Below are positions 1-64,000 of a DNA stretch of 64,000 nt, in pieces. Below the pieces are notes generated by a model that did not search any database, was not told the origin of the DNA, and saw only the letters and a list, made by a program, of their open reading frames with translations. This stretch comes from Candidatus Polarisedimenticolaceae bacterium (lineage in GTDB: Bacteria; Acidobacteriota; Polarisedimenticolia; Polarisedimenticolales; DASRJG01), in NCBI GenBank assembly GCA_036376135.1, contig DASVAW010000164.1, positions 62,001-126,000 of the forward strand. The letters are read 5' to 3'. Each line of letters opens with the position of its first letter. Position 1 is the stretch's first letter. Position numbers and translations under genes: made by a program.

Positions 1-154
1 GGAAGACCTCGCCGTACCCGACGGTCGTCAGCGTGATCGCGGTCATGTAGAACGCGTCCCAGGGGGAGGCGCCCTCGATCAGGACGTAGCCGAGGGTCCC
101 GACCGCGAGGACGCCCGCCAGAAGTCCCAGGGCGATCGCGAGGCGCTTGCGCAC
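1..154 (-). CDS. Potassium channel, N-terminal fragment
   Basis: The reverse strand reads from a GTG at 154 into the window edge (51 codons visible). The peptide starts VRKRLAIAL, runs through a hydrophobic helix (about residues 8-25) and a pore helix, and reaches the selectivity filter TTVGYGE at about residues 43-49. TVGYG is the hallmark of two-TM or Kef-type K+ channels (Ion_trans_2 family), which conduct potassium across the inner membrane. The second membrane helix and any RCK/TrkA-N domain lie outside the window, so gating cannot be judged. It lies 20 bases downstream of the stop codon of the protease operon on the same strand and may be transcribed with it. Start choice is uncertain because the upstream sequence has no strong Shine-Dalgarno. 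Confidence 0.8.
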   Translation of the reverse strand, partial: MRKRLAIALGLLAGVLAVGTLGYVLIEGASPWDAFYMTAITLTTVGYGEVF

Positions 155-174
155 GCCCGCACTCTAGCAGCGTC

Positions 175-3100
175 CTACGGCCCCTCGTGATGACAGCTGT
201 TCACCGCCTTCACCTGGAAGAAGGTCAGCGCCGGGGTCGTGTTGACGCCGTCCTGGAGCGTGAACGTCGTCGCGGTCGCCGGGTTCGCCAGGAGCGTCAC
301 GTCGCTCGCGAACGTCGGGCCCGTGGACTGCAGCACGTGGTACCCGGCCCCCGCGACCGCGCTCCACGAGAAGACGAGATCGAGCTGGCTCCCGTCGTCG
401 ACCTTCTGGACCTGGAGCGCGGGCGCCGCAGCCGGCACCGGGTCGGCGCACCCCTGGACGTCGCAGCCGTAGGCGCCCCGGGCCGTCACGTGCAGCGTGC
501 GCGGGCGGATGTAGCCGTCGGTCGTGATGCCGCTCCCGTCGAGGTCTTCGACCGAAAGCGTCCACGTCCCCAGGGTCGATTGCCCGACGAAGTCGGCCAT
601 GCTTCCGGGCCCGGACGGGGCCGTGTCGCGATCGTAGCGGGTCACGATGCCGTTGCCGACGGCCGGCCCGCGATCGTGCAGGCGGACCGTGGTGCCCTGC
701 GGCGAGGTCAGCGAGACGACGAGCTGCGTGGGGTCCTGGTGGAAGATGTCCACCGAGAGGTCGAGCTCGGCGATCGGGCGGTCGTCGGCGATCACGAACT
801 GCGCCACGGCGGGGGTGGTCGTCAGCGGCGGAACGATGACGATGTCCTCCTGGGTGTAGTCGCGGTTCGGGTTCCCCATCGGGATCGCGATCCGGCTGCC
901 GAACGACGGCGAGTTCGACGCCGCCCCGGCGAGATCGACGGTGAGCGTCTGGCCGCACTGCGCCTCGGGGAGGATGACGAGGCGCGCCTGCGGGGCGACG
1001 CTCTCCGCCGTCGCCGACGCGGCGATCGTCGGCCACGTCGCCGTCGGGTTCAGGACGCGCACGTGCGCGGGAGCGACGACGGAGACGCTCGCGACGGGGG
1101 AGAGGGCGGCCTCGGCCCCTTCGTTGAGCAGGGTGGCGGCCAGTTCGATCGTCTCACCCGGCTCGGGGGTCGTGTTTCCGCCGTCGATCACGCGATGGGC
1201 CGTTTGCCGGAGTCGGCCGCCGGCGGGGGCGCCCACGCAGTTCGAGACCGGGCTGAAGCAGGCCCCGTTGGAGCCGAAGGCCTGGACGCGGTAGTGGCGC
1301 ACGGCGGAGGAGTCGGCGCTGTCGTCGAGGTAGCTCGTCTGCGCCGAGGTCCGCGTCGCGATCGGGACCTGCTGCCGACCGCAGCCGAGCTCGCCGCGAA
1401 AGACCCGGTAGGACGCGGCGCCCGAAACCGGCCCCCAGGCCAGCTCGACGCCGGCGGGGGACACGGTCTTCGTCACGACCGGGGCGGCGAGGGCGGGACA
1501 GCTGGTGTGGTTCTGGTTCCTGGTGTCCGAGGCGAGCCCGCAGGCGATCTCGTGCCGCTTGAACGCGGCGAAGAGCGCCGCGGCGTGCGGCGTCCCGTTC
1601 GCGAGGTTGCCGTCGTCGTCGTCGGCCACGCGCATGCGCTGGTACCAGCTCGTGGCCAGGCACGAATCGGACGCGGATGCCGAGCAGGTGTAGGCGTTGC
1701 CCCCCGACCCGGGCCGGGTGGCGTACCAGAGCCGGTCCACCAGCTGCCACGCGCTGGCCTGGTCCAATCCGGCCGCCGGGAGATCGCGGGTCGCGAGGTC
1801 GTAGATCGCCTCGGACGACACGTACGACTCGCAGTGGGGCTCGCGCTTGCACGGGCCGCTGAAGCTCGAGAAGTCCTGGGAGCAGCGGGCGAAGGCGAAG
1901 TTGGCCGGAGTCGCCGGGGTGCGGGACTGGCGCTGGTTCCAGTCGAACTCGCGGAAGCCGGTGCAGGTCAGGCAGGCGTCGCCGTAGCCGCTGCACGTGC
2001 TGCCGTCGTTGTACGTCCCGTGCCCCTGGCACGAGGCGCGCGTGGCGAGGATGTTGACGATGTCCGAGTAGGCCTCCGAGGGTTTGTCCACCCCGCCGCC
2101 GTCGTTCTGGTCGTAGCCGTGGCCCCACTCGTGCACGAGGATCCCGGCGTTCTCGCCCGTGTTGTTGCAGTTGCTGCCGGCGCGGAACATGTTCACGACC
2201 GTGCCGGTCCAGTTGGCGTTGCACGACTGGGTGACGTTCACGTTGACGGTGAGCGTGCCGTTGAGCCAGACGTTCGCCGGATCGTAGAAGCGCGCGATCT
2301 GGGCGACGCGGTTCATGTGGTAAAAGGCGGTGCGCGTGGCCGCGGTGTTCCCCGGCGACGCGCCCGGCGCGACGGCGCAGTTCTCCCCGGCCTTCGTGCC
2401 GAGCGTGAGGCCGCCGCCGCACGTCGCCGTCTGGGTCAACGCGCCGCAGGCGTCGACGATGCGGATGTAACGACCCACGAGGTTCGTCTCGGTCGCCCCG
2501 GCCGGTTCGACGCAGACGAGGTTGCCGTACGCGTCGCCGAACTGCTCGGCCTGCCCGGCCTCCGTCGCGTCGGCGTAGGGCATCGGCATCTCCGCCGCTT
2601 CGCAACCGCCGTTCGTGCAGTCGCCGTCGGGGCTCAACGGAAAGACGCCGCCGCGCACGGAGCCGTACCGGGTCCCCTCGTAGAACGAGAGGATCGAGCC
2701 GTCGCGGGCGTCCACCTCGCCGATCCAGCTGCGCGGTGCGTCGGCCTCGTCGAAGGTGAAGCGCCACGCCAGCGTGTGGGTCAGCCCTCGACCCGCCTCC
2801 GCCGCCATGAGGACGAGTTGCGGCTCCCCGACGGCGATGAGGCCCGCCGCCGCCTCGCCGACGTACGCGTCGAGGCGCTCGCGGGCGGCGGGCGCGTCGA
2901 GCTCGGGCACGCCTCCCGCCGCCGGGCGGCTCCAGTGCTCCGCACCCGCCATCACCAGGCGACCGCGAACCACGTGGAGATCGAGCCTCGCGTTCTCCAC
3001 GCGCACCCCGCCCACGACCTGGCGGTAGACGATCTGCCAGTGCGCCTCCCGCAGCTGCCGGCTGGCGGCGCGATCGAGATCGAGCAGATCGGACCAGGAG

Positions 3101-3468
3101 CCGAAGACGTCCGCGTTGGTCTCCAGGAACGTCCGCGCGAGCCGATCGAGCTCCTCGAGCGTCGCGCCCGCCGCGGCGGGCTCCGAAAGCCACGGGATCC
3201 CGCTCCCGGAGAGGAGCGTCGGCATGCCCGTCCGCCCGTCCACGTGGACGGACCAGTCGCCCGCATGGCGCTCGCGGAACCGCCGCCAGCGCGAGCGCAG
3301 CGCGTCGGACGGTGCCAGGTCGTCCACGTCGCGGGGGTGCGTCGAGATCGACCCGCCCTCCCGATGCCGGACCCGGTCGTCGAGGGGCGAAGGCTCGCGC
3401 CGGTCCGAGGCCGCGAGCGCCGCCGCGAAGGTGGTGAGGAGGATCGTCGCCGCGAGGAGTCGCTTCAT
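175..3468 (-). CDS. Secreted thermolysin/fungalysin-type zinc metalloprotease with P domain
   Basis: Encodes 1097 aa. Signal peptide at residues 1-20 (MKRLLAATILLTTF). Residues about 100-265 resemble the FTP propeptide (WQIVYRQVVGGVRVENARLD). The catalytic region holds HEWGH at 446-450, with a probable third zinc ligand E465 in PSEAYSDI, the gluzincin pattern (HExxH plus downstream E) of M4/M36 proteases. A proprotein-convertase-like P domain follows at roughly 890-1005 (DDRPIAELDLSVDI, then GSMADFVGQSTLGTWTL). The last 80 residues form an FnIII-like domain ending FFQVKAVNSCHHEGP. Role inferred: extracellular protein degradation, secreted as a self-processed zymogen. It is the last gene of the operon; its ATG shares one base with the upstream TGA (TGATG), so translation is probably coupled. 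M36 versus M4 is not settled from sequence alone. Confidence 0.85.
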   Translation of the reverse strand: MKRLLAATILLTTFAAALAASDRREPSPLDDRVRHREGGSISTHPRDVDDLAPSDALRSRWRRFRERHAGDWSVHVDGRTGMPTLLSGSGIPWLSEPAAAGATLEELDRLARTFLETNADVFGSWSDLLDLDRAASRQLREAHWQIVYRQVVGGVRVENARLDLHVVRGRLVMAGAEHWSRPAAGGVPELDAPAARERLDAYVGEAAAGLIAVGEPQLVLMAAEAGRGLTHTLAWRFTFDEADAPRSWIGEVDARDGSILSFYEGTRYGSVRGGVFPLSPDGDCTNGGCEAAEMPMPYADATEAGQAEQFGDAYGNLVCVEPAGATETNLVGRYIRIVDACGALTQTATCGGGLTLGTKAGENCAVAPGASPGNTAATRTAFYHMNRVAQIARFYDPANVWLNGTLTVNVNVTQSCNANWTGTVVNMFRAGSNCNNTGENAGILVHEWGHGYDQNDGGGVDKPSEAYSDIVNILATRASCQGHGTYNDGSTCSGYGDACLTCTGFREFDWNQRQSRTPATPANFAFARCSQDFSSFSGPCKREPHCESYVSSEAIYDLATRDLPAAGLDQASAWQLVDRLWYATRPGSGGNAYTCSASASDSCLATSWYQRMRVADDDDGNLANGTPHAAALFAAFKRHEIACGLASDTRNQNHTSCPALAAPVVTKTVSPAGVELAWGPVSGAASYRVFRGELGCGRQQVPIATRTSAQTSYLDDSADSSAVRHYRVQAFGSNGACFSPVSNCVGAPAGGRLRQTAHRVIDGGNTTPEPGETIELAATLLNEGAEAALSPVASVSVVAPAHVRVLNPTATWPTIAASATAESVAPQARLVILPEAQCGQTLTVDLAGAASNSPSFGSRIAIPMGNPNRDYTQEDIVIVPPLTTTPAVAQFVIADDRPIAELDLSVDIFHQDPTQLVVSLTSPQGTTVRLHDRGPAVGNGIVTRYDRDTAPSGPGSMADFVGQSTLGTWTLSVEDLDGSGITTDGYIRPRTLHVTARGAYGCDVQGCADPVPAAAPALQVQKVDDGSQLDLVFSWSAVAGAGYHVLQSTGPTFASDVTLLANPATATTFTLQDGVNTTPALTFFQVKAVNSCHHEGP

Positions 3469-6400
3469 CAGTTGCACACCGCGTCGGACGCGTCGTCCGA
3501 GATCGAGCCGCACAGCCCCGCCGCCGGCCAGGTGCGCGCTCCCGAGCTGCTGAAACCGGGGTGGCCGGCGGCGCCGGCGTCGTTCACCCAGATCACGTTG
3601 AACCAGACGCTCCCCGCCGGAGCGGTGATCGTCCCGATCGGTCCCGCACCGAGATCGCACCCGGTCACCGCGCCCTGGTATCCGGCGTAGTTGCCGATGC
3701 TCCCGTAGAGGACGACGGCGCGACTCGACGAGCACGTCGCGTTGTCGATCGACACCGTGAGCTCGTCCGGGCCGAGTCCCTTGCCGAAGAGCACGGGCGC
3801 GCCGATCTCCCCGTCGGCCATCGGCGGTGCCGCGGGCGACGAGACGGCGCACCCCGCGTCGCACTGGATGCCGACCGCGGTCAGGCTCGCCGCCGCGAGC
3901 CGCGCCTCGCCCCCGCCGCCGTTCTCCTCGAGGCGGATCGACCAGTTCCCGGGACCGCCGGCGTCGTAGCTCGCCTTCACGTCGTAGGGAGCGGCGTCGG
4001 CGGCCCCGAACGGCTTGAGCACGTACGCCCTCGTCCCGTCCCACAGCGACACCCTGGCGTTCGCCGTCCAGGTCCCGGTGGGGGCGGCGTCGGTCACCGT
4101 CATGGTCGCGCCCGTCAGCGACGCCTGGTTCTTGCAGGGACCGCTTGCGACCTCCTCGAGTCCGATGCGGTACTGCCCGGCGCCTCCGCTGGAGTTCTTG
4201 TAGACGGTCAGGACGTTGTAGGGGTTCGCCGGAGCGGCGCCGATCGCCTTCAGCGTCCAGTTGGAGCCGGAAGGCGTCTGGAGGAAGACGCGGGTGCAAT
4301 CGGTCACGCTGGAGTGACTGAGGGTCGTCCAGTCGACGACCGCCGAGACGGCCGAGTCCGGCGAGATCGCGAAGGGATCGCCCAGGAGCGTCGTGATCGT
4401 GGCGTTCTCGACGGTCAACGGGTTCACGACCTGCGACTCGCTCTGCACCGGGGCGACGTTGGTGTAGGCGAAGTCGTAATCGACCGTCGCGCCGTAGACG
4501 GGGGTCGGCACGCCCAGCGCCGGCGCGAGGGCCGAGAAGCCCGTCGAGTCCGAGGCGCTCAGCGGATCGAGGCTTTGCGTCGCGGTCTGCTGCGACCCGG
4601 TTCCGCCGACCGGCACCGAGAAGACCGAGGGGGCGTCGCCGTAAGATCCCTGGACGTCCGCGACGTTCCGGAGGTCGAAGAGGACCTCCTCGATGCAGGC
4701 GGCCCCGGGACCCACCACGAACTCGTACGTCGCGGTCGCGGTCCCGCCCGCGGCGGCGATCGTCCCGAACGACGCCGGATTGCCGACGACGGTCGCCGGG
4801 TTGCGCGACCCGGCCGAGATCGCGAGCTCCGCGGTCGTCCCGACCGACGGAGTCGCCGCCGAGTTCCGCAGCGTGACGTCCACCGCCCAGCGCTCCGTCG
4901 GCTCCACGAGGGCGTCGCCGTCGCCGCAGCGCTGGACGAGGTTGCCGGATCGGTCGAAGACGACGCCGCACCCCACGTCGGGGCGCACGGCCGCGTCGCA
5001 GGTCCGCTGGACGACGCCCGTGAGGCTCACGTTGTCGAGGCCGTAACCCCCGGCGGTCGAGATGCCGTACGACGAGCTGCGCATCGAGCCGACGCGCCAC
5101 CGGAACTGGACGAGGTCCCCCGGGTTCAGGCCGGAGAGCGCCCCCGAGACCGCCCGCCAGTTCACGGTTCCCTGGTCGAGCTGGTTGAAGATGTTCTCGC
5201 CGTTCGCGGCGTTCTCCGAGAAGCAGTCGCGGTTGTACTCGCCGCCCATGTTGCACAACGGGTTGCAGTAGTGGTTGAAGATGAGCGCGCCGTCGTACGG
5301 GAGCGTCGTGAGCTTGCGCCAGACCCCGCCGTTGATCCGGTAGTCGACCCGCGCGCCGTCGACGCGATAGGTCCCCGAGTACCCGAAGAGGTACTCGTGG
5401 TCGAAGGAGAGGGTCGTGCCGGTCGTGCCGATCTTGAGGACGGGCGAATACAGGACGGAGTCCGAAAGGTCGCCGTAATTGCCGGTCGGGAAGTTATCGG
5501 CCTGGTTCTGCCAGCAGAAATAACCGCCGCCCGAGTTCCCGCCGGTCGCCCGCCAGAAGAAGCGATCGGCGTAGGGGCTGCACGGGGAGCCGCTGGGGTT
5601 CACCGTCGCGCCGTCGTCGTCGCCCGGACCGAGGCGGTGGACGAATCCCGTCGGGTTGGTGGTGAACGGCTCGAGGTACGTCGTCGTTCCGGGGACGTCG
5701 TTCAGGTCGAGGAACAGCGTCACCTCCTGCGGCTCGAGGGGCCCCGCGAAGCCGTCCGCGAGGATGAGGACGCGGAAGGTGGCGGTCGGGGGCGCCATCG
5801 GATCCGTGCACGCGACGCTCCCCGACACCTTGAAGGTGAACGGGTCGGTGGCGAGCGGGTTCGTCGCGGTCGCCCCGGCGGCGATCGTGCCGAACGACGC
5901 GGTGTTCTTGCGGAGGCAGTCGACCGAGGGATCGTCCGAATCGACGATCGCCCGGACGTTCTGGAGAGGCTGGCCGGTGTTGTTCCGGAGCTTGATCGAG
6001 AAGTGAACCGTCTCGTTCGCGTCGGCCCAGGCGTCGCCGTCGCCGTTGTCCGCGAGCCCGGCGATCCCGTCCGCGACGACGTCGCCTCCCCGGCAGTCGA
6101 CGTAGGCGTACGCCACCGAGTACGGGCCGGAGTCGCCGTGGTAGGTCGCTCGGATTCGATCGGAGGGGGCGACGAGCAAGGTCCCGTCGTTCGCGCGCGG
6201 CCCGTCGGCGGTGGAGGAGGGGAGCGTCGCCGCGAAGTCGGGGCCGGTCCCGTGCAAGGTGAAGGTCTCGAGATCCCCCGTGGTCTCGGACTCGACCGTC
6301 ACCTGGACCGAGCCGGCGGTCGAGCCGTCGAAGACCCGGATTCCCACCGCCTGGCCCGGGCACTGCGGATAGGTGTAACGGTCGAACGTCACGACGGCAT

Positions 6401-9400
6401 TCGACGCCGAGCAGGTCCCGACCTGCCCGTCGGCGTGGTACTGGTTGTACGCGAAGTTGAGGTTGTCGAGCGCCAGACCCGCCGTTGCGGGGGTGGCGGT
6501 GGGATCCCCGTCCATGTCGGTGTCGTAGACCTCGATGGCCCACCGCCACTGGAGGCCCGCGGTGGCCGCGCCGCGCGCGTTGCCGAAGCCGATCCCGTCG
6601 CGGTTCGCGGGACCGACGAGCGGGTCCCAAGGCGTTCCGCCGTCCCAACCCCGGTTCTCGTAGAAGAAGTACCCGTAGGCGTACGGATACCAGTCGTAGA
6701 TCTCGTTGATCCCCGGCGTGTCCGTGCCGGGATAGTTCCGGTCCCAGAAGAAGCCGACGGCCATCGCCGGGTCGATGAACGCGACCATGTCCGAGCGGTA
6801 GTACCAGGAGGCGCCCAGCCACTCGTAATTCCACGGCTGGCCGTTCGCCGCGAGCCCGGTGTGCGCGGGGCGGAAGATCGGCGAGTAGAGGACGGTGTCG
6901 GTGATCGTGCCGAGCCCCCCGCCCTTGCTCTGCGCAAACGCGCCGCAGGTCGCGGGGTCGCCGTTCGACTTGAACGCCTGGGTGCCCCCGGTGTCGCAGG
7001 AGATCCCCGGATCGTCAGTGCGGATCTCGCTCCCGCAACCGGCGCCGCGGCTGAACGGGGCGGCCACGGTGGACACCTGCGTCTGCGTCCCGCACGCTGC
7101 GGGGCCGCACGTGTACTGGTACCGGATCCGGTCCTCCACGAACCCCTGGGCGCCCGACTCGAAGTTCCAGCACTCGCCTTCCGCGACGATGGTGTCGTCG
7201 GTCTGCAGAAGGTGGCGCTGGGTCAGCGTCTGCGCGGTGGTGAACCCGTCGGCCGCCGAGGTGACGCGCAGGTTGAAGGCGTGCTCGCTCATCCGCAGTC
7301 CCGCCGCGTCGATCGTCGGGGAGATGTAGAGCGAGAAGACGGGCGCCGTCAGCTGATCCGTGCCGATGGAGCCGAGCTGCACGATCGGGTTGAAGATCGT
7401 GATCCGGTCGGCGGCCGGGCCGGTGATGACGAGCTCGGCGACGACGTCCGTGAGCGGCGTGGCCGTCGGAGGGTTGTAGACGCCGAACGTGTAGGCGATG
7501 AACTCGCCGCCGTCCATGTAGTCGCGGTAGACCTCCGCCCCCGTGCCGGCCTCGCAGCCGCCCGTCGTGAGGTAGCCGCCGTCCTCGAGGCGCGTCCTGC
7601 AGCCGACGGCGGCCTCGACCGAGCGGGTCGCGTGCCCCGCGTGCGGATCGGTGTAGAGGACCGTGATCGTCTGGCCGTCCCCCGCGTTGACCACCCCGTC
7701 GCCGTCCGCGCCGGCCGTGCCGAGAACCGGCATCGTCGCGGTCCAGGTGCCGCAGGCCGTCCCCGCGCAGTCCGAGCCCGTCCACGATCCCGCGGGGATC
7801 GTCTCCGCGTCGCCCGCGGTGGTCGCGACCGTCGTCCGGTCCGCGACGGTCGCGGCGTCGATCGCCACGGTGTCGGTCACGGTGACCTCGATCGTGTCGT
7901 CGCAGGTGTAGGTCCCCTTGTCGACCTGCACGAGCGAGTCGGTGCTGCACGAGGCGAACCGGAAGTTCCCGATGCGCGTGCCCCAGTTGTAGTACCCGCC
8001 GTCGGAGTACTGCCCGAGGTACCAGAAGGTGCAGCCGTCGGGGTCGACGGTCATTCCCGTGTAGTCCCCCCAGCGGTCGCAGCTGCCGCCGCAGCCGCCG
8101 CCGTCGTTGTAGTTGCCGAGGCCGGCGCGCTGCAGGACCTCCGGCTGGAGCGTCCCCGGCGGGTCGCCGAACTCGCGCCCGGTGACCCAGACCTGGGTGT
8201 AGGTCGCCGCGCTCGACTTCGTGTACCCGATCGCCACGTTCCCGTTCCGGTCGATCGAGAGGTCGGGGTAGTAGCGGAAGTCGCCGGTGCTCCCGTAGGC
8301 GCCGCCCGACTGCTGCTGCAGGAGAACGGGCGCGGTCCCGGAGACGTCGATCTCCACCCAGTCGATGCAGCTCTCCGCGTTGCCGCCCCCGAAATTGCAG
8401 GCGGTGTTGCGGGTCGCCCAGAGCTTCCCGGCGCGAACCTCCGCGTCGAGCCAGCGTCCCGTCCCCGTGTCGTTGAGGCCGGCGACCCCGGCGCCGAGCT
8501 CCGCGGCGCTCGGCGGCGCGGAGCCGACGTACGCCTCGGTGAGCGTGCCGTAGATCACGGGCGGCGAGGCGAAGGGGTCGCTCCAGCGCCAGATCCGGCT
8601 GTTCCCGCCGCCGTCGTGTGCGATGAGATGGTGCGGCGTCCCCGGCGCAGGCCAGCCGCCGGAGGCGTAGCCGTGGAGCTTCGCCGGCTGCGCCGTGAAG
8701 AACATGGAGCCGAGCCCCGCCTCCGCGACGCCCACGGCGGTTCCCGCGTAAAGCGCCGCCTTGTCGACGGCGAAGGCGCGGACGGAGTCGAGGCCGCCGC
8801 CGTCGAGGAACATGTTCCCGGCGATGTAGATCGCGTCGAGGCCGATCCCCATGTGCGGGTAGTCGATCCAGGTCAGTGGGTCCACGACATCGGCGCGGAA
8901 GGAGATCCGGTTCCAGGTCCCGGTCGGATCGTTGGTCGCGGAGGCGGCCACGCACAGGTACGAGTTGGTGCCGGCCCCGGTCTCGAGGGACATCGCTCCC
9001 ATCACGAACCGGTTGGACGCCTCGTCGTAGTCGACATAGGGATCGAACAGGCCGGCGCAGTGGGGGACCCCGTTGAAGAACTGTTCGAGGGGAATCGGCG
9101 TCGACAGGGGCGTGCCTGTCTTGTCCCAGACCTGGTAACGCGAGTTGACGACGGCGACGAGGTGTCCGGGGCCGGCCGCGAGGATCGGGTCCGGCGGGGT
9201 GTAGGTCTGGTTCGAGACGATGGCGTCGAACCCGACGCCGCCGGCTCCGGGCGCGCGCGAGGACGAGGCCACGGCTTCCTGCCCGTCCCGAGTCTCCGGA
9301 GCGTCCTGCGCCTGCGCTTTCACCCATCGATACTCGGACCACGTCAGGCCGGAATGGTGGTCGTACCCGGTGTCGCTCTCGGGCTTCTTTCCCTTCGGCT

Positions 9401-9917
9401 TCGCGACGGTCTCTTCCGGCGGCGCGAGCCGGCGAAGGTCGACGGGGGAGACGGAATACCGCGCGTCCCGCACCACGTGCTCGATCGTCTCGTCGGCGAC
9501 CGCACCGGCGCGCCCGCCGCGGAGGAGGTTCGCGGCGAAGTTGCTGGTGGGCTGGTTCGGGACCCCAGACAGGTCGGCCGTTCCGAGGTGGGCGGCCTGC
9601 GCGGCCTTCCAGGCCTCGAAGGCGGCTTCGGCTTCCGGCGTCGCCGGTCGGTAGCCGCGGACCCAGCGCCCCGCGGCCGTCGCGTCGAACGACATCCGGT
9701 CCTTCGGGGCGACGGTTCGCGTCCCGGGAACGCGCAGGCGCGGCGGCACCCGCTTCGCGTCCTGCCGCCAGGGTCCCGGTCGCGTCGCCTCGACCGTGTC
9801 GCGCGCCTGCCCGGGCTTCGCGGCGCTTTCCGCGGAGCACGCGCCCGGTTCGTCCGCCCCGGCGGGGATCGCCGCGGCGAGGATCAGGGCGGCGGCAAGG
9901 AGTCGGGGGGTCGTCAT
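3468..9917 (-). CDS. Giant secreted multidomain beta-rich protein (2149 aa)
   Basis: Starts at ATG 9917, overlapping the upstream TGA by 4 bases with GGAGG six bases before it. Signal peptide MTTPRLLAAALILAAA. Residues about 215-690 look like a sialidase/BNR-like propeller (DPILAAGPGHLVAVVNSRY; later GDYTGMTVDPDGCTFWYL). The rest is a chain of Ig/jelly-roll-like modules rich in Gly, Thr and Asp, with aromatic-rich blocks around Cys pairs. One module type (VESETTGDLETFTLHGTGPD, then a DGTLLV strand and a Y.GD strand) is also found in the subtilase at 36406-40323. A P-domain-like module lies near residues 1850-1930. The C-terminus is WPAAGLCGSISDDASDAVC. No catalytic motif was recognised. Its place between subtilases and a metalloprotease suggests a substrate-binding or cell-surface adhesive role, which is inference only. 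Confidence 0.8.
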   Translation of the reverse strand: MTTPRLLAAALILAAAIPAGADEPGACSAESAAKPGQARDTVEATRPGPWRQDAKRVPPRLRVPGTRTVAPKDRMSFDATAAGRWVRGYRPATPEAEAAFEAWKAAQAAHLGTADLSGVPNQPTSNFAANLLRGGRAGAVADETIEHVVRDARYSVSPVDLRRLAPPEETVAKPKGKKPESDTGYDHHSGLTWSEYRWVKAQAQDAPETRDGQEAVASSSRAPGAGGVGFDAIVSNQTYTPPDPILAAGPGHLVAVVNSRYQVWDKTGTPLSTPIPLEQFFNGVPHCAGLFDPYVDYDEASNRFVMGAMSLETGAGTNSYLCVAASATNDPTGTWNRISFRADVVDPLTWIDYPHMGIGLDAIYIAGNMFLDGGGLDSVRAFAVDKAALYAGTAVGVAEAGLGSMFFTAQPAKLHGYASGGWPAPGTPHHLIAHDGGGNSRIWRWSDPFASPPVIYGTLTEAYVGSAPPSAAELGAGVAGLNDTGTGRWLDAEVRAGKLWATRNTACNFGGGNAESCIDWVEIDVSGTAPVLLQQQSGGAYGSTGDFRYYPDLSIDRNGNVAIGYTKSSAATYTQVWVTGREFGDPPGTLQPEVLQRAGLGNYNDGGGCGGSCDRWGDYTGMTVDPDGCTFWYLGQYSDGGYYNWGTRIGNFRFASCSTDSLVQVDKGTYTCDDTIEVTVTDTVAIDAATVADRTTVATTAGDAETIPAGSWTGSDCAGTACGTWTATMPVLGTAGADGDGVVNAGDGQTITVLYTDPHAGHATRSVEAAVGCRTRLEDGGYLTTGGCEAGTGAEVYRDYMDGGEFIAYTFGVYNPPTATPLTDVVAELVITGPAADRITIFNPIVQLGSIGTDQLTAPVFSLYISPTIDAAGLRMSEHAFNLRVTSAADGFTTAQTLTQRHLLQTDDTIVAEGECWNFESGAQGFVEDRIRYQYTCGPAACGTQTQVSTVAAPFSRGAGCGSEIRTDDPGISCDTGGTQAFKSNGDPATCGAFAQSKGGGLGTITDTVLYSPIFRPAHTGLAANGQPWNYEWLGASWYYRSDMVAFIDPAMAVGFFWDRNYPGTDTPGINEIYDWYPYAYGYFFYENRGWDGGTPWDPLVGPANRDGIGFGNARGAATAGLQWRWAIEVYDTDMDGDPTATPATAGLALDNLNFAYNQYHADGQVGTCSASNAVVTFDRYTYPQCPGQAVGIRVFDGSTAGSVQVTVESETTGDLETFTLHGTGPDFAATLPSSTADGPRANDGTLLVAPSDRIRATYHGDSGPYSVAYAYVDCRGGDVVADGIAGLADNGDGDAWADANETVHFSIKLRNNTGQPLQNVRAIVDSDDPSVDCLRKNTASFGTIAAGATATNPLATDPFTFKVSGSVACTDPMAPPTATFRVLILADGFAGPLEPQEVTLFLDLNDVPGTTTYLEPFTTNPTGFVHRLGPGDDDGATVNPSGSPCSPYADRFFWRATGGNSGGGYFCWQNQADNFPTGNYGDLSDSVLYSPVLKIGTTGTTLSFDHEYLFGYSGTYRVDGARVDYRINGGVWRKLTTLPYDGALIFNHYCNPLCNMGGEYNRDCFSENAANGENIFNQLDQGTVNWRAVSGALSGLNPGDLVQFRWRVGSMRSSSYGISTAGGYGLDNVSLTGVVQRTCDAAVRPDVGCGVVFDRSGNLVQRCGDGDALVEPTERWAVDVTLRNSAATPSVGTTAELAISAGSRNPATVVGNPASFGTIAAAGGTATATYEFVVGPGAACIEEVLFDLRNVADVQGSYGDAPSVFSVPVGGTGSQQTATQSLDPLSASDSTGFSALAPALGVPTPVYGATVDYDFAYTNVAPVQSESQVVNPLTVENATITTLLGDPFAISPDSAVSAVVDWTTLSHSSVTDCTRVFLQTPSGSNWTLKAIGAAPANPYNVLTVYKNSSGGAGQYRIGLEEVASGPCKNQASLTGATMTVTDAAPTGTWTANARVSLWDGTRAYVLKPFGAADAAPYDVKASYDAGGPGNWSIRLEENGGGGEARLAAASLTAVGIQCDAGCAVSSPAAPPMADGEIGAPVLFGKGLGPDELTVSIDNATCSSSRAVVLYGSIGNYAGYQGAVTGCDLGAGPIGTITAPAGSVWFNVIWVNDAGAAGHPGFSSSGARTWPAAGLCGSISDDASDAVCN

Positions 9918-12598
9918 TCGGTTCCTCCGGCGTTTTCCGCGGCGACGCGGTAGTGGTGCGGGACGGCGGACAGGAGCGCATCGACGTCGACCCAGCGGGT
10001 CGAGGCGGCCGAGCCGGCCTCGGTCCAGGGCCCCTGCGGCGTCGTCGCGCGCGCGATGCGGTAGAGCGTGGCCGCGCCGTGACCGGCGTCGACCGGAGGG
10101 GCGGTCCACGCGAGCACCACGTGTCCCGCCGCGTCCTTGTCGACGCGCACGGTGTTCCCGACGGGATTCGGCCGCGGCACCGCCGGCGGCGTGTACGACT
10201 GGCAGTCGACCCACGTCCCGGCGAGGTGCACCTCGTCGACCGCCGCCTCGACGACGTTGTCGGTGCCGCCGTCGGTCGCCGTGAAGCGCAGGCGCATCGA
10301 CGCGCTCGGGGGGAGCAGGGTCATCAGGTCGACCGAGAAGCTCCCCCAGCCGCCGGTCGGCGAGACGCGCTGCTCGAGGAGCGTCCAGGTGCTCCCGCCG
10401 TCGTTGGAGATCTCCGCCTTGAACGCGTCGCTGCTCGAGCTGTCGTCGTAGTACCAGCGGTCGTAGCGGAGCGAGAGCGTCTGGATGAAGGGGGCGCCGA
10501 AGGTCGGGGAATGGAGGTAGGTCGCGCCCGCGTCGACGTCGTTGCCGTTGGGGTTCCCGCCGCCGCTGCCGGTGACCCAGCAGGCGACGCCGGGATCCGG
10601 GGTCGTGTCGTTCTCGGGGTTGCTGAAGCCGCCGGTGACGGCGACGCCGACGGGGTCCTCGCGCGTGAACGTCCCTCGGGTGGCGGTTCCCGGGTCGGCG
10701 GTCCAGCCGGCGGCGGTCTCCATGTCCCAGTCGAGGCCGGTCAGCGGGAGCTCGTCGCCGACGCGGACGCTGAAGCTCGAGCGACGCACGGCGGCGCCGT
10801 ACCGGAACTCGAGATCGAAGACGGCGACCGCCGAGCAGGCGGACGGATCGATCGTCAGCGAGAAGTGCGGCGCCAGGGTCGGCGCGACTCCTCGCGCGGG
10901 GAGGGTCGGGAAATACGCCAGGCGGTCGTGGATCGTGATCCCCGGGGTCGTCGTGGAGAGGATCGCCTGGAGCCCCTCGATCGGCGCGTCGGTCCGGCTC
11001 TCCGCGGTGACCGACAGGACGACCTGCTCTCCGGGGTCGAGGCCGAGATCGCCGTTTCCCAGCGCCGTGTCGTCGAACGCGTGCCCCACGTAGACCACCC
11101 CGGATTCCACCTGGAGGACCGCGGCGAAGGCCTCGAGGAACCCCGCGCCGTACACGTTGTCCTTGCCCGGTGCCCCGCGGTCCGTCGCCGTGGTCATCAG
11201 CGCCCGGGCGAGCTCGGCCGGAGCGGCCTCGGGATTCGCCTGGAGCATCAGCGCCACCGCGCCCGACACGTGGGGCGTCGCCGACGAGGTCCCGCTGAAA
11301 TTGCAGTAGCTCGCGCCGGGACAGGTGGAAGTCGTCCCGCTTCCGTAAGCGGACAGGTCCGGCTTGATCAGCCCCGGCTGCGCGCCGTTCTGGTAGGGGT
11401 AGTCCTGGTACTCGAGGGGCATCGGGTACGGGTAGACGGGTTCGGTGTAGACGCGGATGTCCTCCCAGGCCGAGGGCCCGCGCGACGACGACGAGGCGAT
11501 GACGTCGGTGCCTCGATGGATGTCACCGACCGCGAGGATCGACGAGAGCCCCCCGACGATCGTCTGGTCGGGGTGGATCCACGGGGCGGGGCAGTTCGCC
11601 GGGGTCGAGATGTTGTAGGGAAGCGGGTAGTTGAGCAGGTCCCCGCCGTTGTTCCCCGCGGAGTTGGCGTGGAGCACCCCGGCCGCGAGCTCGACGTCGG
11701 TCTGGCGGCGGAACGCCCCGTAGTCGGGGCGGTCGGTCCACCACCAGCTGTACGACTGCGTGATCACGTCCGCTCCGTGGGCGAGGGCGTAGTCGCTCGC
11801 CTGCCAGGCGCGGGACGGGGTGTCGCAGTCGATGCCGAGGGACATCAGCGTCGCGTCGGGGGCCATGCCGGTGACGGTTCCGTTCGTCCCGTCCCCCGCG
11901 ACCTGCCCGGCGACCTGCGTGCCGTGCGTGCCGACGACCGGCTGCCCGTTGGCGCAGAAATCCCACCCCCAGCTGTCGTCGACGAGGCCGTTGCCGTCGT
12001 CGTCGAGGGCGTTCCCCGCGATCTCGAGCGGGTTGCTCCAGACGTGGTCCGCGAGGTCGGGGTGGGTCCGGTCGAACCCCGTGTCGATCACGGCGACGAG
12101 CACGCCCACCCCCGTGTACCCCGGCCCGTCCCAGACCTGTTTCGCGCCGTGGGCGATCACGTCCGACGTCACCGTCGCCTCGGGGTTCGCACCGCCGGCC
12201 TCGACTCCGCCGTCGGCGTGCGCGGGGGCGCGGTCGTGCAGCACCCCGCGGACCTCGGGGAGCGCCGCGAGTCGCTCGATCGCGGCGCGGGTGGCACGCA
12301 GGGCCACGCCGTTCACCCCCCAGAGGACGCGCACGTCGTCGACGACGTCGGCTTCCTCGGCGAGGAGGGCGCGGACGCGGCGCTGGCTGCGCGCGGCCAG
12401 GGCCGTCATCGTGGACACGACGTGCTGGCGCCTGCGGGCGCGGCTCATCGGCCGCACTTCGTTGAGGAGCGCCTCCTGATCGGGGAACTCGTCCATCAGC
12501 ACGACGACGGGGAGGCGCTCTCCGGGAACGGCGGCGTCCATCGCAGCCCGGAGGTCGGGGGAAAGCGCGGCGGCGAGCAGGATCGAGGCTGCGATCAC
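9914..12598 (-). CDS. S8 subtilisin-like serine protease (second tandem copy)
   Basis: 894 aa from a GTG at 12598, which overlaps the upstream TGA (GTGA) and has GGAGG six bases before it. Catalytic triad visible: D172 in AVIDTG, H225 in GTHGTQVAG, S438 in FSGTSSATP, and oxyanion Asn316 in SAGNNGG. An inhibitor-I9-like propeptide covers about 25-125. A Ca-binding-type Asp-rich loop follows the Asp site (LDDDGNGLVDDSWGWDF). After the catalytic domain come jelly-roll/discoidin-like and FnIII-like modules. It is a close duplicate of the next gene upstream; the last 350 residues are nearly identical. Odd: the N-terminus (MIAASILLAAALS) lacks the positive residues seen in its paralogue, so its signal peptide is short and weak. 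Confidence 0.9.
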   Translation of the reverse strand: MIAASILLAAALSPDLRAAMDAAVPGERLPVVVLMDEFPDQEALLNEVRPMSRARRRQHVVSTMTALAARSQRRVRALLAEEADVVDDVRVLWGVNGVALRATRAAIERLAALPEVRGVLHDRAPAHADGGVEAGGANPEATVTSDVIAHGAKQVWDGPGYTGVGVLVAVIDTGFDRTHPDLADHVWSNPLEIAGNALDDDGNGLVDDSWGWDFCANGQPVVGTHGTQVAGQVAGDGTNGTVTGMAPDATLMSLGIDCDTPSRAWQASDYALAHGADVITQSYSWWWTDRPDYGAFRRQTDVELAAGVLHANSAGNNGGDLLNYPLPYNISTPANCPAPWIHPDQTIVGGLSSILAVGDIHRGTDVIASSSSRGPSAWEDIRVYTEPVYPYPMPLEYQDYPYQNGAQPGLIKPDLSAYGSGTTSTCPGASYCNFSGTSSATPHVSGAVALMLQANPEAAPAELARALMTTATDRGAPGKDNVYGAGFLEAFAAVLQVESGVVYVGHAFDDTALGNGDLGLDPGEQVVLSVTAESRTDAPIEGLQAILSTTTPGITIHDRLAYFPTLPARGVAPTLAPHFSLTIDPSACSAVAVFDLEFRYGAAVRRSSFSVRVGDELPLTGLDWDMETAAGWTADPGTATRGTFTREDPVGVAVTGGFSNPENDTTPDPGVACWVTGSGGGNPNGNDVDAGATYLHSPTFGAPFIQTLSLRYDRWYYDDSSSSDAFKAEISNDGGSTWTLLEQRVSPTGGWGSFSVDLMTLLPPSASMRLRFTATDGGTDNVVEAAVDEVHLAGTWVDCQSYTPPAVPRPNPVGNTVRVDKDAAGHVVLAWTAPPVDAGHGAATLYRIARATTPQGPWTEAGSAASTRWVDVDALLSAVPHHYRVAAENAGGTE

Positions 12599-15333
12599 TC
12601 CGTTCCTCCGGCGTTTTCCGCGGCGACGCGGTAGTGGTCGGAAGCGGGGGAGGCGAGCGCGTCCACGTCGACCCAGCGGGTCGACGTGGCGGAGCCGACC
12701 TCGGTCCACGGCCCGTTCGGTGCGGGCGCGCGGGTGATGCGATAAAGCGTCGCGGCCCCGTGACCGGCGTCGACCGGCGGGGCGCTCCACGCGAGCACCA
12801 CGTGTCCCGCGGCGTCCTTGTCGACGCGCACGGTGTTCCCGACGGGATTCGGCCGCAGCGTCGCCGGAGGCGTGTACGCCTGGCAGTCGACCCAGGTCCC
12901 GACGACGTGCACCTCGTCCACCGCCGCCTCGACGACGCTGTCGGTGCCGCCGTCGGTCGCGGTGTAGCGCAGGCGCATGTCCTCGCTCGGCGGGACCACG
13001 TGCATCAGGTCGACGGAGAAGCGCCCCCAGCCGCCGGTCGGGGACACCCGCTGCTCCAGCAGGGTCCACGTGGAGCCGCCGTCGTTGGAGATCTCGGCCT
13101 TGAACGCGTCGCTGCTCGAGCTGTCGTCGTAGTACCAGCGGTCGTAGGCGAGGGTCATCTGGAGGACGTGCGGCGCCCCGAAGGTCGGGGAGTAGAGGAA
13201 GGTCGAGCCGCCGTCGACATCGTTGCCGTTGGGGTTCCCGCCGCCGCTTCCCGTGACCCAGCAGGCGACGCCGGGGGCCGGAGTCGTGTCGTCCTCGGGA
13301 TTGCTGAAGCCGCCGGTGACGGCGACGCCGACGGGATCCTCGCGGGTGAACGTCCCGCGCGTCGCGGTGCCGGGATCGGCGCTCCACCCCGCGGCCGACT
13401 CCATGTCCCAGTCGAGGCCGGCGAGGGGGCGTTCGGTGCCGACGCGGACGCTGAAGGTGGACCGGCGCACCGAGGCGCCGTACCGGAACTCGAGGTCGAA
13501 GACGGCGACCGCGGCGCACGCCGACGGATCGACGCTCAGCGAGAAGTGCGGGGCGAGGGTCGTCGCGGTCCCGCGCGCGGGGAGCGTCGGGAAGGACCCG
13601 ACTGCGTCGTGGATCGTGATCCCGGGGGTCGTCGTGGTCAGGATCGCATGCAGTCCGTCGATCGCGACGTCGGTCCGGCTCTCCGCGGTGACGCTCAGGA
13701 CGAGCTGCTCCCCGGGGTCGAGGGAGAGATCGCCGTTGCCGAGGGCCGTGTCGTCGAAGGCGTGGCCGCCGTGGACGACCCCCGACTCGACGGCGAGGAC
13801 CGCCGCGTGCGCCTGGAGCAGACCGGCTCCGTAGTCGAGGTTCTTGCCCGGGTTGCCGCGGTGCTGCGCGGTCGTCATCAGCGCCTCGGCGAGCTGCTCG
13901 GGGGTGGCCTCGGGATTCGCCTGCAGCATCAGCGCCACGGCCCCCGCGACGTGCGGCGTCGCCGACGAGGTGCCGCTGAACGAGCAGTACCCGGTGCCGG
14001 GGCAGGTCGTGGACGTCCCGTTCCCGTACGCGGCGAGGTCGGGTTTGAGCAGGCCCTGAAGCGCGCCGTCGTGGTGCGGGTAGTCCATGTACTCCGCGGT
14101 GAGCGGGAAGGGGTAGAGCGGATTGCTCCAGGCCCGGATGTCCTCCCACGCCGATGGCCCCCGCGACGACGAGGGCTCGAGCAGGTCCGTCGTCCAGCTG
14201 ACGTTGGCCACCGCGACGACCGACGAGATCCCGCCGGCGATCGCCTGGTCGGGGTGCAGCCACGGCGGTGGGCAGTTGGCCGGAGCGGCGACGTTGTAGG
14301 GGATCGGCCGGTTGACCTGGTTCTGGCCGTCGTTCCCCGCGGCGTTGAGGTGGAGGATCCCCGCCGCGAGCTCGGTGTCGCTCTGCCGGCGCCACCCCTC
14401 GTAGTCGGGCGGGTCCTCCCACGGCCAGATGAACGATTCGGTGATCACGTGCGCGCCGTTGGCGATCGCGTAATCCGACGCCTCCCAGCCGATCGAGTCG
14501 GGAGGGGAGCAATCGAAACCGAGGACCATCAGCTCGGCGTCGGGGGCCATCCCGGTGACGACGCCGTTGGTCCCGTCTCCGGCGACCTGTCCCGCGACCT
14601 GGGTCCCGTGCGAGCCGCTCGTCGGCTCGTTGTCGTCGTTGCACAGGTCCCAGCCCCAGGTGTCGTCGACGTAGCCGTTGGCGTCGTCGTCGAGCCCGTT
14701 CGCCGGGACCTCGTCGAGGTTGGTCCAGATGTGATCGGCGAGGTCCGGATGGCTGCGGTAGACGCCCGTGTCGAGCACCGCGACGATGACGCCCGCCCCC
14801 GTGTAACCGAGGTCGTTCCAGACCTGCGGCGCACCCATCGCGGTCAGCTCGCCGCGGATCGTCGCGTCGGGGTTCGGCCCCGAGGCGTCGCCGCCGGTCG
14901 GGCCGGTCCTCTCCGGCTCGCCGCCGACCGCGGGCTCGCCCCGTCCGCCGTCGTGGAGGACCCACTTCACGTCCTCGAGGGCGGCGAGCCTTTCGATCGT
15001 TCGCGGTTCGGCATCCAGCGCGAAGCCGTTCACTCCCCAAAGGACGCGGACGTTTCCGCCGGCGATCTCCCGCGCGCTTTGCTGGCTGCGGCTCGCGAGG
15101 GCCTTCATCGTCGCGACGACGTGCGCGCGGCGACGCTCGCGGCCCATCCCGCGGACTTCCTCGAGCAGCGCGTTCCGCTCCGGAAACGCGTCCATCAGGA
15201 CGACGATCGGCAGGAGCTCGCCGGGTTCCGCGCGATCCATGGCGCGGCGCAGCTCCGGCGACAACGTCCCCGCCGTCGCCGGGATCGTGAGCGCCAGGGC
15301 GCAAGCCGAGAGAATGGTTCGTACGGCGCGCAC
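12595..15333 (-). CDS. S8 subtilisin-like serine protease (first gene of secreted protease operon)
   Basis: 912 aa from GTG 15333. Signal peptide MRAVRTILSACALALTIPATAG, propeptide-like region about 40-130, then the subtilase domain with D188 (AVLDTG), H242 (GSHGTQVAG), oxyanion N334 (AAGNDG) and S456 (FSGTSSATP). The Asp-rich loop 214-224 probably binds calcium. C-terminal modules: a CARDB-like region (LSLDPGEQLVLSV), a jelly-roll domain (SSSDAFKAEISNDGGSTW), and an FnIII-like end that terminates AENAGGTE. The codons of that last peptide (GGA GGA ACG GAG TGA) double as Shine-Dalgarno and start codon of the next gene. It is the promoter-proximal member of a four-gene secreted-protein operon and likely degrades extracellular protein. 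Confidence 0.92.
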   Translation of the reverse strand: MRAVRTILSACALALTIPATAGTLSPELRRAMDRAEPGELLPIVVLMDAFPERNALLEEVRGMGRERRRAHVVATMKALASRSQQSAREIAGGNVRVLWGVNGFALDAEPRTIERLAALEDVKWVLHDGGRGEPAVGGEPERTGPTGGDASGPNPDATIRGELTAMGAPQVWNDLGYTGAGVIVAVLDTGVYRSHPDLADHIWTNLDEVPANGLDDDANGYVDDTWGWDLCNDDNEPTSGSHGTQVAGQVAGDGTNGVVTGMAPDAELMVLGFDCSPPDSIGWEASDYAIANGAHVITESFIWPWEDPPDYEGWRRQSDTELAAGILHLNAAGNDGQNQVNRPIPYNVAAPANCPPPWLHPDQAIAGGISSVVAVANVSWTTDLLEPSSSRGPSAWEDIRAWSNPLYPFPLTAEYMDYPHHDGALQGLLKPDLAAYGNGTSTTCPGTGYCSFSGTSSATPHVAGAVALMLQANPEATPEQLAEALMTTAQHRGNPGKNLDYGAGLLQAHAAVLAVESGVVHGGHAFDDTALGNGDLSLDPGEQLVLSVTAESRTDVAIDGLHAILTTTTPGITIHDAVGSFPTLPARGTATTLAPHFSLSVDPSACAAVAVFDLEFRYGASVRRSTFSVRVGTERPLAGLDWDMESAAGWSADPGTATRGTFTREDPVGVAVTGGFSNPEDDTTPAPGVACWVTGSGGGNPNGNDVDGGSTFLYSPTFGAPHVLQMTLAYDRWYYDDSSSSDAFKAEISNDGGSTWTLLEQRVSPTGGWGRFSVDLMHVVPPSEDMRLRYTATDGGTDSVVEAAVDEVHVVGTWVDCQAYTPPATLRPNPVGNTVRVDKDAAGHVVLAWSAPPVDAGHGAATLYRITRAPAPNGPWTEVGSATSTRWVDVDALASPASDHYRVAAENAGGTE

Positions 15334-15357
15334 ACGCCCCCCGTGGAAGTCGCGCTC

Positions 15358-15363
15358 CTTATA
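15358..15363 (-). promoter_or_regulatory. -10-like element of protease operon
   Basis: On the minus strand the sequence reads TATAAGGA, 24 bases before the GTG start at 15333, which predicts a leader of about 18 bases. No good -35 hexamer is found 16-18 bases upstream (CGGGCA/ACGGGC). That fits a promoter needing an activator; the dyad at 15386-15402 would be centred near -43. The same TATAAGGA string precedes the histidine kinase gene at 24709. Confidence 0.45.
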
Positions 15364-15385
15364 GAGCGAATCGCAAACGGTGCCC

Positions 15386-15402
15386 GTCAGGGAAACCCTG
15401 AG
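15386..15402. promoter_or_regulatory. 17-base dyad, copy 1 (candidate operator)
   Basis: The sequence is GTCAGG-GAAAC-CCTGAG, an inverted repeat of the form GTCAGG-N5-CCTGA. A second copy with the same arms lies at 15453-15469. It lies just upstream of the -10-like element of the minus-strand protease operon. A regulator-binding site is inferred from the repetition and position. Confidence 0.5.
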
Positions 15403-15452
15403 TCCGAGCAGTTTTCCGCATGACTCCGAACGAGGGGTTATTTCCTCCGGAA

Positions 15453-15469
15453 GTCAGGAAGTCCCTGAC
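15453..15469. promoter_or_regulatory. 17-base dyad, copy 2 (candidate operator)
   Basis: The sequence is GTCAGG-AAGTC-CCTGAC, a perfect 6-base dyad with a 5-base spacer. Its centre is 67 bases from that of copy 1. It precedes the receiver gene at 15546. A weak -10-like AATACT begins 31 bases past the dyad centre, the same distance as between copy 1 and TATAAG on the other strand. Confidence 0.5.
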
Positions 15470-15486
15470 AGACGGCGGGGAGCGTT

Positions 15487-15502
15487 CCCCGAATACTCGG
15501 GG
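15487..15502 (+). other. Small hairpin in leader of receiver gene
   Basis: CCCCGA-ATAC-TCGGGG forms a 6-base perfect stem with a 4-base loop, 44 bases before the start codon at 15546. It overlaps the only -10-like string on this strand, so it may be an operator or an RNA hairpin in the leader. It has no U-tract, so it is not an obvious terminator. Confidence 0.35.
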
Positions 15503-15545
15503 CTCTCGACGCGGGCTGCGCGATCGAGAGGAGAAGAGAGCAAGC

Positions 15546-15989
15546 ATGAGCCGGGCCCGGACGCTCCTGGTTGCCGGAAACGACACGTTTCTCGACGGCG
15601 TCGTCGCGTGGATGGCGGACGACGCCCGGATCGACGTGATCGGCAGGGCGCATTCGGGTTCCGAGGCTCTGGAGCGCATCGACGCGCTGCGGGTCGATCT
15701 GGTGCTGATGGACGTGAGCCTTCCCGACTTGAGCGGGTTCGAGGTGGCGCGACGGATCAAGTCGCGCCCCTCGGCGCCGCTCGTCGTGTTGCTCTCGTTC
15801 TACGACAGCCGGGTCGCACGCCTGGAGTCCTGGGCGGCGGGGGCGGACGGATTCGTCCCCACCTCGGAGATGGCGGAGTGCCTGAGGCCGCTCGTCGGCG
15901 ACCTCCTCCGCCCGAAGAACGTTCGTGTTCGCGAACAGGTTCCGGTCGATTCAACCATGCCGGCGAAGCCCAGGGAGGACTCGGAGTGA
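15546..15989 (+). CDS. Stand-alone, degenerate response-regulator receiver protein
   Basis: 147 aa starting at ATG 15546, with AGGAG twelve bases upstream. The fold signature of a receiver domain is clear: phospho-acceptor-like D56 in LVLMDVSLPDLSGFEVARRI and the later GADGFV motif. Two invariant features are altered. The acidic Mg-binding pair after beta-1 is replaced (LLVAGND, so Gly-Asn where Asp-Asp is expected), and the conserved Lys after GADGF is replaced (VPTSEM). There is no output domain; about 25 polar residues follow the receiver. A phosphorylation-independent (pseudo-receiver) regulator or adaptor is inferred. It is divergent from the protease operon and lies 32 bases upstream of the next secreted-protein gene. 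Confidence 0.75.
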   Translation: MSRARTLLVAGNDTFLDGVVAWMADDARIDVIGRAHSGSEALERIDALRVDLVLMDVSLPDLSGFEVARRIKSRPSAPLVVLLSFYDSRVARLESWAAGADGFVPTSEMAECLRPLVGDLLRPKNVRVREQVPVDSTMPAKPREDSE

Positions 15990-16021
15990 GTCGGGGGGCG
16001 AGAACGGCGACAGGGGGTCAC

Positions 16022-17791
16022 ATGAGAAATCGGATCGTTCTGCTGGGAGTGGCGGCGTTGGTCGCGTTCCTGGCCACCTCGGCCTTCGCGGCCAACCGCG
16101 GGGTCACCTTCACGCCGATCGGGTTCATCCAGAATCCGGCTCCGAGCAACTACTCGTCGGTCTGGGACATGAACCCGGAAGGGACGGTTTTCCTCGTGTC
16201 GCCTAACGCCAGCGGCGCGTACACGACCTTGTGGACCCGTGAGGACGGCTGGGGCGCGCTCGTCGGCAACGGCGGCCCGGGGGACATGTCCTCCGGCGGC
16301 GTGATCATGGGGAACGGGATCTACCCCGGCTCGAACCCCCTCTACCTCTGGCCGGGGACCTGGAACGGCGTCGTCGACCAGTGGACGCCGATCCCGCCCG
16401 ACGCGGGCTACGCCCCCTGCGGCAGCTCGCGCATGACGTACTACGACATGGGCGGCGAAGGGGACTACGCGGTCGGCCTCACCTGGCAGGGGTGCTCGAT
16501 CGCGCAGGGCTGGCTCTGGGACAAGGCGACGAACACGACGATCGCGCTCGGCCGGCCGAACGGCAAGAGCACGCGCGCGAATGCCGTCACGCACGACGGG
16601 AGCACGGTCGCGGGTTGGGGCACGAACCTCCAGGGCCTGCGGCGCGGCGCGACCTGGCAGGGAGGGTCCTGGACCTTCCTCGGCGACCCGGACGGCCGTG
16701 AGCCGAAGATCTGCGCGCAGTCCGGACAGGGATGCACGTTCAACGGATCCGGGACCAACGGTTGCCCCGAGTTCGTCGACGACGGCACCTGCGCGAGCCG
16801 CGGGACCTGCCAGAACAAGGGGACCTGCGTCTCCAACGTCTGCGTCGGCGGGACCAACCCCGGGACGAGCTGCACGAGCAACAGCCAGTGCCGCGGCGCC
16901 TGCGCCGGCGGGTCGAATCCCGGCACGCAGTGCACCAGCGACAGCGTCTGCGCCGGCACCTGCACCGGCCCGAACGCCGGCGCGACCTGCACGTCGAACG
17001 GCGCCTGCCCCGACACGCTGGTCTGCATCAACAACCCCGACTGGACCGACGACCTCTTCAAGGGGGAGGTCTACGACATGACCGGCGACGGCAGCTACGT
17101 CGTCGGCCGCAACTTCGACTACGGCGCGAAGTTCAACAGCGGCTTCCGCCGCAACCCCGACGGGACCTTCACCGAGATCCCGCCGCCGGAGACCTGGCCC
17201 TACCTGGTCGACCCGTACGGCGGGGTCAGCGAGGACGGCAAGGTCGCGGTCGGCGTCGCGGGGACGCGTCTCACCGGCACCGCCCCGATCGTATGGATCG
17301 AGGGGGTGGGCACGATCGACCTCCAGCTCTTCCTCATCTCGCAGGGGCTCGACGAGCTGTACTTCTGGTACCTCGCGCAGGCGAACACCGTGAGCGCCGA
17401 CGGCACGGTCGTCGCCGGCTACGGCTTCAACCCCGACAACAGGATGGAAGGGTTCATCGTCGACATGAAGAAGCTCTGGGTTTGCCACTCGCCCTCCGGC
17501 AACCCGGAGAGCGCCCGCACGCTCGGGATCGAGCTCGGCAGCGCCGCCGACCACGTCGCGCACGGCGACTTCCTCGGGACCTGCGAGTTCCTGAACGCGG
17601 GCGGGCTTTCCCGCGCCGCCGACATGCGGCGCGAGCTGGCCAACAAGGCCGCCGCCAACGCGGCGAGCTCGACCCAGATCGACCCGACCACCTCCGAGAT
17701 CGGCGCTCCGTGGTCGCCGACCCCGGGCGTCCGCAAGTTCGTGGGCGGTCGCACGGGTGAGCGTGTCAAGAACCCGCGGCGCCAGGACTGA
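16022..17791 (+). CDS. Secreted HAF-repeat-like protein with Cys-rich repeat insert
   Basis: 589 aa; ATG 16022 follows AGGGGG. Signal peptide MRNRIVLLGVAALVAFLATSAFA. The body resembles extracellular HAF/propeller repeats: WDMNPEGTVFLVSPNASG, NAVTHDGSTVAGWG, DMTGDGSYVVGRN, GVSEDGKVAVGVAG and TVSADGTVVAGYG all share the pattern of a strand, DG, and a VxG turn. An insert at about residues 237-345 has roughly 18 cysteines in repeats of the type GGTNPGTSCTSNSQC, probably disulfide-bonded outside the cell. The C-terminus (GERVKNPRRQD) is basic and lacks a recognised sorting signal. Function unknown; a surface or secreted binding protein is inferred. A GC-rich hairpin follows the stop codon. Confidence 0.8.
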   Translation: MRNRIVLLGVAALVAFLATSAFAANRGVTFTPIGFIQNPAPSNYSSVWDMNPEGTVFLVSPNASGAYTTLWTREDGWGALVGNGGPGDMSSGGVIMGNGIYPGSNPLYLWPGTWNGVVDQWTPIPPDAGYAPCGSSRMTYYDMGGEGDYAVGLTWQGCSIAQGWLWDKATNTTIALGRPNGKSTRANAVTHDGSTVAGWGTNLQGLRRGATWQGGSWTFLGDPDGREPKICAQSGQGCTFNGSGTNGCPEFVDDGTCASRGTCQNKGTCVSNVCVGGTNPGTSCTSNSQCRGACAGGSNPGTQCTSDSVCAGTCTGPNAGATCTSNGACPDTLVCINNPDWTDDLFKGEVYDMTGDGSYVVGRNFDYGAKFNSGFRRNPDGTFTEIPPPETWPYLVDPYGGVSEDGKVAVGVAGTRLTGTAPIVWIEGVGTIDLQLFLISQGLDELYFWYLAQANTVSADGTVVAGYGFNPDNRMEGFIVDMKKLWVCHSPSGNPESARTLGIELGSAADHVAHGDFLGTCEFLNAGGLSRAADMRRELANKAAANAASSTQIDPTTSEIGAPWSPTPGVRKFVGGRTGERVKNPRRQD

Positions 17792-17820
17792 GTCCGGGTC
17801 CGTTACGGTTCCAACCAGGA

Positions 17821-17850
17821 CGGCGGCGGCTCCCGCGGGAGCCGCCGCCG
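17821..17850 (+). terminator. Strong GC-rich terminator-like hairpin
   Basis: A perfect 13-base stem (CGGCGGCGGCTCC / GGAGCCGCCGCCG) with a CGCG loop, followed by TTGTCGTT. It lies 29 bases after the stop of the HAF-like gene and before the next subtilase gene, so it probably separates two transcripts or reduces read-through. Confidence 0.7.
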
Positions 17851-17886
17851 TTGTCGTTAAGTGAGGCTCGAGGGCGGGTGTTCATC

Positions 17887-20800
17887 GTGAGTCGAAACTC
17901 CGGGCTTGCGGTCGCGTGCGTGGTCCTGCTCGGCACGGCCGCGCTCGCCGCCCCTGCGGACCACACCCTCCGTCTCGGCGGGTTCGCCTTCGATCCGAAG
18001 GTGCAGTCGCCGGCGCTCCCCGACGGGTGGAGCCGCTCACACGCGACCGCGCCGGACCTTCACCTCGTGCAGTTCGACGGGGCGATCCCCGGCGACGCCC
18101 TCGATCGTCTCCGTGCGGCCAGCGTCGAGCCGGTTCGCTACGTCCACCCCGACACCTACGTCGTCTGGGGGCGTGCCGCCGATCGGGACGCGCTCCGCGG
18201 CGCGGCGAGGATCCGCTGGACGGGGGACTTCGCGCCGGCCTACCGCGTCCTGTCGCCGTGGCGCGAGCGTTCGGGCGAGATGCTCGACATGAGGGTGCTG
18301 ATCTACCGCGGCGCGGGGGTCGACGCCGTCGCCTCGGCGCTCTCGCGGCTCGGGACCGAGATCGGCGCGCGCACGATCGTCGACGACACGTTCGCCGTCG
18401 CCGGCTTCCGTCTGCCTGGGGCGCTCATGCGTTTCGCGGCGGCGATCCCGGGGGTCTACTCGATCCAGCCGCTTCACGGGGAGTGGGCCTCGCGTGCCGA
18501 GGTCTCCGACGAGATCAACGTCAACTACGTGGACGAGCTCAACGTCGCGTACCCCGGGTATCAGGGCTGGTTGTCGTTCGTCGGCCTGAGCGGCGTCGGG
18601 GTCACGGTCGCCGTCGTCGACGAGGGGGTGGATGAGGGCCATCCCGATCTGGAGGGGAGCCGCCTCGCGTGCATCGGGGCCACCTGCACCGCAGCCGGGA
18701 GCCGTCACGGCACCCACGTCGCGGGCATCGTGACCGGCAGCGGCGCGAGCGGCATCACCGACGCCAACGGCTTCCTGCGGGGACTGGGCGTCGCTCCGGA
18801 GTCGAGCATCCTCGAGCAGGAGTTCATCCAGTTCAAGTTCGTCCCCGGCGGCGTCTTCGAGCTGATCTCCGACTCGTCCCGCAACGGGGCGACGATCTCG
18901 AACAACAGCTGGGGAACGTCGTCGACGGCGCGCGGGTACGACGCCGACGCGATGATGATCGACGCGGGAGTGCGGGACGCCGACCCGACGACGCCCGGCA
19001 ATCAGCCCCTTCTCTACGTGCAGGCGCTCGGGAACGGCAACGGAGGCGTCTCGTCGCAGGGGACGCCCGACGAGGCCAAGAACGTCGTCGTCGTCGGCTC
19101 GACCTGGGCGGTCAACCTCGCGGACGGGAATCCGAATCCGAACATCGACAGCCTCTCCGACAACAGCGCGCACGGCCCCGCCCTCGACGGGCGGCGGATC
19201 CCGCATCTGGTCGCACCCGGGTGTCACGTCGATTCGACGTTCCCCGACGTCGGCGCGGGATACGAACACGGCCTGCTCTGCGGAACCTCGATGGCGGCGC
19301 CGCAGGTCTCGGGAGCGGCCGCACTCTTCACGCAGTACTACCGCGGTCTCCCGGCGGTCGCGGGCGACCCCAGCCCGGCCCTCGTCAAGGCGGCGCTGCT
19401 CGCGACGGCGCGCGACCTCGCGGGGAACCAGGACGCGGACGGCGTGACGATGGGGCACCGCCCCGACGACAAGCAGGGTTGGGGACGGATGGATCTCGAC
19501 GCGCTCGTGCGACCGCCTGCCGGGTCCGTCCTCTACTACGACCAGGCGCGGGTCTTCGAGGAGAGCGGGGAGAACTGGCTGCGGGAGGTCGTCCCGGTGA
19601 ACCCGGCCGAGCCGATGCGGATCCAGCTCGTCTGGACCGACGCCCCGGGACCCGGCCTCGGCGGCAACACGCCGGCGTGGAACAACGACCTCGACCTCGT
19701 GGTCGAGTCCGGCGGCAACACTTACCGGGGCAACGTCTTCGGCGCCGACGGCTGGTCCGTGACGGGCGGAGTCGCCGACGGAAAGAACAACGCCGAGGGG
19801 GTCGCCTTCGCGGTCCCGCCCGGGCAGGCCACGATCCGCGTCGTCGCGTCGAACCTCAACTCCGACGGCGTACCCCGATTCGGAGACGCGATCGACCAGG
19901 ACTTCGCCCTGGTGTGCCGCAACTGCGCCTACGCGCCGGGATTCGACCTCGACCCGCGCCCGGTCACCGCCGACGTGTGCGCCCCCGCCGCCGGACGCTT
20001 CACGGTGGAAGTCGAGGCGCTGTCCGGCTACGCGACCCCGGTCACGCTGTCGCTCGTGAACCTCCCGCCGGGGATGAGCCACGGTTTCGACGTCAACCCC
20101 GTCGCTCCCGGCGCATCCTCGACCCTGACGGTCGGGCCCGGCGCCGTCGGCGACGGGAACTACACGATGCGCCTGGACGGCGACGCGGCCGGGCTTCACC
20201 GCGAGCATCCGCTCTACCTTCACCTCCGCACCGCGTCGCCGGCGGCGGCGGCGCTAAGCGCACCCACGGCGGGGGCCACGGACGTCTCGCCGCAGCCCAC
20301 CCTGGAGTGGGCGGCGGTTCCGTGGGCGGCCAGCTACGTCGTCGAGGTCTCGGCCGATCCGACGTTCCAGACCGTCTTCTACAGCGCCGCGACGACGACC
20401 CCGACGCACAAGGTGGAGCAGATCCTCGCGCAGGGCGTCACGTACCACTGGCGCGTCCGTTCCCGGAACGTCTGCGGCTTCGGACCCTTCTCGCCGACGT
20501 GGAGCTTCACGACGCGCAACGTGCCGCCCGTCCTCCTCGTCGACGACGACTGGGACTACTGGGGGGACTTCCAGGCCGACTACGTCGCCGCGATGAACGC
20601 CCTGCCTCTTTCCCCCTACTTCTACCCGGTCACCTACGACGTCTGGGACGTCTACGCCGTCATGCAGCAGGAGGAGCCGGACCTGTCGACGCTCGCGCTC
20701 TACGAGAAGGTGATCTGGTGGTCCGGGAGGGAGGACTTCTACCCCGGCCCCGACGACTTCTCCGAGCTCGAGCTGCAGCGGTGGTTCGACCGGAAGGGGG

Positions 20801-21546
20801 GCTGTCTGTTCCTCAGCAGCTCCGACTACGTCTTCGCGCAGGGCGGAGTGAACGACTTCATGCGGCAGCGCCTGGGCGTCGGCTCCGTGGTGCAGGACAC
20901 CGGCAAGAGCCAGGTGACCGGACAGGGAACGGTCTTCGGCGGCCTGGGCACGATCACGCTCAAGAACCTGGCCGAGGACTACTCGGATACGGTCTCCCCG
21001 GACGCGACGAGCGAGCTGGCCTTCTCTTCGACCACCGGCAACGCCGGCGTGGACAGGAACGGCGCCCACTACCGCACCGCGTTCCTGGGCTTCGGCGCGG
21101 AGCGTCTCTTCCGGAACACGGATCGCGAGAAGACGCTGTTGCGCTTCCTGCAGTGGTGCGACGGCCTCGCGGCCGTCGACGGCGACGGGGACGGCGTGGC
21201 CAACGCCCAGGACTGCGACGCCGGCGACGCCGCCGTCTGGACCGCCCCGTCCGCGGTGACCGACCTGCGGCTGGCCAAGGGCGTCACCGGGTTCGACTGG
21301 AGCACGCCGCAGAGCGCGGCCAACGCCGTTTACGACCTTCTGCGCACGGGCGACGCCGCGGATTTCTGGAACGCGACCTGCGTCGCCTCCGGCACGCCGG
21401 AGACGTCGGTGCCCGCGGCCTGGGACACGGAACCGGCTCCCGGACAGATCCTCTTCTACCTGGTCCGCGCGCGCAGTGCCTGCGGGACGGCGCCGATGGG
21501 CACTTCGAGCAACGGAACACCGCGGCAGGGAACGGCCTGCGAATGA
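17887..21546 (+). CDS. Large S8 subtilase with GATase-like and FnIII-like C-terminal domains
   Basis: 1219 aa from GTG 17887 (GAGGG 12 bases upstream; an in-frame GTG at 17878 is too close to that site). Signal peptide MSRNSGLAVACVVLLGTAALAA. Triad: D245 (AVVDEG, Glu replacing the usual Thr), H274 (RHGTHVAG), S468 (CGTSMAAPQ). After the protease domain comes an FnIII-like module (LEWAAVPWAASYVVEVSADP), then an alpha/beta segment starting PVLLVDDDWDYWGDF, with YEKVIWWSG and GGCLFLSSSDYVF, like a class-I glutamine-amidotransferase-like fold. An Asp-rich Ca-type loop (DGDGDGVANAQDCD) and a C-terminal domain follow (FYLVRARSACGTAPMG). It is a likely extracellular protease, followed 10 bases later by a second subtilase gene. 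Confidence 0.9.
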   Translation: MSRNSGLAVACVVLLGTAALAAPADHTLRLGGFAFDPKVQSPALPDGWSRSHATAPDLHLVQFDGAIPGDALDRLRAASVEPVRYVHPDTYVVWGRAADRDALRGAARIRWTGDFAPAYRVLSPWRERSGEMLDMRVLIYRGAGVDAVASALSRLGTEIGARTIVDDTFAVAGFRLPGALMRFAAAIPGVYSIQPLHGEWASRAEVSDEINVNYVDELNVAYPGYQGWLSFVGLSGVGVTVAVVDEGVDEGHPDLEGSRLACIGATCTAAGSRHGTHVAGIVTGSGASGITDANGFLRGLGVAPESSILEQEFIQFKFVPGGVFELISDSSRNGATISNNSWGTSSTARGYDADAMMIDAGVRDADPTTPGNQPLLYVQALGNGNGGVSSQGTPDEAKNVVVVGSTWAVNLADGNPNPNIDSLSDNSAHGPALDGRRIPHLVAPGCHVDSTFPDVGAGYEHGLLCGTSMAAPQVSGAAALFTQYYRGLPAVAGDPSPALVKAALLATARDLAGNQDADGVTMGHRPDDKQGWGRMDLDALVRPPAGSVLYYDQARVFEESGENWLREVVPVNPAEPMRIQLVWTDAPGPGLGGNTPAWNNDLDLVVESGGNTYRGNVFGADGWSVTGGVADGKNNAEGVAFAVPPGQATIRVVASNLNSDGVPRFGDAIDQDFALVCRNCAYAPGFDLDPRPVTADVCAPAAGRFTVEVEALSGYATPVTLSLVNLPPGMSHGFDVNPVAPGASSTLTVGPGAVGDGNYTMRLDGDAAGLHREHPLYLHLRTASPAAAALSAPTAGATDVSPQPTLEWAAVPWAASYVVEVSADPTFQTVFYSAATTTPTHKVEQILAQGVTYHWRVRSRNVCGFGPFSPTWSFTTRNVPPVLLVDDDWDYWGDFQADYVAAMNALPLSPYFYPVTYDVWDVYAVMQQEEPDLSTLALYEKVIWWSGREDFYPGPDDFSELELQRWFDRKGGCLFLSSSDYVFAQGGVNDFMRQRLGVGSVVQDTGKSQVTGQGTVFGGLGTITLKNLAEDYSDTVSPDATSELAFSSTTGNAGVDRNGAHYRTAFLGFGAERLFRNTDREKTLLRFLQWCDGLAAVDGDGDGVANAQDCDAGDAAVWTAPSAVTDLRLAKGVTGFDWSTPQSAANAVYDLLRTGDAADFWNATCVASGTPETSVPAAWDTEPAPGQILFYLVRARSACGTAPMGTSSNGTPRQGTACE

Positions 21547-21556
21547 GGGAGACGCC

Positions 21557-24500
21557 ATGAGGTCGGTGATCCTCGGTCTGGGAAGCCTCGCGATCGCGGG
21601 GGCGCTCGTCTCCTCCGTCGCCGGGACGGTTGCGCTCCGCTCCGGCACCGTCGACGCGAGCCGGACCGCGACCGCCGGAGCGTCCGGGCGCTGGATCGTG
21701 CGCTTCCAGCGGGCCCCCGGCTGGCTCGAGCGCGGCGCGCTCGAGACGGCGGGAGCGCGGGTCGAAGCGCCGCTTCCGGGACAGGCGTACCTCGTGACCG
21801 TGCCCGCCGGACGCTCGGTGAACCTCGCGTCGATCGCCGGGGTCGATTGGGCCGTGCCGTACCTGCCGCAGGACAAGATCGCGCCGGAGATCGGCGCCGC
21901 GACGGGGTCGGAGGCGATCCCCGTCGTCGTTCACCTCTTCCCCGACGCCGACCCGCACGCCGTCGCGGCCGAGCTGCGCGCCGCGGGGCTGCGCGTCGAG
22001 GGCTCGAGTCGCGGCGGACGCTTCGGACGGCTCGTGATCCTCTCGGGCGTGGACGAGGCGCGGGGAATCGCGGCGACGCTGGCGGAGCGCGGCGACGTCT
22101 TCTGGATCGGCCTGCGCGGCCGGCGCACCCTCCAGAACGATCAGGCGATCTGGGTGGGACAGTCCGGCCTCAACGCCGGCCAGACGACCCCGGTCTTCAA
22201 CCGCGGCCTCTACGGCGAGGGGCAGATCGCCGCCGTCCTCGACACCGGGCTCGACGCGGACATGTGCTACTTCCGGGACGGCGCCCTCGGCCTGCCGCTG
22301 ACCAACACCGGCTCCGGCACGGCGGTGGACCCGAACCACCGCAAGGTCCTGGCGGTCGATTTCCTCTGGAGCGCCGACGATCCTCTCGACCCCGCCGATT
22401 GGGACAACCAGGGGCACGGATCCCACGTGGCGGGGACGCTCGCGGGGGACAACCTCGCCAACCCGATCGTGCACGACACCGCGGATGGCCACGCCCCCGC
22501 GGCCAAGCTCGTGATCCAGGACGCCGGCTACGCCGCCGACAGCTGCGGCGACCTCCCCGGGATCGGCTGCCCCGTCGGCGACCTCATCCCGGTCTTCCAG
22601 CAGGCGTACACGCAGGGGGCGCGGGTCCACTCGAACTCGTGGAACGACAACGAGAACGGGGCGGTGCAGAACAACTACACCGACGCCTCGGTGGACGTCG
22701 ACGAGTTCATGTGGAGCCACCCCGACTTCCTGATCGTCTTCGCCTGCGGCAACAACGTGCTCGGCGGGGTCGGGACGATGGGAAGTCCCTCGACCGCCAA
22801 GAACGGAATGGCCACCGGCGGAACGTACAACGGCACGAGCGCGAGTTATCTATCCGACATCTCGGCGTGGGGGCCGACGGCCGACGGGCGCATCAAGCCC
22901 GACGTCGTCTTCCCCGGCGCGAGCATCCAGTCCGCGCAGAACGACACGAACACAGGGACGAACAACTGCGGGACCGGCGGCTCGACCGGCACCTCGATGA
23001 CCGCCCCCGCGGTCTCGGGGCTGGCCCTGCTGACCCGCGAGTACTTCGTGAAGGGCTGGTACCCGACCGGGGCGCCGGTCCCGGCGAACGCCGTCGCGCC
23101 CAGCGCGGCGCTGGTCAAGGCGATGCTCGTCAACTCGGCGGTTGCGATCTCGTTCGACGCGGAAGGGCGCCCGATCACGATCCCTTCGAACGAGCAGGGC
23201 TGGGGGCGCGTGCTGCTCGACAACGTCCTCCACTTCGCCGGCGACAAGCGCGGGTTGTGGGTCGCCGACGACGCGGGCGACTTCACGTCGCCCACCGACG
23301 CCCCGGTGATCTACCAGCTCCAGGTGCAGACGAACGGCGAGCCGCTGAAGGTGACCCTCGCCTGGACCGACTACCCCTCGACCCCGGCGGCCGCGACGAA
23401 CCTCGTCAACGACCTCGACCTGCGCGTGGACGGCCCCAGCGGCGGCTTCTGGGGGAACCACTTCTTCCAGGGGGTGTCGCGAGTGGGGGGAGGCCCCGAC
23501 CGGCTGAACAACCTCGAGCAGGTTCTGATCGCCAATCCGGCCCCGGGGAACTACGCGATCCAGATCTCGCCGCACGCGATCCCCTCCGGACCGCAGTCGT
23601 TCTCCCTCGTCGTCACCGGGGGGACGTTCTCGGTGACCTCCGGTCCGCACCCGTCCCACTGGTCGCACGTCGTGGACGACACCGGGCCGAACGGGAACGG
23701 GGACGGCGTGCTGGACCCCGGCGAGTCGGCGAAGATCCAGGTCACGCTGCGCAACGCCGGGGACGCCCCCGCGCAGTCGGTGCTCGGCTACCTCTACTCC
23801 GCCTATCCGAATCTGCTGAAGGTCTACGACGGCGTCGCCTCGTACGCCGACATGGCGGTCGGGGCGCAGGCGGGCTCCGCAGCACCGCACTACGACGTCA
23901 CCCTCGAGCCCTCGGCGGCCTGCGGGCAGATCCTGGGCGCGAACATGGGGATCACGGGGAGCGGGTTCGAGGTCGGCAGCGCGTTCACGCTCGACATCGG
24001 GACGTACGCGAAGAGCTACCCGTACCCCGGCGCGTCGGCCGCCATCCCGCGGAACAACACGACCGGGATCACCCAGTCGCTCACCGTGCCGGTCACCTTC
24101 CCGCTCACCGAAGCGGACGTGACCGTCAACATCGATCACCCGAACATCGCGGAGCTGGACGTCCTCTTCTACCGCCCCGGAACGAGCAACCCGCCGGTGT
24201 ACCTCCACAACAACTCGAGGCCGGGCGTTTCCGGCATCCACACGACGTACGACGAGCTGACCCAGCCGGACGGCCCGGGCTCCCTCGACGACTTCGTCGG
24301 CGGGGAACCCCAGGGAACCTGGCGGCTCAAGGCCGTGAGCAGCGGCAACGCGAACGGCACGCTGCAGAACTGGACCGTCCACCTCAAGAGCAACATCCCG
24401 TTCAACTGCACCCCGCGCTCGTGCGGCCAGGGGGTCCCCACCGCCGTCGGGAACACGCTCACGGTGAACAAGTCCGGAGCCGCCGACGTGCAGCTGGGCT

Positions 24501-24685
24501 GGGTCGGCGTGGGCGCGTCGAACTACAACGTCTGGCGCTCGGCCGATCCGCAGTTCGGGAGCGCGACCTTCCGCGGCGCGACGGGTGGGCCGACCACGTG
24601 GGTCGACGCCGGGGCCGGGTCGTTGCCGGGCGTGCACTTCTACCTCGTCCGGTCGGTGAACGCGTGCCGGTGGGAAAGCCCCTGA
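21557..24685 (+). CDS. S8 subtilase with C-terminal P domain
   Basis: 1042 aa; ATG 21557 with GGGAG about five bases upstream, 10 bases after the preceding protease. Signal peptide or anchor at residues 1-28. Triad: D229 (AAVLDTGLD), H287 (NQGHGSHVAG), S480 (STGTSMTAP). A propeptide-like region occupies about 40-190. After the catalytic domain comes a beta-sandwich (VTLAWTDYPSTP), a CARDB-like module (GVLDPGESAKIQVTL), a proprotein-convertase P domain at about 836-945 (ITQSLTVPVTFP, GPGSLDDFVGGEPQGTW), and an FnIII-like C-terminal domain ending YLVRSVNACRWESP. It probably forms an operon with the upstream subtilase. Its role is inferred to be secreted proteolysis; the P domain usually stabilises such enzymes. 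Confidence 0.9.
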   Translation: MRSVILGLGSLAIAGALVSSVAGTVALRSGTVDASRTATAGASGRWIVRFQRAPGWLERGALETAGARVEAPLPGQAYLVTVPAGRSVNLASIAGVDWAVPYLPQDKIAPEIGAATGSEAIPVVVHLFPDADPHAVAAELRAAGLRVEGSSRGGRFGRLVILSGVDEARGIAATLAERGDVFWIGLRGRRTLQNDQAIWVGQSGLNAGQTTPVFNRGLYGEGQIAAVLDTGLDADMCYFRDGALGLPLTNTGSGTAVDPNHRKVLAVDFLWSADDPLDPADWDNQGHGSHVAGTLAGDNLANPIVHDTADGHAPAAKLVIQDAGYAADSCGDLPGIGCPVGDLIPVFQQAYTQGARVHSNSWNDNENGAVQNNYTDASVDVDEFMWSHPDFLIVFACGNNVLGGVGTMGSPSTAKNGMATGGTYNGTSASYLSDISAWGPTADGRIKPDVVFPGASIQSAQNDTNTGTNNCGTGGSTGTSMTAPAVSGLALLTREYFVKGWYPTGAPVPANAVAPSAALVKAMLVNSAVAISFDAEGRPITIPSNEQGWGRVLLDNVLHFAGDKRGLWVADDAGDFTSPTDAPVIYQLQVQTNGEPLKVTLAWTDYPSTPAAATNLVNDLDLRVDGPSGGFWGNHFFQGVSRVGGGPDRLNNLEQVLIANPAPGNYAIQISPHAIPSGPQSFSLVVTGGTFSVTSGPHPSHWSHVVDDTGPNGNGDGVLDPGESAKIQVTLRNAGDAPAQSVLGYLYSAYPNLLKVYDGVASYADMAVGAQAGSAAPHYDVTLEPSAACGQILGANMGITGSGFEVGSAFTLDIGTYAKSYPYPGASAAIPRNNTTGITQSLTVPVTFPLTEADVTVNIDHPNIAELDVLFYRPGTSNPPVYLHNNSRPGVSGIHTTYDELTQPDGPGSLDDFVGGEPQGTWRLKAVSSGNANGTLQNWTVHLKSNIPFNCTPRSCGQGVPTAVGNTLTVNKSGAADVQLGWVGVGASNYNVWRSADPQFGSATFRGATGGPTTWVDAGAGSLPGVHFYLVRSVNACRWESP

Positions 24686-24693
24686 CGCCACGC

Positions 24694-24724
24694 TGCGACC
24701 TTTGTGTGTATAAGGAAGGTCGCA
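24694..24724. promoter_or_regulatory. Inverted repeat enclosing a -10-like TATAAGGA
   Basis: TGCGACCTT (24694-24702) and AAGGTCGCA (24716-24724) form a perfect 9-base inverted repeat with a 13-base centre containing TATAAG (24709-24714). It lies between the subtilase stop and the kinase start at 24738. It could be an operator overlapping the kinase promoter or a stem-loop after the protease transcript. No U-tract follows. Confidence 0.4.
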
Positions 24725-24737
24725 AGCGAGGGGGTAG

Positions 24738-27700
24738 GTGGTTCCATCCTGCATCGCGGCCACCGCATTGGTGTTTGCGCTGGCGACGCCGGCCGTCCAC
24801 GTCGCTCCCGACCTGCACTTCGAGCGGATCGGCAGTGAAGGAGGCCCTCCGCCCGCGGTGATCACCGCGCTCCATCAGGACAAGGCGGGGTTCCTCTGGG
24901 TCGGCTCCCGCAACGGGCTGCTCCGATTCGACGGGTACGGGTGGGAGAGCTTCCAGCACGACCCCTCCGATCCCGGCTCGATCGCGGACAACACGGTCCG
25001 GACCATCTACGAGGAGCCCGACGGCACCTTGTGGTTCGGGACCAACGCAGGGGGCCTCGACCGGTTCGACCCGGCGACCCGGTCGTTCGTGCACCACCGT
25101 CACGACGGCGCCGACCCGCGCTCGCTCAGCCATCCCAGCGTCTACACGATCCTCCGGGACCGGAACGGCACGTTGTGGGTGGGGACGCAGAAGGGACTCA
25201 ACCGGCAGGACGCCGGGACACAGGGGTGGACCCGAGTCTTCGCGTCCGGTCCCGAGGGACTGACGAGCGACTACATCCTGACGGTCTACGAGGACCGCGC
25301 GGGACGCCTCTGGGTCGGAACCCTCGACGGGGGGCTTTGTCTTTGGGACCCGAAGGCCGAGCGCTTCACCGCGTTCCGCCACGACCCGACCGATCCGACG
25401 TCGATCGTGGGGGACCGCGTCTTCGCCCTGCTCGAGGACGACGCCGGCCACCTCTGGGTCGGCACGTTGCAGGGGCTCACCCGGATGAACCCCGAACTGG
25501 GGAGCTTCCAAACCGTGAGCGACTCGACCGCGATCCCGGGACGACGCGAGCCCGCGCTCGTGACCGCGATCGTCGCCGGCCCCCCGGGCCGCCTCTGGGT
25601 CGGCACCCACGGCCGGGGACTCGGCCTCGTCGACACGGCGAACCTGGAGATGCGCTTCTGGCGCCAGGATCCCGCCCGTCGCGACTCGCTGACCGAGGAC
25701 AAGATCCTCGCGCTGCTCCCCGATCGCGCGGGGGCGCTCTGGATCGGGACGTGGGGCGGCGGCCTCAACCGACTTTCGCCCGTCTCGCAACGTTTCGACG
25801 GGCCGGGGGGCGGCGGATTCCCTCCCTCCGACGTCCGCGACCGCGACGTGACGGCGCTCCTCGACGATGGGCGCGGCGGGGCTTGGGTCGGGACGCGGAC
25901 CGGCTTCGCCCTCCGCCTCGATCCCGCCACGGGCAAGCGGACGATCCTCTACCGAGGCGGTGCCGAGGGGATCTCACGGATCATCATCGATCTGGAACTG
26001 GACCGGCGAGGGGGGCTCTGGATCGCGTCGAGCGGGAGTCTCGAGCGCGTCGATCCCGCCTCGGGGGAGGCTCGGATCTGGGAGCACGACCCCGCGGACC
26101 CGACGAGCCTGGGACCGGGGTACGTGACCGCGGTCTTCGAGGACCGTGCCGGACAGATCTGGGTCGGAACCGGTGAAGGGGGGCTGCAGCGTCTCGACGC
26201 GGGCGGGCGCGTCGTGCAGCGGATCCGCTCCGATTCCGCCGACCCGGGGAGCCTGAGCGACGACTACGTCACCACCATACTCGAGGACCGTCGCGGGAAG
26301 CTCTGGGTCGGAACGCGCTCGGGGGGGCTCAACGAGGTCGATCCCCGGACGGGTCGTGCGCGGCGGTTCCTCCCGGTCGCCGAGGATCCTTCGAGCCTGG
26401 GCCACCGTTACGTGACCTCCCTCCTCGAGGACGCACGGGGGGACCTGTGGGTGGGAACGGGCGGGGGCGGATTGAACCGGCTCGTCCGCGCGGAAGACGG
26501 GGGGATCCGGTTCGAGCGCGTGACCGAACGGGACGGGCTCATCGACGACGACGTCACCGCGCTCCTCGAGGACGACGACGGGACGTTGTGGGTCTCGACG
26601 CGAAGGGGACTCTCCCGGCTCCACATCGAGCGGAAGGCGTTCACCAACCTCTTCGTGTCGGACGGCCTCCCCTCCGCAGAATTCGAATCGGGCTCCGGCG
26701 CGCGCAGCGGCTCGCGCCTCTATCTCGGGACCGTCCGGGGTCTGGTCGAGCTCGCGGCCGGGACGCCGTTCGTGGAGTCCCCGGCATCTCCGGTCGTCGT
26801 CCGGTCGGTCCGCAACGGCGAAGGGGAGATCCGCTTCGCGGGCGGCGTGGAGATCCCCTACGGCGAGTGGCTGTCGGTCGAGTTCGTCGTCCTCGACTTC
26901 AACCCCGAGCGAGACCACGCCTACGCGTACCGTCTCGCCGACGACTGGATCGACCTCGGCGCGCGACGCGAGATCACCTTCACTTCGCTCCAGCCGGGAA
27001 CCCACGAGCTCCGGGTCCGCGGCCGGAACAGCCAGGGGGTCTGGGGCGAGGCTTCCGGACCGCTGCGGATCACGGTGGTGCCCCCGTTCTGGATGACGCT
27101 GCCGTTCCGGGTGCTGGTGGCGATGCTCGTGCTGGCCGCGGCGTTCGGCGTGCACTGGCGGCGCACCTCGGTGCTCGAGCGGCGCAACCGCGAGCTGATG
27201 GAGCTCCACCGCCAGCGCGAGAAGGCCCGGCAGGAGCTCGACGACGCGTATCAGCGCCTGCGCCGTCTGACGCGACGCCTCGAGGCGGCGAAGGAGGACG
27301 AGCGGCAGCGGATCGCGCGCGAGCTCCACGACGAGATGGGGCCGTCGCTGACCGCGGTGATCATCAACCTGCAGCTCCTCTCCACGCAGCGGGGCACGGA
27401 GTCGTTCGCGCGGCGGATCGAGGACTCGGTCGACCTGGTCGATCGCATGATCCAGCGCATCCGCGACATCTCGCTGGACCTGAGGCCGCCGCTCATCGAC
27501 GAGCTGGGGCTCGCGGCCGCCCTCTCCGGGTACCTCGAGAGCGTCTCGGAGCGCACGGGCATGCGGATCGACCTGCAGGGGGACAAGGACCTCGGGCCGC
27601 TGCCCGCGCACGTCCCGATGACGGCGTTCCGCGTCGTCCAGGAGTCGGTCACGAACGTCCTGCGCCATGCCGGCGCCGCGCGCATCGAGGTCACGGTCCG

Positions 27701-27914
27701 CCGGGACGGCGCGCGCCTCGATCTGAGGGTCGAGGACGACGGCAGGGGATTCGACGTCGAGGAGACGATGCAGCGCGCCGCGACCGGACGGGCGCTCGGC
27801 CTGCTCGGGATGCAGGAACGCGTCGGCATGCTCCACGGGGACATCCGGATCGATTCGAGCCCCGGAGGGGGCACCCGCGTGCACGTCCGGCTGCCGCTGG
27901 CGGAGGCCGCATGA
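24738..27914 (+). CDS. Propeller sensor histidine kinase (Reg_prop / Y_Y_Y / HisKA_3)
   Basis: 1058 aa from GTG 24738. Signal peptide or TM at the N-terminus, then 13-14 repeats of the form GxLWVGTxxGGLxRxD (residues about 35-675), enough for two seven-bladed beta propellers. A Y_Y_Y-type Ig domain follows (YRLADDWIDLG, THELRVRGRNSQGVWG), then a TM helix at about 785-810 and a coiled coil. The kinase core is of the NarX/DegS class: phospho-acceptor H864 in ARELHDEMGPS, N box QESVTNVLRHA, G1 DDGRGF, G2 GLLGMQERVG. The large periplasmic sensor implies detection of an external ligand, in related proteins often a polymer. It overlaps its regulator gene by 4 bases and follows two protease genes, so protease control is plausible. 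Confidence 0.93.
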   Translation: MVPSCIAATALVFALATPAVHVAPDLHFERIGSEGGPPPAVITALHQDKAGFLWVGSRNGLLRFDGYGWESFQHDPSDPGSIADNTVRTIYEEPDGTLWFGTNAGGLDRFDPATRSFVHHRHDGADPRSLSHPSVYTILRDRNGTLWVGTQKGLNRQDAGTQGWTRVFASGPEGLTSDYILTVYEDRAGRLWVGTLDGGLCLWDPKAERFTAFRHDPTDPTSIVGDRVFALLEDDAGHLWVGTLQGLTRMNPELGSFQTVSDSTAIPGRREPALVTAIVAGPPGRLWVGTHGRGLGLVDTANLEMRFWRQDPARRDSLTEDKILALLPDRAGALWIGTWGGGLNRLSPVSQRFDGPGGGGFPPSDVRDRDVTALLDDGRGGAWVGTRTGFALRLDPATGKRTILYRGGAEGISRIIIDLELDRRGGLWIASSGSLERVDPASGEARIWEHDPADPTSLGPGYVTAVFEDRAGQIWVGTGEGGLQRLDAGGRVVQRIRSDSADPGSLSDDYVTTILEDRRGKLWVGTRSGGLNEVDPRTGRARRFLPVAEDPSSLGHRYVTSLLEDARGDLWVGTGGGGLNRLVRAEDGGIRFERVTERDGLIDDDVTALLEDDDGTLWVSTRRGLSRLHIERKAFTNLFVSDGLPSAEFESGSGARSGSRLYLGTVRGLVELAAGTPFVESPASPVVVRSVRNGEGEIRFAGGVEIPYGEWLSVEFVVLDFNPERDHAYAYRLADDWIDLGARREITFTSLQPGTHELRVRGRNSQGVWGEASGPLRITVVPPFWMTLPFRVLVAMLVLAAAFGVHWRRTSVLERRNRELMELHRQREKARQELDDAYQRLRRLTRRLEAAKEDERQRIARELHDEMGPSLTAVIINLQLLSTQRGTESFARRIEDSVDLVDRMIQRIRDISLDLRPPLIDELGLAAALSGYLESVSERTGMRIDLQGDKDLGPLPAHVPMTAFRVVQESVTNVLRHAGAARIEVTVRRDGARLDLRVEDDGRGFDVEETMQRAATGRALGLLGMQERVGMLHGDIRIDSSPGGGTRVHVRLPLAEAA

Positions 27915-28564
27915 AGAAGATCCGCGTGCTGTTGGCCGACGACCACACGCTGGTCCGCGCCGGAATCCGTTCGTTGCTCGAGACGATGGACGAGGTCGAG
28001 GTGGTCGCGGAGTCGGGGGACGGTCACGAGGCGCTCGAGCTGATCGACCGCCATCGCCCCGACCTCGCGCTCCTGGACATCGGCATGCCCGGTCTCAACG
28101 GGATCGAGATCGCGCGACGCGTCTCGCGGACCGCCTCGAAGACCAAGGTCGTGATCCTCTCGATGTACGACGACAAGACCCACGTGCAGCAGGCGATCCG
28201 CGCAGGCGTCGCGGGATACCTCCTCAAGGGGGCCGCCGTCGCCGAGCTCCCGCTCGCGGTCGCGGCCGTGATGGCGGGGCAGACCTATCTCACCCCCAAG
28301 GTCCAGCGTTACGTCGTGGACGGATTCCTCCAGGAGGAGCCGATCGGCGTCGATCCGCTCGAGGGCCTCACCCAGCGCCAGCGCGAGATCCTCCAGCTCG
28401 TCGCCGAGGGGCGCTCCACCAAGGAGATCGCGGGGATCCTCGACGTGAGCATCAAGACCATCGAGACCCACCGCGCGCGGCTCATGGAGCGCCTGGACAT
28501 CCACGACGTTCCCGGCCTCGTGCGATTCGCGATCCGCTCCGGACTCGTGTCGTCGGAAGGGTGA
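27911..28564 (+). CDS. NarL/FixJ-type response regulator, partner of the propeller kinase
   Basis: 217 aa. ATG 27911 overlaps the kinase stop (ATGA). The receiver domain has all key residues: acidic pair D10/D11 (LLADDH), phospho-acceptor D56 (LALLDIGMPG), Ser in ILSMYD, and the conserved Lys in GYLLKGA. The C-terminal LuxR-type HTH (about 150-210) shows LTQRQREILQLVAEGRS and IKTIETHRARLMERL, so it is a DNA-binding transcription factor. Complete conserved residues contrast with the degenerate receiver at 15546. Target genes are not known; the neighbouring protease operons are the natural hypothesis. Confidence 0.95.
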   Translation: MKKIRVLLADDHTLVRAGIRSLLETMDEVEVVAESGDGHEALELIDRHRPDLALLDIGMPGLNGIEIARRVSRTASKTKVVILSMYDDKTHVQQAIRAGVAGYLLKGAAVAELPLAVAAVMAGQTYLTPKVQRYVVDGFLQEEPIGVDPLEGLTQRQREILQLVAEGRSTKEIAGILDVSIKTIETHRARLMERLDIHDVPGLVRFAIRSGLVSSEG

Positions 28565-28627
28565 GCCGCGCGTCGCGCCCGCCGCGGCAGCCGTTGCGGC
28601 GGCGGAGGTTCCATCCTCGAGGACGCT

Positions 28628-29122
28628 TCACCGCCGCGCGCCCGCCGGTTTCCTCGCGTAGATCCCGTCGAACGACGTCGTCCAGCTCTTCCCGCCGTCG
28701 GTGGACGTCTCCCAGTGCTGGCGTACCGTTCCGTCCGGGCGCGGCGTCCAGCGGATGCGTTGCTTCGCGGGCGTGCCGTCGGGAGCGGGAGCCTCGCCTT
28801 CGAGGACCATCGCGTCTCCCTTCATCCCTCCGGTGAGAAGGAGCGCGCCGCCGTCGTTGCCGATCCAGGCCTGCGTCCACTTCCCGGTGTTCTTGTCGTA
28901 GAAGTTCAGCGACTCGCCGCGAGAGGCCTTCACGCTCGTCCAGTTCTCGTGCAACGCGCACCCTCCCTGGACGACGTCGATGCGGTTGGTGCCGACCTTC
29001 TTCCCGGACGGGTCGCTCACCTCCCAGTCCCCCGCCCAGAAGTCGAACTGCCGGAACTCCGGGGCGGAGCACGGCGCGGGAGGGGAGCCGGCGGCGAGCA
29101 GGACGACGAGCGCGAGAGTCAT
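28628..29122 (-). CDS. Small secreted protein, DUF1579-like
   Basis: 164 aa; ATG 29122 with GGAGG eight bases upstream. Short signal peptide (MTLALVVLLAAGSPPAP). The motif FRQFDFWAGDWEV followed by NRIDVVQGGCALHENWTS and later QHWETSTDGGKSWTTSFDG is typical of small lipocalin-like periplasmic proteins annotated DUF1579 or hypothetical. Biochemical function is unknown. It is convergent with the regulator gene (63-base gap with no REP-type element seen) and divergent from the GH20 gene; the 53-base divergent gap shows no clear promoter. Confidence 0.7.
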   Translation of the reverse strand: MTLALVVLLAAGSPPAPCSAPEFRQFDFWAGDWEVSDPSGKKVGTNRIDVVQGGCALHENWTSVKASRGESLNFYDKNTGKWTQAWIGNDGGALLLTGGMKGDAMVLEGEAPAPDGTPAKQRIRWTPRPDGTVRQHWETSTDGGKSWTTSFDGIYARKPAGARR

Positions 29123-29175
29123 GGGGACCTCCGGGCGACCGACCGTGCGATAGTGCCTCCCGTTCGGCGCCGCTC

Positions 29176-30855
29176 ATGCAGCCGACTGGAGTGTGGATGC
29201 CGCTGGTCCTCGTTCCCCGTCCCCGTCGCATCGACTTCCGGGAGGGGCGCCACGTACCGTCCCGCGAGCCGCTCGAGCCGATCCTCGACCCGACCCTCGA
29301 CGTGAGGGCGCAGGGATACACGCTCGCGATCGAGCCGGGGCGTGTCGTCGCCGTGGCCAGGGACGGCGGCGGGATCCGCAACGCGCGCGCGACCTGGGCG
29401 CAGATCGCGGCGCAGGCGGACTCCGACGGGACGGTGCCGTGCCTTTCGATCGCCGACTGGCCCGACTTCCCGCGACGCGGGGTGATGCTCGACATCAGCC
29501 GCGACAAGGTCCCGACGAACGCGACGCTGAAGGGGCTGATCGATCTCCTCGCGGGATGGAAGGTCAACGAGCTGCAGCTCTACATGGAGCACACCTTCGC
29601 GTACCGCGGGCATCGCGAGGTGTGGGAGCACGCGTCGCCGCTCGACGCCGAGGAGATCGAGGAGCTCGACGCGTATTGCCGCGAGCGGGGGATCGAGCTC
29701 GTTCCCAACCAGAACTCGTTCGGCCACATGGAGCGGTGGCTCGGGCATCCGCGCTACGCCGACCTCGCGGAGGTCCCGTACACCCCGGCGCAGAGGGAGC
29801 AGGGGGAGGATCCCGGGTATCGCAGCCTGTGTCCGGTGGACCCGCGATCGATCGAGCTGATCGCATCGCTTTACCGCGAGCTGCTTCCCTGTTTCACGAG
29901 CGGGGAGCTCAACGTGGGGTGCGACGAGACGATCGACCTCGGCAAGGGCAGGAGCGCCGACGCGGTGGCGCGGCTGGGGGCGGGGAGGGTCTACCTCGAC
30001 TTCCTTCGGCAGATCCACGCCGAGGTCTCGCGCCACCGCAGGACGATGCTCTTCTGGGGGGACATCATCCTGAATCACCCGGACCTGATCCGGGAGCTGC
30101 CCTCCGACGCGATCGCGCTGAACTGGGGGTACGAGGCCGACCATCCCTTCGACGCCGAGGGGAGCAGGTTCGCTCGGGCGGGGATCGCGTATCGCGTCTG
30201 CCCGGGGACGTCCTCGTGGCTGTCGCTGGGCGGGCGGACCGACAACGCGATCGGGAACCTGCGTTCCGCGGCGGAGAACGGGCTGCGCCACGGCGCGGGC
30301 GGGTACTTGATCACCGACTGGGGGGACTTCGGACACTGGCAGCCGCTGCCCGTCTCGTTCCTCGGTCTCGCGTACGGCGCCGCGGTGTCGTGGTGCCTCG
30401 AGGCGAACCGCGATCTGGACCTGCGCGCGGTCGTCGGCGAGACGGCGTACGACCTCGGCAACGTCTACCGGGAGACGGGGGTCGTCCTGAAGAACGCCTC
30501 CGTCCTCGCGATCCTGCTTCTCTTCCCCGATCGGTCGATGACGGAGGGGCGCCTGGCGGAGCTGACGATCGAGGGGCTCGAGCGGGCCGCCGCGGCGATC
30601 CCCCCGACCGACGACCCGGAGCTCGGGCTCGCGGCGAGCCTGATGCGCCACGCCTGCCGCTTCGGCATCGCGCGCAAGCGCGCGCCGGACCACCGGGTCG
30701 AGTCGATCCTCCACGGCGAGCGCCTCGTGCTCGCCTACGATCTCGACCGGATCCTCGCGGAATACCGCCGCCTCTGGCTCACGCGCAATCGCCCCGGCGG
30801 TCTCGACGACAGCGTCGCGCGGATGGAACGGCTGCTGGCGCGTTACCGCGCGTGA
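29176..30855 (+). CDS. Glycoside hydrolase family 20 beta-N-acetylhexosaminidase-like
   Basis: 559 aa. The GH20 catalytic barrel is recognisable from RRGVMLDISRDKVP (residues 100-113) through QLYMEHTFAYRG, PNQNSFGHMERWL and the catalytic Asp-Glu pair D250-E251 in NVGCDETIDLG. GH20 enzymes release terminal N-acetylhexosamines by substrate-assisted catalysis, with the Glu as acid/base. The start at ATG 29176 has no strong Shine-Dalgarno; ATG 29197 is an alternative. No signal peptide is visible, so a cytoplasmic role on imported amino-sugar oligomers is inferred. The stop codon lies inside the first arm of the palindromic element at 30850-30987. Confidence 0.85.
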   Translation: MQPTGVWMPLVLVPRPRRIDFREGRHVPSREPLEPILDPTLDVRAQGYTLAIEPGRVVAVARDGGGIRNARATWAQIAAQADSDGTVPCLSIADWPDFPRRGVMLDISRDKVPTNATLKGLIDLLAGWKVNELQLYMEHTFAYRGHREVWEHASPLDAEEIEELDAYCRERGIELVPNQNSFGHMERWLGHPRYADLAEVPYTPAQREQGEDPGYRSLCPVDPRSIELIASLYRELLPCFTSGELNVGCDETIDLGKGRSADAVARLGAGRVYLDFLRQIHAEVSRHRRTMLFWGDIILNHPDLIRELPSDAIALNWGYEADHPFDAEGSRFARAGIAYRVCPGTSSWLSLGGRTDNAIGNLRSAAENGLRHGAGGYLITDWGDFGHWQPLPVSFLGLAYGAAVSWCLEANRDLDLRAVVGETAYDLGNVYRETGVVLKNASVLAILLLFPDRSMTEGRLAELTIEGLERAAAAIPPTDDPELGLAASLMRHACRFGIARKRAPDHRVESILHGERLVLAYDLDRILAEYRRLWLTRNRPGGLDDSVARMERLLARYRA

Positions 30856-30987
30856 AAATGGGGACAGCAACCCATTTCCAGTAGGGACAGTCACCGTACG
30901 ACCTCAGCCCCGTAACGTGGGCTTTGGGGCTGAGGTCGTACGGTGACTGTCCCTACTGGAAATGGGTTGCTGTCCCCATTTTCACGC
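30850..30987. repeat. Perfect 62-base inverted repeat carrying both neighbours' stop codons
   Basis: Arms 30850-30911 and 30926-30987 are perfectly complementary (62 of 62) around a 14-base centre. Each arm opens with GCGTGAAAATGGGGACAG. GCG-TGA is the last codon plus stop of the plus-strand GH20 gene (TGA 30853-30855), and on the other strand the last codon plus stop of the SDR gene (TGA 30984-30982). It would form a very strong hairpin in either transcript and act as a bidirectional terminator. The GGGGACAG core resembles the repeated extragenic palindromes mobilised by RAYT transposases; no RAYT gene is in the window. Confidence 0.9.
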
Positions 30988-31881
30988 CTGAGCCGCGCGC
31001 CAGCTCGCGAGGTACGTGGCGACCTCGTCGACGAAGCCGCCGTGCCTGGGCTGCCAGCCGAGCAGCCTCACCGCCTTGCGCGAGTCGACGTGCTGATCGA
31101 GGGCGAGGCATTCGGCCATGGGGCCGTACGACTTCGCCGCCTCGGAGATCGTGAGGTGCTCGATCGGTCCCGTGTACCCCGCCGCGCGCGCCGCCGCCCC
31201 GGCCATGCCGTTCACCGTGTGACGGGACCGGTCCGTGAAGTGGAACAACTCGCCGCCGAGCCCGCTCTCGACGGCGCGCACGTACCCTTCCGCGAGGTCG
31301 TCGACGTGGACCATCGCCCAGCGGTTCCGACCGTCGCCCACGACCGACAACCCGCCGGAGACGGCCCCGGCGAAGAGCAGTCCGGTGAGCCCGCCCTGGT
31401 GACCGTACACGAGGCCCGGGCGCAGGACGAGGCCCTTGGCGTGCGTCGCCGCGAGGACGCTGCGCTCGACCTCGGGACGATGGGCGACGAGGGCGGGAGG
31501 GTGCGGGACGCTCGTCTCGTCGACGGCGTCGGTCCCCGTGTCGCCGCTGACCCAGACCCCGCTCGTGTAGACGACCGTCTTGGGGCCGGGACCGTGTTTC
31601 GCCGCGTCGAGCAGCGTCGCGACGGTCGCGCGGTCGAGCGCGACCGTATCGGCCTGGTAGTCGACGGCCGCGTGGATCAGGACCGACGCCGATTCGGCTA
31701 CCGGGCGCCAGATGGAGGCGTCCTGCAAGGTTCCGATCACGGGGCGGATCTCGTTCTCGACGAGCCGGCGCGCCTTCCCTTCGCTGCGGGCGAGTCCGAC
31801 GACCTCGTGCCCGGCGCGCCGGAAGGCCCGCGCGACGTTGTAGCCGATGTAACCGGTGGCGCCGGTGACGAAGACCTTCAT
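30982..31881 (-). CDS. Atypical extended SDR / NAD-dependent epimerase-like protein
   Basis: 299 aa; ATG 31881 with AGGAG upstream. The Rossmann motif TGATGYIG (residues 6-13) is intact, and IHAAVDY plus TVVYTSGVWV match extended SDRs. The catalytic YxxxK position reads HRPEV, so the Tyr and Lys of classical epimerases are missing. That suggests an NmrA-like binding protein or an unusual reductase rather than a sugar epimerase. It is the last gene of a four-gene minus-strand operon (DMT transporter, unknown, FmdB protein, this gene) with gaps of 11-30 bases. Its stop lies in the 62-base palindrome. Confidence 0.8.
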   Translation of the reverse strand: MKVFVTGATGYIGYNVARAFRRAGHEVVGLARSEGKARRLVENEIRPVIGTLQDASIWRPVAESASVLIHAAVDYQADTVALDRATVATLLDAAKHGPGPKTVVYTSGVWVSGDTGTDAVDETSVPHPPALVAHRPEVERSVLAATHAKGLVLRPGLVYGHQGGLTGLLFAGAVSGGLSVVGDGRNRWAMVHVDDLAEGYVRAVESGLGGELFHFTDRSRHTVNGMAGAAARAAGYTGPIEHLTISEAAKSYGPMAECLALDQHVDSRKAVRLLGWQPRHGGFVDEVATYLASWRAAQA

Positions 31882-31892
31882 CGCGATCTCTC

Positions 31893-32402
31893 CTAGAGCT
31901 CGTACAGCTCGGGATCGGTCCGCGGCGGGAGGAACCGCCGCGCCAGCTTGGACGCGGAGGGTTTCCCGCCGCCGGGCTCGCCGAGGAAGGGGTCCTCGGC
32001 GTCGAGGGCGTCGCCGTACTCCGCGTCGATGGCGTCGGGGTCCTCTCCGGCCTCCATCCGTTTCAGCGCCTCCGCGAGCACGCCGCCGACGGGCAGCCCC
32101 GCGGTCTCGTACAGGCGGCGCATGAGGCGCGCGGCGCCGCGGGGGTCGTTTTCGTCCACCGAGTCGAGCTCGCCCGCGAGGGAGGCCATCGCCTGCTCGA
32201 GTTTCGCGTCGTCCACCCCGTCGGGAAGGTCCCCGTCCGGCTTCTCCTCGAGGCCGCGGGAGACCGCGAAACGCGACGGCCGGCGCTCGAGCCCGGGTTT
32301 CCCGCACTTCGGGCAGTCCGGACGCTTGTCCGTGTTCACGGAGCGGGAGAGGAAGCTGAAGACCGTGTGGCAATCCGCGCAGTAGAACTCGTAGATCGGC
32401 AT
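31893..32402 (-). CDS. FmdB-type zinc-ribbon protein
   Basis: 169 aa. The N-terminus MPIYEFYCADCHTVFSFL with CPKCGKPGLERRPSRFA is the FmdB/CxxC zinc-ribbon family: Cys8 and Cys11 pair with Cys30 and Cys33. The C-terminal two thirds is acidic and helical (EQAMASLAGELDSVDENDP). Family members are proposed regulators, but the target is unknown. It lies 19 bases after the upstream gene and 11 bases before the SDR gene. Confidence 0.85.
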   Translation of the reverse strand: MPIYEFYCADCHTVFSFLSRSVNTDKRPDCPKCGKPGLERRPSRFAVSRGLEEKPDGDLPDGVDDAKLEQAMASLAGELDSVDENDPRGAARLMRRLYETAGLPVGGVLAEALKRMEAGEDPDAIDAEYGDALDAEDPFLGEPGGGKPSASKLARRFLPPRTDPELYEL

Positions 32403-32421
32403 CGGTCGCGACTCCGGAGCC

Positions 32422-32946
32422 TCAGGCCGAACGATCCGCGAGCAACGGGGCGAGCCCGCCCCAGGTGTCGGGGTCGAGGGCGAGAAGCGTGGCGAGGTAG
32501 AGGTCGACCTCCGCGGCGTCGAATCCCTTCGAGAGCGCCGCGACGGCCTTCGCGAGCGCGGGGGCCTCCGGCGCCTTCAGCTCGTGGTCCTCGGCGATGA
32601 GCCCGTCGGCGTGCGGAACGCCCAACGCGTCGAGGAAGGCGGCCAGGATCGGGCGGCGCTGCTCGAGGTGGAGCGCGAGAAGCAGCGACGAGGCGAGGTT
32701 CTCGGTCGGGCTCCCGATCTTCGCGAGGTAGGCCGCGCGTTTGTCGACCGGGAGCTGCCGGACCATCGCGTCGCGGAACCGCATCGCCGTCGCGATCGTC
32801 AGGTCGGCCTCGCGTTTGGTCGGGGCCTGCCCCCAGTCGTGGGCGTAGAGCGAGCGAGCGGCGAGCAGGCGCGCGTCGGGGTCGAGGGCCGACCACAGGC
32901 GCAGCGGGGACAGGCGATCGATCGAGATCCGTTCGAGCAGCGACAT
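32422..32946 (-). CDS. Hypothetical alpha-helical protein
   Basis: 174 aa; ATG 32946 preceded by GGAGG. It has no signal peptide, no membrane helix and no cysteine cluster. It is predicted almost entirely helical, with regular Leu/Ala spacing (SSLLLALHLEQRRPILAAFLDAL). I do not recognise a family. Position between a DMT transporter and an FmdB protein in a tight operon supports it as a real cytosolic gene. Confidence 0.75.
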   Translation of the reverse strand: MSLLERISIDRLSPLRLWSALDPDARLLAARSLYAHDWGQAPTKREADLTIATAMRFRDAMVRQLPVDKRAAYLAKIGSPTENLASSLLLALHLEQRRPILAAFLDALGVPHADGLIAEDHELKAPEAPALAKAVAALSKGFDAAEVDLYLATLLALDPDTWGGLAPLLADRSA

Positions 32947-32976
32947 GGGCGAGGGCCTCCGGGCGAAGCGGGGAGT

Positions 32977-33939
32977 TTACAACCCGGCGGCGGACGATGT
33001 CGACGCGCGATCGCGCGCGGCGCCGAGCTCCGCGACGAGGTTCCCCGCGAGCAGCGCCGCCCCGCCGACCCACAACCAGCGGTCCATCGCGCCGAGGCCC
33101 AGGTGGATCGAGACCATGGCCGCCCAGACCGGCTCCAGGGCGTACACGACCGCGGCGCGCACGGGGTCGAGGTCGCGCTGGAAGAGGTTCATCAGCGACA
33201 GCGCGACGACCGTCGCGAGCCCGCAGGACAGGAGCAGAGGCGTCGCGAAGGCCGGATCGATCGCGAGCGTCACGAGGTCGCGGACGCCGGGACCTCCCGG
33301 AGCCGCCACCGCCGCTGCGGTGAGGCCGATCGCCCCGAGCGACGTCGCCGCGAAGGACACGGTCGTGATCGGCAGCGGCGCGGCGGCTTTCGTGACCGCG
33401 TCGGTCGCCAGGATGTGCATCGCGAAGACTGCGGCGCTGGCGACGGTGAGCCACTCGGCGGTGCCGAAGGTCAGCTGCGGCGGGCCGTTGATGAACCCGG
33501 CGCCGAAGGTCGCGAGCACGACGCCGCCCACGAGCGCCGGGCGCAGCCGATGGGTCGCCCGCAGCGCGATCCACGCCGCGGTGAAGACGACGTAGAGGCT
33601 GGTCAGGAACGCCGACACCGCGGGGGTGACCCCCTGCAACCCGGCCATCTGCAGGACGAACCCCGCGAGGAGCAGGGCGCCGAGAAGGCCGCCCCCGCGA
33701 AGGACCGGCCCGTCGAAGCCGCGGCGCGCCGCGGGAACGGCGAGCATCAGGATCGCCGCGAGCCCGAAGCGCAGCGCCACGAACCAGGCGATGGCGAGCA
33801 GGCCCCGGCCGGGACCCCATGCCGCCTCGGCGGCGTTGAGGGACTGCTTCATCCAGGAAAACGTCCAGCCCCAGATCACGGTGACGGCGAGGAGAGCGAG
33901 GAGCGGCTTCGCGGCTGACGGTGCGGGCATCGGGCTCAT
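32977..33939 (-). CDS. EamA-family drug/metabolite (DMT) transporter
   Basis: 320 aa from ATG 33939, chosen because GGAAGG lies about five bases upstream; an in-frame ATG at 33957 would overlap the divergent gene start. About ten hydrophobic helices in two EamA halves. Typical signatures are VTVIWGWTFSWMKQSL near the N-terminus and YALEPVWAAMVSIHLGL in the second half (the E-P-V-W-A motif). It is an inner-membrane metabolite exporter or permease; the substrate is unknown. First gene of a four-gene operon, divergent from the LOR/SDH gene with only 16 bases between the starts. Confidence 0.9.
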   Translation of the reverse strand: MSPMPAPSAAKPLLALLAVTVIWGWTFSWMKQSLNAAEAAWGPGRGLLAIAWFVALRFGLAAILMLAVPAARRGFDGPVLRGGGLLGALLLAGFVLQMAGLQGVTPAVSAFLTSLYVVFTAAWIALRATHRLRPALVGGVVLATFGAGFINGPPQLTFGTAEWLTVASAAVFAMHILATDAVTKAAAPLPITTVSFAATSLGAIGLTAAAVAAPGGPGVRDLVTLAIDPAFATPLLLSCGLATVVALSLMNLFQRDLDPVRAAVVYALEPVWAAMVSIHLGLGAMDRWLWVGGAALLAGNLVAELGAARDRASTSSAAGL

Positions 33940-33955
33940 GCTACCTTCCGCCGCC

Positions 33956-35047
33956 ATGGCGAGCCCCAGCTACCGACCCCCCGACTTCGACCAGCCCCGA
34001 TTCGCCTCCGCTCCCGAGGCGCGGTTCGAGCCGTGCCCCGCGGACGGCGTCCTTCCGGAGGGGTTCTTCTCGACCTCGAATCTCCCGACCTACGTGAAGC
34101 TCTCGGGCCGCTGGGTCATGCCGTCGCGGCCCCGGATGGACTGCGTGATCACCCGGCGAGGCGAGGGTGTCGAGGTGATCGAGCCGCGGCGCCTGAAGCG
34201 GGGCGAGCCCGTGGCCATGGGGGAGCACGAGGACGCGAGCGCGGGAATCTACGTCCACGCCGAGGGGTTCCTCGCCGCGGCGACTCCCGGAGCCGGTGCG
34301 AGCGAGTTCAAGTTCATGTCGACGGAAGTCAGCCGCGAGCGCCCGGTCAACTACGAGACCCTGGCCTGGCGGCTGATCGAGGAGCGCCGGAAGGGCGGCC
34401 ACGTCTTGTGGGTCGCGGGGCCGGCCGTCGTCCACTCCCGCGCGCGCCACGACTTCGAGTGGTTCATCGCGAACGGCTACGTCGGCGCGTTCCTCGCGGG
34501 GAACGCGGTCGCCGTTCACGACATCGAGGCGGCGATCTACGGGACGACTCTCGGGATGGATCACAAGGGGAACCCCACCGAGGGCGGCCACGGCCTGCAC
34601 ATGCGCGCGATCAACCGGATCCGCGCGGTCGGCTCGATCGAGAAGGCCGTCGAGCAGGGGATCGTCCGGAGCGGGATCATGCACGCGCTCGTCGCCAACG
34701 AGGTCCCCTACGTGCTCGCGGGCTCGATCCGCGACGACGGCCCGCTTCCCGGAGTTTACAGCGACGGCCAGGCGGCGCAGGACGCGATGCGCGAGCACGC
34801 GGTGAAGGCGACGGGGGCGATCTTCATCGCGACCGCGCTCCACGCGATCGCCGTCGGAAACATGCTCCCCGCGTTCCATTGCCACTACGACGGCGTCCCG
34901 ACCGAGCTGATGACGATCTGCGTGGACCAGACCGAGTTCGTCGTCAACAAGCTCAAGGACCGCGGAACCCACCAGGCCTACGGCGTCGTCACCAACGCCC
35001 AGGACTTCATGCACGTCCTGCGGCTGTTCGTCGAGAAGCTGCATTAA
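33956..35047 (+). CDS. LOR/SDH-domain protein (TIGR00300 type), possible ornithine cyclodeaminase
   Basis: 363 aa from ATG 33956. The sequence matches the LOR/SDH bifunctional-enzyme conserved domain (TIGR00300) throughout: EGFFSTSNLPTYVKL, RPRMDCVITRRG, VLWVAGPAVVHSRARHDFEW, FLAGNAVAVHDIEAAIYGT, GMDHKGNPTEGGHGLHMRAIN and TNAQDFMHVLRLF. In cyanobacterial AgrE/ArgZ this domain follows an arginine dihydrolase domain; stand-alone archaeal homologues act as NAD-dependent ornithine cyclodeaminases (ornithine to proline). Here it stands alone, so an ornithine-to-proline role is plausible. It shares a 16-base gap with the divergent DMT gene. Its TAA starts the palindrome at 35045. Confidence 0.8.
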   Translation: MASPSYRPPDFDQPRFASAPEARFEPCPADGVLPEGFFSTSNLPTYVKLSGRWVMPSRPRMDCVITRRGEGVEVIEPRRLKRGEPVAMGEHEDASAGIYVHAEGFLAAATPGAGASEFKFMSTEVSRERPVNYETLAWRLIEERRKGGHVLWVAGPAVVHSRARHDFEWFIANGYVGAFLAGNAVAVHDIEAAIYGTTLGMDHKGNPTEGGHGLHMRAINRIRAVGSIEKAVEQGIVRSGIMHALVANEVPYVLAGSIRDDGPLPGVYSDGQAAQDAMREHAVKATGAIFIATALHAIAVGNMLPAFHCHYDGVPTELMTICVDQTEFVVNKLKDRGTHQAYGVVTNAQDFMHVLRLFVEKLH

Positions 35048-35131
35048 GAGGGGACTGTCCCTCTTTTCCCCTCCGACCCCGAAGGCGCCTGTTACGGGGT
35101 CGGAGGGGAAAAGAGGGACTGTCCCCCCTTA
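35045..35131. repeat. Palindromic element with mirrored TAA stop codons
   Basis: Arms 35045-35080 and 35096-35131 (36 bases, two mismatches) flank a 15-base centre. Both arms begin with TAA. On the plus strand this is the stop of the LOR/SDH gene (35045-35047); on the minus strand it is the stop of the permease gene (35131-35129). The core GGGGAC(A/T)GTCCC is shared in style with the element at 30850. It probably works as a bidirectional terminator. Confidence 0.88.
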
Positions 35132-36331
35132 CTCCGCGCGCAGCGCCTCGACCGGATCCAGCGACGCCGCGCGCCGCGCCGGGAGCGCGCCGCTGGCGAG
35201 CCCGACCACGACGCTGACGGCGATCGCCGCGACGACGAAGGTGAGCGGAGTGACGACCGGCAGCGCGGGCACCGCGAGTCGCAGCGCGCGGGCGATCCCC
35301 ATCCCCGTGGCGACGCCGATCGCGCCGCCGGCGCCGGCGAGGAGCGCGGCTTCGGTGAGGAACAACGCGAGGACCTGACGGCGGCCCGCCCCCAGCGCGA
35401 TGGCGAGTCCGATCTCGGAGGTTCGCTCGCTGACCGAGATCCACATCATCGTGAGGATCCCCAGCGCGCCGACGAGGAGCGAGATCCCGCCGATCCCGCC
35501 GACCGCGACGTTGACGATGTCCATCACGCGCCCGAGGACCGAGATCATCTCGTCCTGCGTGACGATCGTGAAGTCCTCCTCGCCGTCGTGGCGGGCGAGC
35601 ATGACGCGACGGATCCCCTCGGCGACCTCGGCGGAGGATCGGCGCTCGTCGAACAACACGTCGATCTCGACGAGCTCGTCCCGGTTGAACGCCTTGAGGG
35701 CGCGGCCGATGGGGATGTAGGCGGTGTCGTCCAGGTCGAAGGAGAGGAACCGCCCCTTCGGCTCGAGGATCCCGATCACCTGGTAGCGGTCGCCGCCGAT
35801 CCGCACGTAGCGGCCGAGGGCGTTCTCGTCGCCGAAGAGCTCCTTCCTGAGCTTCTGGCCGAGGACCGCGACGGGGGCGCCCCGCCGGGGGTCGGAGGGG
35901 GGAATGAACCGTCCCTGGCGCACGCCGAACTTCCAGACCTCGGGGACGGCGTCGTTGACGCCGTAGACGTAGACGCTCCGCCCGCGCGGCCCGTTCTCGA
36001 CGCGCGCCATGCCCAGGGCGAGCGGCACCACGCGCTTCACCCCCGGCACGCGCTCGAGGGCGAGGGCGTCCTCGACGGTCAGCTTCTTCACGGTGCTCAC
36101 GACCGAGCCCGGGACGCCGGTGGTCTTGATCTTCCCCGGGGTGACGGCGAGCAGGTTGGTCCCGAACTGCGTGAACTCCGCGAGGATGAACGTGCGCGTC
36201 CCCTCGCCGATGGAGGTCAGGAGGATCACCGAGGCGATCCCGATGACGATGCCGAGGGTGGTCAGTCCCGAACGCAGGCGGTGGGCCGCGATCGAGCCCC
36301 AGGCGAGGCGGAAGAGGTCGCGAATCCGCAC
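35129..36331 (-). CDS. MacB/FtsX-type ABC transporter permease (orphan copy)
   Basis: 400 aa. An N-terminal TM helix (SGLTTLGIVIGIASVILLTSIGEGT), a periplasmic MacB_PCD domain (about 50-250) and a C-terminal FtsX domain with three TM helices (LVGALGILTMMWISVSERTSEIGLAIALG) give the standard topology. Such permeases work with a separate ATPase and a periplasmic adaptor in export or mechanotransmission. No ATPase is adjacent. A clearly paralogous permease with its ATPase and adaptor starts at 41608, beyond the intervening subtilase, so this may be a duplicated subunit of the same exporter. Confidence 0.9.
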   Translation of the reverse strand: MRIRDLFRLAWGSIAAHRLRSGLTTLGIVIGIASVILLTSIGEGTRTFILAEFTQFGTNLLAVTPGKIKTTGVPGSVVSTVKKLTVEDALALERVPGVKRVVPLALGMARVENGPRGRSVYVYGVNDAVPEVWKFGVRQGRFIPPSDPRRGAPVAVLGQKLRKELFGDENALGRYVRIGGDRYQVIGILEPKGRFLSFDLDDTAYIPIGRALKAFNRDELVEIDVLFDERRSSAEVAEGIRRVMLARHDGEEDFTIVTQDEMISVLGRVMDIVNVAVGGIGGISLLVGALGILTMMWISVSERTSEIGLAIALGAGRRQVLALFLTEAALLAGAGGAIGVATGMGIARALRLAVPALPVVTPLTFVVAAIAVSVVVGLASGALPARRAASLDPVEALRAE

Positions 36332-36347
36332 GGACGCATCGTAGCGC

Positions 36348-36377
36348 TTGAGTGCGGGCCCCGGATCGACGTATACA
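36348..36377 (+). promoter_or_regulatory. Candidate sigma-70-like promoter of subtilase gene
   Basis: TTGAGT (36348-36353) and TATACA (36372-36377) are separated by 18 bases, 28 bases before the ATG at 36406 and downstream of the divergent permease start. It is one of the better -35/-10 pairs in this GC-rich window. Confidence 0.5.
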
Positions 36378-36405
36378 GAGGTACCCCCGGTTTCGAGGAG
36401 CTCCC

Positions 36406-39400
36406 ATGTTCTTCCGTCGCGCCCTGCCGGTCCTCGTTCTTGCCGTCTGCCTTCCGGCCGCTCTCGCCGCCGGTCCCGAGTACCCCTCCGGGCTGCGGCC
36501 GCCGCTGGCGCAGGTCCTCGAGGCCTCGGCGCCCGACGCGCTCGTGCCGGTGAGCATCGTGCTGAAGGACCAGGTTTCCGCCGAGCGCATGCGGGAGGCG
36601 GCGAAGGGGTTCGAGCGGCGTGCGGGGCGGCGTCAGGTCGCGGCCCTCCTCAAGGAAACGGCGCAGGCGACGCAGGCGCCCCTGCTCGGGCGGCTGCGCG
36701 CCCTCGAGCTCGAGGGGAAGGTCTCCCGCATCCGTCCACTGTGGATCGGGAACATCGTGGGCGTGGACGCGACCCCCGAGGTGATCCGCGCGATCGCCGC
36801 GCGCCCCGAGGTCGCGTGGGTCAACCACAACCCGAAGACCGACGTGTCTCTCGACAAGTTCACCCCGGCGCCGCCGGCGTTTCCCACGGTCGAGCCGAGA
36901 GGGTTCGAGGAGATCGAGTGCGGCGTCGGATTGATGCGCGCCCCCGAAGTCTGGAACGAATTCGGGAACACCGGCGAGGGCGCGGTCGTCGCGGTGATCG
37001 ACTCGGGCGTCTGCTGGACGCACAGCGACATCGCGAACCAGATCTGGGTCAACCCGGGCGAGGACCTCGACCACGACGGCGTCGTCATGGACGGCGACGA
37101 CCTGAACGGCGTGGACAACGACGGCAACGGATTCGTCGACGACCTGATCGGCTGGGACTTCGACCAGCTCGACAACCAGCCCTCCGACGACAACTCGCAC
37201 GGCTCGCACTGCGCGGGGACGGTCGCCGGCGACGGCACGGCGGGGACCCAGACCGGCATGGCCCCCGACGCCAAGATCATGGTCGTGCGCGTCGGGCTCA
37301 ACTTCTCCGACGAGGTCGACGTCTGGAATGCGATGCAGTACGCCGCCGACAACGGCGCCGACGCGATCTCGATGTCCCTGGGCTGGCCGCACAACCAGAA
37401 CCCCGATCGGGCGACCTGGCGGCAGAACTGCGAGGCGACGATCGAGGCGGGGACCGCGATGGTCATCGCCGCGGGGAACGAGGGGTGGGGCGCCGAGCCC
37501 GACAACATCCGCACCCCCGGGGACGTCCCCCGCGTGATCACCGTCGCGGCGACCGACTGCTCGGACAACATCACCGGTTTCTCGTCGCGTGGACCCGTCT
37601 CGTGGTCGACCGTGGCGCCGTTCAACGACTGGCCGTTCCCGCCGGGGCTCGTGAAGCCCGACGTGGCGGCCCCCGGCGACAACACCAAGAGCCACAACGT
37701 CTGCAACGGGTACTCGTTCAAGAGCGGCACGTCGATGGCGACGCCGCACGTCGCGGGCGCGGTCGCGCTGATGGTCTCGGCGAGCCCGGGGCTCGGCCAC
37801 GACGACATCAAGCAGATCCTCGAGGAATCGGCGATCGACCGCGGGGCGGCGGGGAAGGACAACGAATACGGCTCCGGCCGCGTGGACGCCTACGCGGCGG
37901 TGCAGAACGTCGCGAATCCCGACGGGCGGGTGCGCATCAAGGAGGCCTCGGCCTCGTGCCAGGGGTCGTTGAGCCTCACGCTCGCCGACTCCGACCTCAA
38001 GGGCCTCGGGACGCACGCGGTCCAGGCGTTCTCCTCGACCGAGGCGGCGTTCGAGTCGGTGGTGCTGACCGAGACCGGCCCGACCTCGGGGGTGTTCAAG
38101 GGGACGCTGGCGACCGACGGCGGGGGGGTCGCGGCCGACGGGAAGGTGCAGGTGCGGGACGGCGACGTGATCACCGTCCGCTACGTCGACGCCGACGACG
38201 GCAAGGGGGGGACGAACGTCGTCAAGACGGCGACGGCGGCGGCGGACTGCCGCGGCCCTTCGATCTCGCAGGTCGGGGAGACGAACGTCTCCGACGTCGC
38301 GGCGACGATCGTCTGGCAGACCGACGAGGCGTCGGGCTCCGTCGTGACCTGGGGCGAGACGAAACCTCCGGGATCGACCTCGAGCACCGGCGGGTTGACG
38401 ACCTCGCACAGCGTGAGCCTCTCGGGGCTCCAGTCGTGCACCGTGTACTGGTACCGGGTCAGCTCGACCGACGCCCCGGGGAACGTCGCCTCCGACGACA
38501 ACGGCGGGCTCTACCACTCCTTCGAAACCCTCGGGGACTTCGGCGACGGCCTGCAGCCCTGCCACGCCGGCAAGCTCTCGCTCGCGCGCAACGTCTACGA
38601 CTGCGCCGACGCGGTGCCGGTCAAGGTGATCGACATCGATCTCAATCTCTCCGCGGCCGTCGCCGACGTCGTGCAGGTTCAGGTGTCGTCGACGAGCCAG
38701 CCGACCCCGGAGACGATCGTCCTGACCGAGACGGGACCGAACACCGCCCAGTTCGTGGGCACGGTCCCGACCTCCTCGGGCGCGCCGGTTCCCGGGGACG
38801 GCGTGCTGCAGGTGAGCGGCGGGGACGTGATCTCCGCGACCTACCACGACGGGAACGACGGGACGGGTTCGCCCGCCGTCTCGTTCGCGAGCGCCGACGT
38901 CGATTGCTCCGGGCCGCAGTTCTCCCAGGTTCGCGTCACCGACGTCACCGACGACAGCGCGATCGTGCGCTGGACGACGCAGGAGCCGTCGACCTCGCGG
39001 GTGGACTGGGGCCCGACGGCGGCGCTCGGGAACGTCGCGCAGAGCGCGACGCTCACCACGTCCCACGCCTTGACGATCGGAACGCTCGCCGAGTGCGGGC
39101 GGTTCCACTTTCGCGTGACCTCCTCCGACACCTACGGGAACACGCGCGTGCTCGATGCGTCGGGGGCGCCGTTCCAGTTCAACGCCGGGATGATCCCGGG
39201 GATCTACCGCGAGAATTTCGACGCCTCGCACGGCTGGACCCTCGAAGGGGAGTGGCAGGTCACCGGCCCGCAGGGGAGGGGCACGAGCCCCGGCGACCCG
39301 ACGGCGGCGTTCACCGGCGCCAGCGTGCTCGGGCTCGACCTCACCGGACTCGGCGCGAAGCCGGGGGATTACGAGCTGAACTCGGATACGCGGGCGATCA

Positions 39401-40323
39401 GCCCCGTGCTGAACGGCTCGGCGCTGACCGGCGGGCGGATCAAGTTCCGGCGCTGGCTCAACGTCGGCGGCGGCGGGATCGCTTACGTCGAGGTGAAGCA
39501 GGGGAACACCTGGGTGACCGCCTGGACGAACCAGGGGGCCGCCGGGGTGACCGAATCGGCGTGGTCGCTGCAGACGGTGGACATCAGCCCGTGGGCCGAC
39601 GGGAACGCCAACCTCCAGATCGCGTTCCGTGTGAGGGCGGGGCTCAGCGGCTCGTCGAACCGCGCCGGCTGGAACGTCGACCGGTTCGTCGTGAAGGGGA
39701 CGAACACGCCGGAGTTCGACGCGTGCGGCGGCTGCGGAGGGGCTCCGACCTTCGCCGGTCTCGAGTCGGTGCGCGACCTCCACGGCTGCGCCGACACCGG
39801 CGTCGAGTTGACCTGGAGCATCGCGCCGTCATGGGGCACCGGCCGCGGCGGGACCTATTCGGTATTCCGCTCGACCGACCCGGGCTTCATCCCGTCGGCG
39901 TCGAACCGGATCGCCTCCGGGATCGCCGCCACGACATGGACCGACGCCGCCGCGCCGAACGACGTCCCCCTCTACTACGTCGTCCGCGCGGAGAACGACG
40001 AGACGTGCGGCGGCGGGCCCGCGAACGGCGGGGTCGTCGACGCCAACCTCGTCAGGGTCGCGGCGGTCGACGCCACGAGCCAGCCCGATCCGGGGGACGT
40101 CGCCGGCACCCTGCGCGTCGACCCGGTCAACGCCTCGCAACTGCGCCTGAGCTGGGCGGCCCAGCCCGGCGCGGGGAAATACGTCATCTACCGGGCGGAC
40201 TCCCCCGCGGGACCGTTCGTGGAACGGGCCGAGACGAGCGCGACCTTCTGGGACGATCGAGACGAGCTCGGAAACGCCAACCCGCGTTTCTACAAGGTCG
40301 TCTCCATGACCGTCTGCGACTAA
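36406..40323 (+). CDS. S8 subtilase with repeated Ig-like and FnIII modules (1305 aa)
   Basis: ATG 36406 follows GAGGAG by five bases. Signal peptide MFFRRALPVLVLAVCLPAALAA, propeptide-like region 45-145, then the protease domain: D199 (AVIDSGV), H265 (SHGSHCAG), oxyanion N358 (AAGNEG), S443 (SGTSMATPH). An Asp-rich Ca-type loop lies at 221-246. Two modules with the motif LTETGP (about residues 525-620 and 725-825) alternate with FnIII-like modules (IVWQTDEASGSVVTWG; IVRWTTQEPSTSRVDWG), then a jelly-roll and a C-terminal FnIII-like domain ending FYKVVSMTVCD. The LTETGP module also occurs in the giant protein at 3468-9917. It is flanked by two paralogous MacB-type permeases. Confidence 0.92.
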   Translation: MFFRRALPVLVLAVCLPAALAAGPEYPSGLRPPLAQVLEASAPDALVPVSIVLKDQVSAERMREAAKGFERRAGRRQVAALLKETAQATQAPLLGRLRALELEGKVSRIRPLWIGNIVGVDATPEVIRAIAARPEVAWVNHNPKTDVSLDKFTPAPPAFPTVEPRGFEEIECGVGLMRAPEVWNEFGNTGEGAVVAVIDSGVCWTHSDIANQIWVNPGEDLDHDGVVMDGDDLNGVDNDGNGFVDDLIGWDFDQLDNQPSDDNSHGSHCAGTVAGDGTAGTQTGMAPDAKIMVVRVGLNFSDEVDVWNAMQYAADNGADAISMSLGWPHNQNPDRATWRQNCEATIEAGTAMVIAAGNEGWGAEPDNIRTPGDVPRVITVAATDCSDNITGFSSRGPVSWSTVAPFNDWPFPPGLVKPDVAAPGDNTKSHNVCNGYSFKSGTSMATPHVAGAVALMVSASPGLGHDDIKQILEESAIDRGAAGKDNEYGSGRVDAYAAVQNVANPDGRVRIKEASASCQGSLSLTLADSDLKGLGTHAVQAFSSTEAAFESVVLTETGPTSGVFKGTLATDGGGVAADGKVQVRDGDVITVRYVDADDGKGGTNVVKTATAAADCRGPSISQVGETNVSDVAATIVWQTDEASGSVVTWGETKPPGSTSSTGGLTTSHSVSLSGLQSCTVYWYRVSSTDAPGNVASDDNGGLYHSFETLGDFGDGLQPCHAGKLSLARNVYDCADAVPVKVIDIDLNLSAAVADVVQVQVSSTSQPTPETIVLTETGPNTAQFVGTVPTSSGAPVPGDGVLQVSGGDVISATYHDGNDGTGSPAVSFASADVDCSGPQFSQVRVTDVTDDSAIVRWTTQEPSTSRVDWGPTAALGNVAQSATLTTSHALTIGTLAECGRFHFRVTSSDTYGNTRVLDASGAPFQFNAGMIPGIYRENFDASHGWTLEGEWQVTGPQGRGTSPGDPTAAFTGASVLGLDLTGLGAKPGDYELNSDTRAISPVLNGSALTGGRIKFRRWLNVGGGGIAYVEVKQGNTWVTAWTNQGAAGVTESAWSLQTVDISPWADGNANLQIAFRVRAGLSGSSNRAGWNVDRFVVKGTNTPEFDACGGCGGAPTFAGLESVRDLHGCADTGVELTWSIAPSWGTGRGGTYSVFRSTDPGFIPSASNRIASGIAATTWTDAAAPNDVPLYYVVRAENDETCGGGPANGGVVDANLVRVAAVDATSQPDPGDVAGTLRVDPVNASQLRLSWAAQPGAGKYVIYRADSPAGPFVERAETSATFWDDRDELGNANPRFYKVVSMTVCD

Positions 40324-40405
40324 CGAAAAGGGGTCAGGCCCCTTTTTCTTCTAAAGTCGATCGGCCCGCGACTTTGGAAGAGAAAGGGGCCTGACCCCTT
40401 TTTTA
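40321..40405. repeat. Palindromic element between subtilase and permease genes
   Basis: Arms 40326-40359 and 40369-40402 pair over 34 bases, with two G-T-type mismatches and a 9-base centre. The core is AAAAGGGGTCAGGCCCCTTT. The subtilase stop (TAA 40321-40323) and the permease stop (TAA, 40405-40403 on minus) lie immediately outside the two arms, offset by two bases from exact mirror symmetry. It is a probable bidirectional terminator, related by core sequence to the short copy at 50740. Confidence 0.85.
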
Positions 40406-41608
40406 CCGGCGCGCCAGCGCGGTGACGGGATCGAGGCGCGACGCGCGGCGCGCGGGGAGCGAGCCGAACGCAACACCCACGACCGCCGACAACGCGAGCG
40501 CGCCGACGACGGCCCAGACCGGAGGCTGCGCGGGGAACGCCGGCCACACCACGCGCAGGGCCCGCGTGGCGCCGAAGCCGGCCACGAGCCCCACGACGCC
40601 GCCCAGGGCGGAGAGCAGCGTCGCCTCCGTGAGGAACACGGCGAGCACCTGCCGACGCGTCACGCCGACCGCCTTGAGCAGCCCGATCTCCCGCACCCGC
40701 TCGGAGACGGAGACGAGCATCACGTTCATGATCCCCACCCCCGCGACGGTCAGCGACACCGCGGCGATCCCGGCGAGCGCGGCGGTGAGGATCGCGAGGA
40801 TCCTCCCGAACGCGGACAGCACGGCGTCCTGCGTGAGCACGGTGACGTCCTCGACCCCGTCGTGGCGCTCGGTCAGCACGCGCAGGACATCCTTGCGCGC
40901 CGCGTCGACCTCCTCGAACGCCGCAACCTCGACGAGGACGCGGAACAGGCCCGACCGGTTGAACAGCTTCAGCCCCGACGCGACCGGGATGTGGATCACT
41001 TCGTCGAGGTTCTCGCCCAGCGAGACCCCGCGCGGGAGCATCACGCCGATTACGCGGTAGCGCTCGTCCCCGATGCGCACGATCTCCCCGAGCGGATTCG
41101 CCCCGGGAAACAGCTCCGTCGCGATCTTCGCGCCCAGGACCGCCACGCGCGAGCCCCGCGCCTCGTCGCCGGCGGGAAGGTATCGCCCGCTCCCCAGGCG
41201 GATGTGCCGGATCTCGAGCAGGTCGGGACTCGTCCCCGCGACGACGACGTCGCGCGAGCGTTCGGCGAAGCGCACCGTCGTCGTCCCGACGACGAGGGGA
41301 GCGATCCGGCGGGCCCGCGGCACGCGCCGCCGCAGAGCCTCCACGTCCTCGAGGATGAGGTCGTTGACCGCCCCGCCGAACACCGGCGCCGCGCCGGTGG
41401 TTTCGGTCTTCCCCGGGATCAGGATCAGCAGGTTGCTCCCGAGCGCGGTGAACTCCCCGGTGACGTAGAGCCGGGCCCCCTCGCCCAGGCTCGTGAGCAA
41501 GATGACGGAGGCGACGCCGATCGCGACCCCGAGCAGGGACATCGCGGTGCGCAGGCGGTGTCCCCGCAAGGCCCCCGACGCGAAGCGCAGCAGGTCGCCG
41601 GGGCTCAC
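40403..41608 (-). CDS. MacB/FtsX-type ABC transporter permease
   Basis: 401 aa from GTG 41608, overlapping the ATPase stop by 4 bases (GTGA). Topology as in MacB: first TM (MSLLGVAIGVASVILLTSLGEGA), MacB_PCD periplasmic domain, three C-terminal helices including GIMNVMLVSVSERVREIGLLKAVG. It is strongly similar to the orphan permease at 35129-36331 over its whole length, e.g. both have SVILLTS.GEG near the N-terminus and PARRA..LDPV at the C-terminus. It forms the membrane part of an exporter with the next two genes. Confidence 0.92.
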   Translation of the reverse strand: MSPGDLLRFASGALRGHRLRTAMSLLGVAIGVASVILLTSLGEGARLYVTGEFTALGSNLLILIPGKTETTGAAPVFGGAVNDLILEDVEALRRRVPRARRIAPLVVGTTTVRFAERSRDVVVAGTSPDLLEIRHIRLGSGRYLPAGDEARGSRVAVLGAKIATELFPGANPLGEIVRIGDERYRVIGVMLPRGVSLGENLDEVIHIPVASGLKLFNRSGLFRVLVEVAAFEEVDAARKDVLRVLTERHDGVEDVTVLTQDAVLSAFGRILAILTAALAGIAAVSLTVAGVGIMNVMLVSVSERVREIGLLKAVGVTRRQVLAVFLTEATLLSALGGVVGLVAGFGATRALRVVWPAFPAQPPVWAVVGALALSAVVGVAFGSLPARRASRLDPVTALARR

Positions 41609-42273
41609 GCCCGCTCCACGATCCGTCCGTCGGCGAGGCGGACGTGCGTCCTCGCCCGCGCCCCGAGGGCCGCGTCGTGGGTGACGACGATCAAGGTGAG
41701 CCCGTCGGCGTTCATCCGCTCGAGCAACCCCAGAACCTCCGCCCCCGATCGGCTGTCGAGGTTCCCGGTCGGCTCGTCGGCGAGCAGGATCGCCGGCCGC
41801 ATCACGACCGCGCGCGCGATCGCGACCCGCTGGCGCTCGCCCCCCGAGAGCTGGTCGGGCCGGTGATCCGCGCGATCGGACAATCCCACTGCGGCGAGGG
41901 CCGCGGCGACGCGCTCGGCCCTTTCGGCGCTCGCGACGCCGGCGAAGACCATCGGCAACTCGACGTTCCCCGCCGCGGTCAGCCGCGGAACGAGGTGGAA
42001 CGCCTGGAAGACGAACCCGATCTTGTGCCGCCGCACGAGCGAGAGGCGGTCGTCGTCGAAGCCGCCGACCTCCTCCCCGTCGAGGACGTAGGTTCCGGCG
42101 GTCGGCCGGTCGAGGCACCCGAGGATGTTGAGGAGGGTGGACTTCCCCGATCCCGACGGTCCCATGATCGACACGTACCCGCCGGACGGGATCTCGAACG
42201 ACACCTCCTGCAGCGCGCGCACGGGCCTCCCGCCGACGTCGTAGGTGCGGGAGACTCCGGCGAGGGCGATCAC
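41605..42273 (-). CDS. ABC transporter ATPase (MacB/LolD type)
   Basis: 222 aa from GTG 42273, overlapping the adaptor stop by 4 bases. Walker A GPSGSGKST (38-46), Q-loop Q90, signature LSGGERQRVAIARA (142-155), Walker B with DEPTGNLD (166-173), and H-loop H199. The length and DEPTGNLDS motif are those of the LolD/MacB/FtsE subgroup. It hydrolyses ATP to drive the adjacent permease. Operon order is adaptor, ATPase, permease. Confidence 0.95.
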   Translation of the reverse strand: MIALAGVSRTYDVGGRPVRALQEVSFEIPSGGYVSIMGPSGSGKSTLLNILGCLDRPTAGTYVLDGEEVGGFDDDRLSLVRRHKIGFVFQAFHLVPRLTAAGNVELPMVFAGVASAERAERVAAALAAVGLSDRADHRPDQLSGGERQRVAIARAVVMRPAILLADEPTGNLDSRSGAEVLGLLERMNADGLTLIVVTHDAALGARARTHVRLADGRIVERA

Positions 42274-43424
42274 CGGTCGGTCTCGCCCTCGACGCGTACG
42301 CGGGCGCCGTCCCTGATCTCGGCGCGATCGAGGGTGACGCAGACGGCGTCTCCGGCGGTAAGCCCCTCGAGGACCTCGGTGAACGCCCAGTTCCGGAGCC
42401 CGGTGCGCACCTTCCTCTCGACCACGCGCCCCTCGCGCGCGACGAGCACCCGCCCCCCTTCGAGGAGCGCGTAACTCGGCACGCGAAGGACGCCCTCCCG
42501 CGCGTCGAGGATCACCTCGACGTCCGCCGACGAACCCGGCACGAGGGTGCGCGCGAACGCGGCGTCGTCGAGCTCGACCTCGATCTCGAAGGTCCGGTTC
42601 TGCTCCTCCCGGTCCAGCACGTACGGTGCGACCCGCACGACCTTCCCGCCGAACGACCGTCCGGGGAACGCGTCCATCGTCACCCGCACCGTCCGGCCCG
42701 TCGTGACGCGCGCGACGTCCACCTCGTCGAGGGGGGCCGAGACGTAGATCGCCGCCGGGTCGATGAGCTCGATCACGGGCGGGATGGGAACGCCCGGCGG
42801 CGACGGCGTGATCCACTCGCCGACCTCCGTCGAGATCTCCGCGATCACGCCGTCGAACGGCGCGCGCAGCGTCGACTTGTCCCGCTGGACGCGCGCGAGC
42901 TTCACCGCCGCCTGCGCCTGCCGCGCCCGCGCCTTCGCCGCCTCGCACGCGGAGCGCGCGGTGTCCTTCACGCTCTGCGACTGCTCGAGGAGCGACGGCG
43001 ACACGATCGACTGCGAGGCCAGCGCGCGGTTGCGCTCGAGGTCGCGGTCGGCCTGCCCGGCGGCGTCGCACGCCTCGCGCGCGGAAGCCTCCGCGGCCTC
43101 GGCCGAGCGCTCCTGCAGCGCGACCTGCGCGGCGGGATCGTCGTCGCTCAGCCGCAGGAGCACTTCCCCGGACTTCACGCTCTTCCCCTCGCGTGCCGGA
43201 AGCTCGGCGACGCGGCCGCCGATCTCCGTGGAGAGGGTCGCGCGCCGCCTCGACTTGACCGTCCCCGCCTTGCTGTTGGTGACGGTCTCCTCGACGCGTC
43301 CCGCCGCGGCGCGGTAAACGGTGACGGGAATCGACTCGGGCTCGAAGACCGTGAATCGCAACGCCACCAGCGCCGCGAGCCCGGCGCCGACGAGCAGCAG
43401 GCGCTTCACCCAGGAGGAGCGCAT
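42270..43424 (-). CDS. Periplasmic adaptor protein (HlyD/MacA, RND-type membrane fusion protein)
   Basis: 384 aa; ATG 43424 with AGGAG upstream. N-terminal membrane anchor (residues 8-25), a biotinyl-lipoyl-like half (GRVAELPAREGKSVKSGEVLLRL), a long helical hairpin rich in Ala, Gln and Glu (about 95-185), the second lipoyl half (KSTLRAPFDGVIAEISTEVGEW), and a beta-barrel domain. It links the inner-membrane ABC transporter to an outer-membrane channel, which is not encoded nearby. First gene of the exporter operon. Confidence 0.92.
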   Translation of the reverse strand: MRSSWVKRLLLVGAGLAALVALRFTVFEPESIPVTVYRAAAGRVEETVTNSKAGTVKSRRRATLSTEIGGRVAELPAREGKSVKSGEVLLRLSDDDPAAQVALQERSAEAAEASAREACDAAGQADRDLERNRALASQSIVSPSLLEQSQSVKDTARSACEAAKARARQAQAAVKLARVQRDKSTLRAPFDGVIAEISTEVGEWITPSPPGVPIPPVIELIDPAAIYVSAPLDEVDVARVTTGRTVRVTMDAFPGRSFGGKVVRVAPYVLDREEQNRTFEIEVELDDAAFARTLVPGSSADVEVILDAREGVLRVPSYALLEGGRVLVAREGRVVERKVRTGLRNWAFTEVLEGLTAGDAVCVTLDRAEIRDGARVRVEGETDR

Positions 43425-43514
43425 CGACCCGGAATCGTAGCACCCGGCGAAGGGGTCACGTCTTTACCGACGGTTGCAGGACCGGGAACGGCGCGCGGGT
43501 GGAGACCCGACCCC

Positions 43515-44009
43515 TCACGCCGGTTCGGTGCGTCCGGACCCGGCGCGACGGACGCGGGCGCGCTTCTTGAAGAGCACGACCTCGCGCCCCTGCTTGCGCC
43601 ACTCGACGTAATCCATCAGCTCTTTCATCAGAAAGACGCCGCGGCCGTGCGTGAGCTCGAGTCGGTCTCCCTCGCGAGGATCGGGGACCGCCTTCGGATC
43701 GAATCCGGGGCCTTCGTCGCGCACGACCACGAGGAGCCCCCAGTTGCCGCCGCCGTACACGCGGAGGAAGACGCGCTTGTCGGGATCGCCCTCGTTTCCG
43801 TGGAACACGGCGTTGGCCAGCGCTTCCCGCAGGGCGATCTCGACCTCGGAACGGGCGTCGAGCCGCACGGACTTCGTCGCGCGCGCGCGCTTGAGCACCT
43901 CACGCACGGCGCGGTTGATGGCGGCGGTGTTGCTCTCGATCCGCTCGCGCCATCGCAACTTCAGCGCGTCGCGCCGCACCGGCAACCGCTCTTCACGGTG
44001 ATCGCTCAC
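43515..44009 (-). CDS. RsbW-like serine-protein kinase / anti-sigma ATPase
   Basis: 164 aa from GTG 44009, five bases after GGAGGGG. The HATPase_c_2 (GHKL) motifs are complete: N box EALANAVFHGN (62-72), G1 RDEGPGFD (97-104), G2 HGRGVFLMKELMD (121-133). The family includes RsbW/SpoIIAB anti-sigma kinases that phosphorylate STAS antagonists. No sigma factor or STAS gene is adjacent. A small hairpin (CGGGT-GGAG-ACCCG, 43496-43509) lies just after the stop and may end its transcript before the exporter operon. Confidence 0.85.
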   Translation of the reverse strand: MSDHREERLPVRRDALKLRWRERIESNTAAINRAVREVLKRARATKSVRLDARSEVEIALREALANAVFHGNEGDPDKRVFLRVYGGGNWGLLVVVRDEGPGFDPKAVPDPREGDRLELTHGRGVFLMKELMDYVEWRKQGREVVLFKKRARVRRAGSGRTEPA

Positions 44010-44135
44010 GACCCCTCCCCCGACAGGGCGCGAAGGGTAACAGGAATCGACGCTTCGGAAACAACCCCGTCGCGATGTGCTAGGGTTGCCGCAGTCTGAG
44101 CGGATCCGGAACGGGCCCGCTATCGGGGGATCGAA

Positions 44136-44603
44136 GTGGCTCGGCGATTCTGGCTGATGAAGTCCGACCCCGACACGTTCGGTTGGGGCGACCTCGAGAA
44201 GGCACCGGGACAAACCACCGTCTGGGACGGAATCCGCAACTACCAGGCCCGCAACACGCTCCGCGACGACGTCCGCATCGGGGACGGCGTCCTCTTCTAT
44301 CACTCCCAGGCGGACAAGTCGGTCGTGGGGACCGCGACGATCGCGCGCGCGGGTTTTCCGGACCCCACGCAATTCGACCGGAAACACCCGGGATTCGACC
44401 CCAAGTCCAAGTCCGACGCACCGACCTGGTACGCCGTGGAGATCAAGCTCGAACGCGCCTTCAGGACGCCCGTCGGCCTCGAGGCCCTGCGTTCGACCCC
44501 CGGTCTCGAGGGAATGCTCCTGCTCAAGCGCGGCATGCGCCTGTCGGTGATGCCGGTGACGAAGGAGGAGTGGGCGATCGTCACCCGATTGGGGGGGAAG
44601 TGA
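44136..44603 (+). CDS. EVE-domain protein
   Basis: 155 aa from GTG 44136. Full-length EVE (PUA-like) domain: RFWLMKSDPDTFGWGDL, TVWDGIRNYQARNTLRDD, GDGVLFYHSQADKSVVG, PTWYAVEIKLERAF and GMRLSVMPVTKEEW. EVE domains bind modified bases in nucleic acids; the stand-alone YdhT/thymocyte-nuclear-protein type is widespread, and the precise ligand is unknown. It overlaps the following GNAT gene by 4 bases. Confidence 0.92.
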   Translation: MARRFWLMKSDPDTFGWGDLEKAPGQTTVWDGIRNYQARNTLRDDVRIGDGVLFYHSQADKSVVGTATIARAGFPDPTQFDRKHPGFDPKSKSDAPTWYAVEIKLERAFRTPVGLEALRSTPGLEGMLLLKRGMRLSVMPVTKEEWAIVTRLGGK

Positions 44604-45097
44604 TCCACGTCCCGCCGTCGCCCCCCGCGATCGTCTTTCGCGTCGCCCGCGAGGCCGACCGCGGCTTCGTTCGCTCGCTCAGCCGCGCCCTGTTCTCGCG
44701 CTTCGGCGACTACGAGACGATCCTCGACGAGTACTTCGACCTGCGCGAGAACCGGACGGTGATCGCCGAGTCCGACGGCGAGCCGATCGGCTTCTTCATG
44801 CTCTCCGACGATCCCCACGCCCGCTTCGTGCTCCACCTTCTCGCGATCGCCGTCGCGCCCGGCCACCAGAGCCGCGGCCTCGGCCGACGGCTGCTGCGCC
44901 ACGCCCTGCACCTGGCGGAGGAGTCGCTGCGCCCGGGGGAGATCCGCTGGGTCTGCCTCGACGTCGCCGAGGACAACGACCGCGCCCGAAGCCTGTTCAG
45001 CTCGGAGGGGTTCGAGCGGGCGGACGGGGAGACGGGGGTGTACCCGGGCGGTCAGGTTTCGTGGGCGATGACGAAGAAGGTGCAGCGGGAGGGGTAG
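44600..45097 (+). CDS. GNAT-family N-acetyltransferase
   Basis: 165 aa from GTG 44600 (GTGA overlap with the EVE gene; GGGGGGGA upstream). The acetyl-CoA-binding motif A is clear: LLAIAVAPGHQSRGLGRRLLRHAL (R/Q-x-x-G-x-G/A pattern), followed by WVCLDVAEDNDRARSLFSSEGFE, the usual C-terminal GNAT strand and helix. Substrate unknown. Its last 101 bases lie opposite the tail of a small minus-strand ORF (44997-45302). Confidence 0.9.
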   Translation: MIHVPPSPPAIVFRVAREADRGFVRSLSRALFSRFGDYETILDEYFDLRENRTVIAESDGEPIGFFMLSDDPHARFVLHLLAIAVAPGHQSRGLGRRLLRHALHLAEESLRPGEIRWVCLDVAEDNDRARSLFSSEGFERADGETGVYPGGQVSWAMTKKVQREG

Positions 45098-45302
45098 GGG
45101 CGGGGACGTTCCAGGCGTACACGGCGTCCTCCCGGGAGCCGGTCCGCCGGAGGGCGAGCGCGTGGAGCTCCGCGGCGAAGCGGTCGTAGATCGCGCCGAG
45201 CGGCTCGCGCTTCCCTTCCGCCAGCGTGGCGAACCATGCGCGCGGGGCGCCGTCCTCTTCCGGCGGGATGGTCGCGAACGACCAGACCAGGGCCGCGGTC
45301 AT
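44997..45302 (-). CDS. Small ORF, 101 aa, last gene of paralogue operon (tentative)
   Basis: ATG 45302 overlaps the stop of the preceding gene by 4 bases, as at the other junction of this operon. The first 68 residues (MTAALVWSFATIPPEEDGAP, then a helical part ending AVYAWNVPAPT) look like a normal protein. The last third is Pro/Ser-rich and lies antisense to the end of the GNAT gene, so the true stop could be upstream of a sequencing error, or this tail could be real. No family recognised. The start overlap is the main support. Confidence 0.45.
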   Translation of the reverse strand: MTAALVWSFATIPPEEDGAPRAWFATLAEGKREPLGAIYDRFAAELHALALRRTGSREDAVYAWNVPAPTPPAAPSSSSPTKPDRPGTPPSPRPPARTPPS

Positions 45303-46597
45303 CGGCGGACCTCGGGGGCCGGGAGCTCCCAGTAGAACCCGTCGAACCGCGTGGAGGAGAGGATCTCCTTCGTTTCCTCCGGATCGTCCACCCGCTCGAG
45401 GCGCGCGGAGCCGTCGGGACGCACGGCGTAGGCGAGGGGGCGCGCCGTGAGTCGATCGATCGCGTTCCCCTGGAGGTTTTCCGGGATTGACGCGGGATAC
45501 CGTCCGGCAAGCAGACCCTCGCGCCGCAGCGCGAGGGCGGTGCGAAACCCCTCCCGAAGGGTTCGGCTCGCCTGTGATCTTCCGGCGATGTCGAGCAGGT
45601 TCGGTACGGCGACGCCCCGCGACCCCAGTGCCGCGCGGGCCTCGGCGGCCCCTTCGATCCAGGGGCGGCGCATCGCCGCGACGAGGGCGCCGCGCTCCTC
45701 GAGGAGAGCCGCGCGCTGCAGGTGCCCGTCGAAGTAGAGCTCGACGCGCTCGGACCAGTGGGGTGTGTAGGTCTTGTGGTTCGCGTCGATGGGAGGCAGC
45801 TCGCCGCGCAGGACCTCGTTCAAGGTGGCGGCCTCGAGCGCGAACGCTCGTCGCGTCTGCTCTTCGACGTCGATGACGCAGATGCCGCGCTCGAGACGAT
45901 CGAGGTGGTTCAGCTCGAGGTCGCCACGGCTCAGCAGGTCGCGGCCCAGGAAGAGCTGCATGCGCTCGATCGCGGCGCCGATCATCTGCATCCACAGGAT
46001 GGGCTCGTGTTCGTGGGATCGTGCGAGCGCGGCGATCTGCTCGAATCGCGCGATCGCGGCGTCGAGCTGGTCGCGTTCGAGGGCCAGTCTTGCGTCGCAC
46101 GCGAGGGCGCGAGCGGCATCGACGGCGGCCCGCAGATTGGGGATCTCGGTGTGCGAGCCTTCCCGGTAGGAGAAGGACCAGCGCGACCGCGGCCGCGTGG
46201 CGCCTCGTTCGATGAGCGCCAGTGCCGGTCGATTCCGGTTCAGGACCTCTTCCACGAGGGCCCGCGCCTGCGCGTCGAGCGCCGAGGGGCCTTCGTCTTC
46301 GCAGGTCGCCAGGAGGTCGACCTCGTGGCTGCTGATCGGATGATCCGGGTCGCGAAACACGACCATCGCGTCGATTCCGCGACGGAACCAGGTCGCGGCG
46401 TTCTCGAGCATCGGGACGTCCGGTGGGGCGTACTGCGCCGGGATGAGACTGCCGGCGTCTCGCTCGAACTGCTTCGCGACCTCGCTGAAGCGGTACATCC
46501 CGTAAATGCGCACACCGAGCCCCGCGGCCAGCGCGAGGGCCGCGAGGAGGAGGACCCCCCGGAGGGCGATCGAGGCCGCACGGCGAAGGGTCATCAT
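45299..46597 (-). CDS. Membrane-anchored protein of unknown function, paralogue 3
   Basis: 432 aa; ATG 46597 overlaps the upstream stop (ATGA). One N-terminal TM helix (about 12-32), then a largely helical exported domain. It shares with the next two genes a motif near residue 60 (PMLENAATWFRRGIDAM), a central helix pair (ARALACDARLALERDQLDAAIARFEQIAALAR), and a C-terminal YPASIPENLQGNAIDRLTARPLAY followed by a DGSA strand. That C-terminal pattern (YP..., D(P/R)...G.P..Y...DGS) is common in uncharacterised proteins of Planctomycetes and related phyla. Function unknown. Confidence 0.75.
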   Translation of the reverse strand: MMTLRRAASIALRGVLLLAALALAAGLGVRIYGMYRFSEVAKQFERDAGSLIPAQYAPPDVPMLENAATWFRRGIDAMVVFRDPDHPISSHEVDLLATCEDEGPSALDAQARALVEEVLNRNRPALALIERGATRPRSRWSFSYREGSHTEIPNLRAAVDAARALACDARLALERDQLDAAIARFEQIAALARSHEHEPILWMQMIGAAIERMQLFLGRDLLSRGDLELNHLDRLERGICVIDVEEQTRRAFALEAATLNEVLRGELPPIDANHKTYTPHWSERVELYFDGHLQRAALLEERGALVAAMRRPWIEGAAEARAALGSRGVAVPNLLDIAGRSQASRTLREGFRTALALRREGLLAGRYPASIPENLQGNAIDRLTARPLAYAVRPDGSARLERVDDPEETKEILSSTRFDGFYWELPAPEVRR

Positions 46598-47925
46598 TCG
46601 GTAAGACGGGTGGGGGCGGGGGGTTTGTCACCGGCTCGCGACGGCGGCGGAAGCGACCAGCTCCACCACGACCGCTTCGCGCTGAGCGTCCGGGCCGCGA
46701 ACTCTCCCGTCACGGGCGCCGAGAGGACCGCCGAGCCGTCGGCCGCGACCGTCCAAGAGAAGGGTTCGCCGGAGAACGGATCGTCGGACGGTGTGGACGG
46801 CGGGTCGAGGCGCGAGGGGTACGCGTCGCCCCCCATCGACGCGAGACGTAAAGCGAGGGCCCGGCGCGCGATCGCGCGTTGCGCTTCGGTGACGGCGGCG
46901 CGTTCCAGGGTGAGGCGGTGGAAGGCCGTGAAGTCGCGAAGCCAGGGCGACCACCACGGCGGATCCGCGGCGAGAGGCGCGCGGGTCCGGCTCTCGATCA
47001 GCGGCGTCCCGTCGTGGGCCTCGGCCAGCGCCGTCGTGCGGTCCAGGTGGTAGGCGAGCCATCCCTCCCCCGCGACGCTCCAGACCGCGACGCTCATGCC
47101 TCGTTGGAAGAGGTTGCCGCTCATGGAGTCGGGGAGCATGCCGTGCCGCTCCATGCTTCGGTGGGTGCACGCCGCGTCCACGGCGATGGCGGTGCGCCAC
47201 CGCCCGCGCAGGTCCACGTCGAGCAGGCTCGCCGCCGAACCGGTCAGCAGCTCGGCCGGGGCGACCGGGGATCGGACCGCGTCCTGGACCACGGCGAGAT
47301 GGATCCGCTCGAGCGCGCTGCCGATCGAGACGAACAGCGGGGTGGGCTCCTCCTCGACGGCGCGGGCGAGCCGGCCGAGCGTGGCGATGCGTCGCGTCGC
47401 GCGATCGAACTCCCCGTCCGCGATCGCCAGGCGCCCGTCGCAGGCCAGGGCGTGGGCCCCGCGAAGGACCCTGCGCCAGTCCGGCAGCATCGCCTCGAGC
47501 CCGAGTCTGTAGTCGATCTTCCAATCCGCGCGCGCGAGCGGAACCGCGGACTCGAACGCCTCGAACGCCGCGGCGTTGCCGGCGAGCGTGGAGCGCACCT
47601 CGTCGAGGTTCCACGCGGGGACGACCCCGGGGCCTTCTTCCGCGCAGCGCCGGATCCAGTGGAGGTCGCCCTTGCCGTCTCCTTCGGCGGTTCGGAAGCT
47701 CAGGGCTTCGCTCGCGCCGCGGATCTTCGAGGCCGCGTTCTCCGCGTCGGGGACGGGGCCGGGGGCGTACGCTTCGGGCTCGATCGGCCCGACGTCCGCT
47801 ACGAAGCGCTCGAGGGCGCCCCGGCGCTCGACGGTGCCGACGCTGAACAGCGTGAGCGCCAACGCGGCCACGATTGCGGCGACGACGCCGAGCGTGGCGA
47901 GAAGCGTGCGCGTCGATCCGGGCAA
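46594..47925 (-). CDS. Membrane-anchored protein of unknown function, paralogue 2 (TTG start)
   Basis: 443 aa. No ATG or GTG is available in the right place; TTG 47925 is preceded by GGAGG at eight bases and gives the same layout as its paralogues (LPGSTRTLLATLGVVAAIVA, TM at about 5-25). Shared motifs: PVPDAENAASKIRGASEAL, HALACDGRLAIADGEFDRATRRIATLGRLA, LDPPSTPSDDPFSGEPFSW and ADGSAVLSAP. The C-terminus is Pro-rich (LPPPSRAGDKPPAPTRLTE). It overlaps the next gene by 4 bases and lies 50 bases after the upstream paralogue. Function unknown. Confidence 0.75.
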   Translation of the reverse strand: MPGSTRTLLATLGVVAAIVAALALTLFSVGTVERRGALERFVADVGPIEPEAYAPGPVPDAENAASKIRGASEALSFRTAEGDGKGDLHWIRRCAEEGPGVVPAWNLDEVRSTLAGNAAAFEAFESAVPLARADWKIDYRLGLEAMLPDWRRVLRGAHALACDGRLAIADGEFDRATRRIATLGRLARAVEEEPTPLFVSIGSALERIHLAVVQDAVRSPVAPAELLTGSAASLLDVDLRGRWRTAIAVDAACTHRSMERHGMLPDSMSGNLFQRGMSVAVWSVAGEGWLAYHLDRTTALAEAHDGTPLIESRTRAPLAADPPWWSPWLRDFTAFHRLTLERAAVTEAQRAIARRALALRLASMGGDAYPSRLDPPSTPSDDPFSGEPFSWTVAADGSAVLSAPVTGEFAARTLSAKRSWWSWSLPPPSRAGDKPPAPTRLTE

Positions 47926-47975
47926 GCGTGGCGCCTCCGGAGATGCCCCTATTCGGCCCGCGATCCTCGACCGCG

Positions 47976-49325
47976 TCAAGGGGCGGGAGGAGGTCCTCCG
48001 GGCGCGGGCGAAGGCGCAGGAGGCGGCGTCGGCGCCTTCGGCGGCGGGAGCCGGAACGTCCACCATCCCTCGTCCACCGCGAGAAGCACCTTCGGTGCTT
48101 CCCGCGCCGTGGCGGGAGCCGAGAGCGTCGCCGAGCCGTCCGCGGCGACCGACCACGCGAACGGCTCCCCCGAGAACGGATCGTCGGCGGGGGTCGAGGG
48201 CGGGTCGAGAGCCGGCGGGTACGTCCGGGTCACGATCGCCTCGAGTCGGATGCCGATCGCGCGGCGGGCGAGCGTGCGCTGCGTCTCGGTCGCCGCGGCG
48301 CGCTCCAGCCCGTTCATCAGATTCGGCAGGACGTCGGGGAAGAGCTTCGCCCACCACGGGCGCGGCGCGAGGAGGCTCGCCTCCACCTTCGCCGATCGCG
48401 TGGGCACGGTCTCGAACGCGGCGTGAAGGCGCGTCGTGCGGTCGAGGTGCTCCGCCATCCAGAGCTGGCCTGCGATCGACCACAACGCCCGCTGCGCGAC
48501 GCGCTCCCACGGGCCTGCGGCGTGGTGGTCGCCCGGGGCGCCGGTGCGCTGCAGGGTCCTGTGGATCGCCGCCGCGTCCGCGGCGATGGAGGCACGCCAG
48601 CGATCGCGCAGCGGCGCGTCGCCCAGGGAGGCGTCGACGGCCACGAGCGCGTCGGGGGGCATCGCGTCCGACGCGAGCGCGTCCCTCACGACGACGAGCT
48701 GGATGCGCTCGACGGCGATCCCCACGAGGAATACGACCATCGCGGGCTCGATCTGGTAGGCGCGGGCCATCCGCCCGAGCGCCTCGATGCGTCGCGTCGC
48801 GCGAGCGGCGTCCCCTTCGGCGATCGCGAGGCGGCCGTCGCACGCCAGGGCCTTGGCGAGCCGGATGCCGGCGAGGAGATCCGGGAGGTCCGCTGTGGCG
48901 CCGTTCTCGTAGTCGATGTTCCAGCTGGAGCGCGGGAGGGCGATCGCCTTGTCCACGTCGGCGAAGGCGGGCTCGTTGCGCGAGAGGGCGGCGCGCACGG
49001 TTTCGAGGCGGTCGGCCGGGATCACGGCCGGGCCCTCCGTCGCGCAGCGCTCGATCCAGTGACGGTCGCCCTCGAGACCGGGGCCGTCCGACTCGAACCG
49101 CAGCGCATCGGACCCGCGCTGGATCCACCGCGTGGCGTTCTCGATGTCGGGGACCCGTTCCGGGGCGTATTTCTCGGGCTCGAGCGGGCCGACCTGCGCG
49201 ACGAACCGCACGGTGGCGGACCGGTGCTCCACGGTCCCGATGCTCACGATCGTCAGCAGCACGATGGCGGTCACGGCGAGGAGGCCGCCGGCGGCGGCGA
49301 GAAGGCTGCGAGAGGTGACGGGCAT
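47976..49325 (-). CDS. Membrane-anchored protein of unknown function, paralogue 1
   Basis: 449 aa from ATG 49325; an in-frame ATG at 49391 would add 22 polar residues before the TM helix and was not chosen. TM helix about 8-28. Shared family motifs: RVPDIENATRWIQRGSDAL, KALACDGRLAIAEGDAARATRRIEALGRMA, LDPPSTPADDPFSGEPFAW and ADGSATLSAP. The C-terminal 25 residues are Pro/Ala-rich. First gene of the operon of three paralogues, divergent from the POT transporter gene with a 104-base control region. No enzymatic motif was found. Confidence 0.78.
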   Translation of the reverse strand: MPVTSRSLLAAAGGLLAVTAIVLLTIVSIGTVEHRSATVRFVAQVGPLEPEKYAPERVPDIENATRWIQRGSDALRFESDGPGLEGDRHWIERCATEGPAVIPADRLETVRAALSRNEPAFADVDKAIALPRSSWNIDYENGATADLPDLLAGIRLAKALACDGRLAIAEGDAARATRRIEALGRMARAYQIEPAMVVFLVGIAVERIQLVVVRDALASDAMPPDALVAVDASLGDAPLRDRWRASIAADAAAIHRTLQRTGAPGDHHAAGPWERVAQRALWSIAGQLWMAEHLDRTTRLHAAFETVPTRSAKVEASLLAPRPWWAKLFPDVLPNLMNGLERAAATETQRTLARRAIGIRLEAIVTRTYPPALDPPSTPADDPFSGEPFAWSVAADGSATLSAPATAREAPKVLLAVDEGWWTFRLPPPKAPTPPPAPSPAPGGPPPAP

Positions 49326-49355
49326 GGTGGTTCCATTCCGCCCCGAGTCGGGCGT

Positions 49356-49400
49356 CCCGTCAAGGTTCCCGTTGACGGGCGTCGCCCGCATGGTTAGATA
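49356..49400 (+). promoter_or_regulatory. Candidate promoter with overlapping dyad, POT transporter gene
   Basis: CCCGTCAA (49356-49363) and TTGACGGG (49372-49379) form a perfect 8-base inverted repeat with an 8-base spacer. The second arm contains TTGACG (49372-49377), a near-consensus -35. Seventeen bases later TAGATA (49395-49400) is a possible -10. A repressor bound to the dyad would block the -35. The ATG of the divergent operon lies 30 bases to the left. Confidence 0.45.
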
Positions 49401-49429
49401 AGCGCCCGATTCGGGCCGAAGGAGGACGC

Positions 49430-50737
49430 GTGGGAGTTCGCGACACGATCCAGGCGATGCGCACGGGGTTCACCCCCAACTTCTGGGTCGCCAATACCCT
49501 CGAGTTGTTCGAGCGGTTCGCGTTCTACGGCACGAAGGCGGTCCTCGTCGTCTACATCGCCGACAAGGTCGGGCTCGGCCCGACGGAGGCGACGTGGCTT
49601 GCGGGGAGCCTCTTCGGCTTTCTCGTCTTCTTCCTCCCCGCGCTCGCCGGGACGATCGTCGACCGGTACGGCTTCAAGACCAGCCTGTCGCTGTGTTTCG
49701 CGATCTTCTCCGTCGGCTACTTCCTGATCGGGCTCGCCGGCCTTCCGGCCGGTCAGCCTCTCGTCGCGGCGCTGGGCGGGGCGCGGTGGTACATGATCTT
49801 CGCGCTGATCGTCACCGCGATCGGCGGATCGCTGATCAAGCCCTGCATCGTCGGGACGGTGGCCCGCACGACGTCGGACGTGACGAAGTCGCTCGGCTAC
49901 TCGATCTACTACACCCTCGTGAACATCGGCGGCTTCTTCGGACCGATGCTGGCGCTGTTCGTGCGGGAGAACGTGGGGATCGCCTGGGTGCTCGTCATGT
50001 CCTCGACGACGAGCCTGCTCCTGTTGATCGCGACCCGGCTGTTCTTCTCGGAACCGCCCCGACCGGCGGACATGCCGCCGCCGCGATCGATGGCGAAAGT
50101 CGTCGCCGACATGTTCAAGGTCTTCGCCGACCTGCGGTTCATGGCGTTCCTCGTCATCTTCAGCGGCTTCTGGACGATGTTCTGGCAGATCTTCTACTCG
50201 CTTCCGCTCTACGTCCGCGACGCCCTGCACTACCCGCGCTTCGAGTTGACCGAGATGGTCGGGCCGTTGACGATCATCTGCACGACGGTCCTGGCGGCGG
50301 CCCTCGCGCGGCAGATGCTCCCGATCCGGGCGATGGCGCTGGGGTTCGCCCTGGCGACGGCGTCGTGGTTCGTGATGGGATCGGTTCCGGATTTCTGGGT
50401 CACCGTCGGGGCGCTGGCGCTCTTCGCGATCGGCGAGGCGACGCAGGCCCCGCGCTTCTACGAATACGTCTCCGACCTGGCCCCGAGCGATCAGGTCGGG
50501 ACGTACATGGGGTTCGCGTTCCTTCCCGTGGCGATCGGGACCTTCACCGCCGGGTTGATCGCCGGCCCCCTCGTCGAGCACTACGTCGGACGGACGGTGG
50601 ACGGAACGCTCGTCCCCGGTCCCGGCGCGGGGAATCCCGGCCAGATGTGGTACTGGGTCGGGGCGATCGGCGTCGTCTCGACGATCCTGATGCTCGCCTA
50701 CGACAAGCTGCTCGCGCCCAAGCGCACCGCGAGTTGA
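49430..50737 (+). CDS. POT/PTR-family proton-coupled peptide transporter (MFS)
   Basis: 435 aa from GTG 49430, with GGAGG four bases upstream. The N-terminal LELFERFAFYGTKAVLVVY carries the POT signature ExxERFxYYG (Phe for the first Tyr). About 12 hydrophobic helices. The LVNIGGFFGPMLALF segment in helix 5 also fits the family (FYxxINxGSL region). POT proteins import di- and tripeptides with protons across the inner membrane, which would fit with a secreted protease set. The substrate is not proven. It ends with TGA TAA next to a short palindrome. Confidence 0.85.
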   Translation: MGVRDTIQAMRTGFTPNFWVANTLELFERFAFYGTKAVLVVYIADKVGLGPTEATWLAGSLFGFLVFFLPALAGTIVDRYGFKTSLSLCFAIFSVGYFLIGLAGLPAGQPLVAALGGARWYMIFALIVTAIGGSLIKPCIVGTVARTTSDVTKSLGYSIYYTLVNIGGFFGPMLALFVRENVGIAWVLVMSSTTSLLLLIATRLFFSEPPRPADMPPPRSMAKVVADMFKVFADLRFMAFLVIFSGFWTMFWQIFYSLPLYVRDALHYPRFELTEMVGPLTIICTTVLAAALARQMLPIRAMALGFALATASWFVMGSVPDFWVTVGALALFAIGEATQAPRFYEYVSDLAPSDQVGTYMGFAFLPVAIGTFTAGLIAGPLVEHYVGRTVDGTLVPGPGAGNPGQMWYWVGAIGVVSTILMLAYDKLLAPKRTAS

Positions 50738-50739
50738 TA

Positions 50740-50763
50740 AGAAAAAGGGGCCTGACCCCTTTA
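50740..50763. repeat. Short palindromic element, half-size copy
   Basis: AAAAAGGGGCCTGACCCCTTT between the POT transporter stop (TGA 50735-50737, then in-frame TAA) and the stop of the pterin dehydratase gene (TAA, 50763-50761 on minus). Read on the minus strand it is TAAAGGGGTCAGGCCCC, the same core as the element at 40321. It can form a 6-8-base hairpin. It is a probable bidirectional terminator. Confidence 0.8.
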
Positions 50764-51042
50764 AAGCGCCTCGACCTTCAGAACCGACGCGAAGTCCTTC
50801 TCCGTCAGCCCCCCCGCGTCGTGGGTGGAGTACCGCACGACGCAACGGTTGTACCCGACCTCGAGGTCGGGGTGGTGGTCGGCGGCGTGGGCGATCCACG
50901 CGACGGCGTTCACGAACGCCATCGTCTCGTAGTAGTTCTTGAAGCGGAACTCCCTGCGGAGCTCGCGGAACTGGTCGTCGACCGACCAGGCCGCCACGAG
51001 CGGCATGCGTCCCGTCACTGCTTCGCGCGTCATCGGTTTCAT
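50761..51042 (-). CDS. phhB: Pterin-4a-carbinolamine dehydratase
   Basis: 93 aa; ATG 51042 has AGGAGG upstream and overlaps the CYTH gene stop by 4 bases. The active-site motif ADHHPDLEVGYNRCVVRYSTHDAGGLTEKD contains His56, His57 and His74, the conserved catalytic triad of PCD/DCoH. It dehydrates 4a-hydroxytetrahydrobiopterin, usually for recycling the cofactor of aromatic amino acid hydroxylases; no hydroxylase gene is nearby. Length is standard. Confidence 0.93.
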   Translation of the reverse strand: MKPMTREAVTGRMPLVAAWSVDDQFRELRREFRFKNYYETMAFVNAVAWIAHAADHHPDLEVGYNRCVVRYSTHDAGGLTEKDFASVLKVEAL

Positions 51043-51551
51043 GGAGCCTCCTTCAGGTCGAGATAGGCGCCGGCGACGAGGTCGCCCTCGGGGATACCGA
51101 GCGCCTCCCGATAGGAGTGCACGGCCGTCGTCCCTTCGCCAGCCGACTCGTCGTCCCGCAGGACGTATTCGAGCTCGAGGAAGTCCCCGCGCCCCTCGAC
51201 CGCGTCGAGGTGGATCCGCATCGCGCCGTCGAGGTACAGAGTGCGCAGCTTGCGCACGACCCCGATCGTCCCGCACGCGGCCTCCATCACGGTCTTCAGG
51301 CTCGACGGGGCGGAGGTGCGGTAGATCGCGTAGTCCGACGCCTTCGGCCCCGTCGCGTCGGGGCGGCGGTAGACGATCAGCTCCCCCTCGACGCCGTCGA
51401 TCACCCTCAGCTTGAGGCGCGCGCCGGGGCAGGCGAAGAACGTGTCCTCCTGCGCCATCGTCCGGACCGCGGGGCCGGCGAGCTCGCGCACCCGTCGCTC
51501 GATCGTCACCCGATCGTGCAGCCTCGCCTTGATCTCGACGTTCCGACCCAT
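51039..51551 (-). CDS. CYTH-domain protein (class IV adenylate cyclase / thiamine triphosphatase fold)
   Basis: 170 aa. Starts MGRNVEIKARL, the VEIKxR form of the CYTH ExExK signature, with further charged strands KLRVIDGVEGELIVYRR, VVRKLRTLYLDGAMRIHLDAVE and GDFLELEYVL. CYTH proteins bind triphosphates in a tunnel with Mg ions. Bacterial members with this start are often annotated as class IV adenylate cyclase, but polyphosphatase or ThTPase activity cannot be excluded. Co-transcribed with the pterin dehydratase; divergent from the phosphodiesterase lipoprotein (24-base gap). Confidence 0.85.
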   Translation of the reverse strand: MGRNVEIKARLHDRVTIERRVRELAGPAVRTMAQEDTFFACPGARLKLRVIDGVEGELIVYRRPDATGPKASDYAIYRTSAPSSLKTVMEAACGTIGVVRKLRTLYLDGAMRIHLDAVEGRGDFLELEYVLRDDESAGEGTTAVHSYREALGIPEGDLVAGAYLDLKEAP

Positions 51552-51575
51552 GGCCCGCAATGTACGCTGTCGCCG

Positions 51576-53126
51576 ATGATCGGGAAACGCGTGTTCGCCG
51601 CGGTCGTCCTGCTCGCGGTCGCCGCCTGCGCCCCGCAAGGCACGACGCGTCCCGCTCCCGGGACGCCCTCGGCCCTCGCGGTGCTGATCGTCGTCGACGG
51701 GTTCGCCTGGCATCGTGTCGAGGCGTGGAGCGATGCGTTCGATTCCGGGCTGAGGCGGCTGCTCGACGAGGGGCGCGTCCACACGGAATGCCGCTACCGG
51801 CACGTTCCGACGGAGACCGGGCCGGGGCACGCCTCGCTGATGACGGGCGTGCCGCCGAACGAACACGGCATCGTCGCCAACGAGTGGTTCGAGCGTGCCT
51901 CCGACGGCACGTTGCGCAGGGTCTACTGCGGGGCGCCCCTCGAAGCGGGGAAGGGGGTCGGCCCGTGGCGCCTGGAAGCCGACACCCTCGGCGACCGGCT
52001 CGTGAGACGCGATCCGCGCGCGCGCGTGGTGACGGTCGCCGGGAAGGACCGCTCGGCGTTCCTCACTGCGGGGCGCGACCGGCGACACCAGCCGTTCTGG
52101 TACGACCCCGCCGAGCGCACCTTCGTCACCGCGCCGTATTACGACGGGATCGGATCGGCGCGGGAGGTGGTGGAGCGGTTCGACGCGGCGCGGGCGGGGG
52201 AGAGGCTCGAGGCCACCTACGGGAGGATCTGGTCGCGCCTTCCCCCTCCCGCGGTTTCTCCCGCCAGGCCGCCCGACCCGGCGGCGAAGGCGGCGTACGA
52301 CCCGTACGTGGGTGCGGACTTCGACTTCGACCTCGCCTCCGCGAAGCGCGGGTACGGGTACGGCTTCACGCGTTCCCCGATGCTCGACCGCGCGCTGGCG
52401 GACGTGGCGATCGCGCTCGTCGAGGACGATGCCCTCGGCCTCGGAAGGCGCGGGGCGACCGACCTGCTCGTCGTGTCGTTCTCCGGGCAGGACTACGTGG
52501 CCCACGCGTACGGCCCCGACACGGAGCCCGCATTCGACGCCGTGCGCCGTCTGGATCGCGACATCGGCGATCTGCTCGACGCGCTCGTGCGCCGCGTCGG
52601 CCGCGAGCGACTCGTCGTCGGCCTCTCGGCCGACCACGGCTTCTGCCCGATCCCCCCGAGCGGGGCACGACGCTTCGACGTCGACGTCGCGCTGGTCGAG
52701 CTCAACGCCGCGCTCCCCGAGAAGGTGGCCGCGTTCGACGGCTCGGGGGTCTGGTACGCCGCGGGCGCCGACCGCGCGAAAATCGATGCGGCGATCGGGG
52801 CCGCGGCGGGCGCGGTGTGGGGGAGCTGGATCGACGAGTTGATCCCCGTCGCGTCCATCGCCCACCGTCACGACGAGCGCGCCGAGGCGATTCGCGCTTC
52901 CGACTTCCCGGGCCGATCCCCCGATGCGGTCGCCTTCCCGAAGCCCGGCTTCATCCCCGACTGGTACGAGGGGAGGGGATCGACCCACGGATCGGTCCAG
53001 GAGTCCGACCGCCACGTCCCGATGATCCTGTGGGGGGCGGGGGTTCAGGCGGAGCGGCGATCCGAAGCGACGACGCCGTACCGGTTGGCGCCGGAGATGG
53101 CGGAGGCGTTGCGGATTCCCTGGTAA
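51576..53126 (+). CDS. Alkaline-phosphatase-superfamily phosphodiesterase/phosphatase, lipoprotein
   Basis: 516 aa. Signal peptide with lipobox AVAAC (Cys18), so probably anchored in the envelope. Type I phosphodiesterase/nucleotide pyrophosphatase fold: metal ligand D41 (LIVVDGFAW), nucleophile T81 in PTETGPGHASLMTG, VVSFSGQDYVAHAYGP with Asp and His ligands, and GLSADHGFCPIP; a C-terminal GSTHGS gives the last His. This is close to the PafA/EnPP-like group that hydrolyses phosphomonoesters or nucleotides in the periplasm. Convergent with the TPR gene. Confidence 0.9.
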   Translation: MIGKRVFAAVVLLAVAACAPQGTTRPAPGTPSALAVLIVVDGFAWHRVEAWSDAFDSGLRRLLDEGRVHTECRYRHVPTETGPGHASLMTGVPPNEHGIVANEWFERASDGTLRRVYCGAPLEAGKGVGPWRLEADTLGDRLVRRDPRARVVTVAGKDRSAFLTAGRDRRHQPFWYDPAERTFVTAPYYDGIGSAREVVERFDAARAGERLEATYGRIWSRLPPPAVSPARPPDPAAKAAYDPYVGADFDFDLASAKRGYGYGFTRSPMLDRALADVAIALVEDDALGLGRRGATDLLVVSFSGQDYVAHAYGPDTEPAFDAVRRLDRDIGDLLDALVRRVGRERLVVGLSADHGFCPIPPSGARRFDVDVALVELNAALPEKVAAFDGSGVWYAAGADRAKIDAAIGAAAGAVWGSWIDELIPVASIAHRHDERAEAIRASDFPGRSPDAVAFPKPGFIPDWYEGRGSTHGSVQESDRHVPMILWGAGVQAERRSEATTPYRLAPEMAEALRIPW

Positions 53127-53152
53127 CCCGTCGTTTTTCCCTTCGAACGGGT
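53126..53152. terminator. Small bidirectional hairpin between convergent genes
   Basis: ACCCGT (53126-53131) and ACGGGT (53147-53152) pair over six bases with a 15-base loop that includes TTTTT. The two flanking stops, TAA 53124-53126 and minus-strand TGA 53154-53152, lie in mirrored positions. It is weaker than the REP-type elements and lacks their GGGGACAG/GGGGTCAG core. Confidence 0.4.
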
Positions 53153-54231
53153 CACGCCGTCGGGAACGGCACCGGATCGCAACCGTCGGTGAACGACGCC
53201 ACCCGCTCCGCGGGGCGCCCCTTCGGAGCGAGCGTGGCGAGCAGGTCCTGCACCTCGCGGTCGCCGGTGTAGTCGGCGAGGGCGGGCTTGAGCTTGCGCA
53301 GCACCGCCATCCGCGCCCGATCGACGACGCCGGGCTCGGCGAGGGTCACGAGGTAGTGGCGCAGCCACTCCGCCCGGAAGATCGTGAGGTGGAGCCCGAG
53401 GGGCTGCGCGATCGCGAGCCCCGCCTCGGCGAGCCGGGCCGCTTCGTCGGGCGCCCCTTCGGCGAGCGCGACCCGCGCGAGCCCGACCGTCCACGCCGCC
53501 TCGACGGCGGGGATTTCCGCCTCGCGGGCCTCCTCCGCGGCGCGACCGACCCAGTTGCGGGCGTCGGGGAGTCGGCCGACCTCCATCAGGCACATGCCGA
53601 CGCTGCCCGCGGCGATCGCCGCGTTGGCGTAGTCGGCATGCCGGCGGCACAGGTTGTAGGCCTGCATGAACGCCTGGCTCGCGTCCTCGTGGGACTGCTG
53701 GGACCACAACAACCGGCCCTGCGCCGCGAGCGCCCACGCGGAGATCGGCCCGTCGATTCCGGCCGAGGCGGCCCCCGCGACGTCCGCCGAGAGCTTGGCG
53801 AGCGGGCGATTGCCGGCGAGCAGGTGGAGCTCGCTGAGCACGATGTGCGCTGCGGCGTGGACGTCGGGGGATTCCGAGGCGGTGGCGATCGATCGCTCCG
53901 CGATCCGTTTCGCGTCGACCAGTTTGCCCGCGCGACGAAGCGCCGCGGCGTGGCGGACCTCGATCTCCCCCTGCAGTCGCGCCCCTTCGGCGTCGTCGGG
54001 GGGACCGGCGGCGGCCAGCCGATCCAGGATCCCCGCGTAAGCCACCGCCGCGTCCGCGAACGACCCGCGCCGGAACGCCTCGGCCCCCGCGCGATCGAGG
54101 TCCTCGAGGCTGCGCTCGGGGGCCGCCGCGCGTCGCGGAACGCCCTTGGCCGACCGCTTGGGGGCGGCCGCTCGGCCGCGTCGCGGGGCCTGCGCGGGCC
54201 GCTCTTTTCTCGCCGCCGCTTTCTTCGCCAT
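53152..54231 (-). CDS. TPR-repeat protein with basic N-terminal tail
   Basis: 359 aa; ATG 54231 begins MAKKAAARKERPAQAPRRGR, an Ala/Lys/Arg-rich tail of about 45 residues, which may bind nucleic acid or acidic partners. From residue 50 the sequence is helical with TPR-like repeats: AEAFRRGSFADAAVAYAGIL, AALRRAGKLVDAKRIAERSI, AQGRLLWSQQSHEDASQAFM and SVGMCLMEVGRLPDARNW. Cytoplasmic. Function unknown beyond protein-protein contact. Convergent with the phosphodiesterase gene. Confidence 0.8.
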   Translation of the reverse strand: MAKKAAARKERPAQAPRRGRAAAPKRSAKGVPRRAAAPERSLEDLDRAGAEAFRRGSFADAAVAYAGILDRLAAAGPPDDAEGARLQGEIEVRHAAALRRAGKLVDAKRIAERSIATASESPDVHAAAHIVLSELHLLAGNRPLAKLSADVAGAASAGIDGPISAWALAAQGRLLWSQQSHEDASQAFMQAYNLCRRHADYANAAIAAGSVGMCLMEVGRLPDARNWVGRAAEEAREAEIPAVEAAWTVGLARVALAEGAPDEAARLAEAGLAIAQPLGLHLTIFRAEWLRHYLVTLAEPGVVDRARMAVLRKLKPALADYTGDREVQDLLATLAPKGRPAERVASFTDGCDPVPFPTA

Positions 54232-54279
54232 GTTCGGAATCGGGAGTCTATAACGGTGACCCCCCCTTTCGATCCACCG

Positions 54280-54308
54280 TTGATCGACGGGTCCGGCCTT
54301 CCTAAGAT
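54280..54308 (+). promoter_or_regulatory. Candidate sigma-70-like promoter, DUF2167 operon
   Basis: TTGATC (54280-54285) and TAAGAT (54303-54308) have a 17-base spacer and lie 47 bases before the ATG at 54356. Both hexamers match the consensus at four of six positions. Confidence 0.45.
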
Positions 54309-54355
54309 GTCCTCGACGGTCCCGCCCGCCCGGGAGGCTTACCCAAGGGGGTTCC

Positions 54356-55270
54356 ATGCTCCATCGTGCCGTGCGCCGCTTTCTTCCGTTCGCGTGGATA
54401 CTCGTCGCGTCGCCGTTCCTCGTCGTCCCCACGCTTGCTCAGCAGGACGAGGCCGCCGACCCGAACCCGTTCTCGAAGATCCCCTGGACCGAGGGTCCGG
54501 CGGTGGGCAGGCTCGGAGATCGAGCCGAGCTCGACGTTCCCGAGGGGTTCCTGTTCTCCGGGGCCGAGGGTACGAGGCAGTTCCTCGAGCTCACGCAGAA
54601 CATCCCCTCCGGCCGCGAGCTCGGCGTCCTGTTGCCGATCCCCCGCGAAGGCGACACATCGGGAGGCTGGTTCGTCATCTTCGAGTTCGCCGACGTGGGG
54701 TACGTCAAGGACGACGAGAAGGACAAGCTCGACGCGAAGGCGATCCTCGAGTCCATCCGCGAAGGGACGGACGCGGGGAACAAGGTCCGCTCGGAGAAGG
54801 GGTGGCCGACCCTCGAGATCGTCGGCTGGGAGAAGGAGCCCTTCTACGACACCCGCTCGAACAACCTCACGTGGGCCGTGCGGAACCGCTCTCAGGGGGC
54901 CGACGGCGTGAACTGGTCGACGCGCCTGCTCGGCCGCGAGGGGTACATGAACGTCGACCTCGTCCTCTCGCCGGAAGACGTCGCCGCCGTCGTGCCGCGA
55001 TTCGAGAGCGTGATGGGGACCTTCCGTTACGTCTCCGGCCACTCCTACGCGGAGTTCCGCAAGGGGGACAAGATCGCGGCCTACGGGCTCACCGCGCTCG
55101 TGGCCGGCGGCGCCGGCGCCCTCGCCGTCAAGACGGGGATCCTCCAGAAGTTCTGGAAGCTCATCGTCGGCGTGCTCCTCGCCGCGGGAGCCGGACTGAA
55201 GAAGCTGTGGGACCGGTTCCGCGGGGAGAGCCGGATCCCCGAACCTGGCGATCCCGCCGCGCGGGGATGA
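54356..55270 (+). CDS. DUF2167 family membrane protein
   Basis: 304 aa; ATG 54356 follows GGGGG by five bases. Signal peptide to about residue 28. The central domain is typical of DUF2167: IPWTEGPAVGRLGDRAELDVPEGFLF, GGWFVIFEFADVGYVKDDEKD, ILESIREGTDAGNKVRSEKG, and near the end GDKIAAYGLTALVAGGAGALAVKTG followed by a TM helix (about 240-285). Function is unknown; members are periplasmic with a C-terminal membrane anchor. The stop overlaps the next gene (ATGA). Confidence 0.88.
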   Translation: MLHRAVRRFLPFAWILVASPFLVVPTLAQQDEAADPNPFSKIPWTEGPAVGRLGDRAELDVPEGFLFSGAEGTRQFLELTQNIPSGRELGVLLPIPREGDTSGGWFVIFEFADVGYVKDDEKDKLDAKAILESIREGTDAGNKVRSEKGWPTLEIVGWEKEPFYDTRSNNLTWAVRNRSQGADGVNWSTRLLGREGYMNVDLVLSPEDVAAVVPRFESVMGTFRYVSGHSYAEFRKGDKIAAYGLTALVAGGAGALAVKTGILQKFWKLIVGVLLAAGAGLKKLWDRFRGESRIPEPGDPAARG

Positions 55271-56403
55271 CCGAGACCCAGACCTTCTTCGCGGTGCTTC
55301 TCGCGGTCTACGCGTACGAATGCCTGGCGATGGTGCGTCGCGACGCCGTGGGGTTCCGAACCTCCGGCACCGGGACGATGCGTCCCCGCGCCGTCGCCGA
55401 TTTTCCCGGCCCGAGGCGCCGGGCGATCGTCGCGGCCTGGCCGCTTCCGCCCCTGGGCGTCTTCGCGGCGGCGTCGCCGTGGCCGTTCTCGCTGGCTCCG
55501 GAAGGGGTCGTCGCCTGGACGATCGCGGCGCCGAACCCCGGGCGTCGCCCCGAGTCGACGGGGGTCCTCGCGCGGTTCGACGCCGTGGCGAGGTTCTCGT
55601 CGGCCGACCGGAAGGTGCTGGCCGACGGCCGGCTCCTCTGCGAAGCGGACACGGCGCGGGAGGCGGCCGTCCTCGCTGCCGTCCTCGAGCGCGTCCGCGC
55701 CGCATCCGCCGCGCGGCGCGGCGCGCGCATCGAGGCCGAGATCGAGCGTTCGCTCGACGACGGGGAGGCGGGGCGCCGTCTCGAGGCGTTTCGCGGGAAG
55801 ACGCGCGCGGCGCGGGTTGCCGCGAATCTCCTGGTGATCCACGTCGCCTTCGTCGCGCCGATCGTCGCCTCATGGCGGGGGCTCGCCTGGGGGTGGAAAG
55901 GGCTGCTCACCGTGGCGGTCCTGCTCGCGGCGGCGACGGTCGCGGCATGGGTCCGGGCGCATCGCGGCGTTCGTGGGGCGAAGCCGGCCGTCTCGGAGGT
56001 GGTCGCGCTCGCCCTCACTCCGCTCGCGGCGGCGCGCGGGCTCGACTCCTTGTCGAGGGACCTCTTCGCGGGGATCCACCCCGCCGCGGTCGCACGCGTC
56101 GCCTGCGCACCGGAGGACGCCGATCGGCTCGCCGCATTCACGCTGCGGGACGCCTTCCGGCCGCTTCCCGGGGAGGCGCCGGACGCCGGGTCCGCGACGA
56201 TCGCCGCCTGGCACCACGAGCGCTGGCGAGGCGCCCTGGAGTCGGCGGCCCGGCGCTGGGGGATCCCGCCGGAGCGCGCCTCGGGCCCCCCGGACCCCGA
56301 AGGGGCGGGAGGGGTGGCCTATTGTCCGCGATGCGCCACGGTTTTCACCGTGGAGGGGGGAGGCTGCGCCGATTGCGGCGGACTCCCCCGGTTGCGCTTT
56401 TAG
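55267..56403 (+). CDS. Membrane protein with C-terminal zinc ribbon, unknown function
   Basis: 378 aa; ATG 55267 overlaps the DUF2167 gene by 4 bases. N-terminal TM helix (TFFAVLLAVYAYECLAMV) and two TM helices near residues 180-225 (NLLVIHVAFVAPIVASW; GLLTVAVLLAAATVAAWV). The C-terminus carries YCPRCATVFTVEGGGCADCGG, a CxxC...CxxC zinc ribbon. Pairing with DUF2167 suggests a joint envelope function. Family not recognised. Confidence 0.75.
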   Translation: MTETQTFFAVLLAVYAYECLAMVRRDAVGFRTSGTGTMRPRAVADFPGPRRRAIVAAWPLPPLGVFAAASPWPFSLAPEGVVAWTIAAPNPGRRPESTGVLARFDAVARFSSADRKVLADGRLLCEADTAREAAVLAAVLERVRAASAARRGARIEAEIERSLDDGEAGRRLEAFRGKTRAARVAANLLVIHVAFVAPIVASWRGLAWGWKGLLTVAVLLAAATVAAWVRAHRGVRGAKPAVSEVVALALTPLAAARGLDSLSRDLFAGIHPAAVARVACAPEDADRLAAFTLRDAFRPLPGEAPDAGSATIAAWHHERWRGALESAARRWGIPPERASGPPDPEGAGGVAYCPRCATVFTVEGGGCADCGGLPRLRF

Positions 56404-56521
56404 GTCTGGCAGCCGTGCGACGCTCGGCCTAAATTGGGGGGCGTCGCGGACCCTCATCCGCATCTTCCTCGACGGCTCCGGAGGCCGATGCGGCCGGCAA
56501 CCCCGCGCTTTCGAGGGCGTC

Positions 56522-58402
56522 ATGAGCACGCAGCCGACCCCCCAGCCCCACGTGACCGAACAGGAGTCGATGCGCGTCGCCGAGGCCGCGCGCCAGAAGG
56601 AATGGAAGGAGCCGAGCTTCCTGAAGGAGCTGTTCCTGGGCGACTTCCAGCTCCGACTCATCCGGCCCCTACCGGACACCATCAAGGAACGGCCCGAGTT
56701 CAGCGCGTACTACGCGAAGTTCAAGACGTTCCTCGAGGAGCAGGTCGACCCGGTCGAGATCGACGAGAAGGGGGAGTACCCCGATCACGTGGTCGAGGGG
56801 CTCCGGCGGATGGGCGCGTTCGGAATGAAGATCCCGACCGAATACGGCGGCCTCGGGTTCACCCAGGTCGAATACGGCCGGATGATGGAGCTCGTCGGCA
56901 GCTACGACGGGAACATCTGCGCGCTGCTCTCCGCGCACCAGTCGATCGGCGTTCCGCAACCGATCAAGATGTTCGGCACGAAGGAGCAGAAGGAGCGGTT
57001 CCTTCCGCGCTGCGCGAAGGGGGCGATCTCGGCGTTCGCGCTGACCGAGGACGGGGTCGGATCGGATCCCGCGCGCCTGGCGACGACGGTGGAGCCCACC
57101 GCGGACGGCAAGGGATACGTGATCCACGGCGAGAAACTCTGGTGCACCAACGGCACCTGCGCCGAGCTGTTCGTCGTCATGGCCAAGCACAAGGACTCGA
57201 AGAAGATCAGCGCCTTCGTCGTCGAGGCGTCGGCGCCCGGCGTGAGCGTCGTCCACAAGTGCCGGTTCATGGGGCTGCGCGCGATCGAGAACGGCGTCAT
57301 CAAGTTCGACCGCGTGACCATCCCGAAGGAGAACCTGATCGGCCAGGAGGGGCAGGGGCTCAAGATCGCGCTCGTGACCCTCAACACCGGGCGTCTGTCG
57401 ATCCCGGCGGCGGTGACGGGAATCGCGAAGGTCAACGTCGAGACCTGCCGCAAGTGGGCGTCCGAGCGCGCGCAGTGGGGCGCGGTGATCGGCAAACACG
57501 AGGCGATCGCGCACAAGATCGCCGACATGGCGGCGACCACCTACGCGATGGAGTCGGTCTCCGATCTCGCGAGCCGGATGTCCGACCGCGGCGGGTACGA
57601 CATCCGCCTGGAGGCGGCGGCGGCGAAGGAGTTCAACACCTTCCGCGGCTGGGAGGTCGCCGACGAGACGATGCAGATCCGCGGCGGCCGCGGGTACGAG
57701 ACCGAGCGGTCGCTGGAGGCGCGCGGCGAGGCCCCGATGCCGGTCGAACGGGCGATGCGCGACTTCCGGATCAACAAGATCTTCGAGGGCTCGTCCGAGA
57801 TCATGCACCTGTTCATGGCCCGCGAGGCGGTGGACAAGCACCTCGAGATCGCCGGGGACCTCATCGATCCGGAGAAGACCGGCGGGGAGAAGTTCTCGGC
57901 GCTGATGCGCGCGGCGGCGTTCTACGCGGTCTGGTATCCGGGGCGCTGGTTCGGCTGGGGGCTCTGGCCCCGCTACGCCGGATTCGGGAAGCTCGCGCCG
58001 CACCTGAGGTTCGCCGAGCGGTCGTGCCGGAAGCTCGCCCGGTCGGTGTTCCACGGGATGATCGTCCACGGTCCCAAGCTCCAGAAAAAGCAGGCGTTCC
58101 TCTTCCGGCTCGTGGACGTCGGCCTCGAGCTGTTCGCGATCTCGGCCTGCTGCTCGCGGGCGCGCGCGATGCGCGACGAGCGCAACCCCGACACGGCGCG
58201 CGCCGAGGAGCTCGCGGATCTGTATTGCCGGAACGCGCAGCGCCGGGTGAAGCGGCTGTTCAAGGACCTCTGGAACAACGACGACGTCCTCAAGTACCGG
58301 GTGGGGCAGCACGTGCTCGACGGCACCCACGCCTGGCTCGAGGAGAACTCCATGGGGGCCCTCCCCGTCCGGCTGCGGGAGAAGCAGGGCGTGAGCGCGT
58401 AG
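56522..58402 (+). CDS. Acyl-CoA dehydrogenase, VLCAD-like with C-terminal extension
   Basis: 626 aa; ATG 56522 after GAGGG. ACAD domains in order: N-terminal helices (60-170), middle beta domain (FALTEDGVGSDPARLATT, IHGEKLWCTNG), C-terminal helical domain (MQIRGGRGYETE). The catalytic base is probably E422 in KIFEGSSEI. About 190 further residues extend beyond the core, as in VLCAD/ACAD9-type and bacterial long-chain enzymes. It oxidises acyl-CoA to enoyl-CoA with FAD in beta-oxidation. No other beta-oxidation gene is adjacent. A CTAAAT box lies in the 118-base upstream gap, but no convincing -35 was seen. Confidence 0.92.
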   Translation: MSTQPTPQPHVTEQESMRVAEAARQKEWKEPSFLKELFLGDFQLRLIRPLPDTIKERPEFSAYYAKFKTFLEEQVDPVEIDEKGEYPDHVVEGLRRMGAFGMKIPTEYGGLGFTQVEYGRMMELVGSYDGNICALLSAHQSIGVPQPIKMFGTKEQKERFLPRCAKGAISAFALTEDGVGSDPARLATTVEPTADGKGYVIHGEKLWCTNGTCAELFVVMAKHKDSKKISAFVVEASAPGVSVVHKCRFMGLRAIENGVIKFDRVTIPKENLIGQEGQGLKIALVTLNTGRLSIPAAVTGIAKVNVETCRKWASERAQWGAVIGKHEAIAHKIADMAATTYAMESVSDLASRMSDRGGYDIRLEAAAAKEFNTFRGWEVADETMQIRGGRGYETERSLEARGEAPMPVERAMRDFRINKIFEGSSEIMHLFMAREAVDKHLEIAGDLIDPEKTGGEKFSALMRAAAFYAVWYPGRWFGWGLWPRYAGFGKLAPHLRFAERSCRKLARSVFHGMIVHGPKLQKKQAFLFRLVDVGLELFAISACCSRARAMRDERNPDTARAEELADLYCRNAQRRVKRLFKDLWNNDDVLKYRVGQHVLDGTHAWLEENSMGALPVRLREKQGVSA

Positions 58403-58445
58403 CATCGAACGGGTCTAGGATGTGCGGCTGAAAGGAGACCTCTCG

Positions 58446-58805
58446 ATGCGCAAGATGTTCTTCATGGCGGCGCTCGCCGTCGCGGCTCTGATTCTCGTCC
58501 CCATGGCCGTCGCCGGCGAAGGCCACGATCACGGCGCCGCCGGCAAGGAAGTCACCGTCACCGGCAAGATCCTGTGCGCCAAGTGCACGCTCAAGAAGGC
58601 GGACGCCAAGGGCTGCCAGGACGTCCTGGTCGCCGACGAGGGCGGCAAGTCCGTCGAGTACTACCTCACCAAGAACGACGTCGCCGAGAAGTACGGGCAC
58701 GTCTGCCAGGGCGAGAAGGCGGTCGTCGCCACGGGCACCGTCATGGAGAAGGACGGCAAGACCTGGTTGACCGCTACCAAGATGGAAGCCCCCACGAAGG
58801 GCTGA
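58446..58805 (+). CDS. Small secreted Cys-containing protein (DUF6370-like)
   Basis: 119 aa; ATG 58446 with AGGAG about nine bases upstream. Signal peptide MRKMFFMAALAVAALILVPMAVA. Mature part starts GEGHDHG, then a small OB/SH3-like beta domain with ILCAKCTLKKADAKGCQDVLV (CxxC plus a third Cys) and a fourth Cys in GHVCQGEKAVVATGTV. It resembles short periplasmic DUF6370-type proteins; metal or redox binding is possible but not shown. A strong terminator follows. Confidence 0.75.
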   Translation: MRKMFFMAALAVAALILVPMAVAGEGHDHGAAGKEVTVTGKILCAKCTLKKADAKGCQDVLVADEGGKSVEYYLTKNDVAEKYGHVCQGEKAVVATGTVMEKDGKTWLTATKMEAPTKG

Positions 58806-58831
58806 TCCGTCCCGGGCGGTCGGCGATAATG

Positions 58832-58866
58832 CGGCGGCGGGGTTTCCCGCCGCCGTTCTTCTTTTC
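58832..58866 (+). terminator. Rho-independent terminator
   Basis: Perfect 10-base stem CGGCGGCGGG / CCCGCCGCCG (58832-58841 and 58846-58855) with a GTTT loop, followed by the T-rich TTCTTCTTTTC. It lies 27 bases after the small Cys protein gene. Confidence 0.85.
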
Positions 58867-58876
58867 GAGGTGCCCC

Positions 58877-60601
58877 GTGTCGCTCACCCGCCGTCGCGCC
58901 CTCGTCGCCTTCGCCACCGCCGCCGCCGGCTCCGCCGTCTTCGGCCGCGCGCTCGCGTCGGTCGCCGGGAGCAGCCCCGAGGTCACCGACGCGATGATCC
59001 GCGAGGCGTCGTGGGTCTCCGGCGTCCCGCTCGACGAGGACAAGCGCAAGCTGCTCGCGAAGGGGCTCGCGCAGCTGCAGGAGGGGTTCGCGGCGATGCG
59101 CGCGGTCGCCGTGGACAACGCCGTGCCTCCCGCGTTGTTCTTCGACGCGACGCCGGGGGCGGCTGCCGTTGCGGAGACGGGGGCGGGAACGACGGCATGG
59201 TCTCCGCGCGGCGGCTCGCGGCCGAAGACCGACGACGATCTCGCGTTCGCGTCGGTCGGGACGATCGCGGGGCTGCTGAAGTCGAAGAAGCTCTCGTCGA
59301 CGGAGCTGACGAAGCTCTACCTCGCCCGGCTGAAGCGGTTCGACCCCAAGCTCCTCTGCGCGATCACGATCACCGAGGAGCTCGCGCTGAAACAGGCCGA
59401 GGCGGCCGACCGCGAGCTGTCGAAGGGGGTGTGGCGCGGCCCCCTCCACGGGATCCCCTGGGGGGCCAAGGACCTGATCGCCGTGCCGGGGTATCCCACC
59501 ACCTGGGGCTCGGTCCCCTTCAAGACGCAGGTGCGCCCCGAGAAGGCGACGGTCGCCGAGCGCCTCGAGCGCGCCGGTGCGGTGCTCGTCGCGAAGACCG
59601 CGGTGGGGGAGCTCGCCTGGGGCGACGTCTGGTTCGGCGGGATGACGCGTAACCCGTGGAAGATCGAGCAGGGCTCGAGCGGCTCCTCCGCGGGGTCGGC
59701 GAGCGCCGTCGCCGCGGGGCTCGTCGGGTTCGCGATCGGCACCGAAACGTGGGGGAGCATCGTCTCGCCGTGCACGCGGTGCGGGGTGTCGGGATTGAGG
59801 CCGACCTTCGGGCGCGTCGGGCGATCGGGGGTGATGGCGCTCGCGTGGTCGATGGACAAGCTCGGGCCGATCGCGCGCTCGGTCGAGGATCTGGCGCTCG
59901 TCTTCGCGGCCATCCACGGCGCCGACCCGGGCGATGCGGCTTCGGTGACGCGTCCGTTCGCCTGGCCTCCGCGGCGCGATCCGAAGTCCATCCGCCTCGG
60001 CTTCGTCCCGGCGTTGTTCGACTTCGACTACACGCAGTGGGGGGAGAACGACGAGGAGCGGCGCCAGCTCGCGGAGTGGAAGGAGTTCGACCAGCGCTCG
60101 CTCCGGACCCTCCGGACCCTGGGTTACGACCTCGTTCCCGTGGAGCTTCCCGGAAGCCATCCGGTCGATCCGCTGCAGGTCATCCTCACCGCCGAGGCGG
60201 CGACCGCGTTCGACGAGCTCACCCGCTCGGGACGCGACGGCGAGCTCGTCCGGCAGGTCGAGCAGGCGTGGCCCAACGTCTTCCGGCAGGGGCAGTTCGT
60301 TCCCGCCGTCGAGTACCTGCGCGCCAATCGCATCCGGACCCTCGTGATGCGGGCGATGGAGGAGGTCTTCCGCAAGGTGGACGTCTACGTCGTGCCGTCG
60401 TTCGGGGGAGACAACCTCCTGCGGACCAATCTCACCGGGCACCCGGCCGTCGTCGTCCCGAACGGGTTCGGCGCCGCCGATGGAACCCCGACGAGTCTCA
60501 CCTTCCAGGGGCCGCTCCACGGCGACGACCTTGTCCTCGCCGTGGCCCAGGCCTACCAGCAGGCCACCGACTTCCACCGGCAGCGGCCGCCGGGGTTCTG
60601 A
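58877..60601 (+). CDS. Amidase-signature family hydrolase with Tat-like signal
   Basis: 574 aa from GTG 58877, GAGG six bases upstream. The N-terminus SLTRRRALVAFATAAAG resembles a Tat or Sec signal with twin Arg. Amidase signature triad: Lys198 (WGAKDLIAVPG), cis-Ser in EQGSSGSSAGSASA (near 267-271), and nucleophile S294 in TETWGSIVSP. A 90-residue N-terminal helical region precedes the domain. It would hydrolyse amides or a peptide-like bond outside the cytoplasm; substrate unknown. It is seven bases upstream of the DUF1684 gene, so probably an operon. Confidence 0.9.
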   Translation: MSLTRRRALVAFATAAAGSAVFGRALASVAGSSPEVTDAMIREASWVSGVPLDEDKRKLLAKGLAQLQEGFAAMRAVAVDNAVPPALFFDATPGAAAVAETGAGTTAWSPRGGSRPKTDDDLAFASVGTIAGLLKSKKLSSTELTKLYLARLKRFDPKLLCAITITEELALKQAEAADRELSKGVWRGPLHGIPWGAKDLIAVPGYPTTWGSVPFKTQVRPEKATVAERLERAGAVLVAKTAVGELAWGDVWFGGMTRNPWKIEQGSSGSSAGSASAVAAGLVGFAIGTETWGSIVSPCTRCGVSGLRPTFGRVGRSGVMALAWSMDKLGPIARSVEDLALVFAAIHGADPGDAASVTRPFAWPPRRDPKSIRLGFVPALFDFDYTQWGENDEERRQLAEWKEFDQRSLRTLRTLGYDLVPVELPGSHPVDPLQVILTAEAATAFDELTRSGRDGELVRQVEQAWPNVFRQGQFVPAVEYLRANRIRTLVMRAMEEVFRKVDVYVVPSFGGDNLLRTNLTGHPAVVVPNGFGAADGTPTSLTFQGPLHGDDLVLAVAQAYQQATDFHRQRPPGF

Positions 60602-60608
60602 GGGAACG

Positions 60609-61427
60609 ATGACGACGATCCTGTTGGCCGGTTGGCTGCTCGCGGCCCCCGCGGCGGAGGACTTCGCGGCCGAGACGCGCGCGTGGCGGGAGCGCCGGAT
60701 CGAGCGCCTCCGGAGCGAGACGGGCTGGCTCTCCCTCGTCGGACTGCATTGGCTCGAGGAAGGCGAGAACGCGATCGGGACCCTTCCCGGGACCTGGATC
60801 CTCGAGGGAGGGAGGGTTCGCGTGAAGGCCGACCCCGCCCTCGGGCTCACCGTGGACGGGAAGGCGGTCGGCGAGGCCAGCCTCGTGAGCGACCTGAACG
60901 AGAACCCCTCCGCGATCCGGCTCGGGGAGGTCCGCGCCCAGCTGATCGAGCGCGGGGAGCGGTTCGCGATCCGCGTGCGCGATCCGAAAAGCCCGGTGCG
61001 GGCGGGCTTCAAGGGGATCGACACGTACCCGCCGGACGCGAGGTTCCGCATCGTCGCCGAGTGGGAGCCCTACGCGACGCCGAAGGAGATCGACGTCCCC
61101 AACGTCCTCGGCACCGTCGACAAGGCGCGGGCGCCGGGGGTGGCGAGGTTCACGGTGAACGGCGTGCCGTGCGCCCTCGAGCCGATCCTCGAGGAGGGGG
61201 ACACGCCGCTGTTCTTCATCTTCAAGGACGCGACCAGCGGGAAGGAGACCTATCCCGCCGGCCGCTTCCTCTACGCCGCGGCGCCGAAGGACGGGAAGGT
61301 CGTCCTCGACTTCAACCGCGCCTACAACCCGCCCTGCGCCTTCACCCCCTACGCGACCTGTCCGCTCCCTCCGAAGCACAACCGCCTGACCGTCGCGATC
61401 GAGGCGGGGGAGAAGACCTGGCACTGA
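60609..61427 (+). CDS. DUF1684 family protein
   Basis: 272 aa; ATG 60609. Short N-terminal signal (MTTILLAGWLLAAPAA). The family block is complete: WRERRIERLRSETGWLSLVGLHWLEEG at the start, GKETYPAGRFLYAA, and DFNRAYNPPCAFTPYATCPLPPKHNRL at the end. Biochemical role unknown. Transcribed with the amidase; three bases separate its stop from that of the convergent TonB receptor gene. Confidence 0.92.
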   Translation: MTTILLAGWLLAAPAAEDFAAETRAWRERRIERLRSETGWLSLVGLHWLEEGENAIGTLPGTWILEGGRVRVKADPALGLTVDGKAVGEASLVSDLNENPSAIRLGEVRAQLIERGERFAIRVRDPKSPVRAGFKGIDTYPPDARFRIVAEWEPYATPKEIDVPNVLGTVDKARAPGVARFTVNGVPCALEPILEEGDTPLFFIFKDATSGKETYPAGRFLYAAAPKDGKVVLDFNRAYNPPCAFTPYATCPLPPKHNRLTVAIEAGEKTWH

Positions 61428-61430
61428 CGC

Positions 61431-63611
61431 TCAGAACGTCAGCCGGTACGACAGGCTCAGGTCCCGACCGGTCAGGGGCACCTCGTCCTTGAACCGCGAC
61501 CCGTGGTTCCGGGCGAGCTCGTCGGTGAGGTTGACGCCGCGCAGGATCAGGTCGTGGACCGTCCGACCCGCGACGATCCGGTATCCCACCGCCGCGTTGA
61601 GCCAGGTGGTCCCCTCGGTCGGCGTTTCGAGCGGGGCGACGCGGTCCTGGTCCCCGGTCCGGAGCACCTCGAGGTTGCCCCACAGCTTCGGGCCCTGGTA
61701 CCGGACCGCGACGCCGTAACGCGCGGCGGGGATGCGCGGGAGCGGCGTCCCGTCCCCGAGCTCCGCACGCACCGTGTCGTAGCGCAGGTCGAGCTCGACG
61801 TGGTGCGGCTCCGAGTGGAACAGCTCGACGTGGACGAGCGCCTCGAGTCCGCGGAACTCCGCGTCGCCCTGCGTGAACCGGTAGATCGGAAGGCCGCTGT
61901 CGACGTCCACCTCTCCCGTGGCGCGGTCGTAGATGTAGTCGTCGAAGTCGTCCCGGAAGAGGTTGACCTCGCCCCGCACCCTGCCGGCCAGCCGCCGAAC
62001 CGACAGGTCGACGCCCAGGCTCGCTTCCATCCCGAGGCCGTCGTCGCCGATCTCGAAGGCGAAGGTCGCGACGTGGGGGCCGTTCGAGTACAGCTCCTCG
62101 GGGGTCGGAAGTCGCGCGGAGCGCGCGAGCGTCAGCGCGACCGACCAGTCTCCGGCGGGTTTCCACACGGCGCCGGCGGAGGCGCTGAGCGCGTCGAAGT
62201 CGCGGTCCTGCAGCGTCGGGTCCGACGAGTCGGTCTGCTGGCGCTCCCAGCGCGCGCCGAACTCCCCGAGGAGCTTGCCGCGGCCGATCTCCTCGAACAC
62301 GAACAGCGCCTGCGTCTTCGTCGTCGTCGGCTGGACGTAGGCCTCGTCGCCCTCTGCCCTGAAGTCGCGATCGGTCAGATGGACTCCGAAGTTCCCCTCG
62401 AACGCCCCCAGCCGCCGGTGGAGGAGCTCCGCCCGCGCCTCCCAGCTGTCGTTGGAGAACCGGGTCCCGACCTCGTCGCCCTCGAGCTCGACGTGTTCGT
62501 AGTCGGACGTGCCGGCCCTTGCCCGGATCGAGCGCAGGAACCCCGCCGGGACGTCGTATTCTCCGCGCAGGTCGACGCGTGTCTGGTCGAGGTCGATGCG
62601 CACCTCCTCCTCGACCGCGGAGCCGTAGTTCGACGCGAAGTCGGTGTAGGCCACGCCCACGAACCCGTTCGGGCCGACGTAGGACGCCCCCACGGTGCCG
62701 CGCCGGGTGTCGAGGTCGCTGTTGGCGAGCGTCCCCTCGGGGGTGTCGAGGTCGTCCGCGCCGCGGTCGAGGTAGCCGACCTGCCAGGCGAAGCGACCGG
62801 CGCCCCCGCCGAGGTCGGCGCTCGCGGCGCGCTCGTCGGCGGCGGAGCCGACGCGGGCGCCGACCGAGCCCTCGATCCGCTGCGTCGGCACGTGGTCGGG
62901 GACGCGGCCGTCGAGCACGTTCACGACCCCTCCCACGGCGCTGCTTCCGTACAGGAGGGTCGCCGCGCCGCGCACGACCTCGATCCGGTCGGCGCCCATG
63001 GGGTCGTAGCTCACCGCGTGGTCCGGGCTGACGTTCGAGGCGTCGGCGGTGCCCAGGCCGTCCTCGAGGATGCGCACGCGGTCCCCGGTGAACCCGCGGA
63101 TCACGGGCCGGCTCGCCCCCGGCGCGTAGTAGTTCGAGCTGACTCCCGGCTCCTGGGCGAGGGTCTCGCCGAGCGTCGCCTGCGCCCGCCGCTGCAACTC
63201 GACCCCCTCGAGGATCGCCACCGGCTGCGCGACCTCCGCGAGGCTGCGGGCGTCGGCGCTCGCGCTGACGACGATGTTCTCCTCGTGGATCCCGAGGTCG
63301 ATGCGCACGCGCAGCGGCGTGGCCCGCCCTTCCACGACGTCGACCTCGGCGACGGCGGTCCCCCAGCGCGGGCTTTCGACACGGACGTGGTAATGGCCGC
63401 CGGGGACGCCGTCGAAGCGGAAGGCCCCGGCGGCGTCGGTCTGGGCGCGGCGACGCAGCTCGACGAGGGTCACCCTCGCGTCGGCCGCGGGCTCGTCCTG
63501 CGCGTTGACGACGACGCCGAGGACCGAGCCGTCGGCGGAGCGGGACGGGGGAGCCAGACTCACGGAAAAGAACAGGACGGCGGCGAGCGCCGCGAAGCGA
63601 CACGCGAACAT
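61431..63611 (-). CDS. TonB-dependent outer-membrane receptor with N-terminal CarboxypepD_reg-like domain
   Basis: 726 aa; ATG 63611 with GGAG upstream. Signal peptide MFACRFAALAAVLFFSVSLA. Residues about 28-115 are a carboxypeptidase-regulatory-like Ig domain (VLGVVVNAQDEPAADARVTL). The plug follows (LGETLAQEPGVSSNYYAPGASRPVIRG, IEVVRGAATLLYGSSAVGGVVN), then a 22-strand-type barrel ending LSLSYRLTF with terminal Phe. The arrangement resembles metal or siderophore receptors, with similarity in style to ZnuD-like proteins; ligand unproven. The gene upstream encodes a small His/Cys protein. Confidence 0.93.
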   Translation of the reverse strand: MFACRFAALAAVLFFSVSLAPPSRSADGSVLGVVVNAQDEPAADARVTLVELRRRAQTDAAGAFRFDGVPGGHYHVRVESPRWGTAVAEVDVVEGRATPLRVRIDLGIHEENIVVSASADARSLAEVAQPVAILEGVELQRRAQATLGETLAQEPGVSSNYYAPGASRPVIRGFTGDRVRILEDGLGTADASNVSPDHAVSYDPMGADRIEVVRGAATLLYGSSAVGGVVNVLDGRVPDHVPTQRIEGSVGARVGSAADERAASADLGGGAGRFAWQVGYLDRGADDLDTPEGTLANSDLDTRRGTVGASYVGPNGFVGVAYTDFASNYGSAVEEEVRIDLDQTRVDLRGEYDVPAGFLRSIRARAGTSDYEHVELEGDEVGTRFSNDSWEARAELLHRRLGAFEGNFGVHLTDRDFRAEGDEAYVQPTTTKTQALFVFEEIGRGKLLGEFGARWERQQTDSSDPTLQDRDFDALSASAGAVWKPAGDWSVALTLARSARLPTPEELYSNGPHVATFAFEIGDDGLGMEASLGVDLSVRRLAGRVRGEVNLFRDDFDDYIYDRATGEVDVDSGLPIYRFTQGDAEFRGLEALVHVELFHSEPHHVELDLRYDTVRAELGDGTPLPRIPAARYGVAVRYQGPKLWGNLEVLRTGDQDRVAPLETPTEGTTWLNAAVGYRIVAGRTVHDLILRGVNLTDELARNHGSRFKDEVPLTGRDLSLSYRLTF

Positions 63612-63646
63612 GGGAGCTCTCCTCGACGAATGGAAACGGAAAGGAA

Positions 63647-63934
63647 TCAGGCTTCGTCGGAGGGGCGTGCGGGCGGGGCGCGGGCCGGGGCGGTCTCGGC
63701 GACGAGGCGATCGGAAGCGGTTCGAGGCTCGAGGAAGCGGACGACCGCGAGGGCGGCCGGGGCGGCGACGCCGCTCGGGGCGGGGGCGGCGGCGGCCGGG
63801 GCGCTCGCCGCCTGGCAGACCGCGCAGTCGGTCGAGGGACCCGCGTGGTGGTGGAGCGCGGCGCCCAGCGAGACCAGGACCACGCACGCGATTGCGAGCA
63901 GGGCCGTCGGGAGGAAAGCACGGGCGCGCGCCAT
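63647..63934 (-). CDS. Small membrane or exported protein with HHH and CxxC motifs
   Basis: 95 aa from ATG 63934; an in-frame ATG at 63973 is possible. One hydrophobic segment (FLPTALLAIACVVLVSLGAA), then LHHHAGPSTDCAVCQAAS and a Pro/Ala-rich tail. It lies 35 bases upstream of the TonB receptor gene on the same strand. Proteins of this style often precede metal-related TonB receptors; metal handling is inferred from the His/Cys cluster only. Confidence 0.6.
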   Translation of the reverse strand: MARARAFLPTALLAIACVVLVSLGAALHHHAGPSTDCAVCQAASAPAAAAPAPSGVAAPAALAVVRFLEPRTASDRLVAETAPARAPPARPSDEA

Positions 63935-64000
63935 GGCGGCGGAGGATTTACACGGGCGATCCCGGATCGTCAAGGGTCTCAGTCGCCGGAGGTGAAGGCC

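Follow-up and report, generated by a model that had tools for sequence, protein, structure and literature searches.

A long palindrome at the mirrored stop codons of two convergent genes: a probable transposase-associated repeat

The palindrome and its flanking genes

Two convergent genes meet at a perfect palindrome in the 64,000-nucleotide stretch of DNA analysed here (the window). The left gene (29176-30855, forward strand) encodes a protein of 559 residues resembling glycoside hydrolase family 20 (GH20; PF00728, E 8e-16). The right gene (30982-31881, reverse strand), whose start was assigned by a codon model, encodes a member of the NAD-dependent epimerase family (PF01370, E 2e-19). Between them lie three elements: the left arm (30850-30911, forward strand); a 14-nt loop, GTAACGTGGGCTTT (30912-30925), which resembles the loops of other family copies; and the right arm (30926-30987, reverse strand), the mirror of the left. 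The first-pass annotation had described arms matching at 62 of 62 bases, and this description is exact: an inverted-repeat search returned the same two arms, 100% complementary and 14 nt apart. The left arm comprises two recognizable repeat units. The outer unit, REP-A (AAATGGGGACAGCAACCCATTT, 30856-30877, forward strand), forms a small hairpin by itself and also flanks a transposase gene, L031, discussed below; the second unit, REP-B, reads GTAGGGACAGTCACC (30881-30895, forward strand).

Both genes end GCG TGA. In the left gene these codons occupy 30850-30855, with the stop (30853-30855, forward strand) inside the edge of the left arm; the stop of the right gene (30982-30984, reverse strand; TCA on the forward strand) holds the mirrored position in the edge of the right arm. 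The mirrored endings recorded at first pass are therefore true by sequence, and the Pfam matches back both genes. RNA folding likewise returned the anticipated single hairpin, with a predicted energy of -138.6 kcal/mol against -49.4 +/- 3.7 for shuffled sequences (z -23.8). AAAA and UUUU stand at the hairpin base on both strands. An Rfam search gave no match.

A repeat family at convergent gene ends

The family was analysed through pattern searches of the genome and in 40 fetched regions, picked around elements, in which genes were called with our own codon model. About 50 sites of this kind, made of GGGACAG repeats, are present in the genome. The 20-base outer unit (REP-A) has 46 genome matches at up to two mismatches, mostly in inverted pairs, and a looser motif, WRGGGACAGNNMCY, occurs 120 times, versus once for a reversed-pattern control. 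The fetched regions contain 46 repeat clusters. A long arm consists of two tandem repeat units and a short core stem, with unit order and linkers varying from copy to copy, and the arms form near-perfect hairpins of 25-77 nt. A second member lies within the window itself (35045-35131), between convergent genes at 33956-35047 (forward strand) and 35129-36331 (reverse strand), with TAA stops mirrored at its two edges.

A separate repeat family, AAAGGGGTCAGGCCCCTTT, has about 38 sites, including the convergent junctions at 40326-40402 and 50743-50763 of the window; it also flanks a second Y1 transposase gene (L032). Of the window's eight convergent junctions, four are occupied by one or other family. 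Several contig ends (C61, C63, C90, C112, C133, C161, and C172) lie within about 80 bases of a repeat copy, and probably represent assembly breaks.

Within the 40 fetched regions, 29 of 40 junctions with an element are convergent, versus 14 of 176 other junctions (Fisher p 1e-16); copies occur at tandem and divergent junctions too. Twenty convergent copies have paired arms and an assigned stop on each side; in 17 of them neither stop lies more than 11 nt from the outermost GGGACAG, and in the other three one stop is off the edge. The possibility raised earlier, that most copies lie away from stop codons, is thus not what the genome-wide comparison reveals. Stops fall mostly inside the repeat's own A/T-rich edge, and their distance from the outer GGGACAG takes one of three values on 30 of 40 sides: 2, the TAG of TAGGGACAG; 6, the TAA of TAAATRGGG; and 8, the TGA of TGAAAATRGGG. 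The palindrome at 30850-30987 has offsets of 8 and 8. Both sides share one offset in nine of 20 copies, versus 3.7 expected by shuffling (p 0.0017). Identical mirrored stops are therefore real, but less surprising than first claimed, because the element carries one stop-bearing edge twice, in inverted orientation, at its two ends.

The first-pass annotation further proposed that the element defines the ends of both genes. Orthologues of 27 flanking gene ends were compared in one genome of a sister genus (G001), and this proposal was not borne out. The orthologous stop holds the identical position in ten of the 27; its displacement is at most one codon in 17, at most three in 23, and at most seven in all 27. 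Twenty orthologous ends have no repeat motif within 60 nt. The other seven were flagged: six with GGGACAG-type repeats, and one (the left end at L084) with a weak match to GGGGTCAG. For one convergent pair (L096) the orthologous junction is empty, its stops standing four bases apart (TAG CGCG TCA). The orthologous stops and this empty junction together indicate that repeats land where convergent genes in close proximity already have their stops, replacing the stop or merging with it. For six of the 27 genes, such a repeat is present at the corresponding end in each of the two genera, with differing repeat sequence, which suggests either old occupation or repeated use of sites. One convergent pair, seen at L103 (G000) and at L234/L239 (G001), has a palindromic repeat in each genus, again with differing sequences.

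The associated transposase and class membership

Genes for IS200-like transposases of the Y1 (HUH) type were found in two fetched regions, L031 and L032 (PF01797, 54-56 bits). The L031 gene stands between inverted copies of the palindrome's outer unit (TTAAATAGGGACAGCAAC at 1296, inverted at 2199). Each of the two convergent neighbours has AAA TAG as its last codons, lying within AAATAGGGACAG, so this full-length element is arranged like the small palindromes. The sister genome encodes a transposase of 46% identity, on either side of which stands a variant of the repeat particular to that genome (GGGGACAGTAACC); the motif occurs there 82 times. Among other relatives, motif counts stay at background, except in one with a different repeat (G043) and one with a weak excess (G006). 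The repeat in G043, a distant member of the same phylum, forms a separate family, with 99 motifs of the GGGACAGACCCT type versus 18 in the control. Transposase relatives in other phyla (L111, L113, L114, and L115) have inverted AAAGGGGACGCTACCCTTT-like flanks: the same design in other letters.

Judged by sequence, these data support the earlier suggestion of an inserted, repeated element: the GGGACAG sites, and a transposase with the same inverted ends, would place the palindrome with non-autonomous repeats of the TIRYT/RAYT kind. TIRYTs, or TIRtrons, are RAYT-like tyrosine transposases with terminal inverted repeats, the motif GGGGWSAS, and dispersed repeat families (PMC3733652). The present system shares with them a Y1 transposase set in inverted repeats that carry this motif, and dispersed families, often as dimers. 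Palindrome copies contain GGGGWSAS as GGGGACAG (or the variant AGGGACAG), and the second family contains it as GGGGTCAG; the terminal inverted repeats at L031 read AGGGACAG, one base away from the motif. What sets the present family apart are its arms, which nest two units, form near-perfect hairpins, and co-vary into gene ends.

The TIRYT/TIRtron group probably corresponds to subclass 2.1, whose members have a C-terminal HTH or DnaA-C-like domain (PMC6006769). A Pfam scan of the present transposases, at E values up to 1, identified Y1_Tnp and no C-terminal HTH domain; about 100 residues extend beyond Y1_Tnp. Against the RAYT equivalog NF047646 (REP_Tyr_transpos), both transposases score just below the curated NCBIfam cut-off of 80 bits, at 70.6 and 77.1.

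GTAG REPs, the termini of which often provide flanking ORFs with a TAG stop (PMC3733652), offer a second comparison. As in these, and in REPINs and BIMEs, copies of the present family form inverted pairs at convergent or tandem gene junctions; unlike these, the family has both stops mirrored and long perfect arms. It also has no consistent outer GTAG tag: the outer foot of the hairpin reads AAATRGGG, not GT[AG]G, in most copies, and the window copy has GTAG in its inner unit.

Likeness of the arms and competing explanations

Arms are 93% identical within a copy versus 71% between copies, and in 24 of 26 cases an arm is most closely related to its partner in that copy. This likeness extends to the edges. 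Over positions -2 to -12, partner edges match 203 times, versus 149 for re-paired edges (permutation p 5e-5); over positions -6 to -12, which lie outside the conserved repeat and partly in coding sequence, matching is 0.37-0.78 within a copy versus 0.25-0.40 between copies. The arms thus match past the family-conserved part and into gene codons, so that copying from arm to arm, as suggested at first pass, is favoured by both the edge and the arm statistics. Mismatches between arms increase toward the loop: 1/286, 7/234, and 47/234. The first value, for the outermost 22 nt, is lowered in part by the way copies were found, namely by that motif, whereas the other two are unbiased. Such an increase is predicted by outward copying from a seeded hairpin. 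Among 51 pairs, 21 are altered on both sides with pairing kept. Finally, two divergent junctions, L105:2948-3053 and L221:1477-1574 (G001), have identical mirrored leaders in which the palindrome reaches both start codons; these leaders extend about 20-29 bases past the repeat, as nowhere else among the fetched loci.

Outward template switching could explain all of these: the likeness within copies, the mismatch gradient, and the mirrored leaders. Template switching at quasipalindromes makes the arms of inverted repeats identical, coding sequence included (PMC8794818, PMC8604942). The parallel lies in one arm being copied from the other, also within coding sequence; the difference is that here the process would be family-wide and would reach the stops of two genes, a reading drawn from sequence comparison. 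Exonucleases I and VII are known to restrict switching at quasipalindromes.

The most probable explanation, then, is that the palindrome is a non-autonomous repeat copy of the TIRYT/RAYT kind, situated at stop codons, with arms homogenised by copying. The repeat family is linked with a REP-associated transposase of the IS200-like (Y1) type, each arm comprising two tandem GGGACAG units around a short core hairpin. Copies lie at stop codons, mostly where convergent genes end a few bases apart. There, the A/T-rich edge (TAGGGACAG, TAAATRGGG, or TGAAAATRGGG) would become, or merge with, each stop, hardly altering protein length; with inverted ends, both genes would tend toward the same terminal letters. 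After insertion, arm-to-arm copying would keep the arms alike, most likely through polymerase template switching in the hairpin. Copying would proceed outward from the loop, and may transfer a few terminal bases from one gene to its neighbour. The sequence data show the family, its link to the transposase, its location, the stops at the edges, the concordance of the arms, and the stop positions of the orthologues; we infer that the element is mobile, that template switching is responsible for the copying, and whatever role the hairpin may have as a terminator.

A bolder version, advanced only tentatively, is that palindromic repeats copy in both directions at gene junctions. Time and again, template switches in the hairpin during replication would replace the end of a gene with the mirror image of its neighbour, so that the ends of unrelated neighbours evolve in concert. 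This would cover the stop and last codons and, at divergent junctions, the start codon and leader.

Arm identity might instead have another origin, and hairpin selection or recent copying of ready symmetric elements are possible causes. Stated in full, copies would be inserted already symmetric; selection on the hairpin, for transposase recognition or RNA function, would purge mismatches; and mirrored stops would simply be inverted ends read in whichever frame arrives at them. Stops at fixed positions in the repeat edge agree with such an origin, as does the fact that the outer repeat is the best-matched part, and the 21 compensated pairs fit selection too. Matching within a copy over positions -6 to -12, a stretch that is not conserved across the family, speaks against it, however, as do the mirrored leaders at L105 and L221 (G001), and we consider it rather unlikely. 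Less likely again is that the target was itself a short palindrome (a bidirectional terminator of the host, or convergent stops that overlap) into the centre of which the element inserted, so that the mirrored edges are host sequence. Insertions do favour convergent junctions with close stops, and the one clearly empty junction, that of the L096 pair in G001, has stops just four bases apart; yet this junction contains no long palindrome, and the edge letters match the element's A-rich pattern.

The least probable of these alternatives is that the hairpin is a non-mobile bidirectional transcription terminator of the host, maintained by selection. Its great stability, the A and U runs at its base on both strands, the strong convergent bias, and the gene ends occupied in both genera all accord with a terminator. 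Opposed to this are a repeat sequence common to about 50 sites, with identical ends around a transposase, and the presence of copies at tandem and divergent junctions. Moreover, a scan for sigma-70 promoters and terminators found nothing: there were no terminator-like sites and no canonical intrinsic terminator. Where a U-tract would follow the GC stem, the stem base has only four A/U.

The kind of element is known: TIRYT-type transposases, dispersed repeat families, and GTAG REPs giving TAG stops have been described (PMC3733652, PMC6006769), and the present system agrees with the TIRYT description in motif, transposase, and flanking layout. What is new is the nesting of units in near-perfect arms, the genome-wide regularity of mirrored stops, and the agreement between arms as far as the gene ends. 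Repeats of an established transposase-associated class are here connected with the way gene ends evolve. Should arm copying extend into coding sequence, neighbouring genes can swap their stops and last residues, and a single genome with dozens of copies makes this testable through strain comparison. Further, compensatory changes in such hairpins need not imply selection on RNA.

Two other lines of evidence were set aside. Loop orientation was rejected as a sign of spacer inversion, because a symmetric element has no alternative orientation for comparison. One locus (L107) was considered as a native gene end copied to the other gene; it was dropped as proof, since the G001 orthologue apparently has a repeat there. 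At L082, a further divergent junction, the arm edge reads TATGAT/TATCAT and both start codons are equidistant from the arms.
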